Assembly (NCBI RefSeq): GCF_013401555.1
Contig: NZ_CP058552.1
Span: 7,068,001-7,132,000, forward strand
Length of the DNA stretch: 64,000 nt
Direction: 5' to 3'
Origin: Paenibacillus sp. E222
GTDB taxonomy: Bacteria; Bacillota; Bacilli; Paenibacillales; Paenibacillaceae
The position numbers were made by a program, and so were the translations under genes. The notes under the pieces are model-generated. The model had not been told where the DNA came from. It did no database searches and saw nothing but the letters and a program-made list of their open reading frames with translations. Shown piece after piece: positions 1 to 64,000 of this stretch. Position 1 is the stretch's first letter. Each line of letters starts with the position of its first letter.

Positions 1-2
1 GC

Positions 3-749
3 AGCGGAGCCGTACAGCGGATTGCTGCTGGCGCAGTAGAAAGTCGTTATTTTATGAACGAGGCCAAAAACGAACTGCAATTGATGGTAAACACTGACCC
101 ATACGAGCAGTACTACTCGACCAACGCCATTATCATGTACAAGGTAAACTACACTACAGGCAAAGGTACAGCTGTTAATCCCAAAGCAAAGCTGGACGTA
201 AACGCTGTTTATGCCGGCGGCTGGGGCAACAATCTGTATGTGTATAACAAAGGCATCAAGCTGGACAGCAACAAGGATTATGATTATTCAACAGGCAAAG
301 CCTTTGCATTGACCACTTCTGGCAAAACGCTTCAGATTCATAGTAAGAGCATCCGGGAGGTAAGTCCGCTAGGTACGGATAAGGTTGTCGTTGTGGATGC
401 AGACAAAAAGGCATATGCCAAAACCATCGCTGGAAACAAGGTATCCAAGTCTGCCAACCTGAATTTGAACAGTGTCACTTTCGTAACTGCTCAGCTGACC
501 AACGGAACACCAACTATTGCGTATCTATCCGGTACAAATGGTCTTTATTCCGTGAGCACAGCCCTCAAAGTAGCCAAGCTTGCTGGAGAGGAATGGGCAA
601 CGTTCCAGCTTCATGACGATGTTCCGGGCATGTTCTACATCAACGCTAATGATGTCTATCGCCTGTATCATGTGCAAGCCAATGGCTCAGGCAAAAAGGT
701 GCTAAGCGACGTTTTCCTGGATGATATCCTTCTGGTCGTGCCAAACTAA
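3..749 (+). CDS. C-terminal part of a secreted/propeller-like protein (5' end outside window)
   Basis: The reading frame is open from the first bases, so this is the 3' part of a longer gene; the Met at 54 is internal. About 248 residues are visible. They are rich in Gly, Asn, Tyr and Lys and contain repeated short beta-strand units, ending in a segment (YRLYHVQANGSGKKVL) that resembles DUF5050-type propeller repeats. No catalytic motif is visible. Such domains usually occur in exported Bacillota proteins, often behind a signal peptide and a copper-amine-oxidase-like domain, but that part is not in the window. A strong terminator follows. The family assignment is a guess from repeat texture; the coding call itself is firm. 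Confidence 0.7.
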   Translation, partial: SGAVQRIAAGAVESRYFMNEAKNELQLMVNTDPYEQYYSTNAIIMYKVNYTTGKGTAVNPKAKLDVNAVYAGGWGNNLYVYNKGIKLDSNKDYDYSTGKAFALTTSGKTLQIHSKSIREVSPLGTDKVVVVDADKKAYAKTIAGNKVSKSANLNLNSVTFVTAQLTNGTPTIAYLSGTNGLYSVSTALKVAKLAGEEWATFQLHDDVPGMFYINANDVYRLYHVQANGSGKKVLSDVFLDDILLVVPN

Positions 750-812
750 GCCACACATGTGGGAATAGTTCTTATAGAGTCTTATAGCTAACTTAACATT
801 GTTGTTTCAAAT

Positions 813-861
813 AAAGAGGATAACCCTAAAGCCATCACGGCTCTGGGTATCCTCTTTTTTT
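813..861 (+). terminator. Rho-independent terminator
   Basis: An inverted repeat (AGAGGATAACCC paired with GGGTATCCTCT) is followed by a run of T. It ends the truncated gene to its left. Confidence 0.85.
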
Positions 862-903
862 CATGTCCAAAACTATTTTTCAAAAACATCTTCCATATGA
901 GAA

Positions 904-918
904 TGATAATTGTTATCA
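904..918 (+). promoter_or_regulatory. Fur box
   Basis: TGATAAT-T-GTTATCA matches the Bacillus 7-1-7 Fur consensus (TGATAATnATTATCA) with one mismatch. It ends about 30 bases before the start codon of the AraC-type regulator, so iron repression of that gene is expected. Confidence 0.85.
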
Positions 919-948
919 TTAAGAAAATAAGACAAAAGGATGGTCCGT

Positions 949-2583
949 ATGACTGAACAGCTTCCCTTCATTTCTGAAACCTCATCTCTGCCGCTCCTCT
1001 CTTCCATGTGCCGTGTACGGCGCGGGGAGCATTTCCGTGTGCAAGGCAAGACGGTGTCCCGGCCCATGCTCTGTCTTATTTTACAAGGAGACGGTGTCCT
1101 GGTCTTGAACGATACAGTCTATACCGCCGAAGCCCATCAACTCTATGTTCTGAAGCCAGGAACAACAATTGAAGCGGCTGCACGCTCGGCTGTTACGGAG
1201 TTTATAATACTTAGTATGGATACGGTATGTTTACAGCAAGTGCACGGCCAATGGATAATGTCCTCCTCCTCCTCCTCTGCTTTCCCGCTTGATTGGGAGA
1301 CAGGCAGACTGATGGTTCGTCACGACCAACAAGTCAGAGCACGATTTGAACAATTATATAAAGCCTATCGCGGCGTTCACCCTGATCACTTTATCAGTAT
1401 ACATAGCCAGCTGCACGAGCTTTTGCAGTATCTCTCGGAGAACCGGCTTGAAGAAAATTATGAGAAGGTCGATCCGGCGCTTGAACGCAGCATTATGTAT
1501 ATGAGGCGGTTCATGAGTGAAGGTATCAGCATGGATCAACTGGCCAAAATTGCCGGATTGACACCTAGTTCCTATTCTCGCAGTTTCAAAAAAGCCAAAG
1601 GCATGTCACCTACCGATTATCTGAATCGCTTACGGATCGACGAGGCCAAAAAACAGCTCAAGCAGGAGTCATGTGAACTCAAAGACGTCGCCGTATCTGT
1701 TGGCTATGGCAATGAATACTATTTTAGCCGCAAATTCAAACAAACCTTGGGGATCGCACCCAGCCTATATATGAAAAAAGACCACATTCGCGTGGCTACT
1801 GCGTCCAGGATTGAACTTCATGAGAATCTCTCTTCGCTCGGATTACAACCCGTAGCTGCAATGGACGGATGCCATAATCGGGAGCTTGATGAAGTCGAGC
1901 AGCAGCAGCAGCTGGCTACGCAATTGGAGAAATTACGTCAGGCCAAGCCGGACCTGATTATCGGTGATTTTTATCATAAACCCTTCTACGATCAGCTCAA
2001 AAGTATTGCACCTACGGTTATCCTGGATCAGGCCGATGACTGGAAAGAAAATCACTTACGCTTGGCTGAACTGGTCGGACGAGAGCAGCAGGCTCTGCAA
2101 AATTTCAAACAGCTTGAGCTTCGCAACCTTGATGTTGGGCTGCGTTTGAAGCATCATTTCGGGCAAGAACGTATTATGCTTATGCAGGTTACGAATCAGT
2201 CTATCCGGCTCCAGGAAACTATCGAGCATCCATTGAATCGCCTTATCTACGGTGAACTCGGACTAAAACCTGCACAGATCATGTCTACAGATTTAATGAC
2301 AGATGAGTATGCGGCAGATAGCATCCCCATGCTGGACACGGATCATCTGTTCATGAATCGCGTCACCAATTCGCCTGCCAGTGAGAAACAGCTTCGGCGT
2401 ATGAAACAAACTACAGCCTGGAATCGCTCTCCAGCCGTGTTGAAAGGTAACGTACATGATATATCTAATTGGTCTGTATTATCCTGGACCCCAAGCGGAC
2501 GCCATCAGATCATGGACGAACTGGAACAGATCGTTCAGCAACTTGTAACCTTATCACGTGTAGGATTAATCGGACAATTGTAA
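949..2583 (+). CDS. AraC-family regulator with C-terminal siderophore-binding-like domain (Btr type)
   Basis: The product is 544 aa, built like B. subtilis Btr, which binds bacillibactin and activates siderophore uptake genes. Residues about 1-170 form an N-terminal sensor region with a five-serine run. Residues about 185-285 hold two AraC helix-turn-helix motifs (MDQLAKIAGLTPSSYSR; VAVSVGYGNEYYFSRKF). Residues about 290-544 resemble a TroA/FecB substrate-binding fold (KPDLIIGDF). There is no signal peptide, so this last domain is cytoplasmic and likely an effector sensor. ATG 949 is preferred over 940 because AAAGGATGG overlaps 940 but lies at good distance from 949. A Fur box upstream supports iron control. 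No siderophore transporter lies next to it. Confidence 0.88.
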   Translation: MTEQLPFISETSSLPLLSSMCRVRRGEHFRVQGKTVSRPMLCLILQGDGVLVLNDTVYTAEAHQLYVLKPGTTIEAAARSAVTEFIILSMDTVCLQQVHGQWIMSSSSSSAFPLDWETGRLMVRHDQQVRARFEQLYKAYRGVHPDHFISIHSQLHELLQYLSENRLEENYEKVDPALERSIMYMRRFMSEGISMDQLAKIAGLTPSSYSRSFKKAKGMSPTDYLNRLRIDEAKKQLKQESCELKDVAVSVGYGNEYYFSRKFKQTLGIAPSLYMKKDHIRVATASRIELHENLSSLGLQPVAAMDGCHNRELDEVEQQQQLATQLEKLRQAKPDLIIGDFYHKPFYDQLKSIAPTVILDQADDWKENHLRLAELVGREQQALQNFKQLELRNLDVGLRLKHHFGQERIMLMQVTNQSIRLQETIEHPLNRLIYGELGLKPAQIMSTDLMTDEYAADSIPMLDTDHLFMNRVTNSPASEKQLRRMKQTTAWNRSPAVLKGNVHDISNWSVLSWTPSGRHQIMDELEQIVQQLVTLSRVGLIGQL

Positions 2584-2634
2584 AGCATGTGTTTTTCTTC
2601 ATTATAAATGTACATGTGCATAATCAACCTAAGA

Positions 2635-2671
2635 CCAAAGAGCCCTCTCCAATTCGGAAAGGGCCCTTTGC
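2635..2671. terminator. Hairpin between convergent genes
   Basis: CAAAGAGCCCTCTCC pairs imperfectly with GGAAAGGGCCCTTTG. The T tracts are weak on both sides. It probably serves both convergent genes. Confidence 0.55.
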
Positions 2672-2678
2672 GTTGCTG

Positions 2679-3254
2679 TTATTCATGTTCCTTGATCTCT
2701 TCCTTCGGAACCAATTTGTATATTTCTTCATCTTCCATGGTATCAATCAAGCGATCCAGCCATTTGTAATAGGCCTCTGCTTGAAGCACTTTATGCTTGT
2801 CTTCCTTAAGAATGTGAAGAAGCTCAGCATCTCCTTGTTCATCCAGGTCAGCAATCAAACGATTCATTTCATCAACGGATTTGCGCAGTACCTGAAGGTT
2901 ACTCTCCACGGCTTTTCTCCATTTAATCACAAAATAATCCGTAAACGTCTGATGCCAGTCATACTCCACTTCATATAGGTCTTTCCGGGAGCCTTTGCTC
3001 CATACTTTATTCACCATTTTTAGATCCAGCAGTGTACGTACGCCGGTACTCATGCTCGTTTTGCTCATTTCCATTTCCCGGCCCATATCATCAAGGGTCA
3101 TAGGTTTGTCTGCAAAAAAAAGCAATCCATATAAGTGTCCCGTGGACAGCGTAACGCCGTAGAGATCCATATTACGCCCAATGGCTTCAATGACGCGTTT
3201 ACGGATTCTAAGAACGGTTGCCTGCTGTTCCTCTTGTAAATGGTCCAAGCTCAT
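2679..3254 (-). CDS. GbsR-like MarR-family repressor of glycine betaine uptake
   Basis: The 191-aa protein resembles the GbsR/OpcR group of MarR-like regulators that control choline and glycine betaine genes in Bacillus. A winged helix is visible around residues 55-100 (LDDMGREMEMSKTSMSTGVRTL). A helical, charged C-terminal half follows. ATG 3254 is chosen because GGAGGT precedes it by nine bases; a longer in-frame start has no ribosome site. The gene is transcribed away from opuAA/opuABC, and a palindrome lies between them, so it is probably the local repressor. Whether it senses choline or osmotic state cannot be read from the sequence. Confidence 0.85.
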   Translation of the reverse strand: MSLDHLQEEQQATVLRIRKRVIEAIGRNMDLYGVTLSTGHLYGLLFFADKPMTLDDMGREMEMSKTSMSTGVRTLLDLKMVNKVWSKGSRKDLYEVEYDWHQTFTDYFVIKWRKAVESNLQVLRKSVDEMNRLIADLDEQGDAELLHILKEDKHKVLQAEAYYKWLDRLIDTMEDEEIYKLVPKEEIKEHE

Positions 3255-3549
3255 GCTTGCAACCTCCATTCTGAACATTCCCAGTCTCGGCAAAATAATT
3301 GCAACGGTTTAAGATCCGGCTTACATGGGAAAGTATCCGGCAGGACATCCTATATGCCAACAGGCTTTAGGTTACCCCATGTATTTCATGGGTTCTCTAC
3401 CAAGTTGCAAACGCCTACGACTATTTTTTAACCAAAAAAAACGGCTTAGATTCAGCACATTTTCTATTGTAGGAAAAGCGATATCAAATGTAAAGGTGTC
3501 TTATTAGCCAGAATAAGGAGAATGACGGAGCATATGGACGGAAAACTTC

Positions 3550-3583
3550 GTACAGTTTTTACTGTACAAACATTATGTACTGT
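3550..3583. promoter_or_regulatory. Probable GbsR-type operator
   Basis: GTACAGT-TTTT-ACTGTAC (3550-3567) is a perfect 7-bp inverted repeat, and a further half site GTACTGT lies at 3577-3583. The block sits immediately upstream of the -35 box of opuA. Assignment to the divergent regulator is inference from position. Confidence 0.6.
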
Positions 3584-3591
3584 TTATTCGG

Positions 3592-3620
3592 TTGCTATAC
3601 GGGTTAAGTATTGTTAGAAT
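3592..3620 (+). promoter_or_regulatory. opuA promoter (sigma-A type)
   Basis: TTGCTA at 3592-3597 and TAGAAT at 3615-3620 are separated by 17 bases, downstream of the palindromic operator. Confidence 0.6.
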
Positions 3621-3751
3621 ACAAAACGTTACCCAGAAAGACGGGAAGCGAAGCAACGATTACCGGATTTCGTGGCTGGGCGCACAAGTGTATGGGCTTG
3701 TGGATGCTGAAAGCCGTTCGAAGTGCACAACACATCAGAAGGGGTGAAAAC

Positions 3752-7538
<3,787 letters not shown>

Positions 7539-7570
7539 ACCAGATTGAGATGGATAAACCTGAATTTGGC

Positions 7571-7606
7571 AAAAAGACCACCGAAATTTTTTCGGTGGTC
7601 TTTTTA
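7571..7606 (+). terminator. Terminator of the opuA operon
   Basis: AAAGACCACCGAAA pairs with TTTCGGTGGTCTTT, followed by T residues. Confidence 0.93.
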
Positions 7607-8080
7607 GTGTAACTTTTACTTGGGAGTGTCTCCAAACCTAATGAAAGCCTGAATGTACCTGAAGTTCCGTTAAAGTGGATTTTCTCCCTTTCAATGAAAA
7701 GGTCCGCTCCGGATCGAATCCAGGGTCAGCTTCACACTGGCGGTTGGAGCAAAGCAAGTGCAAGTGCTAACGAATCGGAGACGTCTTATTCAAGGATATG
7801 ACGCAATTCCAGAAATCTAAAGCGCCTGAGACACGCTATATCAGAATAAAACAGTCGTTTGCAGTGTTTTTGTCAGGCAATTCAGTAAATAGCGTGTCTC
7901 ATGTTCCTTACTTTGTAAAAAGAAGAGCTGAAGGCAAAATAAGGCGTTCTGAGTTCCTTAGAAAATTGTCTCGAAAATCTCAAGCATAAAGCTAAACGTA
8001 CTAATCATTATCTTCTACATTAAAGGCTGTGAAACTGAATTATGTACTCACAATCTGCAAATTTCTTTTCTTTTTCCCGC
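7607..8080. other. Gene-free stretch with a 12-bp inverted repeat
   Basis: About 470 bases hold no convincing gene; a 63-codon frame at 7798-7989 lacks a usable ribosome site and resembles nothing I know. The only structure is a perfect inverted repeat described separately. Confidence 0.5.
7828..7900. repeat. 12-bp inverted repeat with 49-bp spacer
   Basis: GAGACACGCTAT (7828-7839) and ATAGCGTGTCTC (7889-7900) are exact reverse complements. Inside the loop, TCAGGC (7873-7878) can pair instead with GCCTGA (7823-7828), so two folds exclude each other. No function is known to me. Confidence 0.6.
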
Positions 8081-8293
8081 TCATCCAATCAGCAGCAATA
8101 ATACGCCAATCGTAATCAGCACAATACCAAAAAGCCCATACACCACTCTTGCACCCTGACGTCCAATCGTTTTCACAAAGAGACCTGCTCTGAAACTCTT
8201 CATAAACCAATCCCAATTGTTGATTCCACCCAACAAACTGAAAATCCCTGCGGCAATAGCCAATAGTGCGATTAAAACCGGTTGATCTTGCAT
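8081..8293 (-). CDS. Imm17-like small membrane protein
   Basis: The 70-aa protein has two membrane helices (about 5-23 and 50-69) around a short basic loop. The GGINNWDWF and GRQGARVVYGLFG motifs match the Imm17 family as I remember it, a family named from association with polymorphic toxins. No toxin gene is adjacent, so an immunity role here is unproven and a housekeeping membrane role is equally possible. ATG 8293 follows GGAGGG at good spacing. Confidence 0.7.
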   Translation of the reverse strand: MQDQPVLIALLAIAAGIFSLLGGINNWDWFMKSFRAGLFVKTIGRQGARVVYGLFGIVLITIGVLLLLIG

Positions 8294-8364
8294 GTCAACC
8301 CTCCTTCAATATAATCCTGTCTACTATACCTTCCTCTGGTAAAAATGAAAAGTCATTAATTAGT

Positions 8365-8404
8365 AAAAAACAGCTTGCAGATGTAGGTCTGCAAGCTGTT
8401 TTCC
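8365..8404 (-). terminator. Terminator of the SLH nuclease gene
   Basis: AACAGCTTGCAGA pairs with TCTGCAAGCTGTT. On the minus strand it is followed by six T residues. It lies about 75 bases after the stop codon at 8479. Confidence 0.9.
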
Positions 8405-8478
8405 TTAGAGTAAAAGAGTTTAGCATTCAGGTTAAACTGGTTTTGGCTTCCTTTTCATAGGAAGATTGACTCGTCTTA

Positions 8479-11148
8479 TTACTTCGCCTGAAACTCACTC
8501 GCTGACATCAACAGCGTTACAACTTCAGCACGAGTTGCTTCAGAGAGCGGGTTAAACAAGTTTTTGCCTGTGCCTTTCACCAGCCCTGCATCATATGCAG
8601 CCGCGATATAAGGCACGGCCCATGCAGATATTTTATTTGCATCTGCAAAGGTTAATGTGGCATTCGATTCAACTGGAAGTCCGAGTGCTCTTACGAGCAT
8701 AACCGTCATCTCTACACGGGATACTTTGCCAAATGCACGGAACGTCTCATCCGTATAGCCACTAATGATCCCTTGTTCTACAGCTTGAGCAATAAAGGAT
8801 TGTGCCCATGCTGGAATTTTGGAGGCATCCTTAAACGTCAACGCCTTGCTGCTGGCCGGAAGTTCAAATGCTCTTGCCAGCATTACAATGAACTCGGCTC
8901 GAGTCGCCGGTGCATTTGGACGGAAGTTACCGTCCTGATATCCATTTACAATTCCCCGGGAAATGGCCTGCTCAATGGCAGCTGCCGCCCAGTGATTGCC
9001 GATATCTTTCAAAATCACACCCGGATTGGTTGGTATAGTACCGCCACCATTCCCATTACCAGGGACGGAAGGAGTTGTAGGCGTGTTCGGCGGGGTTGGA
9101 TCCGTTGGTGTTACAGGTGTGGTTGGTGTCGTTGTACCTCCACCACTATTACCACTGCCCGGATTACTTCCATTATTTCCACCGCCATTACCAGGGTTGC
9201 CTCCATTCCCATCACCCGGAAGTGGAGCTCCCTTCAGATCGGTACTACGTCCTTCCGTTGTCTGATTTACCGTACCTACCCGGTCCAGATGTTCATGGAA
9301 GACTTCATAATCGACCAGATTCAGTTCATAGTACCGGTTGTCATTCTTCGCCGCTCTCATGGAACGATAAAAGTCTCCACCGTTAGCCATAAACGAGTTC
9401 GTCGCTACGATGTAGTATCCGTTTGGATCGATATCCGTGTACGTACCATTGGCATTCTTAATCTGTACTTTGAGTACGCGTTGACCGACTTGGGTCACCG
9501 TATTAGATATGGCATCAACTTTCTCTCCCGGCTTCGTGGAATCGTAGTAGAAACGCATGCCTGAAACTTGCGGGAAGCGCCCTTCTCCTGTTTCCACGCC
9601 GCTCACACCATTTTCCAGCGCAGCCGTAATTTCCTTACCTGTCATTTTCAGCGCAGACAGGTTGTTGCCGTATGGCATTACGGCCAGCAGGTCGCCCAGG
9701 GTAATATCTCCCTGCTTGAACGATTCCCGAATGCCTCCACCATTTTGGATGGCGACATATCCTTTGACATCGTTTTCCTTAACAATGGATTTCACTTTCT
9801 CCAGCATGCCGTCTGTCACGAAGTTTCCTAGATTCGTTTCTTTTTTACGAACACTGTTACGTTCTCCGTCCAGGAATACATTCGTTTTACCGATAACTGT
9901 TTTTCTGAACTCTTCCAGAGGTTTCGCATAGGTTGCCAGCTTCGCTTTTGCATTCGGATCATCTGTGTAAACATACTTACCGGTGGCATCCTTCGCATCC
10001 AGGTTCAGCAATTTGCCGTTCCATGTTTTCAGTACGCCTGCTTCGTTGAACGTGACATCCAGTTGACCCAGGGAAACGTCATATTCTCCTGTCTGTACGA
10101 CCAGCGTAGGATCGGTGTGTGTATCTACAACCACCGGTTTGTTCAGAATGGTGTGTGAATGACCACCTACTACGATGTCGATGCCTTCTACCGCTTCTGC
10201 CAGTTTCAGGTCTTCCGAGTAACCCAAATGCGTCAGCGCGATAATTTTGTTGATACCTTCATCTTGCAGCATGTTCACTGTCGCCTGAGCACTTGCTTTG
10301 TAATCCTTAAACTTCAGATCATCTCCCGGTGATGACAGGGATACGGTATCCGGTGTCGTCAAGCCAAAGATTCCGACTTTCTCGCCGTTTACTTCCGTGA
10401 TAATAGCCGGATAGATTTGGGAATTCTCGCCTGGATTTCCGATAGTACTGTTGTACAAGCTACCCAAACTCGCATCCTTGGTATAGTCAATATTGGCACT
10501 CACAAATGGGAATTCTGCTTGTTCAATAAATGTCTTGAGTACGCTTGGGCCTTTATCAAACTCATGGTTTCCAAAGGTCATGGCATCGTATCCGATCATG
10601 TTCATGAACTCCAGATCCGCCAGACCGTTAAAGAGGTTAAAGTACAATGTACCCGAGAATACGTCCCCTGCATCCAGCACCAGGGTGTTATCATTACGTG
10701 TTTCCTTAATCGCTGTTACGCGGCGCGGGATGTTATCCAAATGCGCGTGCGTATCATTGGTGTGCAATACACGCAGGTTGAAGTCTCCCTCTTCTGCCGT
10801 GCTTCCAATGCTCAGCTGCGCGAGCAGCGGATCATGGTCACTGACCCGACCATGGGAATCTTCGAAATCAGCATTCACATGAACTGCTTCGATCGCCGCA
10901 GTTTTGGACAGATTTTTGCTCACCAGAATGTGATCCAGTGTCTGAGAGTTTCCGTCATAGATGTAGGAATAACGCTTGTTCTCTGGCAGCTTGTTTACCA
11001 GATTGTCCAGTTCATTACCTTCAACAATATTCAATGTTTTGGAGAACTGGAAGTCATTGAAGTCGCCAAGAACAGCGACATTCACCTTAGGGTCTTTGTC
11101 GATCAATTGGGATACAAATTGATTGACAATTGTCGCTTGCTGCGCACG
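8479..11148 (-). pseudogene. 3' part of interrupted YhcR-like nuclease: EEP end, 5'-nucleotidase, SLH domains
   Basis: This part is in the same frame as the upstream part at 11149-14067 and separated from it only by a TAG codon. It starts with the second half of an endonuclease/exonuclease/phosphatase domain (LGDFNDFQ; SDHDP). A full 5'-nucleotidase follows: metallophosphatase motifs LHTNDTHAH, FGNHEFDKG and GGHSHT, then the C-terminal 5'-nucleotidase domain (NGGGIRESF). A Gly/Asn/Pro/Thr-rich linker leads to three SLH repeats that would anchor it to the cell wall. No ribosome site precedes the first possible start, so separate translation is unlikely and the amber codon should remove nucleotidase and anchor. 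All catalytic residues remain intact, suggesting a recent change or a sequencing error. Confidence 0.85.
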
Positions 11149-14067
11149 CTACACTTCGCTGCTGCGGGTTACAGGCTGAACATTTCCAAATGGGGCTAAA
11201 TCTCCACCCTTGGAATTGAAATGGTTAGCGATAACAACCACACGTTCACCATTAAATTCAAACTCTGCCGCAAGCGGTTTTCTTGAAGTTTTAAAAGCAA
11301 CATTATCTGGTTGAATGCGCCCTGGATTCAGCGACAAGTTGCCACTTGCATCGAGGGCAAGCGCTGTTATTGCATCACCTTTGGTACCTGCTTTTAAGGA
11401 TACCCGATCCGGATTGTACAGGAACCCTACTCGGATATTACCTCCGGTTGCTCCCCCATCCATATTATTTAGCGGTGCAATATCGGTATACTGATAGCCT
11501 GGTCCATTATTGCTTTTAATTGCATCCAGAAGTGTTTTGAAGCTTTCACTCGCGTCTGTGTTTCCGCTATCTGTTGCGCCGTCGTTATCCTGAACTTCCA
11601 TAATCCCGATGATATCAGGACTTTTCAGATTGTTCACAATAATGTTGCCGATTTTATTACCACGTGTCGCATCTTTTTTGCTGAAGTTCTCCACGTTAAA
11701 CGTAGCAATGGTCAACTTGTCTTGGTTCGGTTCAATCGACGTCGTAGCCTGTTGCAACCCACTGGATACAATGGCAGGCAGGCTGCCTTCCAAATTTACT
11801 TTATAATTACTACCCGAATAAGAAAGCACTCCATTAATCGGACCTGTAAATTTATCACCTGTGGTCACAGCTTGAGAAGGTTTTTTGTTAATAAACAAGC
11901 GTTGAGGATTTAGAGAACTTTCAAACTCTCCTGCTCCGTCTCCACGTAAGATTAACCCTCCTGCCGGAGTCTTCAATGGTTTATTAGGTTCATTGTCTAC
12001 TGTCACTGCTAATCCAGGACTGCTGGAGTAAGGTCCAAGAATGGTTGCATCATTTAACTGAACACGCATGCCTTCAAGACTTTCATAGAAATCAATGGCA
12101 TCCACATCGGGGTTGAATTCGCTCAATCCATCCGAATCAATGACATTCGGTATTACGCGGCCACCTTTTCCAATGATTACGGGTTGTGGCAATTCAACAT
12201 TGGGTTGTTCCAACGTAATCTCAGAAGCTACAATTTCAGTGGTTGGCAGGTCTGTTGCACTTGCTGCATACTCTTTCACCTTGCCGGCAACCTTTACCTG
12301 GTCCTTGACCTTCATTCCATGATCTTTCTTATAGATTAAAATCCCCTCAGAAGTTGCTGGATCTCCATCTTCCTGACCAGGAATGGATTGCATATAGAAT
12401 GAATCTGCGTTAACTAGAGATGTAACAATCCCATCTACATTCTGTACATTCAATCCATCATAAATGGAATAATGGCCTGCCCCCTGAATTTCGTGAATAC
12501 GTACACCATCCACCCGATTCACCGCAGTATACTCAAAAGAAAAAATGGTGCTTACTCTGCTATCCGCAGTGGCAACAGCTTTAATGATTTGATCTTGATT
12601 AATCGTAATAGGCTGTGTGTATTCCGTTGAATTCACAGTTGGTTCGGAACCGTCCAGTGTATAGAAAATTTGGGCACCAACATATGGAGAAGTCAACGTA
12701 ACTTCCGTTCCTTTTACAATGCCACCGGAAGGTGTGCTCGCTGTTACGGAGAGCAGATCTTCCAGAATATCCGACGCCGTTCGAGGAATCAACTCCAGAC
12801 CGTAAGTGGAATGGTAAGTCAAGACTCCTGTCACTTTATGATACGATTTGCCAACAGAGAGAGCAGATGGGCTGTTTTTGGCATAAATCAGCATTTCCCC
12901 GCCATGATCATCTGTCGCCGTATACGTGGAAGAGCTGCTTTTTGTCACTTGAATATTGTTTACTTCGACAAGCATCCCTTCATACTGCCCTCCAGAACCC
13001 TTAGTCCCCCCCGTACCTGGAGCAAAATGGGATGAGTTGAGCGATACAGGTGAAGGTAGATCCTGTGACTTTTCGACAGTCCGAATATAGCCACCCTGAA
13101 ATCCGGATTTGCTTGCTTCAACTTGGACTAGGCCGTTGTAGATCGTAATTGGACCGTAGGCTTCTATCCGGTCTCCAACTTCCACACCAGAAGCATTGCC
13201 GCGCACAACGATCCCGGCATCGTTATCCTGAATATACAGATTGAATACACTTCCGGATAATTCGCTGTAAGTTACAATGCCTTGAACGGTAACGGTCGTA
13301 TTTTCAGTCGCTTTTCTTGCATCAGAGATGGAAATAGGGCTGTTGTCGACGATGGTGTAGTCAAATCTGGTAACATCGCTATTGTCGATCCCCTCTTTGA
13401 CTGCGTAGGTTTCAATATGAGTTGCATCATTTACCGTGATGGGCACGGTGTAGGGAAGATAATCAGTGTCCGTATTCTGCTTGTAGTATACCGTTGCCCC
13501 GACTGTGGTTGTTTCCAAGGCCACCTTGGTCCCGGTTGGAACAGCGCCGGAAGCAGGATTGGCTGTGACGTTTGCCACTTTAGTTACAGGAGTCTCATCG
13601 ATTAGTTGGAAGGTTGTTGAAGTGGAGTCAATGTATTTGAGGCCAGGAAGAGAAAGATAGGAAGATAACGTTCCATTGGTTATCCTGACTTTTTTGCCAA
13701 AAAGCTCGGGATTTTTATTTAATCCAAATATGTCCCGCACTGAGGGATCACTGGGAATTTGAACAGACATAATCTTGCTTAAATCCGTTTCCCCTGGAGT
13801 ATCAGCAAGTCCGAAATTACTACCTCCGCTAAACGGAGCTTCGGTTTGAAGTTGGTTTTTAGAATTATTGTTAAAATACCCGATAACGTATCCTTCTACT
13901 GTCCCCGGTAATCCATCATTGCTGCGAGCTATCGCCTGAGCAACCGTTGACGGCTCATCCGCCGCGGCTGCCTTACTGCTGAACAATCCAGCCGGAATAG
14001 CACCTGTGATGAGCAGAACCATGGCCAGGAACAACCTGAGCCACCTCTTCATTTGCAGAACATGCAT
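11149..14067 (-). CDS. 5' part of interrupted YhcR-like extracellular nuclease (ends at in-frame amber)
   Basis: The 972-aa product would be exported: the N-terminus is basic (MKRW) with a hydrophobic core and an Ala-rich cleavage region near residue 35. Next come OB-fold-like DUF6359/YhcR-type segments and chitobiase-like beta domains (about 165-240, 440-510). An endonuclease/exonuclease/phosphatase domain begins near 785 (TIATFNVENF; IIGIMEVQD; IANHFNSKGGD). TAG at 11149-11151 then stops translation inside that domain. The next codons continue the domain in the same frame, so the original gene was 1862 codons, start 14067 to stop 8479. GGAGGT precedes ATG 14067. B. subtilis YhcR, a wall-bound nuclease/5'-nucleotidase, is the model. 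As it stands the product lacks half its nuclease and its anchor. Confidence 0.85.
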   Translation of the reverse strand: MHVLQMKRWLRLFLAMVLLITGAIPAGLFSSKAAAADEPSTVAQAIARSNDGLPGTVEGYVIGYFNNNSKNQLQTEAPFSGGSNFGLADTPGETDLSKIMSVQIPSDPSVRDIFGLNKNPELFGKKVRITNGTLSSYLSLPGLKYIDSTSTTFQLIDETPVTKVANVTANPASGAVPTGTKVALETTTVGATVYYKQNTDTDYLPYTVPITVNDATHIETYAVKEGIDNSDVTRFDYTIVDNSPISISDARKATENTTVTVQGIVTYSELSGSVFNLYIQDNDAGIVVRGNASGVEVGDRIEAYGPITIYNGLVQVEASKSGFQGGYIRTVEKSQDLPSPVSLNSSHFAPGTGGTKGSGGQYEGMLVEVNNIQVTKSSSSTYTATDDHGGEMLIYAKNSPSALSVGKSYHKVTGVLTYHSTYGLELIPRTASDILEDLLSVTASTPSGGIVKGTEVTLTSPYVGAQIFYTLDGSEPTVNSTEYTQPITINQDQIIKAVATADSRVSTIFSFEYTAVNRVDGVRIHEIQGAGHYSIYDGLNVQNVDGIVTSLVNADSFYMQSIPGQEDGDPATSEGILIYKKDHGMKVKDQVKVAGKVKEYAASATDLPTTEIVASEITLEQPNVELPQPVIIGKGGRVIPNVIDSDGLSEFNPDVDAIDFYESLEGMRVQLNDATILGPYSSSPGLAVTVDNEPNKPLKTPAGGLILRGDGAGEFESSLNPQRLFINKKPSQAVTTGDKFTGPINGVLSYSGSNYKVNLEGSLPAIVSSGLQQATTSIEPNQDKLTIATFNVENFSKKDATRGNKIGNIIVNNLKSPDIIGIMEVQDNDGATDSGNTDASESFKTLLDAIKSNNGPGYQYTDIAPLNNMDGGATGGNIRVGFLYNPDRVSLKAGTKGDAITALALDASGNLSLNPGRIQPDNVAFKTSRKPLAAEFEFNGERVVVIANHFNSKGGDLAPFGNVQPVTRSSEV

Positions 14068-14553
14068 CTTTTACCTACCTCCATGTTTTAAATTCATAAT
14101 CATTTGTTCATGAAGCTTGTACATTAGTTCAAATATAAGATAACTGAACTTCTACTATGTGTAAACAATATTCTTTTAAAATGATATAAAACAGAACATA
14201 AACATCACAAAATCGATCATGAGAAATAAAAACAAGTAAAAAAGTACTACTTCACAGCTTTCATATGTCAGATTCATTGCTTCCACAGTGAAATTTTGTG
14301 TATTTTAGCCTACATTGAGTAACTTAAACTAACACGAAAGAGATGAAAGTCTCTGTATTCGACATATATTGCTAGATATCCCTATAGCCCATTCGTCTTA
14401 AAGCGATTTGATTCAAGATCTTTTCACAGCAAAACGATGCGACAGTCAGGGTTGACCATCGCATACGTCTCACTCATTTGACATCCTAAGTTAAGCCATA
14501 CATTTCAACTTTGCTATATCCAGCCTAAAGTTTGTCCTACTTCAAGAAATAAG
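14068..14553. other. Gene-free stretch upstream of the nuclease gene
   Basis: About 490 AT-rich bases contain the probable nuclease promoter near 14150 and no supported frame. I see no clear terminator for the ugpB-like gene that ends at 14554; the best stem (ATGCG...CGCAT, 14434-14466) is weak. Confidence 0.5.
14137..14165 (-). promoter_or_regulatory. Possible promoter of the nuclease gene
   Basis: Read on the minus strand, TTTACA and TATCTT are 17 bases apart, about 70 bases before the start codon at 14067. Confidence 0.4.
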
Positions 14554-15927
14554 TTACTTCTTCACCGTGCTGTTATATTGCCCAATCTTATCTGTAATTT
14601 GCTTCGCTGCTGCATCCAATACGTCTTGTGGTGTACCTTGTCCATTCAGAACGGTCTCGATCGCTCCTTCGACAATTTGACGGGCTTCGGGGAACACACC
14701 CATGACGGCCCCGGATGTTGCTGTCGAATCCGCGGAAGCATGCAATTGGTCGACTGCTGTCTGGAATTGCGGGTACTTCGCCATATTATCCTTTAATACT
14801 TGCTCATCGTAGGCTGCTGTCGTAATTGGGAAGTATCCTGTCGCAACACTCCAGTTGGCTTGTACCTCAGGTGTAGCCAGGTACTTGATGAATTCCCAAG
14901 CGGCTTGCTGTTGAGCCTCGGATTTGTTGTTCATGATATACAAGCTTGCGCCACCAACAACAACGCCGCCTTCTTTGGCATCTGCCGGACGTGGCAGGAA
15001 GCCTGTTCCCAGCTCAAACTTGCCACCAGCGCCCTCTACAATTTTGCGCAATCCAGCGGTGGAATCCAGTGTCATGCCAATTTGCTGCGCGGTGAATGCA
15101 GCGGTCGTATCATCCGTGCTGCGTCCCAGATTGGAGACGATTTTCTCGTCCATCATCTTTTTCCACCATGTCAAAGTCTTCACACCAGCCTCGGAGTTCA
15201 GCATGGATTCAGTCGCTGCACTTGTTCTTCCGTTACCATTGTTTACATAATCTGCATTCTGGTTCGCGAAGAACTGTTCCATAAACCAGCCATAGATGGC
15301 CATGGACGCACCTGGTTTACCGTCTTTCGCCAGTGCTTTAGCTGCTTGCTCAAACTCTTCATATGTCTTAGGCGGGTTCTCCGGGTCCAAACCTGCTGCT
15401 TTGAACATATCTTTGTTGTAATACAGAATCGGGTTCGATGTGTTGAACGGCATCGCGTTCAATTTGCCATCGATGGTGTAATAACGGATGATATTGGGCT
15501 CCAATTTGGACAGGTCGAACTTGTCTTTATCGATAAATTGCTGAACCGGTGTAATCATGCCCGAATCAATCATGAACTTGCTGCCGATCTCGTATACCTG
15601 GATAATATCCGGACCGCTGTCCGATCCCATAGAAGCTTTAAGTTTGTTCAGGCTCTCATCATATTTCCCTTGATAAATTGCCTTCACCTGAATGTCCGGG
15701 TGACTTGCGTTGAAATCGGAAGCGAGTTGATTAATGGCTTTCTCCCCTGCACCCGACATCGAATGCCACCATGTCAGTTGTACCGGTTCAGCAGCTGCAG
15801 CATCTGCCTGCGCTCCACCCGTTGTGCTTGTTGTTTCGGTTTTTCCGCCACAAGCGGACAATACCAGCATAAGTGCAGCCAACATCAATGCAAATGTTCC
15901 TCTTTTTTTCAAACGAAACCCGATCAT
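14554..15927 (-). CDS. ugpB: UgpB-type extracellular solute-binding lipoprotein
   Basis: The 457-aa precursor has a lipoprotein signal (LVLSACGG, Cys near residue 27) and a family 1 sugar-type binding fold. Segments WWHSMSGAG, PFNTSNPILYYNKD and AAGLDPENPPKT match E. coli UgpB closely, so glycerol-3-phosphate or glycerophosphodiesters are the likely ligands, although a sugar cannot be excluded. ATG 15927 follows AAAGGAGAG; a longer frame starting nine codons earlier lacks such a site. The gene is last in the cluster, after both permease genes, and is separated from them by about 290 bases with a large stem-loop that may allow higher expression. Confidence 0.85.
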   Translation of the reverse strand: MIGFRLKKRGTFALMLAALMLVLSACGGKTETTSTTGGAQADAAAAEPVQLTWWHSMSGAGEKAINQLASDFNASHPDIQVKAIYQGKYDESLNKLKASMGSDSGPDIIQVYEIGSKFMIDSGMITPVQQFIDKDKFDLSKLEPNIIRYYTIDGKLNAMPFNTSNPILYYNKDMFKAAGLDPENPPKTYEEFEQAAKALAKDGKPGASMAIYGWFMEQFFANQNADYVNNGNGRTSAATESMLNSEAGVKTLTWWKKMMDEKIVSNLGRSTDDTTAAFTAQQIGMTLDSTAGLRKIVEGAGGKFELGTGFLPRPADAKEGGVVVGGASLYIMNNKSEAQQQAAWEFIKYLATPEVQANWSVATGYFPITTAAYDEQVLKDNMAKYPQFQTAVDQLHASADSTATSGAVMGVFPEARQIVEGAIETVLNGQGTPQDVLDAAAKQITDKIGQYNSTVKK

Positions 15928-16021
15928 AATCGCTCTCCTTTTTTTGAGGCTCACGTCACAATAAGTGCTTTAACTTCTGCAAGGTGGCCGTTACGGTTAC
16001 GAATCGTTCTTTTGATCGCTG

Positions 16022-16071
16022 TTATCACCGGATTTTTTTCATCTCCCTCAAAGGGGAAAATCCGGTGATAA
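16022..16071. repeat. 15-bp inverted repeat between ugpE and ugpB
   Basis: TTATCACCGGATTTT (16022-16036) and AAAATCCGGTGATAA (16057-16071) are exact reverse complements with a 20-base loop. No T run follows on the minus strand, so a transcript-stabilising or processing hairpin is more likely than a terminator. Confidence 0.75.
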
Positions 16072-16221
16072 AGGCGAACGCTTCGCTTCTACAGAATCGA
16101 TTTCGTCCCCTCCACTACTTTTGCAGGCTTCAAAGAACATATTTCAAGAGTGAGGCCTTGTTTATTCGCTCCTGGGTATCCAAACCACAAATCCGTTAAA
16201 TCCATAAAACTTTTAACTGAA

Positions 16222-17043
16222 TCAACCCTTCAGGGCGCCTGCGGCCATACCGCGTACAAGCTGTTTCAAGCCAAAGACCAGAAGCAGCAGCGACGGTAAA
16301 ATAACAAGCGCTGTGCCGGCAAACACCAGATTCCATGCTGTGGATTCCTGGAACTCCAGCATCGAGATCCCGATCTGTACCGTCCTCATCTCCGGCGTAT
16401 TTGTGACGAGCAGCGGCCACAGATAGGAGTTGTACATGCTAAGGAACGAGTATATTGCCAATGTTCCAAGTGCCGGACGGGACAATGGCAGGACATGGGA
16501 CACAAAATACCGAATGTGCCCACAGCCATCCATCTTCGCCGCTTCAAACAGTTCCTTGGGCAGCTGCATGAAGAATTGTCTCAGCAGGAATGTACCAAAC
16601 GCTGTTGCCAGGAACGGAATCGTCAGCCCCTGATACGTATCGAGCCATCCCCAACTGCGTACTGTCAGATAGTTCGGAATCATGGTAACTTCCCAAGGAA
16701 TCATCATCGTCGCCACAAACATGCTAAAGATGACGTTCTTGCCCTTAAACTCCATTTTCGCGAATGCATAGGCCGCCATACTCGCTGTAACAAGCTGACC
16801 AAGCATCGTCAGTCCTGCCACCAGAAACGTATTGCCGATAAACGTACCAATCGGAACGATATCGAATACTTCCGTGAAATTGGACAGGTCTATCGATTGC
16901 GGGATGATATGTGGCGGATACGCACTGGCATCCTCTGGCGTCATGACCGCCATGAAAAAGGTGTACAGCACCGGATACAGTACAAGTGCCGCACAGATTG
17001 TAAGCAATACATACAGCAATGTTTTGGTCCATGGTGTCCTCAT
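16222..17043 (-). CDS. ugpE: UgpE/MalG-type ABC permease
   Basis: The 273-aa inner-membrane subunit has six predicted helices and the EAA motif (EAAKMDGCGHIRYFVSHVLPL) near residue 185. Its start ATG 17043 overlaps the stop of the upstream permease gene (ATGA), a sign of translational coupling; a longer frame to 17070 lacks a ribosome site. It would form a heterodimer with the neighbouring permease and receive substrate from the UgpB-like receptor. No ATPase is encoded nearby, so a shared MsmX/UgpC-like ATPase elsewhere is needed. Confidence 0.85.
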   Translation of the reverse strand: MRTPWTKTLLYVLLTICAALVLYPVLYTFFMAVMTPEDASAYPPHIIPQSIDLSNFTEVFDIVPIGTFIGNTFLVAGLTMLGQLVTASMAAYAFAKMEFKGKNVIFSMFVATMMIPWEVTMIPNYLTVRSWGWLDTYQGLTIPFLATAFGTFLLRQFFMQLPKELFEAAKMDGCGHIRYFVSHVLPLSRPALGTLAIYSFLSMYNSYLWPLLVTNTPEMRTVQIGISMLEFQESTAWNLVFAGTALVILPSLLLLVFGLKQLVRGMAAGALKG

Positions 17044-18002
17044 TGGTAATGCACTTTCCTTTCCATCCATTTGAACTGAATCAGGGTCAGCAGCATAATG
17101 ACCGCGAACAGGATAAGCGCCTGCGCACTCCCCGTCCCAAAGCGGAAATTAACAAAGGCTTCCTGATAGATGGAATATACGAATACATTGGTACTGTCCA
17201 TCGGGCCACCCCGGGTTAGAATATTGATCTGACCAAACGATTGGAACGCACCAATGATCGATACAACAGTGACGAAAAACAGGGTTGGCGACAACAGCGG
17301 CATCGAGATTTTGCGAAAAGTAAGCAAAGGACCTGCGCCATCAATCTTCGCGCTCTCATAAATTTCATCCGGGATGCCCTGTAATCCGCTGGATAGAATA
17401 ATGTAATTGAATCCGAGATTCATCCAAATCGTCATAATGGAGATCGATATTAACGCCCAATCCGGGCTGGTCAGCCAGGGAATTGGATCGATTCCAACTT
17501 TGCCTAATACATAATTCAGCATGCCCAAGGTTGGATGGAACAGGAACTTCCAGATGACCGCCGATGAACCGACAGACAATACCACGGGCAGAGAGAATAC
17601 AAACTGGAATATACGCATTCCCTTGAAACGGTTGTGTGTTAATGCCGCTAGAATCAGAGCTGCCAGCATGCCAGTTGGCACGGTAAACAGAACAAATAGC
17701 AACGTCACTTTCATGCCTTGCAGGAACAGTCCGGACTGGAATACCGCCTTGAAATTGTCCAGTCCCACATAAGCTGCAATCTGTCCGGTAGGGTCAGTGG
17801 AATGCAGACTCAGGTACACCGACTTGAACATCGGATAAAACAGAAACACTGCAAATAAAAGCAGCGATGGTGCCAGGAAACCATAGGCCAGCATATTCTC
17901 CCGCATCCGCTGCACACGCAGCGAAGCTGTCCGGCGCTGACTCGAATTAGATACGCGCCGTCTGGCAGCAAGCAAGCCGATCCGGTTGTCAAGCTCACTC
18001 AT
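17040..18002 (-). CDS. ugpA: UgpA/MalF-type ABC permease
   Basis: The 320-aa permease has a basic cytoplasmic N-terminus of about 35 residues (RRRVSNSSQRRTASLRVQR), six membrane helices and an EAA-type loop (ESAKIDGAGPLLTFRKISMPLL, near residue 225). It is first of the three transporter genes on this strand. GGGGGAAG precedes ATG 18002. Similarity to UgpA is inferred from the receptor; the permease alone would only be called a sugar-type permease. Confidence 0.85.
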   Translation of the reverse strand: MSELDNRIGLLAARRRVSNSSQRRTASLRVQRMRENMLAYGFLAPSLLLFAVFLFYPMFKSVYLSLHSTDPTGQIAAYVGLDNFKAVFQSGLFLQGMKVTLLFVLFTVPTGMLAALILAALTHNRFKGMRIFQFVFSLPVVLSVGSSAVIWKFLFHPTLGMLNYVLGKVGIDPIPWLTSPDWALISISIMTIWMNLGFNYIILSSGLQGIPDEIYESAKIDGAGPLLTFRKISMPLLSPTLFFVTVVSIIGAFQSFGQINILTRGGPMDSTNVFVYSIYQEAFVNFRFGTGSAQALILFAVIMLLTLIQFKWMERKVHYQ

Positions 18003-18408
18003 CGGATTTTCTTCCCCCTTGATCTACGCATTCGGTGTGTGAACTTCATCACCCACATTACCTAGTGTAAAAGCCAACTGTCACAGCAGCATCGGTTCTG
18101 AATCAACGGAGCGTTAATCGTGGACAAGCAACTTTACCAAACAAGAGATGTTAGATAGACTTCAAAACAAGATCAGCAAACAGCAAAAAAACCGCAAGAA
18201 CTCCCCTGATTTGGGAATGCTCGTGCGGCTTAATGTGTTAAGAGAAGATGAACACCGATTCGATATCAACTCCATAAATTTAACAGAAAACTGGATATTT
18301 AACATTAACGCAAAATGTTCAGTTGAAATTTTATAAGAAAATGGTTGGCATGTAAGCACATTACATACTCTTCTCATGCCCATTGCCTATTGTAATAGAA
18401 GAATCCTT
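18003..18408. other. Gene-free stretch between kimA and ugpA
   Basis: About 400 bases contain the terminator at 18184-18232. The remainder must carry the ugpA promoter, but I see no convincing -35/-10 pair. Frames here overlap each other without ribosome sites. Confidence 0.5.
18184..18232 (-). terminator. Terminator downstream of kimA
   Basis: An imperfect stem (GCCGCACGAGCATTCCC with GGGAGTTCTTGCGGT on the minus strand) is followed by seven T residues. It lies about 175 bases beyond the kimA stop codon. Confidence 0.75.
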
Positions 18409-20232
18409 TTATCGATTGAGATGGTACGGCACAGTGGTAACAATCACGTCTTTGTAATTGATCAGATAAGCACGGATCATGAAGCTGGTCTGATTATGCA
18501 GTACATTTTGCCACCAATGCTTAGTGATGAACTGCGGAATTAATATCGTGATATGGTCTGTCTCGGCCGTCTTCCATTCCACGGTATCAATGAACTTCTT
18601 GAGCGGTCCCATAATGCTGCGGTATCTCGATTTAATGACAACCAGGCGAACGCCAGGGTTCCACTCTTCCCACTTCTGTTCCATCTTTCGGATGGCTTCA
18701 TCATCGAACCCGATATACAAGGCAACCACATGATCTGACATCGTCTGGGCGTAAGAGATTGTATTCATGACCACCCTTGTAATGCCAGCCACCGGAATGA
18801 CGATCGTATTGCCCTTTCTCACCGGTTTCTCCAGCTTGATATCAATCCGCAATTCATCCGCGATGTTGCAGTAATGACGGTGAATGCGCATGAACACGTA
18901 AACGACGAGTGGCAGGAAAATAAAGATAACCCAGGTTTGCGTGAACTTGGTGAATATAAAAATCAATGTAATCGACAGCGTGGTCAGCATGCCAATTGTA
19001 TTGACGAGCAGCTTCACACCCCAGCCGGTTGGTTTGACTTTGATCCAACGAATCATCATGCCCAGCTGCGACAGGGTGAATGGAATGAACACGCCCACGG
19101 CGTAGAGTGGAATCAGGCTTTCCGTATTCCCTTTGAATCCAACAACCAGCAAGGCAGACATCACACTGAGAAAAATAATACCGTTCGAGAAGCCAAGGCG
19201 GTCTCCTCTAACCATAAACATATGCGGCATATATTTATCCTTTGCCATCATGAAGGACAGCAGCGGGAACGCAGAATACGCCGTATTCGCCGCCAGGAAC
19301 AAAATCAAGGCCGTCACGCCCTGAATAATAAAATACATCGCTCCCCTGCCAAACGTAGCCTCGGCAATCTGGGAAATAACTGTAGCTTTCGGATCAGGCT
19401 TTACCCCGTAACCATAAGCAAGCAACGTGATCCCGATAAACATGGCTCCCAGAATACAACCCATAAGCATCAAGGTTCCCGCTGCATTTTTCTCGGCAGG
19501 CTGCTTGAAGTTCGGAATAGCGTTACTCACCGCCTCAACTCCGGTCAAGGCCGAACACCCCGAGCTGAATGCCTTCAGCAGCAAGAACAGACTCACATGA
19601 GACATACTCGTTCCGAATTCAGGGGCGGCAGCTTCCATGCCACCAGCGAGAAATTTGATCCCCCCGGATATAATCAGAATCGCAATCGAAAAGATAAACA
19701 GATATATGGGGATCGCCAGTACGGAAGCAGATTCCGTCACCCCCCGCAAATTCATAATCGTCAGAAATACAATCATGATCAGTGCAATGACTATGCTGTA
19801 ATCATGAAGCACCGGAAAGGCAGATGTAATCGCATCGGTCCCTGCGGACGAACTTACCGCAACAGTCAAAACATAATCGACTAGGAGTGATCCCCCGGCA
19901 ATCAGGCTTGGAGCCGTACCGAGATTATCTTTGGCTACGATATACGCGCCGCCCCCTGTGGGATAAGCAAATATCGTCTGGCGGTAGGAAAAAATTAAAA
20001 TGACGAGTAATCCCAACACGGCGATGGAGATGGGAACAGAGTACCACAAGGCGGCGAATCCGGCCGCAACGAGCACCAGTAAAATCTGCTCCGTACCGTA
20101 GGCAACGGACGATAGTGCATCGGAGGACAGGATGGCGAGTGCCTTCCATTTCCCCAATTTCTCTGCATCCAATTCAGCCGATTTCATAGGCTTGCCTATT
20201 AAGATTCTCTTCATTTTGCCAAGCATGATCAT
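18409..20232 (-). CDS. kimA: High-affinity potassium importer KimA
   Basis: The 607-aa protein matches B. subtilis KimA (formerly YdaO) in length and sequence: LSSDALSSVAYGTEQIL near the N-terminus, FAYPTGGGAYIVAKDNLG, SGCSALTGVEAVSNAIP, and the C-terminal FPQFITKHWW-like segment. About 12 membrane helices fill residues 30-440, and a cytoplasmic domain of about 150 residues follows, which in KimA mediates dimerisation. It imports K+ with protons. In Bacillus the gene is controlled by a c-di-AMP riboswitch, but I do not see that motif upstream here. GGAAGG precedes the first of two nearby ATGs. It appears monocistronic. Confidence 0.92.
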   Translation of the reverse strand: MIMLGKMKRILIGKPMKSAELDAEKLGKWKALAILSSDALSSVAYGTEQILLVLVAAGFAALWYSVPISIAVLGLLVILIFSYRQTIFAYPTGGGAYIVAKDNLGTAPSLIAGGSLLVDYVLTVAVSSSAGTDAITSAFPVLHDYSIVIALIMIVFLTIMNLRGVTESASVLAIPIYLFIFSIAILIISGGIKFLAGGMEAAAPEFGTSMSHVSLFLLLKAFSSGCSALTGVEAVSNAIPNFKQPAEKNAAGTLMLMGCILGAMFIGITLLAYGYGVKPDPKATVISQIAEATFGRGAMYFIIQGVTALILFLAANTAYSAFPLLSFMMAKDKYMPHMFMVRGDRLGFSNGIIFLSVMSALLVVGFKGNTESLIPLYAVGVFIPFTLSQLGMMIRWIKVKPTGWGVKLLVNTIGMLTTLSITLIFIFTKFTQTWVIFIFLPLVVYVFMRIHRHYCNIADELRIDIKLEKPVRKGNTIVIPVAGITRVVMNTISYAQTMSDHVVALYIGFDDEAIRKMEQKWEEWNPGVRLVVIKSRYRSIMGPLKKFIDTVEWKTAETDHITILIPQFITKHWWQNVLHNQTSFMIRAYLINYKDVIVTTVPYHLNR

Positions 20233-20419
20233 AACTTCCTTCCGTCTTTCATCTGTGAAGCATTGTTATTATGCAAAATCGCTGAGCCATTGACAATACG
20301 TCATTTCACCCGAATTTCGTCAGCGTGTGATAATGCATCCTACGATTCAATAATCGATAACAAAGCCGCGCTTTATTAGCTTTTTGAACTTTTTTGAACC
20401 AAAATGGCGTTTGTTCCCG

Positions 20420-20464
20420 AAAAAAAAGGAAATGGCCTTCGGTTTAATAAACCAAAGACCATTC
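20420..20464 (-). terminator. Terminator of rhaD
   Basis: On the minus strand AATGGTCTTTGGTTT pairs with AAACCGAAGGCCATT, followed by a run of T. Confidence 0.9.
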
Positions 20465-20516
20465 ATATTAGACTGTGTTGGAGCTCTTTCTTTTATACGA
20501 TCTCATTACGTCAAAC

Positions 20517-21365
20517 CTACATACTCAAAATGCCAGGACGTGGAGTGACACCGAAAGCCTGGGCCAATGTAGCTAACTGATGATCTGTAATTCTCTGTCT
20601 GATCTCATGACCTGCAACCAGCATATACACCTGGGCCGCCTTCTCAATGGTCTCGATGAGACCAAATGCTTCATCAATCGTTGTACCCGTTCCAAAAATC
20701 CCGTGCTGCGGCCAGATGACCGCGTGGTATTCCTTCATTTTCTTAGCCGTTTCCCGTCCGATTTCATTCGATCCAGGCACCATCCACGGAATAATACCAA
20801 CACCGTCAGGAAATACAACAACGCATTCCGTACACATCTGCCACAGCGTCTTTGTAAATTTCATCTCATCCAACTCATGGATAAATGTCATCGCCAGAAC
20901 GTTGGTCGCATGGTTGTGCATCACAACCCGGTGATTGGGGTCGACTTTCAGACGTTCAATATGACTCATAAAATGCGTAGGCCATTCACTCGTCGGGTTC
21001 GCTCCCGACTTTAGCCCCCACAGCACTTCCAGCTCCTGTCCATCATTCGATACACGCAGCACCCCCAGATTGCTCTCTGGATCAGCCAATACATTTTTGA
21101 AATATTTGCCCGAAGCTGTCACGATAAAATATTTACCTGCCAGCTCATGCATCGAAAATGCAGGTTTGATCTTGCGAATAACATGGTTGATATCAATATA
21201 TTGGGCGACTTCCTCTTCCTTCAGCAGATAGCTGACATTGCCACCGTTTCGTTCATCCCAGCCGTTCTTCCACATATGTTGAGTAATTTCCGCCATCTCA
21301 CGAACAAATGGGATATGGAATCCCGCCGTCTGCGTTGTTTCATTGGTAAGGGTCACGTTCATCAT
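20517..21365 (-). CDS. rhaD: Rhamnulose-1-phosphate aldolase
   Basis: The 282-aa class II aldolase splits L-rhamnulose-1-phosphate to dihydroxyacetone phosphate and lactaldehyde. [32 protein letters not shown] (zinc-binding His pair) and [10 protein letters not shown] match RhaD. Three ATG codons follow GAGGAG in succession (21368, 21365, 21362); the middle one has reasonable spacing. Upstream are a strong promoter and TTTGTTT-type repeats. No rhamnose isomerase, kinase or transporter gene is adjacent, so it works with genes elsewhere or acts on another deoxy-sugar phosphate. Confidence 0.9.
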
Positions 21366-21432
21366 CATTCTCTCCTCATGATAAAAAATAGACTTCCCGT
21401 CACGTACATAGTAAGTTCCTTTTTTCACATTC

Positions 21433-21462
21433 ATTATACCTTTGTTTATCTTTGTAAGTCAA
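21433..21462 (-). promoter_or_regulatory. rhaD promoter
   Basis: On the minus strand TTGACT and TATAAT are 18 bases apart, about 65 bases from the start codon. Confidence 0.8.
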
Positions 21463-21512
21463 CATTTCACAGATAAATACACCCTATTTATTTTTGTTTA
21501 CGTTTGTTTTGT
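21441..21512. promoter_or_regulatory. Repeated TTTGTTT operator-like motifs upstream of rhaD
   Basis: TTTGTTTAT at 21441 and TTTGTTTACGTTTGTTTTGTG at about 21492-21512 form direct repeats that overlap and precede the promoter. Such TTTGTTT repeats are typical of DeoR-family sugar regulators. The regulator is not in the window. Confidence 0.45.
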
Positions 21513-21529
21513 GTACAATTATAAAATTA

Positions 21530-21645
21530 AGCAAAAAAAATACCTCACCGGCGTCCGGCGAGGTCAGTCACACATCTATCTAACACGAGAAGGGGTTTAC
21601 AAGAATTATCTTACCTCTGCTACCTTAATAGAAGCTGAAAATGAA
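21530..21645 (-). repeat. Hairpin plus 80-bp element, copy A
   Basis: Positions 21566-21645 match 25262-25340 at about 91% (six substitutions and one indel). The core is flanked at its left end by a hairpin (21542-21564) followed, on the minus strand, by eight T residues. The mismatches in that hairpin become G-U pairs only on the minus strand, so it works as a terminator for the GNAT gene to the right. Within the core, AGGGG and CCTCT flank a smaller AAGA/TCTT stem. Function unknown. Confidence 0.75.
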
Positions 21646-21755
21646 ATAAAAAAACGATGAAAACCCATTTACCAAAAAATTACGGTCAACACCGCTACAC
21701 ATCCATTTAAGCTATATATTTAAAGACCTTGAGTTACCCTGAATGTGCAACGTAT

Positions 21756-22277
21756 TTATTCCTTTTTTAGCAAATAGGATGGGTGCATCAGCCCTGTCGG
21801 TTCATAACGCTCATCGCGTACATATTGGAATCCCAGCTTGGATAGCATGTGACGTGACACTTCATTATCTGGATGATGCCCAGCAAACAACGCTTTAACC
21901 TTCAGTTCTCCAAATGCATAGTCAATTACCGCCCGTGCTGCCTCCATGGCATAGCCCTTACACCAGTAATCCCTGGTAAGATGAAATCCCAGTTCATATA
22001 TCTCTTCTTCCGGAGAATAGGGGCGCAAACCGCAGCAACCAACAAATACTTCCGAATCTTTCTCAAAGAGGGGCCAATATTGCACTCCCACCTCTTCTTG
22101 CCTTTTTATTTCCTGCGTCAACCGCGCTTCCACTTCATCCTCACTCAGAAACCCCTTGCTGCTGATCCACTTCGTTACCTCAGGATCTCCCCATAGAGCT
22201 GACGCCAGAGCACGGTCTTCTTCATTCCATGTCGAGAATACAAGTCGCTCGGTTTCAATAAACGTTATTCTGTTCAT
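21756..22277 (-). CDS. GNAT-family N-acetyltransferase (RimJ/RimL type)
   Basis: The 173-aa protein has the fold of RimJ/RimL-like acetyltransferases: an N-terminal ETERLVFSTW segment, VGCCGLRPYSPEEEIYELGFHL in the central sheet, the acetyl-CoA loop around CKGYAMEAARAVIDYAF, and the closing NEVSRHMLSKLGFQY. The usual substrate of this group is a protein N-terminus or a small amine; none can be chosen here. ATG 22277 follows GGAGG by nine bases. It is transcribed alone, ending in the hairpin of repeat copy A. Confidence 0.85.
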   Translation of the reverse strand: MNRITFIETERLVFSTWNEEDRALASALWGDPEVTKWISSKGFLSEDEVEARLTQEIKRQEEVGVQYWPLFEKDSEVFVGCCGLRPYSPEEEIYELGFHLTRDYWCKGYAMEAARAVIDYAFGELKVKALFAGHHPDNEVSRHMLSKLGFQYVRDERYEPTGLMHPSYLLKKE

Positions 22278-22399
22278 GTCCAATAACCTCCTGTTTCACA
22301 ACATCAGTCTTCTATACCACTTCTACAATGAATTACTCGAATAGCCGCATTAGTAAACAAAAATATAATTTCACACGTTATATCATTCAAGATTAATAA

Positions 22400-23092
22400 C
22401 TATAATTTCTGAGCCAGTTTCTCAAACTGATTAATATGAGGCTTAATCTCTTTTTCTACACTTTTGATAAAAGAACTAAATTGCTTCTGACTGAATTCAT
22501 CTCCAACACCGACATCTTTGTATACTTTTCCTTTTTGATATGTAAATGAAAAGAAATAACCGACCTTCAATCCATCTAATATATTCCCGGCATCTCCCAG
22601 AATTTTAAGACTCATATTAGAATCCTTGTAAACAAAAGAATAAGGAGGGTCTGCCACAGTAATATGTCGAACCTCATACCCTGTAATCCACTGATCTTTC
22701 GTAAATGTTCCAGTTTGAATTCTTGCTTCCTGCATTTCATCGGTCAGCGAAGTTTCTTTAATAAGCAACTCACCCTTCCCTTCTTTTTTATCATTCTTCC
22801 AGAACCCATCATATTTAAGCTCAGTAATGCTGTCCTCTCCACGTGTAACTACTTTATAAGTACCTTGTCCCGAACGTTTGCCTGATACCCAGTTCCCCTT
22901 ATAAGTCTTGCTCTTACCCCAGGTCATCGTTCCATAGCCATGAGGCTTGCCATTCTTGGTTTCACCATAATAAGTTACTCCATTCCCAAACTCCAAGGAC
23001 CTCATTGAAGAGGCTGCGTCTAAAATGTGTAAAGGCATGAACAACGATAAACACAAGGTGAATCCCAAAACGTAAAACAACATCTTTTTCAA
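22400..23092 (-). CDS. Secreted MORN-repeat protein
   Basis: The 230-aa protein begins with a signal peptide (about 1-26, ending LDAAS). Three MORN repeats follow (YYGETKNGKPHGYG, YKGNWVSGKRSGQG, YDGFWKNDKKEGKG; residues about 40-115). The rest is a mixed alpha/beta region with Lys-rich C-terminus and no known motif. MORN repeats bind lipids or act as spacers in other proteins. A TTG start at 23092 is preferred because AAAGGGAG lies ten bases before it, while ATG 23083 is too far away. No operon partner is visible. Confidence 0.75.
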   Translation of the reverse strand: MKKMLFYVLGFTLCLSLFMPLHILDAASSMRSLEFGNGVTYYGETKNGKPHGYGTMTWGKSKTYKGNWVSGKRSGQGTYKVVTRGEDSITELKYDGFWKNDKKEGKGELLIKETSLTDEMQEARIQTGTFTKDQWITGYEVRHITVADPPYSFVYKDSNMSLKILGDAGNILDGLKVGYFFSFTYQKGKVYKDVGVGDEFSQKQFSSFIKSVEKEIKPHINQFEKLAQKL

Positions 23093-23201
23093 AATTTACA
23101 ATCTCCCTTTCGTTTTGATATAAGAATACATTATTCCTATAACAACTACTTAAATTTATAATCCCCTAGTATAATATCATTTCAACCCCAGATGCATCCA
23201 T

Positions 23202-23247
23202 AAAAAAAAAGAAACCCTCTGCCGACAACATGTCCGACAGAGGTTCA
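23202..23247 (-). terminator. Terminator
   Basis: CCTCTGTCGGACA pairs with TGTTGTCGGCAGAGG on the minus strand, followed by nine T residues. It ends the 95-aa gene to its right. Confidence 0.9.
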
Positions 23248-23265
23248 CAAAGCACGCTACATTCA

Positions 23266-23553
23266 TTAGAAATCAGATGTTGCGATTTGAATTGTGCCTG
23301 TTGAAGCACCTGACGGAGTAGTCAACAAAGCAGCTACGAGCAGCAAATCAACAGACAGCGTAAGGCTGTTGCCTGCAGGGATCAAATACGTGATCACTGG
23401 AGCGTTAACACGAGTCACAACCAGGTCTACCGGGAAAGGACCAAAATTGTTCACTGTGATGCTGGCATTCGTGCCTCCAGCAAGGTTTTCATAATATGAT
23501 TTACCCACACTAGCCTCTAAGGCATAAAATTGTTGCGGTAAAAGGATGGCCAT
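23266..23553 (-). CDS. Small beta-rich protein of unknown function
   Basis: The 95-aa protein has no signal peptide. Residues about 20-95 are rich in Thr, Val, Leu, Asn and Ser in alternating patterns (ASITVNNFGPFPVDLVV; IPAGNSLTLSV; TGTIQIATSDF) that suggest a beta-sandwich. ATG 23553 has a near-ideal GGAGGTG site seven bases upstream, and a strong terminator follows, so it is a well expressed single gene. The layout recalls small self-assembling spore surface proteins such as Ena-type (DUF3992) subunits, but without the expected Cys residues; this is only a suggestion. Confidence 0.7.
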   Translation of the reverse strand: MAILLPQQFYALEASVGKSYYENLAGGTNASITVNNFGPFPVDLVVTRVNAPVITYLIPAGNSLTLSVDLLLVAALLTTPSGASTGTIQIATSDF

Positions 23554-23669
23554 GGAAATCACCTCCTTTTGCTTTGATACGGTATTCTATGTTTGGAATC
23601 TATTAATGTAACGGTAAAATGACCGTGTGATAACGTCCATTTTGATAGAGATGCTAGAATATTAGACAC

Positions 23670-23704
23670 AAAAAAAAAGCCCCGCCAGATCATCCGGCGG
23701 AGCC
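23670..23704 (-). terminator. Terminator of the DinB-like gene
   Basis: GGCTCCGCCGG and CTGGCGGGGCT form a stem on the minus strand, followed by nine T residues. The hairpin resembles the one in repeat copy B, but the 80-bp core is absent. Confidence 0.9.
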
Positions 23705-23733
23705 AATAATAACCATATTCATACTTTAAGGTT

Positions 23734-24222
23734 CTAAGCGTACAGCATGAAAAAGTTCAACTCATGCCCCTGCTGTTTGAGGTAATTATACAACTGTGAA
23801 CGGTGATGGAACACATGCGTTAGCGTTTCAATCTGCCACTGAGCCTGCAAATGACCATGCTCCATATAGAAAGCTTTGGTTGAACGATTCAACAGATCTT
23901 CTTCGCTGAGTGATACAATATAAGCCTTGTAAGCTTCCAAATTGCCCCAAAGTGTTGCCTCCAACTTTTCAATATCCTCGATCCCTGACAGGCTATTCTC
24001 TACCACACCAACCTCAGCTTCGCTCTTCTCCTGCATAATGGCGAGGTCCGATGCCGTGATCTGAATAAAATGATGAACCAGTTCCACCAGTGAACGCATA
24101 TTGTCCTGCGGGCGGTAAGCCCAATCCTCTGGACGGATCAGACGAATCAGGCTCGCCCCCGTACGTACTCCCGTCTCCAATTCATTGAGCAGATGATCCC
24201 GCATTTGCAAAGTTCCATTCAT
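23734..24222 (-). CDS. DinB-family protein
   Basis: The 162-aa four-helix protein belongs to the DinB/YfiT-like superfamily. Possible metal ligands are visible: LVELVHHFIQ near residue 50 and LTHVFHHRSQLYNYLKQQG near residue 135. Members are often thiol-dependent transferases, though many have no known function. ATG 24222 follows GGAG by nine bases. The AraC-type gene lies 60 bases upstream on the same strand, so both may be one transcript ending at the terminator at 23670. Confidence 0.85.
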   Translation of the reverse strand: MNGTLQMRDHLLNELETGVRTGASLIRLIRPEDWAYRPQDNMRSLVELVHHFIQITASDLAIMQEKSEAEVGVVENSLSGIEDIEKLEATLWGNLEAYKAYIVSLSEEDLLNRSTKAFYMEHGHLQAQWQIETLTHVFHHRSQLYNYLKQQGHELNFFMLYA

Positions 24223-24282
24223 ATATGATATCTCCTTTACTATTATTCTCACGATTTCAGTATAACGGAAGAGGCAACCGAG

Positions 24283-25161
24283 TTATTGTACAAATCGGAC
24301 AACCTTTTGTCGATGTTCTTTGGCAGCGGTCAGCGGAGTTTCTCCATAAAACTTGCGGAATTGACGAATCAAGTGAGCTTGGTCAAAGAAACCATGATTC
24401 AGGGCCAGTGCTGCCCCATCCAGCGTATGCCCCTGATGAATACTGCCCAGGACACGGTGAAAACGAACCACCTCACTGAATCGCTTCGGACTGATTCCGA
24501 CCCATTCTGCGAACTTCCGATGCAGCTGGCGTTCGCTGACAACTTCTCGCATGGCCAGCTCGCTGACGCTCATACGTCCTCCATCGATAAAGATGCGATG
24601 CAGCGCGTTTTTCATCAGATCATTCTCATATGTACTGGTTTGCACGGATAGTGGACTCAGATAGGCATTCATTACCCGCACCCGTTCTTCAAAGGTTCTT
24701 GTTCCAGCCATCCGCTCCTGAAGCTCATTCAACCTGACTGGCCAACATTCCTCAAGCGGAATTCGCATGTCCGTAAATCCTTCCAATGGCAGACCATGAA
24801 ACACGTACGCCCCTCCCGGAAAAAAACGTACGCCAAATGTGTAATCAGCAGAAGGACTTACATCGGATGCCTCGGGCACAGAGAACGGATGCGAATAATT
24901 GCCACAGTACGCATAGGAATGAACCGAACGGACCGCGTCGTATGTAATCAGCATATCCGTGCAGCCATCAGGCAATACCCGAGCGGGCACTGAGATCGTT
25001 TCCTGATCTCGCTCTCCCTCATGCGGAATAAAACCTGATTCCCAATAACAGGCTACATGAGCCATCAGGGAAACAGAAGGTATTCGCTCAAAATAATAGG
25101 TATTTCTATCTGTCCCATTCATCTGAATGGGTCTGAACAGCGGATGCAGGCTGGGGTCCAC
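24283..25161 (-). CDS. AraC-family transcriptional regulator
   Basis: The 292-aa protein has a sensor domain of the DUF6597 type (LPDGCTDMLITYD; FGVRFFPGGAYVFHG) in residues 20-170 and an AraC DNA-binding domain at about 190-285 (MREVVSERQLHRKFAEWVGISPKRF; ALNHGFFDQAHLIRQFRKFYGETPL). The GTG start at 25161 has GGAGGG seven bases upstream; the ATG at 25185 lies before that site. It probably controls the DinB-like gene behind it, as in many such pairs, but its effector is unknown. Confidence 0.88.
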   Translation of the reverse strand: MDPSLHPLFRPIQMNGTDRNTYYFERIPSVSLMAHVACYWESGFIPHEGERDQETISVPARVLPDGCTDMLITYDAVRSVHSYAYCGNYSHPFSVPEASDVSPSADYTFGVRFFPGGAYVFHGLPLEGFTDMRIPLEECWPVRLNELQERMAGTRTFEERVRVMNAYLSPLSVQTSTYENDLMKNALHRIFIDGGRMSVSELAMREVVSERQLHRKFAEWVGISPKRFSEVVRFHRVLGSIHQGHTLDGAALALNHGFFDQAHLIRQFRKFYGETPLTAAKEHRQKVVRFVQ

Positions 25162-25224
25162 GAACCATCCCTCCGTTACTAGCATTTATGTATATATCTA
25201 TCATACCATTAACCGATGAAATGA

Positions 25225-25340
25225 AGAAAAAAAGTGCCCCGCCGGACGATCCGACGGAGCTAGTCACACATCTATTTAACACGAGAAGGGGCTTACAAGA
25301 CTTATCTTACCCCTGCTACCTTAATGGAATCTGAAATGAA
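25225..25340 (-). repeat. Hairpin plus 80-bp element, copy B
   Basis: Core 25262-25340 matches copy A (21566-21645). A hairpin (GCCCCGCCGG...CCGACGGAGC, 25236-25260) with a T run on the minus strand sits at the same end as in copy A. Here it follows the NucB-like gene and probably terminates it. In the core the AGGGG/CCCCT arms are fully paired where copy A has a G-U pair on the plus strand. Confidence 0.75.
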
Positions 25341-25447
25341 GATGAAAAGAACATCAATTTTTATGGGCAACGCCGGAGACATTTATTGCTCCCATGAAGG
25401 ATTAAGCGCTCTAGCCATGGCACGAATATAATCCTGACTAGCCCGCT

Positions 25448-25867
25448 TCATTTTACTGTAAACTTGATCCTTGTCCCATCCGCATATTTTTCCAACTGAT
25501 TGCCCACCCAGGAGCCAGCTCCCCTGTTATCACTTGGACTTATGTATCTAATATCAGCGCCCGCGCCACCTTCTTCACACATCGCCATCGGCCACTCATC
25601 CCGGTCATAACCCGCCTTGGTCGGATAGCCTTTCAGCGACTCTCTGCGATTGGCATCCGCCCCATCCCGATCAATGGTACAAACTGCCGAATGTCCTGCT
25701 GCAATGGCATCACGAATATGTGCTCCTGTCTCCGGGTAACGATCCATCGGGAAGGTCAACGTGTACGTGGTAGCAGCACCCTGGACTGTTGAAGAGGGCT
25801 GTACATATACACTCCCAGATAAAGCCATAACAAGAATAAGGACAAGCGTACACCACTTCTTAACCAT
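25448..25867 (-). CDS. Secreted NucA/NucB-type DNase
   Basis: The 139-aa precursor has a signal peptide (about 1-30). The catalytic region contains [23 protein letters not shown] and [16 protein letters not shown], the hallmark of NucA/NucB deoxyribonucleases (catalytic Asp-Glu and the Asn-Arg pair). B. subtilis NucB is secreted during sporulation and NucA acts in competence; this gene is closer to a free NucB-like enzyme because no membrane anchor remains after cleavage. GGAGGT precedes ATG 25867. It stands alone, ending in repeat copy B. Confidence 0.88.
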
Positions 25868-26094
25868 CCAAACACCTCCAAATAATGTTAAATACCCTCT
25901 CAGTTTACAGACGCATTGTGAGAGAGTATCGCACCATTTGTAAAATAAATGGAAGAAATGATGTTACATGTTGACCTATTGACAAGCGATTTGCCTTGTT
26001 GGAATTTTAAAATGATGGACTTTAGGTCAAACGCCCAGTCGTTTGGGTAGGCAATCGCATAGAATGCCGTATAAATGATTTGGGAGGTTTTTTC

Positions 26095-26358
26095 TTGAAT
26101 AATTATCACATGATGCATCCAATGGCCAACTCACATTATGTACCCCACATGCCACATAACATTGTCGTTCATCCAGTGGATCATTGCGTAGTCGAAAGTC
26201 TGATGTCCCTGGTTGGAAAAGTAGTTATCCTGGAAACGACTCGCGGTAGACTGGATGGATGTGTGGTTGCTGTTAAACATGACCATGTTGTACTGGAGGA
26301 AAGAAACAGAAAATTCTTCGTGCGTATTGCCGAAATCGTCTGGATTATGCCTGACTAA
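26095..26358 (+). CDS. YuzF-like DUF2642 protein
   Basis: The 87-aa protein starts at TTG 26095, eight bases after GGGAGG. Its first 35 residues are rich in His, Met, Asn and Pro (NNYHMMHPMANSHYVPHMPH). The remainder (about 37-87) is an Sm-like small beta barrel (LVGKVVILETTRGRLDGCVVAVKHDHVVL) seen in DUF2642 proteins such as YuzF. The function is unknown; similar proteins are associated with spores. The His/Met stretch could bind metal, but that is conjecture. Confidence 0.75.
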   Translation: MNNYHMMHPMANSHYVPHMPHNIVVHPVDHCVVESLMSLVGKVVILETTRGRLDGCVVAVKHDHVVLEERNRKFFVRIAEIVWIMPD

Positions 26359-26419
26359 ATATCGATTGAGGGCTAACGAATCGAACGCCTCTTAAAATGT
26401 AGGATTAGACCACACTTAA

Positions 26420-26465
26420 GAGATGACTCCTGTACTGCACGTGCTGCAGAGGAGTCATCTTTTTA
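26420..26465 (+). terminator. Terminator
   Basis: AGATGACTCCT pairs with AGGAGTCATCT, followed by T residues, after the YuzF-like gene. Confidence 0.92.
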
Positions 26466-26538
26466 GTCTGCTCGTTCCACTGTTCATCTTTTTTAAAAAA
26501 ACGCGTACAGGTTTAAAGTTTCTCAAAGGAACATTATA

Positions 26539-27312
26539 ATGAGAGTACGAAATAACGATGCACTACGAGGTGAGAATTTGCAATATCTGTTTATAATACT
26601 ATTCATCCTAGGTTTTATGGCTTTCTTCGTATTTATTGTTTTGATGGTCTTATTCATACGAAAACATAATCGGATATCGATAAGGCATGTGATGTTAACG
26701 GCGGCATGTTTTGCAATTGCTTCGATCGGAATGTATGGCATGTTGGCTTTACCTTCAAATTCTCCGCAATCATCTGGGACAAATCACACGGAGAAACACG
26801 AATCTGGCCCAGCTACAACAGAGGAACATCATGCACCTCTAACTCAAACGAATGCCTCTGGCTTCCATATGACAATGGAGGAATTCAAAAACAAATTTAA
26901 TGGCGCCGTGGGCAAATACCGATTGAATGGTTTGAGTATTACCAGCTTGAATATGAAAGACTCTTCAGAGCAGGATACTGGCGCTTTCGAATATTTATTT
27001 AATGATAAATTAAGATTGGTTGGTACATTAAATTCAGATCAAAAAGTACAAGAAGTCAGGTTGTACGAGACTGGTGATATCAGCGAACCAACGGGTGGAA
27101 TCTTTTTGACGGCTATCGCTACACTTATTCTGACAACCAATAACGAGTACACGTATAATGATGCGCAAGACGTGATTCAGGATATCGGCATATTGGATCG
27201 TGATGTAAGTCAGAGTAATTTTGATGGAACGACGGTTCGAAATGGATATGAATATCGCTTCAGCGTACAGGATCATGATCACTCTACTTTTGAAATAACT
27301 GTTGCGAAATAA
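26539..27312 (+). CDS. Membrane protein of unknown function
   Basis: The 257-aa protein has two membrane helices near the N-terminus (about 14-41 and 50-73). An external linker rich in Ser, His, Glu and Thr follows (about 75-105). The C-terminal domain (110-257) is of mixed alpha/beta type with no motif I recognise. AAAGGA precedes ATG 26539. It is a single gene between two terminator-like hairpins. The extracytoplasmic domain may be a small sensor or binding domain; nothing in the sequence proves it. Confidence 0.75.
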   Translation: MRVRNNDALRGENLQYLFIILFILGFMAFFVFIVLMVLFIRKHNRISIRHVMLTAACFAIASIGMYGMLALPSNSPQSSGTNHTEKHESGPATTEEHHAPLTQTNASGFHMTMEEFKNKFNGAVGKYRLNGLSITSLNMKDSSEQDTGAFEYLFNDKLRLVGTLNSDQKVQEVRLYETGDISEPTGGIFLTAIATLILTTNNEYTYNDAQDVIQDIGILDRDVSQSNFDGTTVRNGYEYRFSVQDHDHSTFEITVAK

Positions 27313-27325
27313 GACCCCATTGTGT

Positions 27326-27356
27326 AAAGAGGCCGCTCCATGAAGGAACGGCCTAA
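27326..27356 (+). terminator. Weak hairpin after the membrane protein gene
   Basis: AGGCCG...CGGCCT forms a stem just after the stop codon, but no T run follows, so termination would be inefficient. Confidence 0.35.
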
Positions 27357-27485
27357 CGTGTGATATGTACTGTTTGGATAGTTCAGCTTTTGTAATTGTG
27401 AGCTCCTCTTTTTAGGAATATACCCAAAAATGTGACTTATGGTATTCGCTAATCATCCCTAGCATCTGCTCTAGCATGATGTGTC

Positions 27486-28529
27486 TTACCTTTGAATCAC
27501 ATGATTAACGATACTCTGAGCATCGTATTTAACCCATCCCAATAGTGCTGAACCTCGTGATGTTTGCCAAGGCAGCCCTACAAAATATAGTCCAGCAACC
27601 GGTGATACGCCTCTCTCGTGTAAAATTCCACCTTGGGAATCAAAAGCAGTAGTGATATCAATCCAACCATCATTTCGTTTAAACCCCGTCGCCCAGATAA
27701 TATTATCTATTCGTGTCTCACTACCATCCTCATACAGGATGAGGTTATCTATTGCATTTATAGCACGTGGACACTTGTTAACTTGCCCTTTAATGATCAA
27801 CTCTTTTAACTCATAGCCATAGACGTACTCTGGCTGATTTCGCAACCATTTTCCAACCATACGATCTGCACTTGCACGTAATACTCCGAGCTTTTCAAAA
27901 TACCAGAATATACTTCGTTTCATAACATGCAAAGGCCTAAAGGTTATATTTCGAGCTATAGATATGTATACGGTTTGTTTATCATCTGATGCTAACTCCA
28001 CGGCGATTTGGGCACCTGAATTCCCACCGCCTACGACTACTGTTGTTCCAGGAAGCAATTGAGAGCGGTTTTTATACTCTGATGAATGAAGCTGAATTAC
28101 ATTCTCGGATAATGACTTCGCAAAATGAGGAACATTTTTGGTCTGGAAAGGCCCCGTGGCAACGATAATATTGCGCGCTTCAATTATTCCATCATTGGTT
28201 TCAGCATAGTACACCTCATCTTGCTTCGAGAGACGGGAGATTACACAGTTTAACTTTATAGGAAGATGCATTTGCTCGGCGTAACTTTCAAAATAATCTG
28301 CAATTTCATCTTTGCTTGGCAGGCCATTTTCATTTCCACTAAGCGGCATTCCCGGTAATCCGTCATACATTCGTGGGGTAAAAAGATGCAAGGAATCGTA
28401 CCGTTTACGCCAAGATTCCCCGACATATGAGGCAGCGTCAACGATTAAGAAGGTTAACCCCGACTGCTGAAGATAGTAACCTGCTGCCAAGCCTGCTTGC
28501 CCAGCTCCGATAACCAATACATCATACAT
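27486..28529 (-). CDS. FAD/NAD(P)-dependent flavoprotein monooxygenase-like (CzcO type)
   Basis: The 347-aa protein has an N-terminal FAD-binding Rossmann motif (LVIGAGQAGLAAGYYL), a second nucleotide motif for NAD(P)H (VVVGGGNSGAQIA, near residue 165) and the ATGF motif (IIWATGFKRN) common in flavin-containing monooxygenases and CzcO-like oxidoreductases. It is shorter than Baeyer-Villiger enzymes. The substrate is unknown. ATG 28529 follows GGAG by nine bases. It is a single gene with no metal-resistance or catabolic neighbour. Confidence 0.85.
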   Translation of the reverse strand: MYDVLVIGAGQAGLAAGYYLQQSGLTFLIVDAASYVGESWRKRYDSLHLFTPRMYDGLPGMPLSGNENGLPSKDEIADYFESYAEQMHLPIKLNCVISRLSKQDEVYYAETNDGIIEARNIIVATGPFQTKNVPHFAKSLSENVIQLHSSEYKNRSQLLPGTTVVVGGGNSGAQIAVELASDDKQTVYISIARNITFRPLHVMKRSIFWYFEKLGVLRASADRMVGKWLRNQPEYVYGYELKELIIKGQVNKCPRAINAIDNLILYEDGSETRIDNIIWATGFKRNDGWIDITTAFDSQGGILHERGVSPVAGLYFVGLPWQTSRGSALLGWVKYDAQSIVNHVIQR

Positions 28530-28644
28530 ATGTATCATCTCCAATATCACTTATGCATTAATATATGAGCACTTATTCATATGTTCATTTTACTTAACTA
28601 CTGTCTATTTAGCAATAGAAGAAAACATCATCAAACTTGTTAAA

Positions 28645-28675
28645 ATTAAAATGACTCCCTCGCGGGAGCCTTTAC
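28645..28675 (-). terminator. Terminator of the 78-aa membrane protein gene
   Basis: On the minus strand GGCTCCC and GGGAGTC pair, followed by ATTTTAATTTT. Confidence 0.75.
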
Positions 28676-28738
28676 TCAATTAATCCTATTTTGCTTGTAA
28701 CGTATCTTTAATGCTATTCCTGATATGCTGGTTAGTTT

Positions 28739-28975
28739 TCACCTGGTGTATCGATCGATATCGTCGAACGCAGACTGATGCTCTCTTCTATGATAATCTT
28801 CATGCTGACGAACATCGTTCTTTAACTTGGCTAAGAATCCCCAACCCATAAATACAAGTAAAAGCACGCTAATCAACGCATAAGCAAAACTATATAGATT
28901 CATGTAAAAATTGATGAAAATTGCACCAAGCATCAAGCCCAGAATCCACAATGTCCACTTTGTACTCTTTCTCAA
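28739..28975 (-). CDS. Small membrane protein of unknown function
   Basis: The 78-aa protein has two membrane helices (about 7-25 and 29-50) and a charged, His/Asp/Arg-rich cytoplasmic tail (NDVRQHEDYHRREHQSAF). Translation starts at TTG 28975, seven bases after GGGAGG. It lies downstream of groEL but behind that operon's terminator and has its own terminator. I do not recognise the family. Confidence 0.7.
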   Translation of the reverse strand: MRKSTKWTLWILGLMLGAIFINFYMNLYSFAYALISVLLLVFMGWGFLAKLKNDVRQHEDYHRREHQSAFDDIDRYTR

Positions 28976-29003
28976 ATGATTTCCTCCCTCGATCTAATTA
29001 AAT

Positions 29004-29034
29004 GAAAAAAGGCTCCCTTTCGGGAGCCTTTCAT
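29004..29034 (-). terminator. Terminator of groES-groEL
   Basis: AAAGGCTCCC pairs with GGGAGCCTTT on the minus strand and is followed by T residues, 32 bases after the groEL stop. Confidence 0.92.
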
Positions 29035-29065
29035 CTATCGGCATTAAAAGGTTTTTACACCTTTA

Positions 29066-30712
<1,647 letters not shown>

Positions 30713-30770
30713 CTAGTATATTGTGTAAAATGGTGTTGCTATATGGTTCGGTTAACCGATTAAATTTGAA

Positions 30771-31052
30771 TTAGTCGAGAATCGCGTGAATATCGCTTTC
30801 TTTCATAATCAAATATTCTTTACCTTCGAACTTGATTTCTGTACCGGCATATTTGGAGAAAATAACGCGATCTCCTTCTTTCACTTCCAGAGCTACACGT
30901 ACTCCGTCTTTCAATACTCCAGCGCCAACAGCAATAATTTTACCCTCTTGCGGTTTTTCTTTAGCGGAGTCCGGCAGTACGATCCCGAAAGAAGTTGTTT
31001 GCTCTTGCTCCAGTGGTTCTACCAATACGCGTTCACCTAAAGGTCTGATCAT
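30771..31052 (-). CDS. groES: Co-chaperonin GroES
   Basis: The 93-aa protein has the full Hsp10 sequence ([13 protein letters not shown]; the mobile loop near [35 protein letters not shown] region). Seven subunits cap GroEL. ATG 31052 is preceded by AAGGAGG at nine bases; the frame extends upstream without meaning. It is the first gene of the operon, with CIRCE and promoter directly upstream. Confidence 0.98.
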
Positions 31053-31111
31053 GAAAAATAGCCTCCTTTTGAAATTATATAACGTTACATTGTAGGTTGT
31101 AGCCATATGTA

Positions 31112-31138
31112 TTAGCACTCGACAGTGTTCAGTGCTAA
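31112..31138 (-). promoter_or_regulatory. CIRCE operator (HrcA site)
   Basis: TTAGCACTC-N9-CAGTGCTAA differs from the consensus (TTAGCACTC-N9-GAGTGCTAA) at one position. It lies in the untranslated leader of groES. Confidence 0.95.
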
Positions 31139-31149
31139 CAACCAACTTT

Positions 31150-31179
31150 ATGATACTTCAACTTGAAGCATGATTTCAA
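31150..31179 (-). promoter_or_regulatory. groES promoter
   Basis: On the minus strand TTGAAA and TATCAT are 18 bases apart, directly upstream of CIRCE. Confidence 0.7.
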
Positions 31180-31503
31180 GTCCTTTTCATGAATTCTTGC
31201 GAGATTTTACGTTGTATTTACATCAACCCAGCCAAAAAACTCCCGATTGGCCTGTGTAAATGCCATAATACCTTTTTAACTTATTCCACAGAATCCGTAA
31301 GTCCTCCTGCATCGTTCTCAGGCAGCCCTTTTCCATTGTATCCATTGTTGAACATAATATGCCTGCTTGTCCCGTACATCAGAATATATAACCGTAAAAG
31401 TTTGTCGCCCTTCATATCCCGGGTAAGAACTGACCGCCTTATCCCGGGGATGGGCACCATACAAGATTAACACAGTTACAAAAATCGTATGAAATCTCTC
31501 TTG

Positions 31504-32289
31504 TTATACTGCGCTCTGCTTATCATCCTCGTCACGATCATATCGTGACTCGATCGCTGCATCAGCTGCAAGCTGTTTGCGATACACAAAGCCAGACAGA
31601 AACACACTGATCTCATATAACAGGAGCAAGGGAATCATCACAAGAAAATCGGAAATAAAGTCAGGTGGTGTGACCACAACCGCAATGAAAATCAGGACAA
31701 AATACGCGACTCTGCGCATTTTGCGAAGCCTGATCGGATTCAATATCCGCAGTCCTGTCAGGAACATAATGATTAACGGAAGTTCGAACAACAGGGATAC
31801 CGGCAGTACAATGCCAAACAAAAAACTGAAATACTGCTTCATTCCGTAGGTCTCGACAAGCCCCATTTTTTCCGTAATTGATGAAGTAAAAGAAAGTGCC
31901 ATCGGGAAAACAACGTAGTATGAGAAAGCTAACCCGATCAGAAATAACAGAAATACATAAGGTACGTACTTCAGCGTGGCTTTTCGCTCACGCGGCCGCA
32001 GACCTGGACTGACAAACTTCCAGAGCTGAAACACCGTAAACGGCAGCGTAATGACCAGCGAGAATAGTCCGGCAATCTTCATGTAGATGCCAATCCCATC
32101 CCAGAACGAGAAGGCATGCAGTACAAACCCCTGAGCAGTCTCTGCCTTCGTCAGATATTGATACACCGGGTCCGCTACCAGAAAGCCTGCCACCAGCCCC
32201 AAAATAAAAATACTCAACACATAAATCAACCGCTTGCGCAGCTCACTCAAATGTTCTGTAAGCGTCATTTCTTCCTTCTGCTGCGTCAT
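31504..32289 (-). CDS. tatC: Twin-arginine translocase subunit TatC
   Basis: The 261-aa polytopic protein has the conserved N-terminus (LTEHLSELRKRLIYVL, with the essential Glu), six membrane helices, the FxxPGL-like segment (FVSPGLRPRERKA) and ATPPDFISDF-like motif (VVTPPDFISDFLV). It recognises twin-arginine signal peptides. The C-terminal tail is charged. It lies 78 bases behind tatA with a terminator-like hairpin between them. GGGGGG precedes ATG 32289. Confidence 0.97.
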   Translation of the reverse strand: MTQQKEEMTLTEHLSELRKRLIYVLSIFILGLVAGFLVADPVYQYLTKAETAQGFVLHAFSFWDGIGIYMKIAGLFSLVITLPFTVFQLWKFVSPGLRPRERKATLKYVPYVFLLFLIGLAFSYYVVFPMALSFTSSITEKMGLVETYGMKQYFSFLFGIVLPVSLLFELPLIIMFLTGLRILNPIRLRKMRRVAYFVLIFIAVVVTPPDFISDFLVMIPLLLLYEISVFLSGFVYRKQLAADAAIESRYDRDEDDKQSAV

Positions 32290-32321
32290 GCCTGCCCCCC
32301 ATTGTTGCCAGCTTAAAATAC

Positions 32322-32345
32322 AAAACCCTTCCGGCAGGAAGGGAT
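32322..32345 (-). terminator. Hairpin between tatA and tatC
   Basis: CCCTTCC-TGCC-GGAAGGG on the minus strand is followed by TTTTGTATTTT. It looks like a partial terminator that would lower tatC relative to tatA. Confidence 0.6.
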
Positions 32346-32367
32346 TTCTCTTTCATTGCCGTCAAAG

Positions 32368-32616
32368 TTATTCCGGCAGGCGTTTGTCCTCAGGCTTGTC
32401 TGCAGATGCAGTCTCAGATGCCAGCGGCTTCGCCTTTTCCTGTTCCTTGCGACTGGATGAATCATCATCCGAAATAATCTCACGTGCGCCTTCTTTGAAT
32501 TCACGGAAAGTGCGTCCGACTGCCCGTCCTAATTCCGGAAGCTTGTTGGGCCCAAACAACAGCAACGCGATAACGGCCAGCAAAATAAAACCTGTTGGTC
32601 CAATTGAACTAAACAT
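32368..32616 (-). CDS. tatA: Twin-arginine translocase subunit TatA
   Basis: The 82-aa protein has one N-terminal membrane helix (IGPTGFILLAVIALLLFGP), the hinge FGPNKLPELGRAVG, an amphipathic helix and an acidic, Lys-rich tail, as usual for TatA/E. ATG 32616 follows GGAGGA by nine bases. It is first of the tatA-tatC pair. No TatB is present, as in most Bacillota. Confidence 0.95.
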   Translation of the reverse strand: MFSSIGPTGFILLAVIALLLFGPNKLPELGRAVGRTFREFKEGAREIISDDDSSSRKEQEKAKPLASETASADKPEDKRLPE

Positions 32617-32817
32617 GGATATTATTCCTCCTCGTTTCAAGCTTCAAAGATGCACACGCTTGCCCATAGGCTCATAGATGTCTTTGCTTCATTTTGAATT
32701 ATGTCAATCATACCATAGATGTAACCACTTACATAACCCACATTATTCACAAAAGAGACCTCGACATCCAATCATTTTTCCCTGCTTGATTTCCACCCGC
32801 TACTATAAGTTTCACAC

Positions 32818-33303
32818 TTATTGCTTGAACTGCCCCGTAACCATCAGCAGCGCTTCCGGAAGCTGATCCATAATGGCCGCCAAATGCTCATGCACACCCT
32901 TCGGTGTACCTGGCAGGTTGACAATCAATGTACGTCCGCGAATACCACATACGCCGCGGAACAGCATGGCAGAACGATTCTTGCCCATGACACTGTATCT
33001 CATGGCTTCAGCCATGCCTGGAACTTCCCGTTCAATGACCCGCCGGGTCGCTTCTGGAGTAATATCACGAATCGCAAGCTCCGTACCTCCAGTGGTCAAT
33101 ACCAAATCAGCGTGAAAATAATCTGTCATCTCAATCAAAGCCGCAATAATCTCATCGGGTTCATCCGGAACGATGCGGTACTCCACGATTTCCCCACCCA
33201 GTTCTTCTTCCACAAGTTCCCGGATCACTTGGGCACTCGTATCCTCACGTTCCCCGCGGGCCCCTTTGTCGCTGGCTGTCAGGATTGCTGTTCTCCACAC
33301 CAT
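32818..33303 (-). CDS. MogA/MoaB-family molybdenum cofactor protein
   Basis: The 161-aa protein has the molybdopterin adenylyltransferase fold: TASDKGARGEREDTS, LVLTTGGTELAIRDITPEAT and NLPGTPKGVHEHL. It probably adenylates molybdopterin before metal insertion. In the TTGGT loop the usual Gly-Phe/Ala-x-Arg-Asp appears as Glu-Leu-Ala-Ile-Arg-Asp. ATG 33303 follows AAGGGTG. It lies 37 bases behind moaC in the same direction; tatA follows after 200 bases. Confidence 0.9.
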   Translation of the reverse strand: MVWRTAILTASDKGARGEREDTSAQVIRELVEEELGGEIVEYRIVPDEPDEIIAALIEMTDYFHADLVLTTGGTELAIRDITPEATRRVIEREVPGMAEAMRYSVMGKNRSAMLFRGVCGIRGRTLIVNLPGTPKGVHEHLAAIMDQLPEALLMVTGQFKQ

Positions 33304-33340
33304 AAAGATCACCCTTCTCCTCTATGAAAATAAATGTCCC

Positions 33341-33844
33341 TTATCGGCTGAAATCGCCGTTTTTGCCACCACTTTTGAAATTCAGCATGGTTGGACCGAT
33401 AATCATATCTTTTTGCATGGCTTTACACATGTCATAGATCGTCAGTGCCGCAGCCGACGCCGCCGTGAGCGCCTCCATCTCGACACCTGTCTTTCCTTCG
33501 GTTTTGACCGTAACTTCAATCTGCAATTCATCGACACCGTTGTCATGAAAACGGATATCCACACCCGTTAATGCCAATGGATGGCACATCGGAATCCAGT
33601 CCGACGTTTTCTTGGCGCCCTGTATGCCCGCAATTTGAGCCACAGCCAGAACGTCACCTTTGCCGATGCGGCCCTCCCGAATGGCTTCAAGCGTAGCCGG
33701 ATTCATCGTCACTTTGGATACCGCCACAGCTGTACGCACGGTACTTTCCTTACCCGAAATATCAACCATCCGGGCTCGTCCCTGTTCATTAAAATGAGTC
33801 AGTTTGCTGCCGGAAGCCTGGTTGTTATTCGTTTCTGAATTCAA
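33341..33844 (-). CDS. moaC: Cyclic pyranopterin monophosphate synthase MoaC
   Basis: The 167-aa protein contains the MoaC core ([62 protein letters not shown]). It works after MoaA in molybdopterin synthesis. A TTG start at 33844 is inferred, giving a polar 20-residue N-terminal extension; the ribosome site AAAGGG is weak and some 12 bases away. It lies 15 bases behind the cyclo-ligase gene. In B. subtilis moaC is likewise placed near tat and groESL. Confidence 0.95.
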
Positions 33845-33859
33845 TCACATCACAACCCT

Positions 33860-34498
33860 TTATTCGATATGTAATATACCTTCGGTTGTTATCAACAGAT
33901 CAATCCGCAGATCAAGCGGGTCCATCGGAATTTCATCTTGAAGCTGGCCTGGCAATACCAATGCAGCCATCCGTGGTCTTTTGTCCGTCATCGCACATTT
34001 CGCTGCAAGCGTCTCGGCAAAACGGTCATAATAACCGCCGCCATAACCGATGCGCCCTCCTTGAAGGTCATATCCCAGCCCCGGTACGATGACAAGATCG
34101 ATATCCGGCCAGCAATCAGGTTGCAGCACTTCACAGGAATCCTTGGGTTCAGGTATTCCCCATATTCCCGGCTGAATATCCTGTTCACCCATGACACGCC
34201 GCAACTCCATGCGAGCCGGATTCGCCAGCACTTTCGGTGCGAGCATTCGATCTCCATGCTTCCAGCCCTCTTCAAATAAAAAGGCCGTAGATGCTTCGCT
34301 TCCATAAGACAAATAGCTAAAAATCACAAGCCGCTTGTTCCCCAGCTTCCATTTGTCCCGTCTAAGGCGCTCCAGCTCCCGCTTCGTCACATGATTAATC
34401 TCAGTTATCACCTGCTGACGCATGCTTTCATCCATCAGATCCCGGCTCTGTCTCAGCTTGGAACGAAGGCGGCTTTTCTGTTCCGTATGATCCTGCAT
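33860..34498 (-). CDS. 5-formyltetrahydrofolate cyclo-ligase
   Basis: The 212-aa protein converts 5-formyl-THF to 5,10-methenyl-THF using ATP. Characteristic segments are KSRLRSKLRQSR near the N-terminus, YLSYGSEAST, PGIWGIPEP, DLVIVPGLGYDLQGGRIGYGGGYYDRF. B. subtilis YqgN is the model. GGAGG lies upstream of ATG 34498, with AAGGA close to it. It is the first gene of a probable operon with moaC and the mogA-like gene, an arrangement I do not know from B. subtilis. Confidence 0.93.
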   Translation of the reverse strand: MQDHTEQKSRLRSKLRQSRDLMDESMRQQVITEINHVTKRELERLRRDKWKLGNKRLVIFSYLSYGSEASTAFLFEEGWKHGDRMLAPKVLANPARMELRRVMGEQDIQPGIWGIPEPKDSCEVLQPDCWPDIDLVIVPGLGYDLQGGRIGYGGGYYDRFAETLAAKCAMTDKRPRMAALVLPGQLQDEIPMDPLDLRIDLLITTEGILHIE

Positions 34499-34776
34499 GT
34501 CCTTGAATAACCTCCTGTTGATCGGGAAGGTAAACTAGCTCTCCATTAAAACCATTTATATGTTATGCACCAGTTGTCATCATGTTGGAATCGTTAAAAT
34601 GATTCATTTTCTGCAAAATCCTCATGTATTAACATGCCTTCTTTCAGTTTATCATTGATTGACCAAAAAGACTACACGCCCCAGGCACTCCTAATCGGTG
34701 CATTTGCTCTGTATTTCATGTAAACTGGGATATAGTTGTCATATCAAGAACTGGACCTATGGAGGAACTTAATTTT

Positions 34777-36735
34777 ATGCTGCTGCAAGTATCCGGAATT
34801 ATCAAACGTTTTGGTGTCGATCCAATCCTGGACGGCGTGAACTTACAAATATTAGAACGCGAACGCATCGGCCTCGTTGGGGTTAACGGTGCAGGGAAAT
34901 CCACTTTGCTCAAAATCGTGGCTGGGGAAATGTCCTATGATGGCGGACAGATTTTCAAATCCAAGGAAACAACGCTTGGTTACCTCGCCCAGAACAGCGG
35001 ACTGCAATCCGATCGCTCCATATGGGAAGAAATGATGAACGTATTCGCCCATCTGACCCAGGCTGAAGCGGATTTGCGTCAGATGGAGCAGGATATTGCT
35101 GACCCCTCGCAGATGGAAGATGAAAAAAAGTATGCCGATCTGCTTGAACGTTATGCTAAACGCTCGGACTGGTTCAAGGATCATGGCGGTTATGAGATGG
35201 AGACCCGCATTCGCAGTGTACTGCACGGAATGGGCTTTGGTGAATTTTCACCTGATACCCAGATTGCCACACTGAGCGGTGGGCAAAAGACACGGCTTGC
35301 GCTTGCTCGCATTTTGCTTCAGGCCCCTGACCTGCTCATGCTGGACGAGCCTACCAACTATCTCGACATTGCCACCCTCACGTGGCTGGAAGATTACCTC
35401 AGAGGTTATTCCGGCGCGCTGCTGGTAGTATCCCATGACCGGTATTTCCTTGACCGGCTTGTAACAACCATTGTGGAGATCGAACGACACCGCTCCAAAA
35501 AATATACCGGCAATTACAGTAGGTACATGGAACTGAAAGCTGCGGAGTACGAAAGCCAGATGAAGCAATACGAGAAACAACAGGATGAAATCTCCAAAAT
35601 GGAGGACTTTGTTCAGAAGAATATCGTGCGTGCTTCAACGACCAAACGGGCACAGAGCCGCCGCAAAGCACTTGATAAGATGGAACGGCTCGACAAACCG
35701 ATGGGAGATCTGAAGAAAGCTCATTTCTCTTTTGAGACGGCTGTCATGTCCGGTAAAGAAGTGCTCCGTGTGGATCAGCTTTCCGTGGCCTACGATGAGG
35801 CTTCGCCGTTGTTCCGCAATGTATCTTTTGATCTAAGACGCGGGGAAACGGTTGCTTTAATCGGTCCAAACGGTATAGGTAAATCCACCTTGCTCAAATG
35901 CCTCACTGGAAGTTTGCGTCCTGTAAGCGGTGAGATCCAATGGGGTACCAAGGTGCAGATTGGCTATTACGATCAGGAGCAGACGGGGCTTAATCCTTCC
36001 AATACGGTATTGGAAGAGCTGTGGAGTGCCTATCCAGGCATGGAGGAAGCACGGATTCGTACGGTGCTGGGCAACTTCCTGTTCAGTGGAGATGATGTAC
36101 TCAAAAAGATCTCATCGCTCAGCGGTGGAGAAAAAGCTCGTGTCTCCCTCTCCAAGCTCATGCTCAAGGAAGCCAATATGCTCATTCTGGATGAGCCTAC
36201 GAACCATCTTGACCTGTTCGCCAAAGAAGTACTTGAAGCAGCACTGATGGACTATGAAGGCACGTTGCTGTTCATCTCGCATGACCGGTATTTCCTCAAT
36301 AAAATGGCTGAGCGCATTGTTGAACTGCATCCGGGTGGAACAGAACATTACCTGGGCAATTATGATGACTATGTGGAGAAGAAACAGGAACTTGAAGATA
36401 TCGCTCGCGAAGCGGCTGAAGCACGCCTTGCCTCTTCCAAAAACTCGGCTAAGTCTGATCCAGCCCTATCCGCAACCGAAAAATCCGGAGCCGCCTCATT
36501 CGAAGCGGACAAGCAGGCCAAGCGCGAAGAACGTAACCGCCAGCGCAAGCAGGAAGCTCTGGAACAACAGATTTCGAAGCTGGAAACGGAGATTACGGAG
36601 CTTGAGGCTCAGATGGCCCTGCCTGAAATATATCAGGATTACATGAAGCTGCAAGAACTTCAGGAGAAGGCAGAGGATCACAAGCTTCAACTTGCCAAGG
36701 CTTATGAAGAGTGGGAAGAATTAGCTTTGGAATAA
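34777..36735 (+). CDS. ydiF: ABC-F family ATPase (YdiF type)
   Basis: The 652-aa soluble protein has two ABC domains: Walker A GVNGAGKST and GPNGIGKST; signatures LSGGQKTRLALARILL and LSGGEKARVSLSKLML; Walker B LLMLDEPTNYLD and LILDEPTNHLD. The linker between them (about 240-320) is the charged P-site motif. A C-terminal coiled coil (about 540-652) carries EAR/KQ-rich heptads. ABC-F proteins act on the ribosome to relieve stalling or protect it from drugs. Length and neighbourhood match YdiF of B. subtilis. ATG 34777 lies 11 bases behind GGAGG; an ATG at 34759 overlaps that site. It has its own terminator. Confidence 0.93.
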   Translation: MLLQVSGIIKRFGVDPILDGVNLQILERERIGLVGVNGAGKSTLLKIVAGEMSYDGGQIFKSKETTLGYLAQNSGLQSDRSIWEEMMNVFAHLTQAEADLRQMEQDIADPSQMEDEKKYADLLERYAKRSDWFKDHGGYEMETRIRSVLHGMGFGEFSPDTQIATLSGGQKTRLALARILLQAPDLLMLDEPTNYLDIATLTWLEDYLRGYSGALLVVSHDRYFLDRLVTTIVEIERHRSKKYTGNYSRYMELKAAEYESQMKQYEKQQDEISKMEDFVQKNIVRASTTKRAQSRRKALDKMERLDKPMGDLKKAHFSFETAVMSGKEVLRVDQLSVAYDEASPLFRNVSFDLRRGETVALIGPNGIGKSTLLKCLTGSLRPVSGEIQWGTKVQIGYYDQEQTGLNPSNTVLEELWSAYPGMEEARIRTVLGNFLFSGDDVLKKISSLSGGEKARVSLSKLMLKEANMLILDEPTNHLDLFAKEVLEAALMDYEGTLLFISHDRYFLNKMAERIVELHPGGTEHYLGNYDDYVEKKQELEDIAREAAEARLASSKNSAKSDPALSATEKSGAASFEADKQAKREERNRQRKQEALEQQISKLETEITELEAQMALPEIYQDYMKLQELQEKAEDHKLQLAKAYEEWEELALE

Positions 36736-36761
36736 GAAACCAAATAGAATGGACTTGATAT

Positions 36762-36797
36762 CAAAAGCTGATTCCTAAATGGAATCAGCTTTTTTTG
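36762..36797 (+). terminator. Terminator of the ABC-F gene
   Basis: AAAGCTGATTCC pairs with GGAATCAGCTTT, followed by seven T residues. Confidence 0.95.
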
Positions 36798-36894
36798 TTG
36801 AACATAAAGCAGGACGGATTGGAGTAGAATGATTCCCCATTTGTCAAATCTACTCGAATCAAGTAAAATATTTTTGCATTGTACAGCTTCTCAT

Positions 36895-37122
36895 TTATCC
36901 ACAGAAAAGCAAGATAGCAAGCAATTGAATTTATTTAATTATACGGCGGTAGAATAGCTTTTTGCACACAAAAACCATATTTATCCACCAAGTTATCCAC
37001 GTTATCCACAACTTTGTGGATATAACCCGGCCATTCTATCCCCCAAAACCCATTATTATCGAAAACATTACTGGTTTGACTTTGAGATAGTTACCCACAA
37101 TTTATACTGAATATGTGGATAA
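36895..37122. other. Cluster of seven DnaA boxes
   Basis: TTATCCACA occurs exactly at 36895-36903 and 37002-37010, and as its complement at 37114-37122. One-mismatch copies lie at 36981-36989, 36993-37001, 37015-37023 (complement) and 37091-37099. Four boxes are packed within 43 bases (36981-37023). No dnaA or dnaN gene is near, so this is not the usual oriC but a DnaA-binding locus like the B. subtilis DnaA-box clusters. Confidence 0.85.
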
Positions 37123-37180
37123 CTATAATCACATCTTGACAAACACATTCGTGCTTTCAATTTTTTTCTCCTATAAAGGA

Positions 37181-37214
37181 CAAAAGCAGACCTTTGTATT
37201 TAAGGCCTGCCTCT
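37181..37214 (-). terminator. Terminator of leuA
   Basis: GCAGGCCTT pairs with AAAGGTCTGC on the minus strand, followed by TTTTGTCCTTT. Confidence 0.75.
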
Positions 37215-37258
37215 GTTCTTCTTTTAATCAGAAAGTGATGTGATTTGCCGGAATACTT

Positions 37259-38815
37259 TTACGCATGCACGGATTCATCCATTTCGAAAGTCTCCGCCTT
37301 TAGTCCGGCCGCATTACAAGCTGCAACATACGCCAGACCCGCAGCCATGACAATATCATTGTGCGTGGCGGTTCCTCTGAATTCACGTCCTGCACGCTCC
37401 ACGGTAACCGCAGCTTCTGCACTCGCAGCCTCTCCTCCGCTCAGTGCGTGCATTTCCATATCGACAAACGTAATGTCGTCCGAGATACTTTGACCAATCG
37501 CACGAATCGTTGCATCTACCGGACCACCGCCAACGGCAGAATAGGATTGCTCCCCTGCGCTCGTGCGAATACGAACTGCTGCCATTCGATCCGTCATGCT
37601 GCCCGCCGTAACCTGCAATTCAACCAGTTCATAATCCTGTGCAGGAATATTCATGGTCTGGCTCACCATCTGCAATAACTGGTCATCACTGACCACCTTC
37701 TGTTGATCGGCGGTTTCTTTAAATATCTCATACAGTTGTTCCATTTGCTGCTCATCCGGTTCAAAGCCATATTTGCGAACCCGATCCTTCAAAGCGTGAC
37801 GCCCGGAATGTTTGCCCAGAATAATCATGCTGCGTGGAATGCCCAGCGCTTCCGGGTCCATAATCTCATACGTACTCCGATTCTTGAGCAGACCATCCTG
37901 GTGAATACCAGACTCATGCTGGAAGGCATTGCGCCCTACTACCGGTTTGTTGTAGGCAATCGGGAAATGCATCGCACGGCTAATTTGACGAGAAGTCTCA
38001 TACAACTGGTTCAGTTTGATATTTGTGGTTGCGCCGATTACATCTCCCCGTGTCTCCAGAGCCATAATCAGCTCCTCCAGGGCACAGTTGCCCGTCCGTT
38101 CTCCCACACCGTTGATGGTTACTTCAATCTGGGAAGCACCGTTGGCGATCGCAGCCAGACTGTTGGCAACCGCAAGTCCCAGATCGTTATGACAGTGTGC
38201 GCTGTAACGTACCTTGTCTCCGCCTCTTGCACCCTCACGTACCTGACGGAACATCTCTCCATATTCATGCGGCAATGCATACCCGACCGTATCTGGCAAA
38301 TTGATAATACTTGCTCCTGCTTCAATAGCTACTTCAACCATCTCAATCAGATCATCCATCTTTGTACGAGCCGCATCCATGGCGGTGAACTCCACAATAT
38401 CCGTGAACTGACGTGCATAGGAGACCATCTCCCGGGCAGTAGCCACGACTTCACTACGCGGTCGGCGCAGTTGATGCTCAATATGGATGTCCGAAGAGGA
38501 GATAAACAGATGAATTCGGCGGCGCGCTGCGTCAGCCGTTGCTCGAACAGCTGCATCAATATCCCCTTTGACCGCACGTGCGAATCCGCAAATCTCCACG
38601 TTTTGCAATTGTCTGGAAATCGCCTGAACCGCCGCGAACTCACCTGGACTTGAGATCGGGAATCCAGGCTCGATGACGTCGATGCCCAGAGAAGCCAGTT
38701 GATGTGCCAGTTCAATTTTTTGTTCAGGCTGCAGACTCGCTCCCGGTGCTTGCTCTCCATCGCGCAGTGTTGTATCAAAAATCTCAATCATGCGTTTGTT
38801 ATTGTTCGTTGTCAT
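37259..38815 (-). CDS. leuA: 2-isopropylmalate synthase
   Basis: The 518-aa enzyme condenses acetyl-CoA with 2-ketoisovalerate, the first step of leucine synthesis. The catalytic barrel has FDTTLRDGEQAPG, HCHNDLGLAVANSLAA (metal His pair), NGVGERTGNC and HESGIHQDG; the C-terminal 130 residues form the LeuA regulatory domain. Length fits B. subtilis LeuA. ATG 38815 follows GGAGG by nine bases; in-frame ATG/TTG codons just before it are too close. Two leucine T-boxes precede it, which confirms the leucine role over citramalate synthase. The rest of the leu/ilv operon is absent, and tsaD lies upstream. Confidence 0.93.
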   Translation of the reverse strand: MTTNNNKRMIEIFDTTLRDGEQAPGASLQPEQKIELAHQLASLGIDVIEPGFPISSPGEFAAVQAISRQLQNVEICGFARAVKGDIDAAVRATADAARRRIHLFISSSDIHIEHQLRRPRSEVVATAREMVSYARQFTDIVEFTAMDAARTKMDDLIEMVEVAIEAGASIINLPDTVGYALPHEYGEMFRQVREGARGGDKVRYSAHCHNDLGLAVANSLAAIANGASQIEVTINGVGERTGNCALEELIMALETRGDVIGATTNIKLNQLYETSRQISRAMHFPIAYNKPVVGRNAFQHESGIHQDGLLKNRSTYEIMDPEALGIPRSMIILGKHSGRHALKDRVRKYGFEPDEQQMEQLYEIFKETADQQKVVSDDQLLQMVSQTMNIPAQDYELVELQVTAGSMTDRMAAVRIRTSAGEQSYSAVGGGPVDATIRAIGQSISDDITFVDMEMHALSGGEAASAEAAVTVERAGREFRGTATHNDIVMAAGLAYVAACNAAGLKAETFEMDESVHA

Positions 38816-39002
38816 ATTCATCAACCTCCATCAAATTTGAATGTATATTGGATTTTGGGGATGTGAACCAGGCGTTCACTTCCCGTTTTCTATGTTTATT
38901 CATTTTGCATTCCATGCCGATGTGCACGTCGACTTGCACGCCGGACATATTTCTTTGTCTGAACCATGATTGATTCCCATTGCCCACCCTGCTGCCGGCA
39001 GC

Positions 39003-39375
39003 AAACACAAATAACCCGCCATCTCATCTAAGAGACGGCGGGTTATTATCCCCTCCGCGGTACCACTCTTGCTTGATGGTCCAGGCTTGCGCCAGGCACC
39101 ATCCACCTCGTCGTCTCCAGCTTAGCTCGGTTGCAGCTGCTTACACGCAACAATAACAGCCGATCCAGCTGGAGAAACACCCTATAACGGAGGTTAGCCG
39201 TTGCTGTGTACCACAATGCCCTTTGGTTACAAGAACAAGGGATGAGACATCGTCTCACTGCTTCCACAGCTCCGTTCCCGGGCGAGATTCAAACGATTCC
39301 AGCCACTGCGTCGCACCACCCCGCAGCTCTCTGTGCGCTTCATCGTTTTACTGCTCCCGTTCATTACATTTATGA
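39003..39375 (-). ncRNA. T-box riboswitch 2 (leucine, leuA-proximal)
   Basis: On the minus strand this leader has the stem I AGAGAGCTGCGG module and GGTG loop, the specifier region GAATCTCGCC with CTC (Leu) at 39284-39286, the T-box core TGGTACCGCG at 39056-39065, and a terminator (CCCGCCGTCTC...GAGATGGCGGG) with a T-rich tail at about 39008-39050. Uncharged tRNA-Leu would favour the antiterminator and leuA expression. Confidence 0.93.
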
Positions 39376-39407
39376 TATGTGACCATGCATTCATCACCAT
39401 TTTGAAA

Positions 39408-39825
39408 ATCAAAAAAGCCTGCCATCTCCTGCAATAATGCAAGAGACGACAGGCTGTTCACCTTCGCGGTACCACTCTTGTTGACTTTCATTTCCTTCGA
39501 GCTGATCCTGTATGCGTCCATACCGTTATCATTGCCCAAAGTGACAAAAGCCCCCTCAGTTATTGTTGATCTTCGACCGATATGTTATCCGGCTTCATCA
39601 ACAACGGCCCATTCACGGAGGCAACCCGTAACCATGTACTTTGGGCCATCATCGGCCTTCGGCTTCTCCCGGGGAGTTACCGTGTTCCATCGTTCCGCTT
39701 CCAGGTGAGTTTCAGGTTTCCTTCGACTGCGTTGCACCACCCCGCAGCTCTCTATGACCGGGAATTACCCTACTGTTCCTGTTCATTGCGTTTCAGTTCA
39801 GGAATCTGAATTCCTGTTTTAATTT
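39408..39825 (-). ncRNA. T-box riboswitch 1 (leucine, promoter-proximal)
   Basis: A second complete T-box leader lies just before the first. It has AGAGAGCTGCGGGGTGGTG in stem I, specifier region GAAACTCACC with CTC (Leu) at 39707-39709, core TGGTACCGCG at 39465-39474, and a terminator (GCCTGTCGTCTC...GAGATGGCAGGC plus TTTTTT) at about 39410-39453. Both leaders must be read through to reach leuA. Confidence 0.93.
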
Positions 39826-39831
39826 GTAATT

Positions 39832-39860
39832 AATATACAGTCTTCACTTGAGACTGTCAA
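39832..39860 (-). promoter_or_regulatory. Promoter of the T-box/leuA transcript
   Basis: On the minus strand TTGACA (39855-39860) and TATATT (39832-39837) are 17 bases apart, directly before T-box 1 and after the tsaD stop. Confidence 0.85.
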
Positions 39861-39882
39861 GTCTTCAAATACATGAATTATT

Positions 39883-40938
39883 CTACAGCGATTGAACAGA
39901 CCATGCCTCAAGTGAAAGTCCCGGATCAGCCTTGGCATCGAATTCCGAGATTTCTCCCCGCTGCCATTTCAAATACGCCGCAGCTCCAATCATGGCGGCA
40001 TTGTCGGTACAATACTCCATTGGCGGGATCAGCAATTCGAGCCCTTCCTTCGCACAACGCTCCTGCAAAGCTGAACGCAATCCGCGGTTTGCAGCAACGC
40101 CACCGCATAACAGCAATTGACGCGATCCATATTCACGGACAGCCCTTACCGCTTTTTCTACCAGCACTTCGACGACAGCTTCCTGAAAGCCTCGTGCCAC
40201 AGCGGATGGTTCAAGCGTTTCTCCACGCATTTTGGCTTGATTCAAAACATTCAGTACAGCAGACTTCAGGCCGCTAAGGCTGAAATCATACGAATCGGCT
40301 TCCAGCCAGACGCGTGGCAAAGGTACCACCTGCTCTGCTTCAGCAGCCATCCGGTCCACATGCGGTCCTCCCGGATAAGGACAACCCAGTGCACGCGCCA
40401 CTTTGTCATAAGCCTCGCCTACAGCATCGTCACGCGTACGTCCGATCAGTTTGAACTTGCCTTCGGATTCCATATGCACAAGCTCGGTATGACCACCCGA
40501 AACCACCAGTGCCATCGCTGGATATTGCAGCTCATGGGTAAGTCTGTTGGCATAGATATGTCCCGCAATATGATGTGTGCCAATGAGCGGTTTGCCAAGG
40601 GCCATGGCCATGGTTTTCGCAGCTACGATGCCGACCAGCAATGCACCAACCAGTCCAGGCCCTTGCGTCACAGCAATCGCACTTAGATCACGCGGACGGA
40701 TGCCGGATTGCTCAATAGCCTGTTCCAACATCAGTGTAATGACTTCCACGTGTTTACGCGAAGCCACTTCAGGCACAACCCCGCCAAATGCCTTATGTGT
40801 CTCGATCTGACTGGAGATCAGATTGGACAACACTTCCCGTCCATCCTTGACTACCGCTACGGATGTTTCATCACAGCTTGTCTCCACGGCCAATATATAA
40901 GATGGTGCTGAACTTACCTTTTCATTGAAATCCTTCAT
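39883..40938 (-). CDS. tsaD: tRNA t6A threonylcarbamoyl transferase TsaD
   Basis: The 351-aa protein transfers the threonylcarbamoyl group to A37 of ANN-decoding tRNAs. It has [13 protein letters not shown] at the N-terminus, [11 protein letters not shown], and the metal-binding HIAGH (His123/His127). It works with TsaB and TsaE, encoded directly upstream. The start ATG 40938 overlaps the rimI stop (ATGA), and the longer frame is rejected on that ground. It is the last gene of the tsaE-tsaB-rimI-tsaD operon. Confidence 0.97.
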
Positions 40939-41456
40939 GAATCCGTTACGCTTCCTTCCTCTTCGCCGCTCCGGCTCGCAGGCGGCAAATTCGCCCACAT
41001 AATCATCGCATCTTCCCCATTGTCGGAGTAATACCCTTTGCGAAGACCAGCCGATTCAAACCCTTTTTTCTGATACAAGCTCTGGGCAATCCGATTCGAA
41101 ACCCTGACTTCCAGCGTCATTCGCTCCATCCCGAGATAAGTCGCTGTTCTCATCAGTTCGTCCAGCAGTTTCTCGCCGAGCTTGCGTCCACGATAAGCTT
41201 CACGGACAGCGATATTGGTAATGTGGGCTTCATCCATGATCGTCCACATGCCGGCATAGCCGATCGCTGTACCTTCCAATTCCATAACCATATATTTAGC
41301 AAAATGATTGTGTGTCAATTCATTCTGAAATGCTTCTTCCGTCCAGGGCAGGGTGAAGGCCTCATGTTCAATAATCATGACATCGGGAATATCCTCCAGC
41401 GTCATGAACCTGAACTGAAGCGCTGCTTCCTGCTCGTCACTCTCCACATTGTCCAT
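40935..41456 (-). CDS. rimI: Ribosomal protein bS18-alanine N-acetyltransferase
   Basis: The 173-aa GNAT protein has the RimI pattern: [53 protein letters not shown] (acetyl-CoA loop) and [23 protein letters not shown] 41456 follows GGGAGGGG. A charged C-terminal tail (SRSGEEEG) is present. It is 16 bases behind tsaB and overlaps tsaD by four bases, as in many Bacillota. Confidence 0.95.
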
Positions 41457-41472
41457 CTGCTTCCCCTCCCTT

Positions 41473-42324
41473 TTAGCCTTTGCGCAGCAGGTTGGCTTCC
41501 GCTTCAGCCAGCTGGGTATAGTTCGGCACGAGCGCATGCACGTCATCTCGCTGACCTGCAAGCAGCGCCTCGGCGCCTAAGCGCCCAACCCAGCGGCCCT
41601 CCAGCTCATAGGGTACGAGCTGGAGCGCCGTTCCTGCGGGGCAGCGAAGCTCAGCCGCTGCTGCCGCATGCGGGCCCGTCTCGCCGACAATCCAGACGGC
41701 AGCGGGCCGCTCTTCCGGCGCCGCTTCCGCCATGCGGGCGGCGAGGGCTTCCAGCCATCCGTCCACCAGACGGATGGCATCGGGCGCCAGCCGCCGGGGC
41801 GCAGCGCTCCCGGCGGAGGCGAACAGCGCGGTATAGGCTTGACCGCGCCGCGCATCCACAAGCGGAACGATCCAGTGGACAGGGGCGGCACCTGTGCCGC
41901 CCTGGTCCGCGGATGGCGTTCCGCCAGCCCCTGCTGCGGCATCCCCTGACGCAGCTTCGGCCTTGGCGGCGAGGCCGCTGTGCCAGCCGCCCCAGGCCAG
42001 GGCCTGAAGGCTGGACACCCCGACAACGGGGATGTCCCACGCCCAGGCCAGCGTCTTCGCCGCGGTCACCGCAATGCGGATGCCCGTGTACGATCCCGGG
42101 CCAATGCCGACGGCAACGCCGTCCAGCTGTCCTGGCTGCGTGCCGCTGGCTTCCAGCAGCTGCTCCATCACAGGCACGACGTGTACCGAATGGTTGCGTT
42201 CTGCCCGTTCATTGCGTTCTTCCAGAAGGGCGTGGCCTTCCATCACTGAGGCTGCCATCACCGCAGTCGAGGTATCCAACGCCAAAAACCGCTGGCGCGG
42301 CTGTTTTTGTAAATCTTCCATCAT
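41473..42324 (-). CDS. tsaB: t6A biosynthesis protein TsaB
   Basis: The 283-aa protein is a TsaD paralogue that activates it: FLALDTSTAVMAAS, VGIGPGSYTGIRIAVTAAKTLAW and VDARRGQAYTALF are visible. Three ATG codons (42327, 42324, 42321) follow GGAG; the middle one has the best spacing. An Ala/Gly-rich insertion (AAKAEAASGDAAAGAGG, about residues 125-155) lengthens it against the usual 230 aa. The middle of the gene is strikingly GC-rich against its neighbours. Confidence 0.93.
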   Translation of the reverse strand: MMEDLQKQPRQRFLALDTSTAVMAASVMEGHALLEERNERAERNHSVHVVPVMEQLLEASGTQPGQLDGVAVGIGPGSYTGIRIAVTAAKTLAWAWDIPVVGVSSLQALAWGGWHSGLAAKAEAASGDAAAGAGGTPSADQGGTGAAPVHWIVPLVDARRGQAYTALFASAGSAAPRRLAPDAIRLVDGWLEALAARMAEAAPEERPAAVWIVGETGPHAAAAAELRCPAGTALQLVPYELEGRWVGRLGAEALLAGQRDDVHALVPNYTQLAEAEANLLRKG

Positions 42325-42806
42325 CATTTGACTCCATTCTGTCTGAACTGTCGGCACATGGCAGCATACGTCTCGCCATACCCATCCAGCGTAATCGTTC
42401 GATCCTCCGGACCGGTCGTCTCGATCTGCACATGCAAGTGTTCCTGCGGCAGCAATTCGGGAATGATGCTGGACCATTCCACCAGACTGACTCCGGCACC
42501 ATAGAAATACTCATCCAGTCCAAGCTCGTCCGCTTCTTCCAGCGATATGCGGTACACATCCATGTGATATAAGGGCAGACGCCCTTCATATTCCTTGATC
42601 AGTGTAAACGTGGGGCTGTTAACCACATCACGTACACCCAAATGCCATGCAAACTTTTGTGAAAATGCCGTTTTGCCCGCGCCCAGATCACCGTCCAGTG
42701 CAATCACCATGCCGGCGGTTGCCTGTTCAGCGAGTGCGGACGCGAGTACTTCTGTATCTGCAATGCCATGGGAGTGATACACCCACTGCTCATGCGTCTG
42801 ATTCAA
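42324..42806 (-). CDS. tsaE: t6A biosynthesis ATPase TsaE
   Basis: The 160-aa protein has the P-loop GDLGAGKTAF, the segment SPTFTLIKEYEG and LYHMDVYRI, and LVEWSSIIPE, all typical of TsaE (YdiB). It drives turnover of the TsaB-TsaD complex. A TTG start at 42806 is preferred because AAAGGTGGGG lies at proper distance; a GTG at 42818 overlaps that site. It is the first gene of the operon and meets tsaB at its stop codon. thiL, the usual upstream neighbour in B. subtilis, is absent. Confidence 0.95.
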   Translation of the reverse strand: MNQTHEQWVYHSHGIADTEVLASALAEQATAGMVIALDGDLGAGKTAFSQKFAWHLGVRDVVNSPTFTLIKEYEGRLPLYHMDVYRISLEEADELGLDEYFYGAGVSLVEWSSIIPELLPQEHLHVQIETTGPEDRTITLDGYGETYAAMCRQFRQNGVK

Positions 42807-42940
42807 TATACGCCCCACCTTTGGCGGTCAAGCCGCCTGAGTTCACTTTGAACTTTATTATATCGGTCCCATTCTCCCCCCGCAACATCGAAGGATCAGA
42901 AGCAGAACGGAAGACAGGCCACCATTCACACGAACGACAA

Positions 42941-42968
42941 ATAAACCGGCACCTGACGGCACCGGCCT
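42941..42968 (-). terminator. Terminator of sspH-like gene
   Basis: CCGGTGCC-GTCA-GGTGCCGG pairs on the minus strand with two G-U pairs, followed by TTTATTTGT. Confidence 0.65.
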
Positions 42969-42997
42969 TTCCTGACATCCTTTACCAAACGTCTCTT

Positions 42998-43174
42998 TTA
43001 CTCTTCCAAACGATCTACACGTACCGTCTGGGTATTCCCCGGTCTGCTGCCCACTTGCACCGTTGCCATACCATTCGCTTCATCCACATTTTCGATCCAG
43101 ACCGGATCTCCTTCTAATGTAACTGCAATCGTATCTTTGGAATCATAAATGGCTTTCGCACGTTTAACATCCAT
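42998..43174 (-). CDS. sspH: Small acid-soluble spore protein, H type
   Basis: The 58-aa protein (MDVKRAKAIYDSKD...RVDRLEE) matches H-type SASPs: an N-terminal V-[KQ]-RAK motif, a central GDPVWIENVDE segment comparable to GMPVMIQHVDE of B. subtilis SspH, and a C-terminal LEE. SspH proteins are made in the forespore. A second ATG lies one codon upstream at 43177. GAAGGGGAG before it overlaps the end of the preceding gene, so the two are co-transcribed. A terminator follows. Confidence 0.9.
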   Translation of the reverse strand: MDVKRAKAIYDSKDTIAVTLEGDPVWIENVDEANGMATVQVGSRPGNTQTVRVDRLEE

Positions 43175-43179
43175 CATTA

Positions 43180-43476
43180 TTATTCATACTCCCCTTCCGG
43201 ATCTTCATGTGATTCCCGTACCATGCTATCTGTCGTACTGTCACCGATATAACCGTTATCTTCCGTAACTTGTCCACCGCCCAAACCCTCATTCACCATC
43301 CGGTCAATGTCAAGCATGAACGACTCCCGGTCAAGCGGCAGTTCTTCTGAGGTAATAGCCTCCCAGTTAACCGCTGTTGCAGGCGTATGAAAATCTTCAG
43401 ACCCTTCCGACTCGGCACGAGGATACGGAGAGAACGTATGGGCGTGAGCTTCAGCTTCGTCTCGTTTGTTCTTCAT
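43180..43476 (-). CDS. Acidic protein of unknown function upstream of sspH
   Basis: The 98-aa protein is hydrophilic and very acidic (many Glu and Asp; EESHEDPEGE-like end), with no membrane segment and little predicted order. An AGGAGGT site lies six bases before ATG 43476, so it is a real gene. The stop codon is six bases before the sspH-like start, which suggests a two-gene spore operon. I do not recognise the family. Confidence 0.75.
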   Translation of the reverse strand: MKNKRDEAEAHAHTFSPYPRAESEGSEDFHTPATAVNWEAITSEELPLDRESFMLDIDRMVNEGLGGGQVTEDNGYIGDSTTDSMVRESHEDPEGEYE

Positions 43477-43673
43477 AGGGGTACCTCCTGACGTGATAGT
43501 TGATAACTAACATCATCCTCTTTCAAACCCAGCGTTTTAGATCGCAGATCTTAAAGGATGTTTCTGTTATCATCCCCCACTCTTTCTGAAGCATACCGTT
43601 CCGGTGAAATAGGGTTATCCCGCCCACGAAATGCCCATACTATTCATAAAATGTTCTCGGAAAGGAGCCGTTC

Positions 43674-44585
43674 ATGCATACAGTCTGGAAAGGTGCCATC
43701 AGCTTTGGTCTGGTTCATGTTCCTGTCAAAATGTTTTCGGCTACCGAAGACAAAGACATCTCCATGCGTTATATTCACAAAGTCTGCGGCAGTCCACTTG
43801 CTTATGTACGTAAATGCCCTTCCTGCGAAGTTGAGGTTCAATGGGAAGAAATCACCAAAGGATATGAATATGAGAAAGGCAAATTCGTTTTGTTCGAAAA
43901 GGACGAGCTTGAAGCGTTAAATGATTCCAGCAGCAAAACCATTACCATTCTGGATTTTGTGGATTTAACGGAAATTGATCCGATTTATTTTCAAAAAACG
44001 TATTATCTATCCCCCGATCAGGCGGGAGGAAACGCCTACCAGCTATTAATGACAGCCATGCGGGATACAGGAAAGATCGGCATCGCCAAGATATCGATTC
44101 GTTCCAAAAGCAGTTTGGCTGCCATCCGTGTGCTGGACGATTGCCTCTCCATGGAAACCATTTTCTATCCGGATGAGATCCGTCCCGTCTCTCAGGTTCC
44201 CAACCTGCCCGAGGTTCTGAACGTAAACGAGAAGGAATTGACGATGGCCAAACTGCTGATCGATCAATTATCTACTCCTTTTGAACCCGGAAAATATACA
44301 GATGACTATCGCGCCAAACTGCTGGATCTGATCAATCACAAAGTGGCCGGTGAAGAAATCAAAATTGCTCCGGCCAAGCCGGAAGCCAATGTCATGGATC
44401 TCATGGCAGCGCTGCAAGCAAGTATTGAAGCTGTGAAGCCCATTCCATCCGATCCCGGAACCACCACAGCCAAACCTAAGAAACGAGCTCCCAAGAAAAC
44501 GTCGGTCCAAGCAGCGGCTGGAGGAGAAACAGAGGCTCCTGCTCCTTCGAAAAGAAAGAAGGCTGCTCCTAAGCCCAAGGCTTAA
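43674..44585 (+). CDS. ku: DNA end-binding protein Ku
   Basis: The 303-aa homodimeric Ku binds DNA ends for non-homologous end joining. The bacterial Ku core (WKGAISFGLVHVPVKMFSAT; YIHKVCGSPLAYVRKCPSC; KTITILDFVDLTEIDPIYF; SPDQAGGNAYQLL) is complete. A C-terminal Lys/Pro/Ala tail (about 262-303) probably adds nonspecific DNA contact. GGAAAGGAG precedes ATG 43674. Its partners, ligase and polymerase, lie 2.6 kb downstream on the same strand. Confidence 0.97.
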   Translation: MHTVWKGAISFGLVHVPVKMFSATEDKDISMRYIHKVCGSPLAYVRKCPSCEVEVQWEEITKGYEYEKGKFVLFEKDELEALNDSSSKTITILDFVDLTEIDPIYFQKTYYLSPDQAGGNAYQLLMTAMRDTGKIGIAKISIRSKSSLAAIRVLDDCLSMETIFYPDEIRPVSQVPNLPEVLNVNEKELTMAKLLIDQLSTPFEPGKYTDDYRAKLLDLINHKVAGEEIKIAPAKPEANVMDLMAALQASIEAVKPIPSDPGTTTAKPKKRAPKKTSVQAAAGGETEAPAPSKRKKAAPKPKA

Positions 44586-44888
44586 ACAGCAAACAGCACA
44601 GGATTCACTTGTCACTAACATTAACATTGGAAATCCGGCTATGGAGCCGGATTTTTGTTTTGCATTCCATGTTTGCAGCAGTCCTCACACAAGAATGATC
44701 CCACTACGATGGAAAATACAATTGACGAAAGTTGATTTATATTTTATATTAACTTATGAAAAGTAACTTATTTATAAATGTACAGTTGAGTCTCCTATCT
44801 ACATGAGCTATGACATTACAATAGTCTGTTTCATTACCAATGCGAGAACCGTAAAAACAACTACACTTGTTTACAGGAGGAAATCCTT
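44586..44888. other. Intergenic region ku / VOC gene
   Basis: This stretch contains the ku terminator and a very AT-rich segment (about 44720-44790) that probably carries the promoter of the VOC gene. No frame is supported. Confidence 0.5.
44628..44658 (+). terminator. Terminator of ku
   Basis: AATCCGGCT-ATGG-AGCCGGATT is followed by TTTGTTTT. Confidence 0.92.
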
Positions 44889-45758
44889 ATGACTTCTACT
44901 TATCAAATTCCTGCTACAACCCATCTGGGTGAAGTAAGTCTGCGAATCAGCAATTTGGATCGATCCATTCAATTTTATACCGAGGTGGTCGGACTGAAAC
45001 TGCTTGAACGCAGCGAAAAAGTCGCTACCATGACAGCCGATGGAAAGCATTCGCTTTTGCGCCTTGAGCAGTTAGCCAATGCAGTGACGATGCCTGTTCG
45101 CTCCACAGCAGGTCTGTATCACTTCGCCATCCTGCTGCCTGACCGCAAATCGCTGGGTCTTGCCCTCCGCAATCTGGCTGAGTCGGGCATTGAAATTGGT
45201 CAGGGTGATCATCTGGTCAGTGAAGCATTCTACATTTCCGACCCGGATCAGAACGGTATCGAGATCTATGCAGACCGTGCACGGGACACTTGGAAGCGGG
45301 ATGCAGATAATAACTACATTATGTCAAGTGATCCTGTTGATGTAGACAGCCTGTTCGCTCTGGCCGCGAACGAGCCTTGGCAGGGATTGCCTGCCGGAAC
45401 CGTTATTGGTCATGTTCATTTCCACGTACGTGGTCTGGAAGAATCGCGCCGCTTCTATACAGGCGTGCTTGGTTTCGACATCGTTGGTAACTTCGCCAAC
45501 ATGTCTGCCCTGTTTGTGTCCGCAGGCGGTTATCACCATCACATCGGACTGAACATTTGGGCTGGTACAGGCGCACCTGTGACTCCGGCCAATGCGACAG
45601 GCATTGACTACTTCACTATCATTTATGACGGAAAAGAATCATTGGAACAAGCTGTTGAACAACTACGTCAATCAAACGCATCGATCGAACAGCAAGGTAA
45701 GGACTGGTTTACTGTAGACCCGCAGAATATTCGCATTCGCTTGACCACAACGAACTAA
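44889..45758 (+). CDS. Two-domain VOC-family dioxygenase (CatE-like)
   Basis: The 289-aa protein has two glyoxalase/bleomycin-resistance/dioxygenase modules (about 10-135 and 170-285). Candidate metal ligands are in VIGHVHFHV, YHHHIGLNIW and the C-terminal acidic positions. B. subtilis CatE, a catechol 2,3-dioxygenase in quinone stress, has this layout. Actual substrate cannot be fixed. ATG 44889 follows AGGAGG. It is a single gene with a long terminator hairpin. Confidence 0.85.
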   Translation: MTSTYQIPATTHLGEVSLRISNLDRSIQFYTEVVGLKLLERSEKVATMTADGKHSLLRLEQLANAVTMPVRSTAGLYHFAILLPDRKSLGLALRNLAESGIEIGQGDHLVSEAFYISDPDQNGIEIYADRARDTWKRDADNNYIMSSDPVDVDSLFALAANEPWQGLPAGTVIGHVHFHVRGLEESRRFYTGVLGFDIVGNFANMSALFVSAGGYHHHIGLNIWAGTGAPVTPANATGIDYFTIIYDGKESLEQAVEQLRQSNASIEQQGKDWFTVDPQNIRIRLTTTN

Positions 45759-45807
45759 CACGGGAAATCCGTGACAATAATATTGTGTATGAAGCTGCGT
45801 ACTCTGA

Positions 45808-45868
45808 TTAGCCCGGACACCAATTCCCTCGCTCCATATAGGGAATTCAGTTGCCCGGGCTTTTTTGC
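45808..45868 (+). terminator. Terminator of the VOC gene
   Basis: AGCCCGG...CCCGGGCT encloses an inner stem AATTCCCT...AGGGAATT and is followed by six T residues. Confidence 0.92.
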
Positions 45869-45975
45869 CTACCTTTTATTATGTTGATATATGCCTTTAT
45901 CCATTTCCTAATAAAATTGGTGCAATTGGCGCATCCTAACCAAATATCTAGATCGACATGCGAAGGAGAACCCAT

Positions 45976-47073
45976 ATGATTGAGAAGGGGCGTTTAACCG
46001 TAAGACAACTGGGCTCACTGATGTTCTTATGCACGATTGGTGAGCAGATTATCGTCTTCCCCTCGATGATCACCTCATATGCACATCAGGATGCATGGTT
46101 GTCCGCAATATTGGGCGTTGCTGGAGGAGCCGGGGTTTTGTCCATTATGCTTGTTGTTTACAAACTGCAGCCCCGAATGAATCTGATTCAACATGCATTG
46201 CATACTCTTGGACCCTGGATCGGGGCCTTCATCAGCTCTTTTTATTTATTCTATTTTCTGATAAGTACCTCTGCGTTCATAAGGGAAATTGGGGATTTCA
46301 TGACGACCCAGATCTTGCCTGAATCCCCGCTCTTCATTGTGAATTTGCTCTTTGTTTGTACTCTTGTCTGGGGACTCTTATCTGGTCTGGAGCCCATAGG
46401 CAGGAGCGCCGAGGTATTTCTTCCCCTGATCGTGCTGTTTCTGCTCATTCTGACCGTCTGTCTGTTCCCACAATCACATCTGGACAACATCAAGCCTGTT
46501 CTTGGAGAAGGCTTACTGAATCCCTTTAAAGGATTTGTCGCTGTGCTTACCTATCCTTATTGTGAATTGTGCATCTTTCTTATGCTCTTTCCTTATGCCA
46601 AAAAGGAAGCTCATTGGGAAAAGGATATCCTTCTGGCAGCCATCATAGGGGGATTAATGCTTACCCTAACGCTAACGATCTGCCTGTTGGTCATGGGGCC
46701 ATTTATGACGCAGCACCATTGGTTCGCAGCATTTAATCTGTCGCTGAAGATCAATATAGGCAACTTTTTGCAGCGAATCGAAGCCTTTATGGCTTCCGTC
46801 TGGATTATTGCCGTGTTTTTCAAGAGCATTCTGTTCTTCTATAGCTTTGTACTCGGAATGACTCATCTCTTTAAATTGTCCAGCTATCGACCACTTATCT
46901 TGCCGGGCGCCCTGTTGATTCTGGCTATGTCCATTATTCTGGCTCCCAACGAGAACTTCTATCTCAAAGTTGTTATTCCGTATTGGATTGATTGGGACCT
47001 GACCTGTGGCATCGGAATTCCTCTGCTGCTCATTATGGTACATAAACTAAAGGTAAAGCTTCGGAAGGGCTAA
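45976..47073 (+). CDS. GerAB-type spore germination permease
   Basis: The 365-aa protein has ten membrane helices and the fold of the GerAB/YndE family (APC superfamily), the membrane receptor subunit that binds germinants in spores. VRQLGSLMFLCTIGEQIIVFPSMI at the N-terminus and the NIGNFLQRIEA segment in the middle fit. ATG 45976 follows AAGGAG. GerAA and GerAC partners are not adjacent, so it is an orphan subunit. It lies between ku and the ligase gene on the same strand, 69 bases ahead of the ligase start, and may be co-transcribed with it. Confidence 0.88.
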   Translation: MIEKGRLTVRQLGSLMFLCTIGEQIIVFPSMITSYAHQDAWLSAILGVAGGAGVLSIMLVVYKLQPRMNLIQHALHTLGPWIGAFISSFYLFYFLISTSAFIREIGDFMTTQILPESPLFIVNLLFVCTLVWGLLSGLEPIGRSAEVFLPLIVLFLLILTVCLFPQSHLDNIKPVLGEGLLNPFKGFVAVLTYPYCELCIFLMLFPYAKKEAHWEKDILLAAIIGGLMLTLTLTICLLVMGPFMTQHHWFAAFNLSLKINIGNFLQRIEAFMASVWIIAVFFKSILFFYSFVLGMTHLFKLSSYRPLILPGALLILAMSIILAPNENFYLKVVIPYWIDWDLTCGIGIPLLLIMVHKLKVKLRKG

Positions 47074-47142
47074 CCCCTGTTCCACTCAACTTAGATGATC
47101 AACCTCCAGACAGATTTGAAAGAGGAAAGGAGTTTTTGGCAC

Positions 47143-48108
47143 ATGTTCAATCCCCTGGTTCCTTTTGAACCTGTATCCCGAGATGTAATCCCTACCGGGC
47201 AAAACTGGATTGCCCAAATCAAATGGGATGGGGTCCGCATGCTTGCTTACGAGGACGGAAAGGGAATTCAGTTAATTAATCGCAGATTACACAACCGAAC
47301 TGTACAATATCCTGAGCTGGTCCAGCCACGCAATCTGTGCTCCGTCCCTTCTTATATTTTGGATGGAGAGATTATTGCCCTTGACCCGGATACGGGAAAA
47401 CCGTCCTTCTATCACGTGCTGCGGCGAGATCGCATGAGCAGACCGGATGGCATTGCCCAGGCTGTATACCAGATTCCAGTGACTTATATGGTATTTGATA
47501 TTCTTTTCTGCGATGGGGCATGGGTCACAAATCAACCACTTGCAGATCGTCAGCGTCTGCTGCATCAAGTTCTGAATCCTGCTCCCCATGTTCAGGAGGT
47601 GACCAATACGTCAGATTCCGATGCCCTGCTCACTGTGATGAGACAGCACCAGATGGAGGGAATTGTATGCAAAGACCTTTCCAGCACCTATGCAATCAAC
47701 GGTAAGGATCAACGCTGGCAGAAGGTCAAGATTTTCCACGACCTATATGCGATGATTGGCGGAGTCACCTACCGCAGCGGCATCGTGAATGCAATCGCAG
47801 TCGGTGTATACGATGGGCCTAACTTTGTCTATATTGGTCATGTCGGCACTGGTAAATTGAACTCGGACTCCTGGCGTAAACTAACCGAAGAAGTACAACC
47901 TCTCATCCGAAAGGTTAGACCCTTTCATAACATACCCGAGAGAAGCGCGGAGACGACATGGGTCGAACCAAGCATCGGCGTCAAAGTGCAATTCATGGAA
48001 CTGACCCACCATTTCACCCTACGTCACCCAAGCATCCAGGCTTTTGCTTCGGTAAAGCGAGATGAGTGTCAAATCAGCCAGATCAGTCATCTTATTTCAG
48101 AACCATAA
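47143..48108 (+). CDS. LigD-type ATP-dependent DNA ligase
   Basis: The 321-aa protein has the catalytic lysine motif KWDG (QIKWDGVRMLAY, near residue 30), the nucleotidyltransferase motifs ILDGEIIAL, YMVFDILFCDG, MEGIVCKDL and the final KVKIF, and a C-terminal OB-fold. It would seal ends held by Ku. ATG 47143 follows AAAGGAG by ten bases; ATG 47095 has no ribosome site. In most bacteria this domain is part of a fused LigD; here polymerase and ligase are separate neighbouring genes and no nuclease domain is present. Confidence 0.92.
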   Translation: MFNPLVPFEPVSRDVIPTGQNWIAQIKWDGVRMLAYEDGKGIQLINRRLHNRTVQYPELVQPRNLCSVPSYILDGEIIALDPDTGKPSFYHVLRRDRMSRPDGIAQAVYQIPVTYMVFDILFCDGAWVTNQPLADRQRLLHQVLNPAPHVQEVTNTSDSDALLTVMRQHQMEGIVCKDLSSTYAINGKDQRWQKVKIFHDLYAMIGGVTYRSGIVNAIAVGVYDGPNFVYIGHVGTGKLNSDSWRKLTEEVQPLIRKVRPFHNIPERSAETTWVEPSIGVKVQFMELTHHFTLRHPSIQAFASVKRDECQISQISHLISEP

Positions 48109-48183
48109 ACCACCTTCCATCCGCCTGAAATAGTAAGAGGGCTTCCCTTAAAATCATACTTGTCACCAAAGGAGGTGTTCTTC

Positions 48184-49074
48184 ATGGCCCATACAATAAA
48201 GGGCACCATAACCATTAATGGAATGGAGCTTACAGTGACCAATCCGGACAAGCTGTTATGGCCCGAAGCAGGTGTGACCAAGGCAATCTATTTGCAAAAG
48301 TTGGCGGCACTGGCTCCCTATCTGCTTACGTACACCCGAAATCGGCTGCTCACCACGATACGTTATCCACATGGTGCAGGCGGCCAGTTTTTCTATCAAA
48401 AAAATGCCCCGGAGCCCGTTCCGGAATTTGTACGAACCGAGATACATGACGGGATACGATATGTGGTGATGGAAAACCTTCCTGATCTGTTATGGCTTGG
48501 CAATCTGGCCGCTCTGGAATTTCATCCTTCCTTACACGCCGTAGACAACCATCTGCCTTGCGAGTGGATGATTGATCTCGATCCTTCGCAGGAAGAAGAA
48601 CCTCGCATCATGCAGGCTGCACTGATCGTGGGGGAAACGCTGACTTCGCTTGGTCTGAGATCGGTACCGAAAACCTCCGGTGCCACAGGTGTACAGATTA
48701 TTGTTCCGATCCGCCAAGGTGTAACCTTCGATGAGTTAAGGGACATCGGTTATTTTGTAGGCAAATACGTTACTCAAAAACATCCGGATCTATTTACACT
48801 GGAACGACTTAAAAAAGACCGGGGCGATCGTATTTATTTTGATTACCTCCAGCATTACGGCGGCAAAACGCTCGCAGCTCCTTACACTCCCCGCGCCAAA
48901 CCAGGTGGTACTGTGTCTACTCCGCTCACATGGGATGAAGTTCGGAACAACGTTTCGGTCAAGGATTACCACTTGATGAACATCGTGGAACGCCTGACGC
49001 AGACCGGGGATCTGATCGCAGCTGTCGAACCCCAACCCGTTGAACTGGTCATCCAGCATTTAAAACAAAAATAG
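48184..49074 (+). CDS. LigD-type polymerase (primase-polymerase)
   Basis: The 296-aa protein is the LigD polymerase module: LTVTNPDKLLWPEAGVTK at the N-terminus, the metal-binding DLDP motif (MIDLDPSQ), KTSGATGVQIIVPI, and RGDRIYFDYLQ, typical of this family. It fills gaps with ribo- or deoxynucleotides during end joining. GGAGG lies eight bases before ATG 48184, and 75 bases separate it from the ligase gene, so they form an operon. It ends at a strong hairpin. Confidence 0.94.
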   Translation: MAHTIKGTITINGMELTVTNPDKLLWPEAGVTKAIYLQKLAALAPYLLTYTRNRLLTTIRYPHGAGGQFFYQKNAPEPVPEFVRTEIHDGIRYVVMENLPDLLWLGNLAALEFHPSLHAVDNHLPCEWMIDLDPSQEEEPRIMQAALIVGETLTSLGLRSVPKTSGATGVQIIVPIRQGVTFDELRDIGYFVGKYVTQKHPDLFTLERLKKDRGDRIYFDYLQHYGGKTLAAPYTPRAKPGGTVSTPLTWDEVRNNVSVKDYHLMNIVERLTQTGDLIAAVEPQPVELVIQHLKQK

Positions 49075-49110
49075 CCGGTCACCCTCAAACCAAGGGTACC
49101 GGCTATCTTT
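49070..49110. terminator. Bidirectional terminator
   Basis: ATAGCCGGT...ACCGGCTAT with inner ACCCT/AGGGT stem, followed by CTTTTCG on the plus strand and preceded by A residues, between convergent genes. Confidence 0.88.
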
Positions 49111-49133
49111 TCGTTTAGGCGCGATGAGATTCG

Positions 49134-50042
49134 CTAATGTATACCTTTTTTCTTGAAACGTCCGCCCTTCACATCGTGAATGTTACCAATCGCTACAAAG
49201 GCATGTGGGTCCCAATCTTCAACAATGGACTTCAGTTTAGCTTCTTCCAAACGGGTAATCACCACAAAGATAATTTTCTTCTCATCTCCACTGAAGCCGC
49301 CCTCTCCATCCAGGAAAGTGACGCCGCGACCAAGACGGTCTGTCAAGGCAGAACCAATATCACGGTATTTCTCACTGATAATCCATACCGATTTGGATTG
49401 ATCCAATCCTTCATTCACAATATCAATCATCTTCATTGCAATATAATAAGCAATCATGGAATACAGGGCGTTTGGCCAGCCAAACACAAAACCTGCACCT
49501 GCAAAAATAAATACGTTAATGAACAGTACGATCTGACCTACAGACAATGGTGATTTCTCACTTAACAGAATAGCTACAATCTCCGTACCATCGAGTGAAC
49601 CACCAGAACGAATGACGAGACCAACACCAACCCCCAAGATCAATCCGCCAAATACAGCTCCAAGCAGCGGTTCACCTGGCGTCAGTGCAGGAACGTGGTG
49701 TAACAATGATGTTCCAATCGACATTACGACGATCCCGAGCAGTGTAGATAACGCAAACGTTTTACCAATTTGTTTATATCCCAGAATCAGGAAAGGCAAG
49801 TTAAGCAAGGTCAGGAAAATTCCGAGTGGCAGATGTGTAATCTCTGACACCATAATCGAGATCCCTGTTATTCCCCCATCAATAACGCCATTCGGCACGA
49901 GAAATACTTCGAGTGACACAGCCATCAGTGCAGCACCGACCAGAATCATCACAATGCGCTGCAGAAGCTTCAGTGAAAACACCGAGCTCTTCACATTGCG
50001 GTCCGGCTTGGATGTTAGTTCTTTAACCGATACATTGGACAT
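49134..50042 (-). CDS. YitT-family membrane protein
   Basis: The 302-aa protein has five or six membrane helices (about 30-200) with GVIDGGITGISIMVS and the SGGSLDGTEIVAILLS motif of YitT/DUF161, followed by a soluble DUF2179 domain (VTFLDGEGGFSGDEKKIIFVVITRLE). Function is unknown across the family, possibly transport. ATG 50042 follows GGGGGG by five bases; a longer frame to 50090 is without ribosome site. B. subtilis has several paralogues. Confidence 0.9.
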   Translation of the reverse strand: MSNVSVKELTSKPDRNVKSSVFSLKLLQRIVMILVGAALMAVSLEVFLVPNGVIDGGITGISIMVSEITHLPLGIFLTLLNLPFLILGYKQIGKTFALSTLLGIVVMSIGTSLLHHVPALTPGEPLLGAVFGGLILGVGVGLVIRSGGSLDGTEIVAILLSEKSPLSVGQIVLFINVFIFAGAGFVFGWPNALYSMIAYYIAMKMIDIVNEGLDQSKSVWIISEKYRDIGSALTDRLGRGVTFLDGEGGFSGDEKKIIFVVITRLEEAKLKSIVEDWDPHAFVAIGNIHDVKGGRFKKKGIH

Positions 50043-50227
50043 GGTATCCCCCCCGTTTTGATCAATATGTGAATCCATTTCATAAATCATTTAAGTACCC
50101 AGAGGAACCCTGCATACAGAGGAACAACACCGTTCCAACGCTATATGCACCCCGTTATAAAAGCACCTAAAGGCTATATGAAATGTATTCAAGTATGTCT
50201 TAATTCCGGTTGACACTTCCAAAAGAG

Positions 50228-50262
50228 AGCAAAAGGGAGCCTGTTTTCCCGCAGACTCCCCT
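50228..50262 (-). terminator. Second hairpin after cls
   Basis: GGGAG-CTG...CAG-CTCCC on the minus strand is followed by TTTTGCTCTCTTTT. Confidence 0.6.
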
Positions 50263-50335
50263 CCTTCGCCAAGACATAATTTATATAAACATTATATCAT
50301 AAAAGATCAAATTTGAGCAAAATAGTTAGCAAAAA

Positions 50336-50368
50336 GAAGATAAATTCACAAAAAGTGAATTTATCTTG
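50336..50368 (-). terminator. Terminator of cls
   Basis: AAGATAAATTCAC pairs perfectly with GTGAATTTATCTT (13 bp, five-base loop) and is followed by CTTTTTG on the minus strand, just after the cls stop. Confidence 0.8.
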
Positions 50369-50388
50369 AGAAATTCGCCCTATAACGG

Positions 50389-51828
50389 CTAAAGCAGCGG
50401 AGAAAGCATGCGAGAAAGCATTTCTGCCCCTTTTTGCCACCGTGAACGCTGCTGAAACGCCTTCACTTCAATCTGGCTGCATTCATCCAGATCACGCTCA
50501 AAATCCTCGGTCAGCCGGTCCATGGATGATGTCTCAAACAACACGGCGGTCAACTCAAAATTGCAGAAAAAGCTGCGCATATCCATATTGGCTGTACCTA
50601 CCGTCGCAAGTAAATCATCCACAATCAGGACCTTGGCGTGTACAAAACCTTTGCGATATTGATAAAACTTCACTCCTGCACGTAACAATTCTTCCACATA
50701 GGACATAGACGCCAAATGCACCAGCCGGGAATCTGATTGATACGGAATGATGATTTTCACATCGACCCCACTGACGGCAGCCGTCTTAATAGCTTCGTAT
50801 AATGCAGGATCTGGAATGAAATAGGGTGTTGTGATGTATATGCGTTCGGATGCCACCGAAATCGCTCCAAAGCACATTTCCTGAATAGCATCCCAGTCCT
50901 GATCCGGCCCGCTGGCCAGAATCTGAATCCGTTCTTCCCCACTGCATATATGTGGCGGGAATAGCTCTGTCAGTTGAGGCTCAGTAATCTGCTCGCCGGA
51001 AGCGAGCTTCCAGTCGTTCAAAAACGTATTTTGCAGGAAATATACGGCATCACCTTCGATCTGTACATGAGTATCGCGCCAGAAGCCAACCTCCGGATAT
51101 TGTCCGAGATAATCATCACCTATATTAATCCCACCCACAAACCCAATCCTTCCATCCACCACAACAATTTTACGGTGATTCCGGTAGTTCACCCTCCGGT
51201 CAATCGTTGCAATGAGCGGCGGCAGAAAATAATGAAACTCCACACCTGCGTCCTGAAACTTGCGGATAAAGCTCCAGCTCATCTTGTGACTGCCGAGTCC
51301 ATCGCAGATCAAACGTACTTTGACGCCTTCTTTTGCCTTGCGAATCATCACATCCTGAAACTTTGTACTGATGACATCATCCCGAAAAATATAAAATTCA
51401 ACATGCAGATGGTGCTCTGCCTGTTCCATGGCCCTCAACATGGCTTCATATGTCTCTTCACCATTCGTCAGTATTTGACTCCGATTGCAGCCTGTAATTG
51501 GGCTCTCAGACAGGTGTGACAGTAAATTGAACAAACGGTGCTGATGGATGTACCGGCTGCCCGACATCTGATCGGCATGCTCGATAATGTGAGCCTGCTC
51601 CCAGATCGTTTCCCGTATTTCCCGAAAGATTCGTGAACCGCCTTTACGGACCTTCTTACGTTTGCTGTAGTCCTGGGCGACAAAATAATACACAACAAAG
51701 CCGATCAAGGGTACACAGAATAAAATAAAAAGCCATGCCACAGCTTTCGCCGGATTGCGGAATTCCAGCAACAGAATGGTGGCTGCCTGAAAAGTAAATA
51801 CGAGCAATATAATAACCAGCCAAAACAT
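50389..51828 (-). CDS. cls: Cardiolipin synthase
   Basis: The 479-aa membrane enzyme joins two phosphatidylglycerols into cardiolipin. Two N-terminal membrane helices (about 2-55) precede two phospholipase D HKD motifs: NHRKIVVVDGRIGFVGG near residue 220 and VHAKVLIVDDLLATVGTANMD near 395. GGAGGAAG precedes ATG 51828. It is monocistronic with two successive hairpins behind it. Confidence 0.95.
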   Translation of the reverse strand: MFWLVIILLVFTFQAATILLLEFRNPAKAVAWLFILFCVPLIGFVVYYFVAQDYSKRKKVRKGGSRIFREIRETIWEQAHIIEHADQMSGSRYIHQHRLFNLLSHLSESPITGCNRSQILTNGEETYEAMLRAMEQAEHHLHVEFYIFRDDVISTKFQDVMIRKAKEGVKVRLICDGLGSHKMSWSFIRKFQDAGVEFHYFLPPLIATIDRRVNYRNHRKIVVVDGRIGFVGGINIGDDYLGQYPEVGFWRDTHVQIEGDAVYFLQNTFLNDWKLASGEQITEPQLTELFPPHICSGEERIQILASGPDQDWDAIQEMCFGAISVASERIYITTPYFIPDPALYEAIKTAAVSGVDVKIIIPYQSDSRLVHLASMSYVEELLRAGVKFYQYRKGFVHAKVLIVDDLLATVGTANMDMRSFFCNFELTAVLFETSSMDRLTEDFERDLDECSQIEVKAFQQRSRWQKGAEMLSRMLSPLL

Positions 51829-52204
51829 TCGGCTTCCTCCTCATGGCAAGGGGTAACCTTGCCGTTCTCTCTCACTGTACAAGCTTTGACGATAAAGCCT
51901 TTAGCTAATCATTAGATACCCAATGTATGCACTGTTCGTAACGTTTGCTTAGATAAAATTTTACATACACATCTGATCTGCAATGGCGCTCAGCCAGTTC
52001 ATTCCATGCTTTGGCGTTGTATATTCTGACTGTGTTCCCCTCTACATATGATTCATTCCAGTCTGCCGATCAGCACTCCATCGCCATTTCGCACACTCTG
52101 TCTTCCAGACTCTTCCTCTTTTCTTGATCGGAAGGTGGTCTTCTTACGTAAAATTAGATATAATATTCGTTAAAAACTTATTACTTAAAGGAGAAGACTA
52201 GTTA
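51829..52204. other. Divergent intergenic region cls / CNNM gene
   Basis: About 375 bases hold the promoters of both divergent genes. A TATAAT box occurs near 52157-52162, without a clear -35 partner. Nothing else is visible. Confidence 0.5.
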
Positions 52205-53563
52205 ATGGACAGTGAGAGGTATGCGTTAAATTTAGTATTGGTTGCTTTTTTGATAGGACTTTCGGCATTTTTTGTAGCGGTGGAATTTGCACTCGTAAGA
52301 ATTCGCCCGAGCCGGATTGACCAAATGATTGCAGAAGGAAACAAGCGTGCCTTGGCTGTTAAACAAGCCGTTGCCAACTTGGATGGATATTTGTCCGCCT
52401 GTCAGTTGGGTATCACGATTACATCTCTGGGACTGGGCTGGCTGGGAGAACCCACGGTAGAGAAAATTCTCCACCCTGTGTTCGAAAGCATGAACATGCC
52501 GGAGGCAGTTTCTTCATTCTTATCGTTTGTTATTGCGTTTGTCGCCATCACGTATTTGCATGTGGTAGTTGGTGAACTTGCACCTAAAACGATTGCAATC
52601 CGTAAAGCCGAAGCCGTTGCTCTACTGACGTCTACACCTATCATCTGGTTTAACCGAATTATGTATCCTTTTATCTGGCTGTTAAACAGCTCAGCGAATC
52701 AACTGGTCAAGTTATTCGGAATCAAACCTGCATCGGAGCATGAAGATGCGCACTCCGAAGAAGAATTGCAGATTATCATCAATGAAAGCTTTGAGAGCGG
52801 CAAAATCAACCAAGCTGAGTTCGGATATGTAAGCCGGATTTTTGCTTTTGATGACATGCTTGCCAAAGAAATCATGGTACCCCGGACTGATATGGTCTGC
52901 CTTTATGTCAATAGATCGAACGAGGAAAACCTGGATATTATCCGTCAAGAACAATACACTCGTTTTCCAGTGGTAAATGAGAGCAAAGACGATATTATCG
53001 GTATCATTAATACCAAACAATTTTTCCTGGAGTTGTACGGAAACGAAGAACCTGTCGATCTGTCTTCCCTCATTCAGCCGGTATCGGCTGTTCACGAAAC
53101 GACTCCGGTCAAGGACCTGCTCAAGAAAATGCAGAAGGATGGCGTGCATATTGCCGTTCTGGTTGATGAGTATGGAGGTACTTCCGGGATTGTAACGATT
53201 GAGGATGTGCTGGAACAGATTGTCGGTGAAATCCGGGACGAGTTCGACGCAGATGAAGTCGAGGATATTCAGGTCATCAATGAAAATTATGTCATTATGG
53301 ATGGCAAGGTTTCGTTGTCCAAAGTAAACGACATGTTCACGTCAAACCTGGATGCAGATGAGTGGGATACCATTGGGGGATGGCTTTATAGCCATCGTCC
53401 AGAGATGAATGAACAGGAAGAATATGAGTTCGAGAATCTGACCTTCGTTTTGCTGGAAAAAGACAAGAATCGCTTCTACAAAGTCGCTGTTGTTCCCAAA
53501 GAACCACTGACCATGTCTGATTACACCGATGAAGACGATAAAGAGTCCAATTGGGCTAAATAA
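52205..53563 (+). CDS. CNNM/CBS membrane protein (HlyC/CorC family, MpfA-like)
   Basis: The 452-aa protein has the CNNM membrane domain (about 1-190; FVAVEFALVRIRPSRIDQM, SLGLGWLGEP, VVGELAPKTIAIRKAE), two CBS motifs (about 215-335; IMVPRTDMVCLYV, GTSGIVTIEDVLEQIVGEIRDEFD) and a C-terminal CorC_HlyC domain. Relatives such as MpfA of B. subtilis export magnesium. ATG 52205 follows AAAGGAG at 11 bases. Single gene, strong terminator. The old name hemolysin is misleading. Confidence 0.93.
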   Translation: MDSERYALNLVLVAFLIGLSAFFVAVEFALVRIRPSRIDQMIAEGNKRALAVKQAVANLDGYLSACQLGITITSLGLGWLGEPTVEKILHPVFESMNMPEAVSSFLSFVIAFVAITYLHVVVGELAPKTIAIRKAEAVALLTSTPIIWFNRIMYPFIWLLNSSANQLVKLFGIKPASEHEDAHSEEELQIIINESFESGKINQAEFGYVSRIFAFDDMLAKEIMVPRTDMVCLYVNRSNEENLDIIRQEQYTRFPVVNESKDDIIGIINTKQFFLELYGNEEPVDLSSLIQPVSAVHETTPVKDLLKKMQKDGVHIAVLVDEYGGTSGIVTIEDVLEQIVGEIRDEFDADEVEDIQVINENYVIMDGKVSLSKVNDMFTSNLDADEWDTIGGWLYSHRPEMNEQEEYEFENLTFVLLEKDKNRFYKVAVVPKEPLTMSDYTDEDDKESNWAK

Positions 53564-53583
53564 AGCAACTCCTTCAATATATA

Positions 53584-53630
53584 AATAAGAAGAGCACTTG
53601 CCTACATTGGTAAGTGCTCTTCTTATTATT
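53584..53630. terminator. Bidirectional terminator
   Basis: AATAAGAAGAGCACTT pairs with AAGTGCTCTTCTTATT, followed by ATTTCT; it separates convergent genes. Confidence 0.88.
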
Positions 53631-53696
53631 TCTGGTTGAATGTGTTACTTCCCCATGGTATCACTCAACCAAGAATGGAACTTACCGTCCCGTTTT

Positions 53697-55286
53697 TTAG
53701 TTTGATTTTAATACCCACTTCGCAATATCATCGATAATGGCTTTGGAGACATTAGATGGCTCAGCGTACTCTTGACCAATTGAAAGTCCATCATAGCTGG
53801 ATAACAGATGATTTACTTTTGGATAGCTATTGTACGTTACATTGGTATGACCTTGAAGAGCCGATTTCCAGGTTTGGAATTGATTCATAGACACTTGCAC
53901 ATCATTTTCGCCTTGGATAATAAGCATAGGGGTATTTTGTGTTTTAGCCAGTTCCGCAGGCACATAATCTCTCTGCTCAAACCACCAATAAGCAGGTTGA
54001 AGTGGAAACGCCTCAGGAAGATGATCTACAGAATATTGAGGATCTTTAACGATCGCAGCAACATTTTTATAAAAATCAGCTTGTTCTTTGATGATCTTCG
54101 TGTCTAAACCTAGCCGCTCCATCCGGTCTACCAATTCGTCCTGCTGCTCGGTAAGCACATCCACAAAGCTGCTGCTTGGTGCAGCAAGCAGAATACTTCC
54201 TGCAATATCATGTTGTTTATCCTCAGCAATGATTAACGGCATTGCAAACCCGCCTTGACTATGTCCAGCCACAAAAATCGCTGTAGGATCAATATTTGAA
54301 TTCTTTTTAAGCAAATCTACTGCATCGTTTACCTGATCTACGCTTTCTTGTTTTAATGTGAATTTAGGCTGTGAAGCCACCTTATAGGTATGCTCATACG
54401 TGACCTTATTGTATCTTAATACAGCAACGCCTTGTGAAGCTAAACCTACCGCAAGATCGCGAAACGGCTTTGCACCACCAATGGCAGCATCTTGATTGCT
54501 AGCCCCGGATCCGTGTACCAGAATGACAACTGGGAAAGGTCCCTCTCCCTTGGGCAAAGTTAATGTCCCTGGTAAAGCTAAATCACCTTGACCAACCGTA
54601 ATATCCTGTTCTGTGTAGGCAGATGGGTCGTCGTAGCTTGGTTTTTGATACACATCTGGAGTAGCGGCCGCAATGTACAAGTCATCCACAAGTCCGTTAT
54701 GGTTCATTCTGACCGTAATATTTATAGAAGTAAGCTCTGTCTTGAACGTGTAGGTAACATTGCGATGCACTGTGTTATTTTCTACGTGTTTAGCTATGGC
54801 TTTATTTGTGATTTTACCATTTTGTCCTTCTAATGCTGCCCATAGCTGACTCAACAACGTGGGTGACAACACTCCGCTAACAGAGGTATGAACATACTTC
54901 GCAGCTTCCTTGCCATTGCCCTCACTTATAAGTGAAATAAATATGTCCTCAGGTGCTCCCTTCAGCGTCTCGGCAAGAAATCCCGCATCCATTAAGGTAA
55001 CTCCTTTCGTTAGCTGAACAGGATTGTCTAAGGGGACGACTTGCCCATTCACCAACGCCTGTTTCTCTCCAACCTTAGCTACAATCGTAAGCTCATTTTT
55101 TCGTATGGTGATTTGTCCTGTTTTTTGTTGCCAAGATACCTCTGCCCCATTCTGTTCTGCAATCTCACGAATAGGAACCAGATTTTTAGTCCCAGCGGGT
55201 TGTTCAGCAGCTGCTGAGATGGATGTTATCGGCAGAATGAGACCTACTAAAGTAAGAGAACATAATAGCTTTTTCCAATGGTTCAT
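53697..55286 (-). CDS. Secreted alpha/beta hydrolase with copper-amine-oxidase-like N-terminal domain
   Basis: The 529-aa precursor has a signal peptide (about 1-28, ending SAAAE), a short copper-amine-oxidase N1-like domain (about 35-100; LVPIREIAEQNGAEVSW), a DUF3887-like helical/beta segment (105-215), and a hydrolase domain (about 225-529). The hydrolase has VILVHGSGASN, the nucleophile GHSQGG, the acid GENDVQV and the His VNHLL. The substrate is unknown. The start is ATG 55286 or ATG 55292, both close to AGGAGGAG. It is last in an operon with a membrane protein and a GntR regulator. Confidence 0.88.
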   Translation of the reverse strand: MNHWKKLLCSLTLVGLILPITSISAAAEQPAGTKNLVPIREIAEQNGAEVSWQQKTGQITIRKNELTIVAKVGEKQALVNGQVVPLDNPVQLTKGVTLMDAGFLAETLKGAPEDIFISLISEGNGKEAAKYVHTSVSGVLSPTLLSQLWAALEGQNGKITNKAIAKHVENNTVHRNVTYTFKTELTSINITVRMNHNGLVDDLYIAAATPDVYQKPSYDDPSAYTEQDITVGQGDLALPGTLTLPKGEGPFPVVILVHGSGASNQDAAIGGAKPFRDLAVGLASQGVAVLRYNKVTYEHTYKVASQPKFTLKQESVDQVNDAVDLLKKNSNIDPTAIFVAGHSQGGFAMPLIIAEDKQHDIAGSILLAAPSSSFVDVLTEQQDELVDRMERLGLDTKIIKEQADFYKNVAAIVKDPQYSVDHLPEAFPLQPAYWWFEQRDYVPAELAKTQNTPMLIIQGENDVQVSMNQFQTWKSALQGHTNVTYNSYPKVNHLLSSYDGLSIGQEYAEPSNVSKAIIDDIAKWVLKSN

Positions 55287-55337
55287 CGTCATAACTCCTC
55301 CTAATCATTTTTATGTTATGCATAGATCTATGAGCAT

Positions 55338-56438
55338 TTATTGGCTCAGAACTCTGCTTATAACAACAATAGCAATGATAAGTAACAACAGGACCCAGGA
55401 TAGTGGACGAGCGAAGTTAATCGTCCAGCCTATGCCATAACGTTTTTCTACGGTAAAAGAAGGATCATTGGCATTGAAGTAAATAAAACCAAGCTTCCAA
55501 TGATCATCGTCATTCACAGGCTGCTCCTTGGATCGTTCACGACCCTCTTGATGATTCCGAATTTTCCCACCGCCTTGTCTGCCTGTGAGAGATAGCCCTA
55601 TCGCGCCTAACAAGATCAGCACAGGGGTGATGAAGCTAATACCTTTTAACAAGACGAGATTTGGGACGAACATATTCATCTGAATGAAGGCAAATAAAAT
55701 GGTAAGAAGCAACCCCGTTATGATCGTAAATAGGGACCACTTACGGCGGAATTGAATATTTTTAGCAGCAAATTGGGCTGGATCAGACGTGGAAAGCTGT
55801 TGTTTGCTTGTTTTAATACTCCAGTTCACCAGCATCATTAGTGCAATGATGCCTAGCTGCACAAGATTAATAGCCAGTACCGAGAGGTAGGTTTTGGGCG
55901 TACTGGAAATGACATTGCCCTGAAGATCATATTTCATCGGAATGACGTTAGGGAGTGCGTTATAATTCAAGATTGTAATGATCGCAATGCTTACAATAAT
56001 AGCCATGTGAATGAGAAACCAATAGTTGGAATAGGTGAGTTTATTTTGGCGGAAGGTGGTATCGATTTTAACCCGTTGAGGTGTTTCTACAGTTGTAAGT
56101 GTTTCTTTTATCTTTTTCATCTTGAAATGAAATAACATATTTAATGCAGCCCAGTACACAATGAAAATCATTGTGCAAACACCGGTAATCATTGCGGTAG
56201 ACTCTTCATTAGCAGATCGGAGTAAATACAGGCAGACAAGTATAATAATCCCGTTTCCGATTAGACTTACGGTAGCAAACGTTCTCCGTAGCTTACGTAA
56301 GACTGGTGTGTAGTAGTTATATTCACTTACCGTAACCCCAAAGCTGATTGTTTCCCTTGTCACATATGGTGCAAAGGATAGAAGTAAGGCTAACGGAGCA
56401 AAGATTAAAATGATAGGTAATATACTAAATAGTTGCAT
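55338..56438 (-). CDS. DUF1648/DUF5808 membrane protein
   Basis: The 366-aa protein has about nine membrane helices, a DUF1648 motif (LPNVIPMKYDLQGNVIS, near residue 165) and a C-terminal DUF5808 motif (DDHWKLGFIYFNANDPSFTVEKRYGIGWTINFARP). These are found in membrane partners of YtrA-type GntR regulators and in SdpI-like immunity proteins. ATG 56438 follows GGGAG by ten bases. Together with the regulator in front it probably forms a small envelope-stress or immunity unit; this is inference. Confidence 0.85.
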   Translation of the reverse strand: MQLFSILPIILIFAPLALLLSFAPYVTRETISFGVTVSEYNYYTPVLRKLRRTFATVSLIGNGIIILVCLYLLRSANEESTAMITGVCTMIFIVYWAALNMLFHFKMKKIKETLTTVETPQRVKIDTTFRQNKLTYSNYWFLIHMAIIVSIAIITILNYNALPNVIPMKYDLQGNVISSTPKTYLSVLAINLVQLGIIALMMLVNWSIKTSKQQLSTSDPAQFAAKNIQFRRKWSLFTIITGLLLTILFAFIQMNMFVPNLVLLKGISFITPVLILLGAIGLSLTGRQGGGKIRNHQEGRERSKEQPVNDDDHWKLGFIYFNANDPSFTVEKRYGIGWTINFARPLSWVLLLLIIAIVVISRVLSQ

Positions 56439-56461
56439 ACATAACACACTCCCTTGATTCT

Positions 56462-56857
56462 TTATTCTTTGTTGTGACCTATCTTCACATCATCATACAT
56501 TTGGTCTAACACCGCAGATAGTTCCTCCTTGGTCATTCCGCGACAAATCGCTTCGGCAATAATCGGTCTTAATTCTCTTTGCTGCTTTTTCAAAAAATCA
56601 TCCGTTAAATCAGGCATTCCATCAGGGTTCACTACGACTCCCTTTTGTCTATGAACTTGAATGTATCCATCTTGCTTGAGTAGTGTATAAGCCTTGTTGA
56701 CCGTATGAAGGTTAACCCCAATATCTGCGGCCAAATTCCGAACCGAAGGTAGCGCCTCACCTAGCTGTAACTCACCACTGGCAATACCTTCGATAATTTG
56801 ATAAACAAGTTGCGAATAGATGGGAAGTTCGGATTGCATATCCAGTTGAATAATCAA
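56462..56857 (-). CDS. GntR-family regulator (YtrA type)
   Basis: The 131-aa protein has an N-terminal GntR winged helix (IYSQLVYQIIEGIASGELQLGEALPSVRNLAADIGVNLHTVNKAYTLL, split here across residues 13-60) and a short helical tail instead of an effector domain, as in YtrA. Translation starts at TTG 56857, after AAGGTGA. A 21-base inverted repeat overlaps its own promoter, so it is likely autoregulated, together with the two genes behind it. Confidence 0.92.
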   Translation of the reverse strand: MIIQLDMQSELPIYSQLVYQIIEGIASGELQLGEALPSVRNLAADIGVNLHTVNKAYTLLKQDGYIQVHRQKGVVVNPDGMPDLTDDFLKKQQRELRPIIAEAICRGMTKEELSAVLDQMYDDVKIGHNKE

Positions 56858-56880
56858 GAGTTCACCTTCTCTTTGTTATC

Positions 56881-56901
56881 TGTTATATATCAAGTATAAC
56901 A
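56881..56901. promoter_or_regulatory. Probable operator of the GntR regulator
   Basis: TGTTATA-TATCAAG-TATAACA is a perfect 7-7-7 inverted repeat overlapping the -10 box. A further GTTATAAC lies at 56903-56910. Confidence 0.7.
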
Positions 56902-56921
56902 GTTATAACACAAGTGAGCAA
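56893..56921 (-). promoter_or_regulatory. Promoter of the GntR operon
   Basis: On the minus strand TTGCTC and TATACT are 17 bases apart, the latter inside the operator. Confidence 0.65.
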
Positions 56922-56930
56922 TATATATGA

Positions 56931-56993
56931 AAAAAAACCGCATATCCATCGAAAGGGTAAGTTTCCTGACCCTCCACCATTGATATGCGGCTT
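56931..56993 (-). terminator. Terminator of the AI-2E-type gene
   Basis: CCGCATATC...GATATGCGG encloses a second stem (GGGTCAGGAAACTTACCC) and is followed by eight T residues on the minus strand. Confidence 0.88.
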
Positions 56994-57071
56994 ATCCTGT
57001 TGAGCTTATCGATATGTTTCAAGAGCAAACATTAGTGGTGACACATGACACAGTTGTATTTCAAATTCCAT

Positions 57072-58145
57072 TCAGAGCTCAGTCTTATCTTCAACTATCC
57101 GATAATGGATTTTGCGAACTATAATTTTGATAATCATATATAGCGGAATAACGATGATCATCCCAAGAATATTTCCCAGATCTGCACCTACGAGCAGCAA
57201 GATGACGGTAGTCAACGGATGAATGTCCAACTGTTTGCCATAGACATAAGGAGAGATCAGATTGTCCTGGATCTGCTGGGCGATGACAATGATGACAAGC
57301 GACCAGATCGCCATTGAAGGTGATTCAATGAACCCCACAATAACGACAGGAATGGCTGCCAGTAAGGCCCCTACATAAGGAATGAAATTCAGAACAATAG
57401 ATACGGCCGTCAGAAGCAATGCATATGGCAAACCGAGAAAGAGAAAACCAATATACATCAGGATGCCCAAAGCCACATTGACAATGACACGACCTACAAT
57501 ATAGCTGCTCAAAGCTTCGTCGATTTCATGGACCGTCTCTTCTCCATCTTTACGGTAACGTCTCGGCAGCAACAGTGTGAGATTGGTTCCAAATTTGCTG
57601 CCTTCCTTGAGCATGTAATACAGCATAATCGGGAACGTCGCCAGAATAATGACCAGATTGGATACGACCGAGAACAACCCGGATACATAATCCGTTACCT
57701 GGGCAATCCCTTGACTCAGAAAATCAGAGAAGCGTGAGAACAGATCGGAATCCTCAGGTATATATTTTGAAAGGAAACCACTTCTTTCGAATTCAGCCAA
57801 CTGATCACTGAGCGAAGTAACCAGTACAGGGGCATTCTCCACAAAATTCAACAGTTGCTCACGCAGTGAAGGCCATACAAGCACACTGAATCCTGCCATA
57901 ATCAGCGCAATTACCACGTAAATGATAAGAACGGACAGTGCACGCTTCATTTTGTGCCGTTCCATATAGTCGACGAGCGGACGCAGCAAATAATAGAAGA
58001 AACCAGCAATCAGCAGCGGAATGATGATGATGTGAATTAGCGAGGTCAGGGGGCTGAAAATAAAGTTGACTTTATCCCCCAAATACACGATGAGCAGCAG
58101 CAAAATAATTGCTGTGCATATACGGTAAAACTTGTTGTTTATCAA
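57072..58145 (-). CDS. AI-2E-family permease
   Basis: The 357-aa membrane protein has seven or eight helices and the family's conserved centre (IDEALSSYIVGRVIVNVALGILMYIGFLFLGLPYALLLTA) and PxVYGKQLDIHPL end. Relatives are PerM/TqsA-like and some are Na+/H+ antiporters; a signal-exporting role is unproven. The TTG at 58145 has GGAGGG at ten bases; an ATG at 58163 contains that site. It is monocistronic. Confidence 0.88.
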   Translation of the reverse strand: MINNKFYRICTAIILLLLIVYLGDKVNFIFSPLTSLIHIIIIPLLIAGFFYYLLRPLVDYMERHKMKRALSVLIIYVVIALIMAGFSVLVWPSLREQLLNFVENAPVLVTSLSDQLAEFERSGFLSKYIPEDSDLFSRFSDFLSQGIAQVTDYVSGLFSVVSNLVIILATFPIMLYYMLKEGSKFGTNLTLLLPRRYRKDGEETVHEIDEALSSYIVGRVIVNVALGILMYIGFLFLGLPYALLLTAVSIVLNFIPYVGALLAAIPVVIVGFIESPSMAIWSLVIIVIAQQIQDNLISPYVYGKQLDIHPLTTVILLLVGADLGNILGMIIVIPLYMIIKIIVRKIHYRIVEDKTEL

Positions 58146-58340
58146 GAAACGTGATCCCTCCATACGCTGCTCTGCCAAATACGACTGCGGCGATAATATG
58201 TATGTAATGCAATTTAATACAGCATGGGCAGCGTGTTCCATTCCAAGCCGTATTCTTATGTATGATTATATGTACCCTTAAATGCTAGTCATGCCACAGT
58301 GGATGATGAATATACTCGCTTTCTGAAAAAGAAATTGGGC

Positions 58341-58371
58341 AAAAAAAAGAAGCAGGCGATTAGCCTGCCAC
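58341..58371 (-). terminator. Terminator overlapping the ABC permease stop codon
   Basis: GCAGGC-TAATC-GCCTGC on the minus strand is followed by TTC and eight T residues. The stop codon of the permease lies in the loop. Confidence 0.9.
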
Positions 58372-59154
58372 ATCTCTTTTGTTGAATACAACCCATGAGA
58401 TCAACATGAAAATGACATAATATACAGCTAGCACAGCAATAGAAAAGCCAAGTGTCATACCTGCATTTCCATCGTCAAGCAATCCATAATCTGCTGCTGA
58501 ATCCATATAACGACTGAGATCCATGTTATTGAACAGAACATACTTAGCCCATTCGTAACGAACGGGATTGAAGATCAATGAGAACAAATTCTGTGTAAAC
58601 ATGATAAATAGAGACAAACCGATGGCCAGAGCTCCTGAACGAAACACGGAGGAAACCATAAAGGCAATAGCGAGCGTAATAAACAGGTCCACGTACAGAT
58701 ATCCCCATAGTGCAAATGCGTGTGATGCAGAAGCCCCGCTTCCATTCTGAGTTACGGAATGGGAGAACAGGATATACGACATTACGGTTGCCAGAATAAC
58801 AACAAGTAATGTACTCAGAATGCTAAATCCAATCACGGTCAAATATTTGGATGCCAGTATTTTGCTGCGTGACCACGGACGAATCAGCAGTAATTTAATC
58901 GTTCCCCAGGTGAATTCCCCAGCTACCGCTTCAGCTGCAATGACGACACAGAAGATGGTATTCAGGAAAAAGACGATTTGAACGGTAGTAATAGCTGCTT
59001 GCCAGTATGGAACCTCACTGGACCCCATGCCTTGATTAAGAAGAACCGGCATCAACAGCGAGATCAATGCCAGAATGGATAACATAATCCAAGTACGCGG
59101 ACGACGGAAAATTTTCATGTTTTCATTCATAATGAGATTGCCGAAATTACCCAA
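58360..59154 (-). CDS. ABC-2 type permease
   Basis: The 264-aa protein has six membrane helices and the ABC-2 pattern (RRPRTWIMLSILAL; AGEFTWGTIKLLLIRPWSRSKILASKYL; final helix before VFNKRDVAG). It pairs with the ATPase encoded just upstream, overlapping its end by eight bases; the start is a TTG at 59154. Export of a peptide or lipid is typical of this BcrAB-like group, but the cargo is unknown. Confidence 0.88.
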   Translation of the reverse strand: MGNFGNLIMNENMKIFRRPRTWIMLSILALISLLMPVLLNQGMGSSEVPYWQAAITTVQIVFFLNTIFCVVIAAEAVAGEFTWGTIKLLLIRPWSRSKILASKYLTVIGFSILSTLLVVILATVMSYILFSHSVTQNGSGASASHAFALWGYLYVDLFITLAIAFMVSSVFRSGALAIGLSLFIMFTQNLFSLIFNPVRYEWAKYVLFNNMDLSRYMDSAADYGLLDDGNAGMTLGFSIAVLAVYYVIFMLISWVVFNKRDVAG

Positions 59155-60055
59155 TGCTTCCGCCCCCAGTCACCTGCAAAAATTGATCTTCCAGCGTATG
59201 GGTTACGTTACGGATACCATATACCTGAAACCCTTCACTAACCAGCCTCGCATTCAAGTCCGGAATCTGCTCACGGGATAAACGAATCACAATGGCATTG
59301 CCCTGAACTGTAGCCTCGCTAAAGAGTTCGGCTGCACGCGGGGCATCATTTACCTCAAAAGCAACCTCAGTAAGTACGTCCACTCCCGCCTCAGCTCTGA
59401 GATTTCTTACATCAATCAATTTGCCATTTTGGATAATCGCAACGGTATCACACATCAACTCCATCTCCGACAACAAGTGACTGGATACAAAGACCGTGAT
59501 CCCTTCCTGCTGACAGAGCTGACGCAAATAATCCCTAAGTTCCCGTATTCCCTGTGGATCGAGCCCGTTGGTCGGTTCATCCAATACCAATAATTTGGGT
59601 TTATGTAATATGGCTTGGGCCACGCCCAGACGCTGGCGCATACCCAGAGAATAGGTCTTTACCTTGTCATGAATGCGAGCTGTAAGCCCAACTCGTTCAA
59701 TCGTCTCGGCAATGCGTTCCTTCGTAATACCAGGTGACATCCGGGCAAAGTGGACGAGATTCTGATATCCAGTCAGAAACTTGTACATTTCTGGATTCTC
59801 GACAATAGCCCCAACCTGAGCTATGGCTTGCTCAAATTCATTCTTCACACTGTGTCCCGAGATGATGATATCTCCTTGACTGATGGACATCAGTCCTACC
59901 ATCATTCGAATCGTTGTTGTTTTCCCCGCTCCATTGGGTCCTAAAAAACCAAAAACCTGCCCCGGAGAAATATCCAGAGTCAGGTCACTGACCAATGATC
60001 GGGAGGAGATGATTTTACTGACGCCCTGAAGACGGACGACCGGCTCCTGCTGCAT
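59147..60055 (-). CDS. ABC transporter ATPase (BcrA-like)
   Basis: The 302-aa protein has Walker A (GPNGAGKTT), the signature (YSLGMRQRLGVAQAIL), Walker B (LLVLDEPTNGLDP) and the H-loop (SSHLL), with a 75-residue C-terminal extension as in the bacitracin/lantibiotic exporter ATPases. ATG 60055 follows GGAGG by seven bases. It forms an operon with the permease and the small Cys-rich gene in front. No peptide gene or two-component system is near. Confidence 0.93.
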   Translation of the reverse strand: MQQEPVVRLQGVSKIISSRSLVSDLTLDISPGQVFGFLGPNGAGKTTTIRMMVGLMSISQGDIIISGHSVKNEFEQAIAQVGAIVENPEMYKFLTGYQNLVHFARMSPGITKERIAETIERVGLTARIHDKVKTYSLGMRQRLGVAQAILHKPKLLVLDEPTNGLDPQGIRELRDYLRQLCQQEGITVFVSSHLLSEMELMCDTVAIIQNGKLIDVRNLRAEAGVDVLTEVAFEVNDAPRAAELFSEATVQGNAIVIRLSREQIPDLNARLVSEGFQVYGIRNVTHTLEDQFLQVTGGGSIG

Positions 60056-60087
60056 TCCATTTCCTCCTTCATCAACGAACATTCACA

Positions 60088-60339
60088 TCATGTCCGTTTC
60101 TCATATGAAGATAGTGTATCATAATCTTTAGTATATTGTCCCGCAAACTGGGATTTCCCCTGACGTTTCGTATGAACTACACACGCTTCACAGCATCCAA
60201 GCGGCATCTCACTCCGATAAAATCCGGTGCGAAATACGTGATTGCCTCCACAGTCCTCTTCCTTTAGTTCGACAGAGCCCCTAGCGACCGACACAATCAT
60301 CCCACAACTGACACAGTAAAAGCGGTCCATTTCGATCAA
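60088..60339 (-). CDS. Small Cys-rich (zinc-ribbon-like) protein
   Basis: The 83-aa protein has CxxC (FYCVSCG), a further DCGGNH and GCCEACV, six Cys in all, which suggests two zinc-binding knuckles. A TTG start at 60339 is supported by GGAAGG seven bases upstream. Its stop is 33 bases before the ABC ATPase start, so it is probably in that operon. I do not know the family; it could regulate the exporter or be unrelated. Confidence 0.65.
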   Translation of the reverse strand: MIEMDRFYCVSCGMIVSVARGSVELKEEDCGGNHVFRTGFYRSEMPLGCCEACVVHTKRQGKSQFAGQYTKDYDTLSSYEKRT

Positions 60340-60484
60340 TGAATTTCCTTCCCCTCACAAGGAGCATTGGAGTCCCTGTTATTTGTCGTTAGACGCTGAA
60401 TTTTGATACATTTTGTATCTAATTCGTAATTTACTTGACACCGGGACTAATGTCAACCCCCTACAGGTTTAAAAAGAAATGAAA

Positions 60485-60533
60485 TGCAAAAAAAGCTCTA
60501 TAAATGCGACTAAAGTCTCGCATTTATAGAGCC
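60485..60533 (-). terminator. Strong terminator
   Basis: GCTCTATAAATGCGA pairs perfectly with TCGCATTTATAGAGC (15 bp) and is followed by seven T residues on the minus strand. Confidence 0.95.
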
Positions 60534-60582
60534 ATCCCAAGTACAAATGATACAATTCGGTTCATCGTATGGGTTGATACTA

Positions 60583-61101
60583 TCAGTCGGCTTTGTCATG
60601 CTCAGTCTTGGTATCTCCATTCTTCGGATAATACCAAAGCAGCGTCCAATCGTCCCCATCCTTTACGATATAACAATCCTGCACGATTTGAAATTGACCA
60701 AAGGTTCCCGAAAACTTCTGGGTAACACTAATGCGATACGCCTCTGCAAATGGCTTAACGCCATCAATTACCGTAACGTCAAACTCACGCTCTGGTTTTT
60801 CCATCTCCAGCTCAAAGGTTTCCACCCCAAAGTGCTGCATGAAAATATGCGCTCTGGACTGTAAATAGACGCTTTTGGGAAAGCGCTCTTTCATCAATGG
60901 ATGAAACAACTCCCATGAACTGCCGAAATCACCCGTCTGCTCATATTCGTAAAACTCTTGGGCAATGGCAACAGCTTCATCTGGCGCATCTGCACGAAAC
61001 AGATATGGGATGGTTCTGCCTATGAGCCATAACAGCAGCAGCACAAGTGCTATGAATCCGATCTTTTTAAGTAACGCATTCCGGTTCCTTCTTCGCAGCA
61101 T
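60583..61101 (-). CDS. Membrane-anchored protein of unknown function
   Basis: The 172-aa protein has a basic start (LRRRNRNALLKK), one membrane helix (about 13-32) and an external domain of about 135 residues. The pattern EAVAIAQEFYEYEQTGDFGSSWELFHP followed by a sheet-rich half suggests an NTF2-like fold. ATG 61101 follows GGGGGG. It is transcribed with or just after the VanZ-like gene; role unknown. Confidence 0.75.
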   Translation of the reverse strand: MLRRRNRNALLKKIGFIALVLLLLWLIGRTIPYLFRADAPDEAVAIAQEFYEYEQTGDFGSSWELFHPLMKERFPKSVYLQSRAHIFMQHFGVETFELEMEKPEREFDVTVIDGVKPFAEAYRISVTQKFSGTFGQFQIVQDCYIVKDGDDWTLLWYYPKNGDTKTEHDKAD

Positions 61102-61189
61102 GCCCCGTCCCCCCTTGTCCTACTTCCATACTTATGATGGATAGCAAGCAAGTAGAAGCGTGAACTAACGAGCAGCATTTCCTGGGAAA

Positions 61190-61756
61190 TCACTTTCTTT
61201 TGACTGAAGAACGCCTTGGGGACCTGAATCTTCTGTAAACAACATTAACACCCATATATAAGGCAATTCCGCCACATCCGCCAAGCAGGTCCACGCCAAC
61301 ATCACGGATTGAACTCGTCCGGTTTGGGCTGAACTGCTGAATATATTCATCAATGGAGGCGATAACCGCTACTACGGTCAACGCAGCAGCGATACAAGCC
61401 CACATTCGCAGTTTCCTATATCTCAGCCCACCATAGATAAGCACCGCCAGCACAGCATATACAAATAAATGCGCACTTTTCCGAAATATGAACTCAACAA
61501 AATCATACGGTCGTTGTCTTAAGGAATAATCAAGCTCACCGTATGTGAATTGCACATCGGGTAGTGCAAATCCGATCTTCACCTTTTCAGACCATTTATG
61601 CAGCCAAGGCTGGATGGTCTGCTGCTGATATGATTGGGTAGAAAAGTGCCAGATCACCAAAACCCAGGCGGCAATCAGCAGCAGTGACAAGATATAAACA
61701 TAAGGTCGTTGTTTACGCCTATGCTTATGTCTTCGTTTCCCGTAATCCTCCTCCAT
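61190..61756 (-). CDS. VanZ-family membrane protein
   Basis: The 188-aa protein has four helices and the VanZ motifs: WHFSTQSYQQQ, FRKSAHLFVYAVLAVL and DEYIQQFSPNRTSSIRDVGVDLLGG. VanZ-like proteins can lower teicoplanin sensitivity; most are of unknown role. The start may be ATG 61756 (GAGG at nine bases) or ATG 61780 (GGAAGG only three bases away). It follows the LCP gene by about 45 bases. Confidence 0.88.
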   Translation of the reverse strand: MEEDYGKRRHKHRRKQRPYVYILSLLLIAAWVLVIWHFSTQSYQQQTIQPWLHKWSEKVKIGFALPDVQFTYGELDYSLRQRPYDFVEFIFRKSAHLFVYAVLAVLIYGGLRYRKLRMWACIAAALTVVAVIASIDEYIQQFSPNRTSSIRDVGVDLLGGCGGIALYMGVNVVYRRFRSPRRSSVKRK

Positions 61757-61800
61757 AAGCAAGGTCCTCACCACTTTCATAAGCCTTCCATTATTTCTGT

Positions 61801-62718
61801 TTATTTCTCCAAATGTTCTTCAATTATTCCGTGAATGCGATCCCTTTCCTGCTGATCCACGATGTAATAATAAATCCCATTGATTTTCTCGCCTTTACCC
61901 TTAATCTCCACCGTATCCACATTCTCCAGATCATTGCGATATTCGAGGAGAAGTTCCTTCATCTCATCAAAAGTAACATCCGTTCTGACATGAGTACCCA
62001 GTTCATCTAACATATTTTGGATATGAAGTACACTGGAGAATTGCATTGTATTCTTAAGCATCTGCTTCAGAACCTCACGCTGTCGATCATTACGCCCCAA
62101 ATCCCCTTTCGGATCATCATAGCGCATTCTTGAAAAACCGAGCGCAGCAACCCCGTCCAGATGAATATTCCCTTGATCGTACCGCTGTCCCTCATAATCA
62201 AATGCAAAAGGATTATTTACGTCCACGCCTCCGACCAGGTCGATGATTTTGGAAAAGCCCTCCATATCCACTTTCATATAATAATGAATGGGGACTCCCA
62301 AAAATTGCTCGACGGTATTTACTGACATGTCCACGCCTCCGAAGGCATAAGCATGATTGATCTTATCTACTGTATTGTGTCCCACAATGTCTGTCCGTGT
62401 ATCCCGTGGAATATTAAACATGAGCACTTGTTTTTTCCCTGGATTTACACTCAGTACGATCATCGTATCCGAGCGCCCTCGATCATTCGGACGCTCATCC
62501 ACGCCCAAAATCAGTGCGTTAAAAGGCTCTTTGTTGTTGATGTCCACCTGCAGCCCACCTCTGCTATCTGTGACCGAGACGGGCTTTACAGGATTTCGGG
62601 GCTCATAAATTTGGTCAGCGGTTGATTTAACGGATTGGTAGAGATATATGGCATAACCAAACACAACAACTACAAAAAAGGAAACAATCCAGATGGTAAC
62701 TTTCATCCACTTTTTCAT
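61801..62718 (-). CDS. LytR-CpsA-Psr family ligase
   Basis: The 305-aa protein has one N-terminal membrane helix (about 5-27) and an extracellular LCP domain: GVDERPNDRGRSDTMIVLSVNP, FNIPRDTRTDI, KINHAYAFGG, DLVGGVDVNNP and FSRMRYDDPKGDLGRNDRQREVL, with the Arg and Asp residues that bind the lipid pyrophosphate. LCP enzymes attach teichoic acids or polysaccharides to peptidoglycan. ATG 62718 follows GTGAGG. It is 40 bases behind a UDP-glucose dehydrogenase, pointing to a glucuronic acid-containing polymer. Confidence 0.95.
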   Translation of the reverse strand: MKKWMKVTIWIVSFFVVVVFGYAIYLYQSVKSTADQIYEPRNPVKPVSVTDSRGGLQVDINNKEPFNALILGVDERPNDRGRSDTMIVLSVNPGKKQVLMFNIPRDTRTDIVGHNTVDKINHAYAFGGVDMSVNTVEQFLGVPIHYYMKVDMEGFSKIIDLVGGVDVNNPFAFDYEGQRYDQGNIHLDGVAALGFSRMRYDDPKGDLGRNDRQREVLKQMLKNTMQFSSVLHIQNMLDELGTHVRTDVTFDEMKELLLEYRNDLENVDTVEIKGKGEKINGIYYYIVDQQERDRIHGIIEEHLEK

Positions 62719-62757
62719 GGGTTCTGCCTCACTCACATTCAAGATGATGAATAGCGG

Positions 62758-64000
62758 TTAGATGATTGCTGCCGCTTTCCCTTCCAGCTTCGTCAAACCC
62801 GGACGACCAACAGAATAATATTGAAGAGTAGACGCCTGAACCTGTTCAGCGCTATACAGATTACGACCATCAATCATGATGGGATCCTTCATAATTTTGG
62901 CCAGTTCATTCAGATCGATATGAGCGAATTCCTTCCATTCAGTCAACACGCACAGGGCGTCTGCTCCTTCAGCAGCATGAAGCGGATTCTCTTCCCACGT
63001 GATGGAGGCGACATCTACTTCTTTACGGAAGTTCGCAGTTGCAATGGGATCATAGGCCTTGATTACTGCTCCGGCATCACTTAAATGCTGAATGATATCG
63101 ATTGCTGGAGCATCCCGCACGTCATCTGTCTCCGGTTTAAACGCTAATCCCCAGACAGCAATTGTTTTTCCTTTTAAAGATCCTAGCGCCTCTTCCAGTT
63201 TGTGAATGACATGAAAACGCTGATCCTGGTTTACCTGGACAACCGATTTTAACAGTCTAAAATCATAATCCACCATGCCTGCGATCTGAATTAGCGCCTG
63301 TGTATCTTTTGGAAAACATGAACCCCCATAACCAATACCTGCCTTCAAAAAGGAAGCTCCAATACGTTTATCGTAGCCCATGCCTTCGGCTACTCGTGTA
63401 ACGTCAGCGCCTACTTTTTCACATATATTCGAGATTTCATTGATAAATGAGATTTTGGTAGCAAGAAATGCATTGGAAGCATATTTAATCATTTCTGCCG
63501 ACCGAATATCCGTAATGATCAGGTTCTCGGTCAATGGCCGATGAAGTTTTTTTAGTGATTTAATCGCACGATCACTGTCTGTTCCAATGACAATCCGGTC
63601 AGGATTCAGCGTATCCTTGACTGCAGATCCTTCTCGAAGGAATTCGGGAACCGAAGCCACATCGAAAGGCTGAGATGAAATACTGCTAACCAGCTCACGA
63701 ACACGATCATTGGTGCCTACAGGAACGGTGCTTTTGGTCACAATAATTTTGTAGCTTTCTATGTGACTTCCAATCTCTATAGCTACTTGCTCCACATAGC
63801 TCAGGTTGGCCTCGCCGTTGGGAAGAGAAGGCGTGCCTACAGCGATAAAGATAATATCCGACTGACTAATCGCATCAGCAATATTGGAGGTGAACGATAG
63901 TTTGCCTGCTTGCATGTTGGAAGCCATCAACTCTTTGAGGCCGGGCTCGTAGATGGGCACGTTGCCCTCGTTGAGCATCTTCACTTTGGCCTCATTGTTG
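62758..64000 (-). CDS. UDP-glucose 6-dehydrogenase (N-terminus outside window)
   Basis: The open frame runs to the window edge; about 413 residues are visible and some 30 N-terminal residues with the NAD-binding GxGYVGL motif are missing. Visible are NEGNVPIYEPGL, the catalytic Cys in GIGYGGSCFPKDTQAL, FLATKISFINE, and AVWGLAFKPETDDVRDAPA. The enzyme makes UDP-glucuronate by two NAD-dependent oxidations. B. subtilis TuaD and YwqF are models. Its place ahead of an LCP ligase suggests cell-wall or capsular polymer synthesis. Confidence 0.95.
   Translation of the reverse strand, partial: NNEAKVKMLNEGNVPIYEPGLKELMASNMQAGKLSFTSNIADAISQSDIIFIAVGTPSLPNGEANLSYVEQVAIEIGSHIESYKIIVTKSTVPVGTNDRVRELVSSISSQPFDVASVPEFLREGSAVKDTLNPDRIVIGTDSDRAIKSLKKLHRPLTENLIITDIRSAEMIKYASNAFLATKISFINEISNICEKVGADVTRVAEGMGYDKRIGASFLKAGIGYGGSCFPKDTQALIQIAGMVDYDFRLLKSVVQVNQDQRFHVIHKLEEALGSLKGKTIAVWGLAFKPETDDVRDAPAIDIIQHLSDAGAVIKAYDPIATANFRKEVDVASITWEENPLHAAEGADALCVLTEWKEFAHIDLNELAKIMKDPIMIDGRNLYSAEQVQASTLQYYSVGRPGLTKLEGKAAAII

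What the first reader, a model, noticed from the sequence alone, without database searches (positions are those of the whole stretch)
36895..37122. DnaA-box cluster between an ABC-F gene and leuA/tsaD, away from oriC
Seven TTATCCACA-type boxes (three exact, four with one mismatch) lie within 228 bases, four of them within 43 bases, in an otherwise gene-free AT-rich stretch. No dnaA, dnaN or recF gene is nearby. B. subtilis has several DnaA-box clusters that titrate DnaA, and from memory one is beside gcp, the old name of tsaD. Here the cluster lies in the equivalent ydi-like neighbourhood, which would mean a replication-control locus kept in position across families.
Basis: partly seen in the sequence, partly recalled or inferred. 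Interest (0 to 1): 0.75.

Follow-up and report, generated by a model that had tools for sequence, protein, structure and literature searches.

The report
Conserved DnaA-box cluster away from origin
A non-coding stretch packed with docking sites for the protein that starts chromosome copying sits far from the replication origin, beside the same genes in many related bacteria, and probably helps set when copying starts by holding that protein.

Summary
Observation confirmed: seven TTATCCACA-type boxes (three exact, four with one mismatch) at 36895-37122, between an ABC-F gene (ydiF type) and leuA/tsaD. None of 400 permuted 9-mers exceeded 4 sites per 300 bases in the window. dnaA lies 1.60 Mb away, 21% of the chromosome. 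The place matches the published B. subtilis gcp-ydiF DnaA region (PMC4447404, passages). A cluster was found in 74 of 76 loci of the window's family and, at 5 or more boxes, in 43 of 65 other genomes of its class, which were partly hand-picked. Spacers drift while boxes, orientations and spacer lengths largely persist. Outside the family, same-strand distances repeat every ~10.8 bp (R 0.58; random maximum 0.20), so the boxes tend to share one helix face; inside the family the signal is weaker. Best reading: an inherited DnaA-sequestering element that restrains initiation. DnaA binding and any effect on replication here are inferred. I found no report of the wide conservation or phasing in my paper searches, but two key papers were not held. 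A structured role beyond titration is possible and testable. New member of a known kind.

The parts
34759..36735 (+). ABC-F ATPase gene, ydiF type (left neighbour, reads towards the cluster)
   Evidence: ORF; two ABC_tran stretches, ABC_tran_Xtn and ABC_tran_CTD; orthologues at 59% identity or more in the family against about 37-41% for paralogues
36763..36793 (+). intrinsic terminator-like hairpin after the ABC-F gene
   Evidence: 1 found, 0.3 expected in shuffles
36895..36903 (+). DnaA box, block A (TTATCCACA)
   Evidence: exact in 17 of 17 own-genus loci
36981..36989 (+). DnaA box, block B first (TTATCCACC)
   Evidence: last base C, T or G, not A, at this slot in 17 of 17 own-genus loci
36993..37001 (+). 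DnaA box, block B second (TTATCCACG)
37002..37010 (+). DnaA box, block B third (TTATCCACA), directly adjoining the second
   Evidence: only mismatch-free adjoining pair in the chromosome
37015..37023 (-). DnaA-like inverted box (ATATCCACA) 13 bases after block B
   Evidence: present in 16 of 17 own-genus loci, and an inverted box 12-13 bases after block B also in the four f12 loci
37091..37099 (+). DnaA box, block C first (TTACCCACA)
   Evidence: same variant in 17 of 17 own-genus loci
37114..37122 (-). DnaA box, block C inverted (TTATCCACA)
   Evidence: an inverted box 101-124 bases after block B in 69 loci of the family measured
36895..37122 (.). whole DnaA-box cluster, non-coding
37259..38824 (-). 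leuA, 2-isopropylmalate synthase (right neighbour, reads towards the cluster)
   Evidence: HMGL-like, HCS_D2 and LeuA_dimer domains
39883..40998 (-). tsaD (gcp), tRNA t6A transferase
   Evidence: TsaD domain, 321 bits

Best explanation
The cluster is the Paenibacillus counterpart, by common position and probably by descent, of the B. subtilis gcp-ydiF DnaA-box cluster. DnaA, preferentially ATP-DnaA, is expected to bind it cooperatively: a head-to-tail core of two adjoining boxes, often with a third 12 bases before, flanked at about 90-135 bases by an upstream box or pair and a downstream inverted box, with the boxes tending to share one face of the helix. By holding ATP-DnaA it lowers the amount free for oriC and so delays or steadies initiation. 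When the fork passes, about 21% of the chromosome from the origin, the number of clusters doubles and so does the sink. Shown here: the boxes, their non-chance clustering, and their conservation in position and spacing, with phasing clear outside the family and weaker inside it. Inferred: DnaA binding in this species, ATP preference, and the negative effect on initiation.
For: Boxes and statistics. Same interval (or beside leuA or tsaD) in 74 of 76 loci of the family, all 17 genera sampled; 300 permuted 9-mers reach 5 sites in at most 1 of the 76 (mean 0.01). At 5 or more boxes in 43 of 65 other genomes of the class. Box columns conserved, spacers not, in 23 aligned sequences, by eye. Same-strand distances 10.8-bp periodic with one locus per family (25 families): R at least 0.558 in 200 draws, null maximum 0.203. 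Pattern scan: all 51 loci of Paenibacillaceae type among the 80 returned lie at ydiF, leuA or tsaD. B. subtilis gcp/ydiF region: apparent Kd 0.15 (ATP) against 0.33 uM (ADP), 16-fold ATP preference at 55 nM (PMC4447404 passages). Deletion of six clusters gives early initiation (Okumura 2012, seen only as reported in PMC5295017 and PMC13220808 passages). The genome encodes DnaA and YabA.
Against: No binding or replication data in any Paenibacillus were seen. In B. [quoted passage not shown] about 10-fold DnaA overproduction did not over-initiate (PMC13220808). Plain titration needs only box number, so it does not explain why spacing and phase are kept. 2 of 76 loci of the family and 22 of 65 other genomes have fewer than 5 boxes at this place. 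The best-fitting period differs: 10.8 outside the family, 9.7 (same strand) and 9.9-10.0 (block distances) inside it.
Confidence: 0.7

Rival explanations
1. Structured regulator, not a mere sink: the phased array builds a defined ATP-DnaA complex that changes DnaA's nucleotide state or releases DnaA in a usable form, as datA and DARS do in E. coli.
For: Conserved spacing, orientation, slot-specific box variants and helical phasing exceed what titration needs. The same-strand phase was weak in the six upstream oriC arrays compared (R 0.19 at 10.7, best 0.32 at 8.2, 60 distances). A 2026 review says it is unknown whether B. subtilis has regulators that balance DnaA-ADP/ATP interconversion (PMC13220808 passage).
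Against: No direct evidence. The review states that B. subtilis lacks IHF and Hda homologues and that datA and DARS are absent. Cooperative binding alone might demand phasing.
Confidence: 0.17
2. Transcriptional control element: DnaA at the cluster regulates a neighbouring gene (leuA, the ABC-F gene or tsaD).
For: DnaA is a transcription factor at some B. subtilis regions (PMC4447404 passages). Neighbours were scored convergent in only 41 of 70 loci of the family and 15 of 35 others by a crude ORF caller; in 18 of those 35 the left gene, often about 750 aa long, starts beside the cluster and reads away from it.
Against: In the window both neighbours end at the cluster; promoter-like matches are at background (3 against 2.4 expected); the neighbours change between lineages while the cluster stays; in B. 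subtilis it is downstream of both genes.
Confidence: 0.07
3. Secondary or relic origin of replication.
For: Nearly as many boxes as oriC (7 in 228 bases here; 8 in about 357 bases upstream of dnaA).
Against: No DnaA-trio run in the cluster (motif recalled; three or more [AT]A[AG] triplets found once in the gap, outside the cluster); no dnaA or dnaN beside it; a normal dnaA/dnaN/recF locus with boxes exists elsewhere.
Confidence: 0.02
4. Chance or compositional cluster in AT-rich intergenic DNA.
For: The stretch is AT-rich (34.6% GC).
Against: Permuted-box controls and conservation.
Confidence: 0.01

Closest known systems
B. subtilis gcp-ydiF DnaA-binding region (one of six DnaA-box clusters outside oriC)
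   Same: Same gene interval (3' ends of gcp/tsaD and ydiF), multiple DnaA boxes, intergenic, away from oriC
   Different: Here leuA lies between cluster and tsaD; relative distance to the origin larger (21% against about 15%, computed from the published summit 627,955 and a 4.2 Mb chromosome); the B. subtilis sequence itself was not read here, so box arrangements were not compared directly; binding not measured
E. coli datA
   Same: Chromosomal DnaA-binding locus outside oriC that lowers the active DnaA available for initiation
   Different: datA acts with IHF to promote DnaA-ATP hydrolysis (PMC13220808 passage); no IHF-type element was sought here
E. coli DARS1/DARS2
   Same: Non-coding loci outside oriC that act on DnaA
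   Different: DARS reactivates ADP-DnaA; opposite expected sign, activity not testable here
Streptomyces central DnaA-box cluster (recalled, no call)
   Same: A conserved chromosomal cluster thought to limit initiation
   Different: Different locus and phylum

Membership tests
B. subtilis-type DnaA-box cluster (DBC) at gcp-ydiF | Multiple DnaA boxes clustered outside oriC, above chance | tested here: met
B. subtilis-type DnaA-box cluster (DBC) at gcp-ydiF | Lies in the tsaD(gcp)-ydiF interval | tested here: met
   leuA inserted on the tsaD side
B. subtilis-type DnaA-box cluster (DBC) at gcp-ydiF | Same position across intermediate families (shared descent) | tested here: met
   5 or more boxes in 24 of 36 other families sampled; families are unnamed in the tool and partly hand-picked
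B. subtilis-type DnaA-box cluster (DBC) at gcp-ydiF | Bound by DnaA | not testable with these tools
   In vitro binding seen for B. subtilis only
B. subtilis-type DnaA-box cluster (DBC) at gcp-ydiF | Loss contributes to early initiation | not testable with these tools
   Known for B. subtilis as reported in reviews
E. coli datA / DARS | DnaA boxes with fixed arrangement outside oriC | tested here: met
E. coli datA / DARS | Promotes DnaA-ATP hydrolysis (datA, with IHF) or reactivation of ADP-DnaA (DARS) | not testable with these tools
   IHF reported absent from B. subtilis; not examined in this genome
Replication origin (bacterial oriC) | DnaA-trio/unwinding element next to the boxes | tested here: not met
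   one regular expression over the gap; motif recalled
Replication origin (bacterial oriC) | Beside dnaA-dnaN | tested here: not met

The most novel reading that the evidence does not exclude
In most sampled families of the class (24 of 36 besides the window's own) the tsaD-ydiF cluster is an inherited, helically phased DnaA scaffold whose geometry, not only its box number, is under selection. It would build a specific ATP-DnaA complex that changes DnaA activity (a Bacilli functional counterpart of datA/DARS, which B. subtilis is said to lack), rather than acting as a passive sink.
Probability: 0.2. Interest if true: 0.85.

Novelty: new member of a known kind. Interest (0 to 1): 0.58.

Why it matters
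B. subtilis lacks Hda, SeqA and datA, and a 2026 review passage says it is unknown whether it controls DnaA's ATP/ADP state at all (PMC13220808). In the review passages I saw, the six B. subtilis clusters appear as a sink of modest effect. A cluster kept in place, with slot-specific boxes and helical phase, in many families while neighbour genes and spacers change suggests that the arrangement itself is under selection. That turns 'sink or structured regulator' into one experiment: shift blocks by half or whole helical turns and read initiation timing. It also gives a comparative key (distance ladder, slot variants) to what sets ATP-DnaA preference, for which Smith and Grossman wrote that there were not enough B. 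subtilis regions (PMC4447404 passage).

Tried and rejected
Chance clustering: rejected by permuted 9-mers in the window and across 116 loci. Known RNA element: three sub-threshold Rfam matches, all ending before the cluster and overlapping the terminator hairpin, not followed. Promoter/operator for neighbours: background promoter matches. Origin: no trio run in the cluster, no dnaA. ParB/parS site: 0 matches with up to 2 mismatches in the window (consensus recalled). Two strict paired-box patterns in the own genome missed this cluster: TTATCCACAN{0,30}TTATCCACA gave 0 matches, and TTATNCACAN{0,30}TTATNCACA gave 3 elsewhere, one at oriC; the B boxes here end in C or G.

Orientation error: genome-search loci on the minus strand are not flipped, so one search missed clusters; corrected. 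Five of 76 loci of the family at first lacked the cluster. Three (genera g3, g3, g16) were found after following tsaD or an adjoining-box match to other contigs. Two loci of genus g5 remain without: G068 has 2 boxes in the interval; G078 has none in the whole 15 kb ydiF-tsaD interval but 6 boxes in another arrangement at 4.58 Mb, not followed. Of the 19 genera, g10 (no match) and g14 (gene in two pieces) were not read.

Sampling limits: 41 of the 76 loci were hand-picked to spread over genera or taken from the best rows; the 40 loci of other families were hand-picked among the best-scoring rows, so 32 of 40 overstates the rate. The 25 further genomes anchored on tsaD gave 9 with 5 or more boxes; no permuted control was run on those. 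Below 5 boxes in the 65: G455, G155, G201, G123, G121 (4 each), G140 and G223 (3), G134 and G242 (2), G133, G189, G120, G143, G308, G425, G141 (1), G246, G380, G132, G461, G302, G137 (0). G140's contig ends 500 bases from tsaD; G302, G132, G133 and G246 were read only 1.5 kb from tsaD (G246 also 4.5 kb from ydiF), while two other f10 clusters lie about 2 kb from tsaD.

Phasing limits: patterns such as 43-9-22 recur in several families, so families are not independent; the null shuffles positions only. In the block-distance ladder some steps reflect which box of the 12-base A pair is recognisable (106 and 118 in g13). Two of 74 loci were skipped there (L050, L069). The oriC comparison rests on six arrays, because three of eight fetched dnaA loci began at a contig start.

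Papers: Okumura 2012 and Ishikawa 2007 not held, so I cannot exclude that conservation of the gcp cluster is reported there. Search listings that showed no report of it; only passages of five papers were opened (PMC10977104 was not used).

Full report
What is there. The cluster is 34.6% GC in a 46.0% GC window, and 400 permuted 9-mers never exceed 4 sites in 300 bases of the window. In the 7,516,894-base chromosome the exact box occurs 115 times against 39 for its reversed control. The adjoining pair TTATCCACNTTATCCACA occurs once without mismatch, at this cluster. dnaA, with dnaN and recF beside it and eight boxes upstream, lies at 1.19 Mb, so the cluster is 1.60 Mb (21%) away. The closest named relative seen is Paenibacillus taichungensis NC1 (YdiF 100%, LeuA 99%, partial TsaD 100%); on that basis I call the window's family Paenibacillaceae and its class Bacilli, names that the genome tool does not give.

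Conservation in the family. I read the downstream side of the ABC-F orthologue in 76 loci of 17 genera. In 71 of 76 at least 5 boxes lie within 450 bases; for 300 permuted 9-mers the mean was 0.01 genomes and the maximum 1. Three of the five exceptions carry a like arrangement beside leuA or on the 3' side of tsaD, which makes 74 of 76. The two left are both in genus g5. The cluster keeps its place while other genes enter on either side: ydiF was the left neighbour in 48 of 70 loci scored by a crude ORF caller, but it is 12-14 kb away in two. leuA was the right neighbour in 38 of 70 and tsaD in 2; 30 were other or unresolved.

Architecture. Many clusters of the family read: block A (one box or two 12 apart), block B (TTATCCAC[C/T/G], 12 bases, a variable box, 9 bases, often TTATCCACA), block C (often a forward box, an inverted box 22-23 bases on, and in several genera TTGTCCACA 11-12 bases further); several genera (g2-g5, g8, g9, g11, g12, g17) lack the first B box or differ in other ways. 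In the own genus the first B box ends in a base other than A in 17 of 17 loci. In an alignment of 23 sequences from 8 genera the conserved columns fall, by eye, almost wholly in boxes; spacers share little sequence but largely keep their length. Two short conserved stretches outside the boxes are CTATCCCC and, after block C, TTGACAA. Distances from A to the B pair (72 loci) fall at 97-98, 105-108, 116-118, 125-127 and 136, with single strays at 94 and 121. Distances from B to the inverted C box (69 loci) fall at 101-104, 111-115 and 121-124. For unique genus values R is 0.77 and 0.82 at about 10 bp, with 0 of 2000 uniform draws as high; shared ancestry, and the choice of box within the A pair, inflate this.

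Beyond the family. Among 40 hand-picked loci of other families, 32 had 5 or more boxes and 35 had 4 or more; permuted 9-mers reached 5 in none. Two more were found from the tsaD side (G129, G256), making 34 of 40. Of 25 further genomes read from tsaD, 9 had 5 or more (G139, G160, G119, G214, G148, G476, G153, G124, G475); together 43 of 65 genomes and 24 of 36 families. The 22 genomes below 5 are listed under Tried and rejected; families with no genome above 3 boxes are f5, f17, f18, f19, f22, f25, f26, f27, f46 and f49, and f6 and f8 had 4. In f17 genome G380 the three adjoining pairs lie within about 1.1 kb of its dnaA domain, and the f18 genome's dense array is directly upstream of dnaA. 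In 39 one-piece genomes (positions entered by hand) the cluster lies 13-26% of the chromosome from dnaA in the family and 5-16% in the others, so relative distance is not conserved.

Phasing. In 40 clusters of 4 or more boxes outside the family, 504 same-strand distances up to 200 bases give R 0.58 at 10.8 bp; 500 random placements reach at most 0.195. With one locus per family (25 families, 200 draws) R stays at 0.558 or more against a null maximum of 0.203; over all of these loci, distances above 25 bases alone give 0.555 at 10.9. Opposite-strand distances give 0.376 at 10.9 (random maximum 0.207). In the window's family, one locus per genus (15 genera), the same-strand signal is weaker (R 0.34 at 9.7; random maximum 0.243) and the opposite-strand one stronger (0.59 at 11.1; random maximum 0.331). 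So the exact repeat is not the same everywhere. Six upstream oriC arrays gave R 0.19 at 10.7 and at best 0.32 at 8.2. The five forward boxes of the window's own cluster give R 0.87 at 10.8 and 0.40 at 10.5, too few for a test.

Pattern scan. A pattern for the Paenibacillus B block was run over the genome-contig collection. All 51 of Paenibacillaceae type (one titled Bacillus sp.) lie at ydiF, leuA or tsaD; 29 others lie elsewhere, two of them at dnaA or recF. In some of these the array sits before an hpf/secA-like pair (Lachnospiraceae type) or between CYTH-like and MgtC-like genes (Selenomonas); these gene names were given by eye and not checked by a family search.

Relation to what is known. 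Smith and Grossman 2015 (PMC4447404; passages) place one of eight high-affinity B. [quoted passage not shown] Two reviews (passages) report that deleting six such clusters causes early initiation (Okumura 2012, not held). [quoted passage not shown] subtilis. Work on Thermotoga oriC (PMC10316083; passages) reports that two like-oriented boxes 2 bp apart give the most complex and that a 5 bp but not a 10 bp insertion hurts unwinding, so helical phase matters to DnaA assemblies there.

Interpretation. The locus is best read as the orthologous DnaA-box cluster, with DnaA sequestration as its main effect. Titration alone does not explain kept geometry; either cooperative ATP-DnaA binding demands it, or the complex does something more. 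That is the open and testable point. I did not find the wide conservation or the phasing in print within the searches named under Tried and rejected, but the two most likely papers could not be read.

Noticed in passing
G000:C1 1198262-1198375 (L166:10263-10376): Four DnaA boxes in about 114 bases between a GntR-like regulator gene and a yidC-like gene (named by eye), about 5 kb from oriC; a further small cluster near the origin.
   Followed up: partly
G000:C1 602449-602758 (L169:1650-1959) and 1174566-1174650 (L167:2067-2151): Two further groups of 5 and 4 DnaA boxes in intergenic stretches (beside a TetR-like and a solute-binding-protein-like gene; beside two small genes; named by eye). Candidate extra DnaA clusters of this chromosome.
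   Followed up: no
L203, L235, L232, L255 (Lachnospiraceae type); L204, L242, L266 (Selenomonas type): The triple-box core occurs outside the class at other recurring places: near an hpf/secA-like pair, and between CYTH-like and MgtC-like genes (named by eye). Other lineages may keep their own non-oriC DnaA clusters.
   Followed up: partly
L314:3175-3507: Sixteen DnaA boxes within about 333 bases directly upstream of dnaA in an f18 genome where 1.5 kb beyond tsaD shows no cluster; possibly an enlarged oriC array.
   Followed up: no
L080:2129-4390 and similar ORFs in f12, f20, f21, f23, f28 loci: A gene of about 710-850 aa lies between ydiF and the cluster in several families and starts beside the cluster; the one copy tested matched no Pfam family at 0.001. 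Whether the copies are homologous was not tested.
   Followed up: partly
window 37136-37142: TTGACAA directly after block C is conserved in several genera; no matching -10 at normal spacing was evident in the window by eye. Possibly another protein's site.
   Followed up: no
G078:C1 4578900-4579200 region (L316): A genome that lacks the cluster at tsaD-ydiF has six DnaA boxes in another arrangement at 4.58 Mb; a possible moved or substitute cluster.
   Followed up: no
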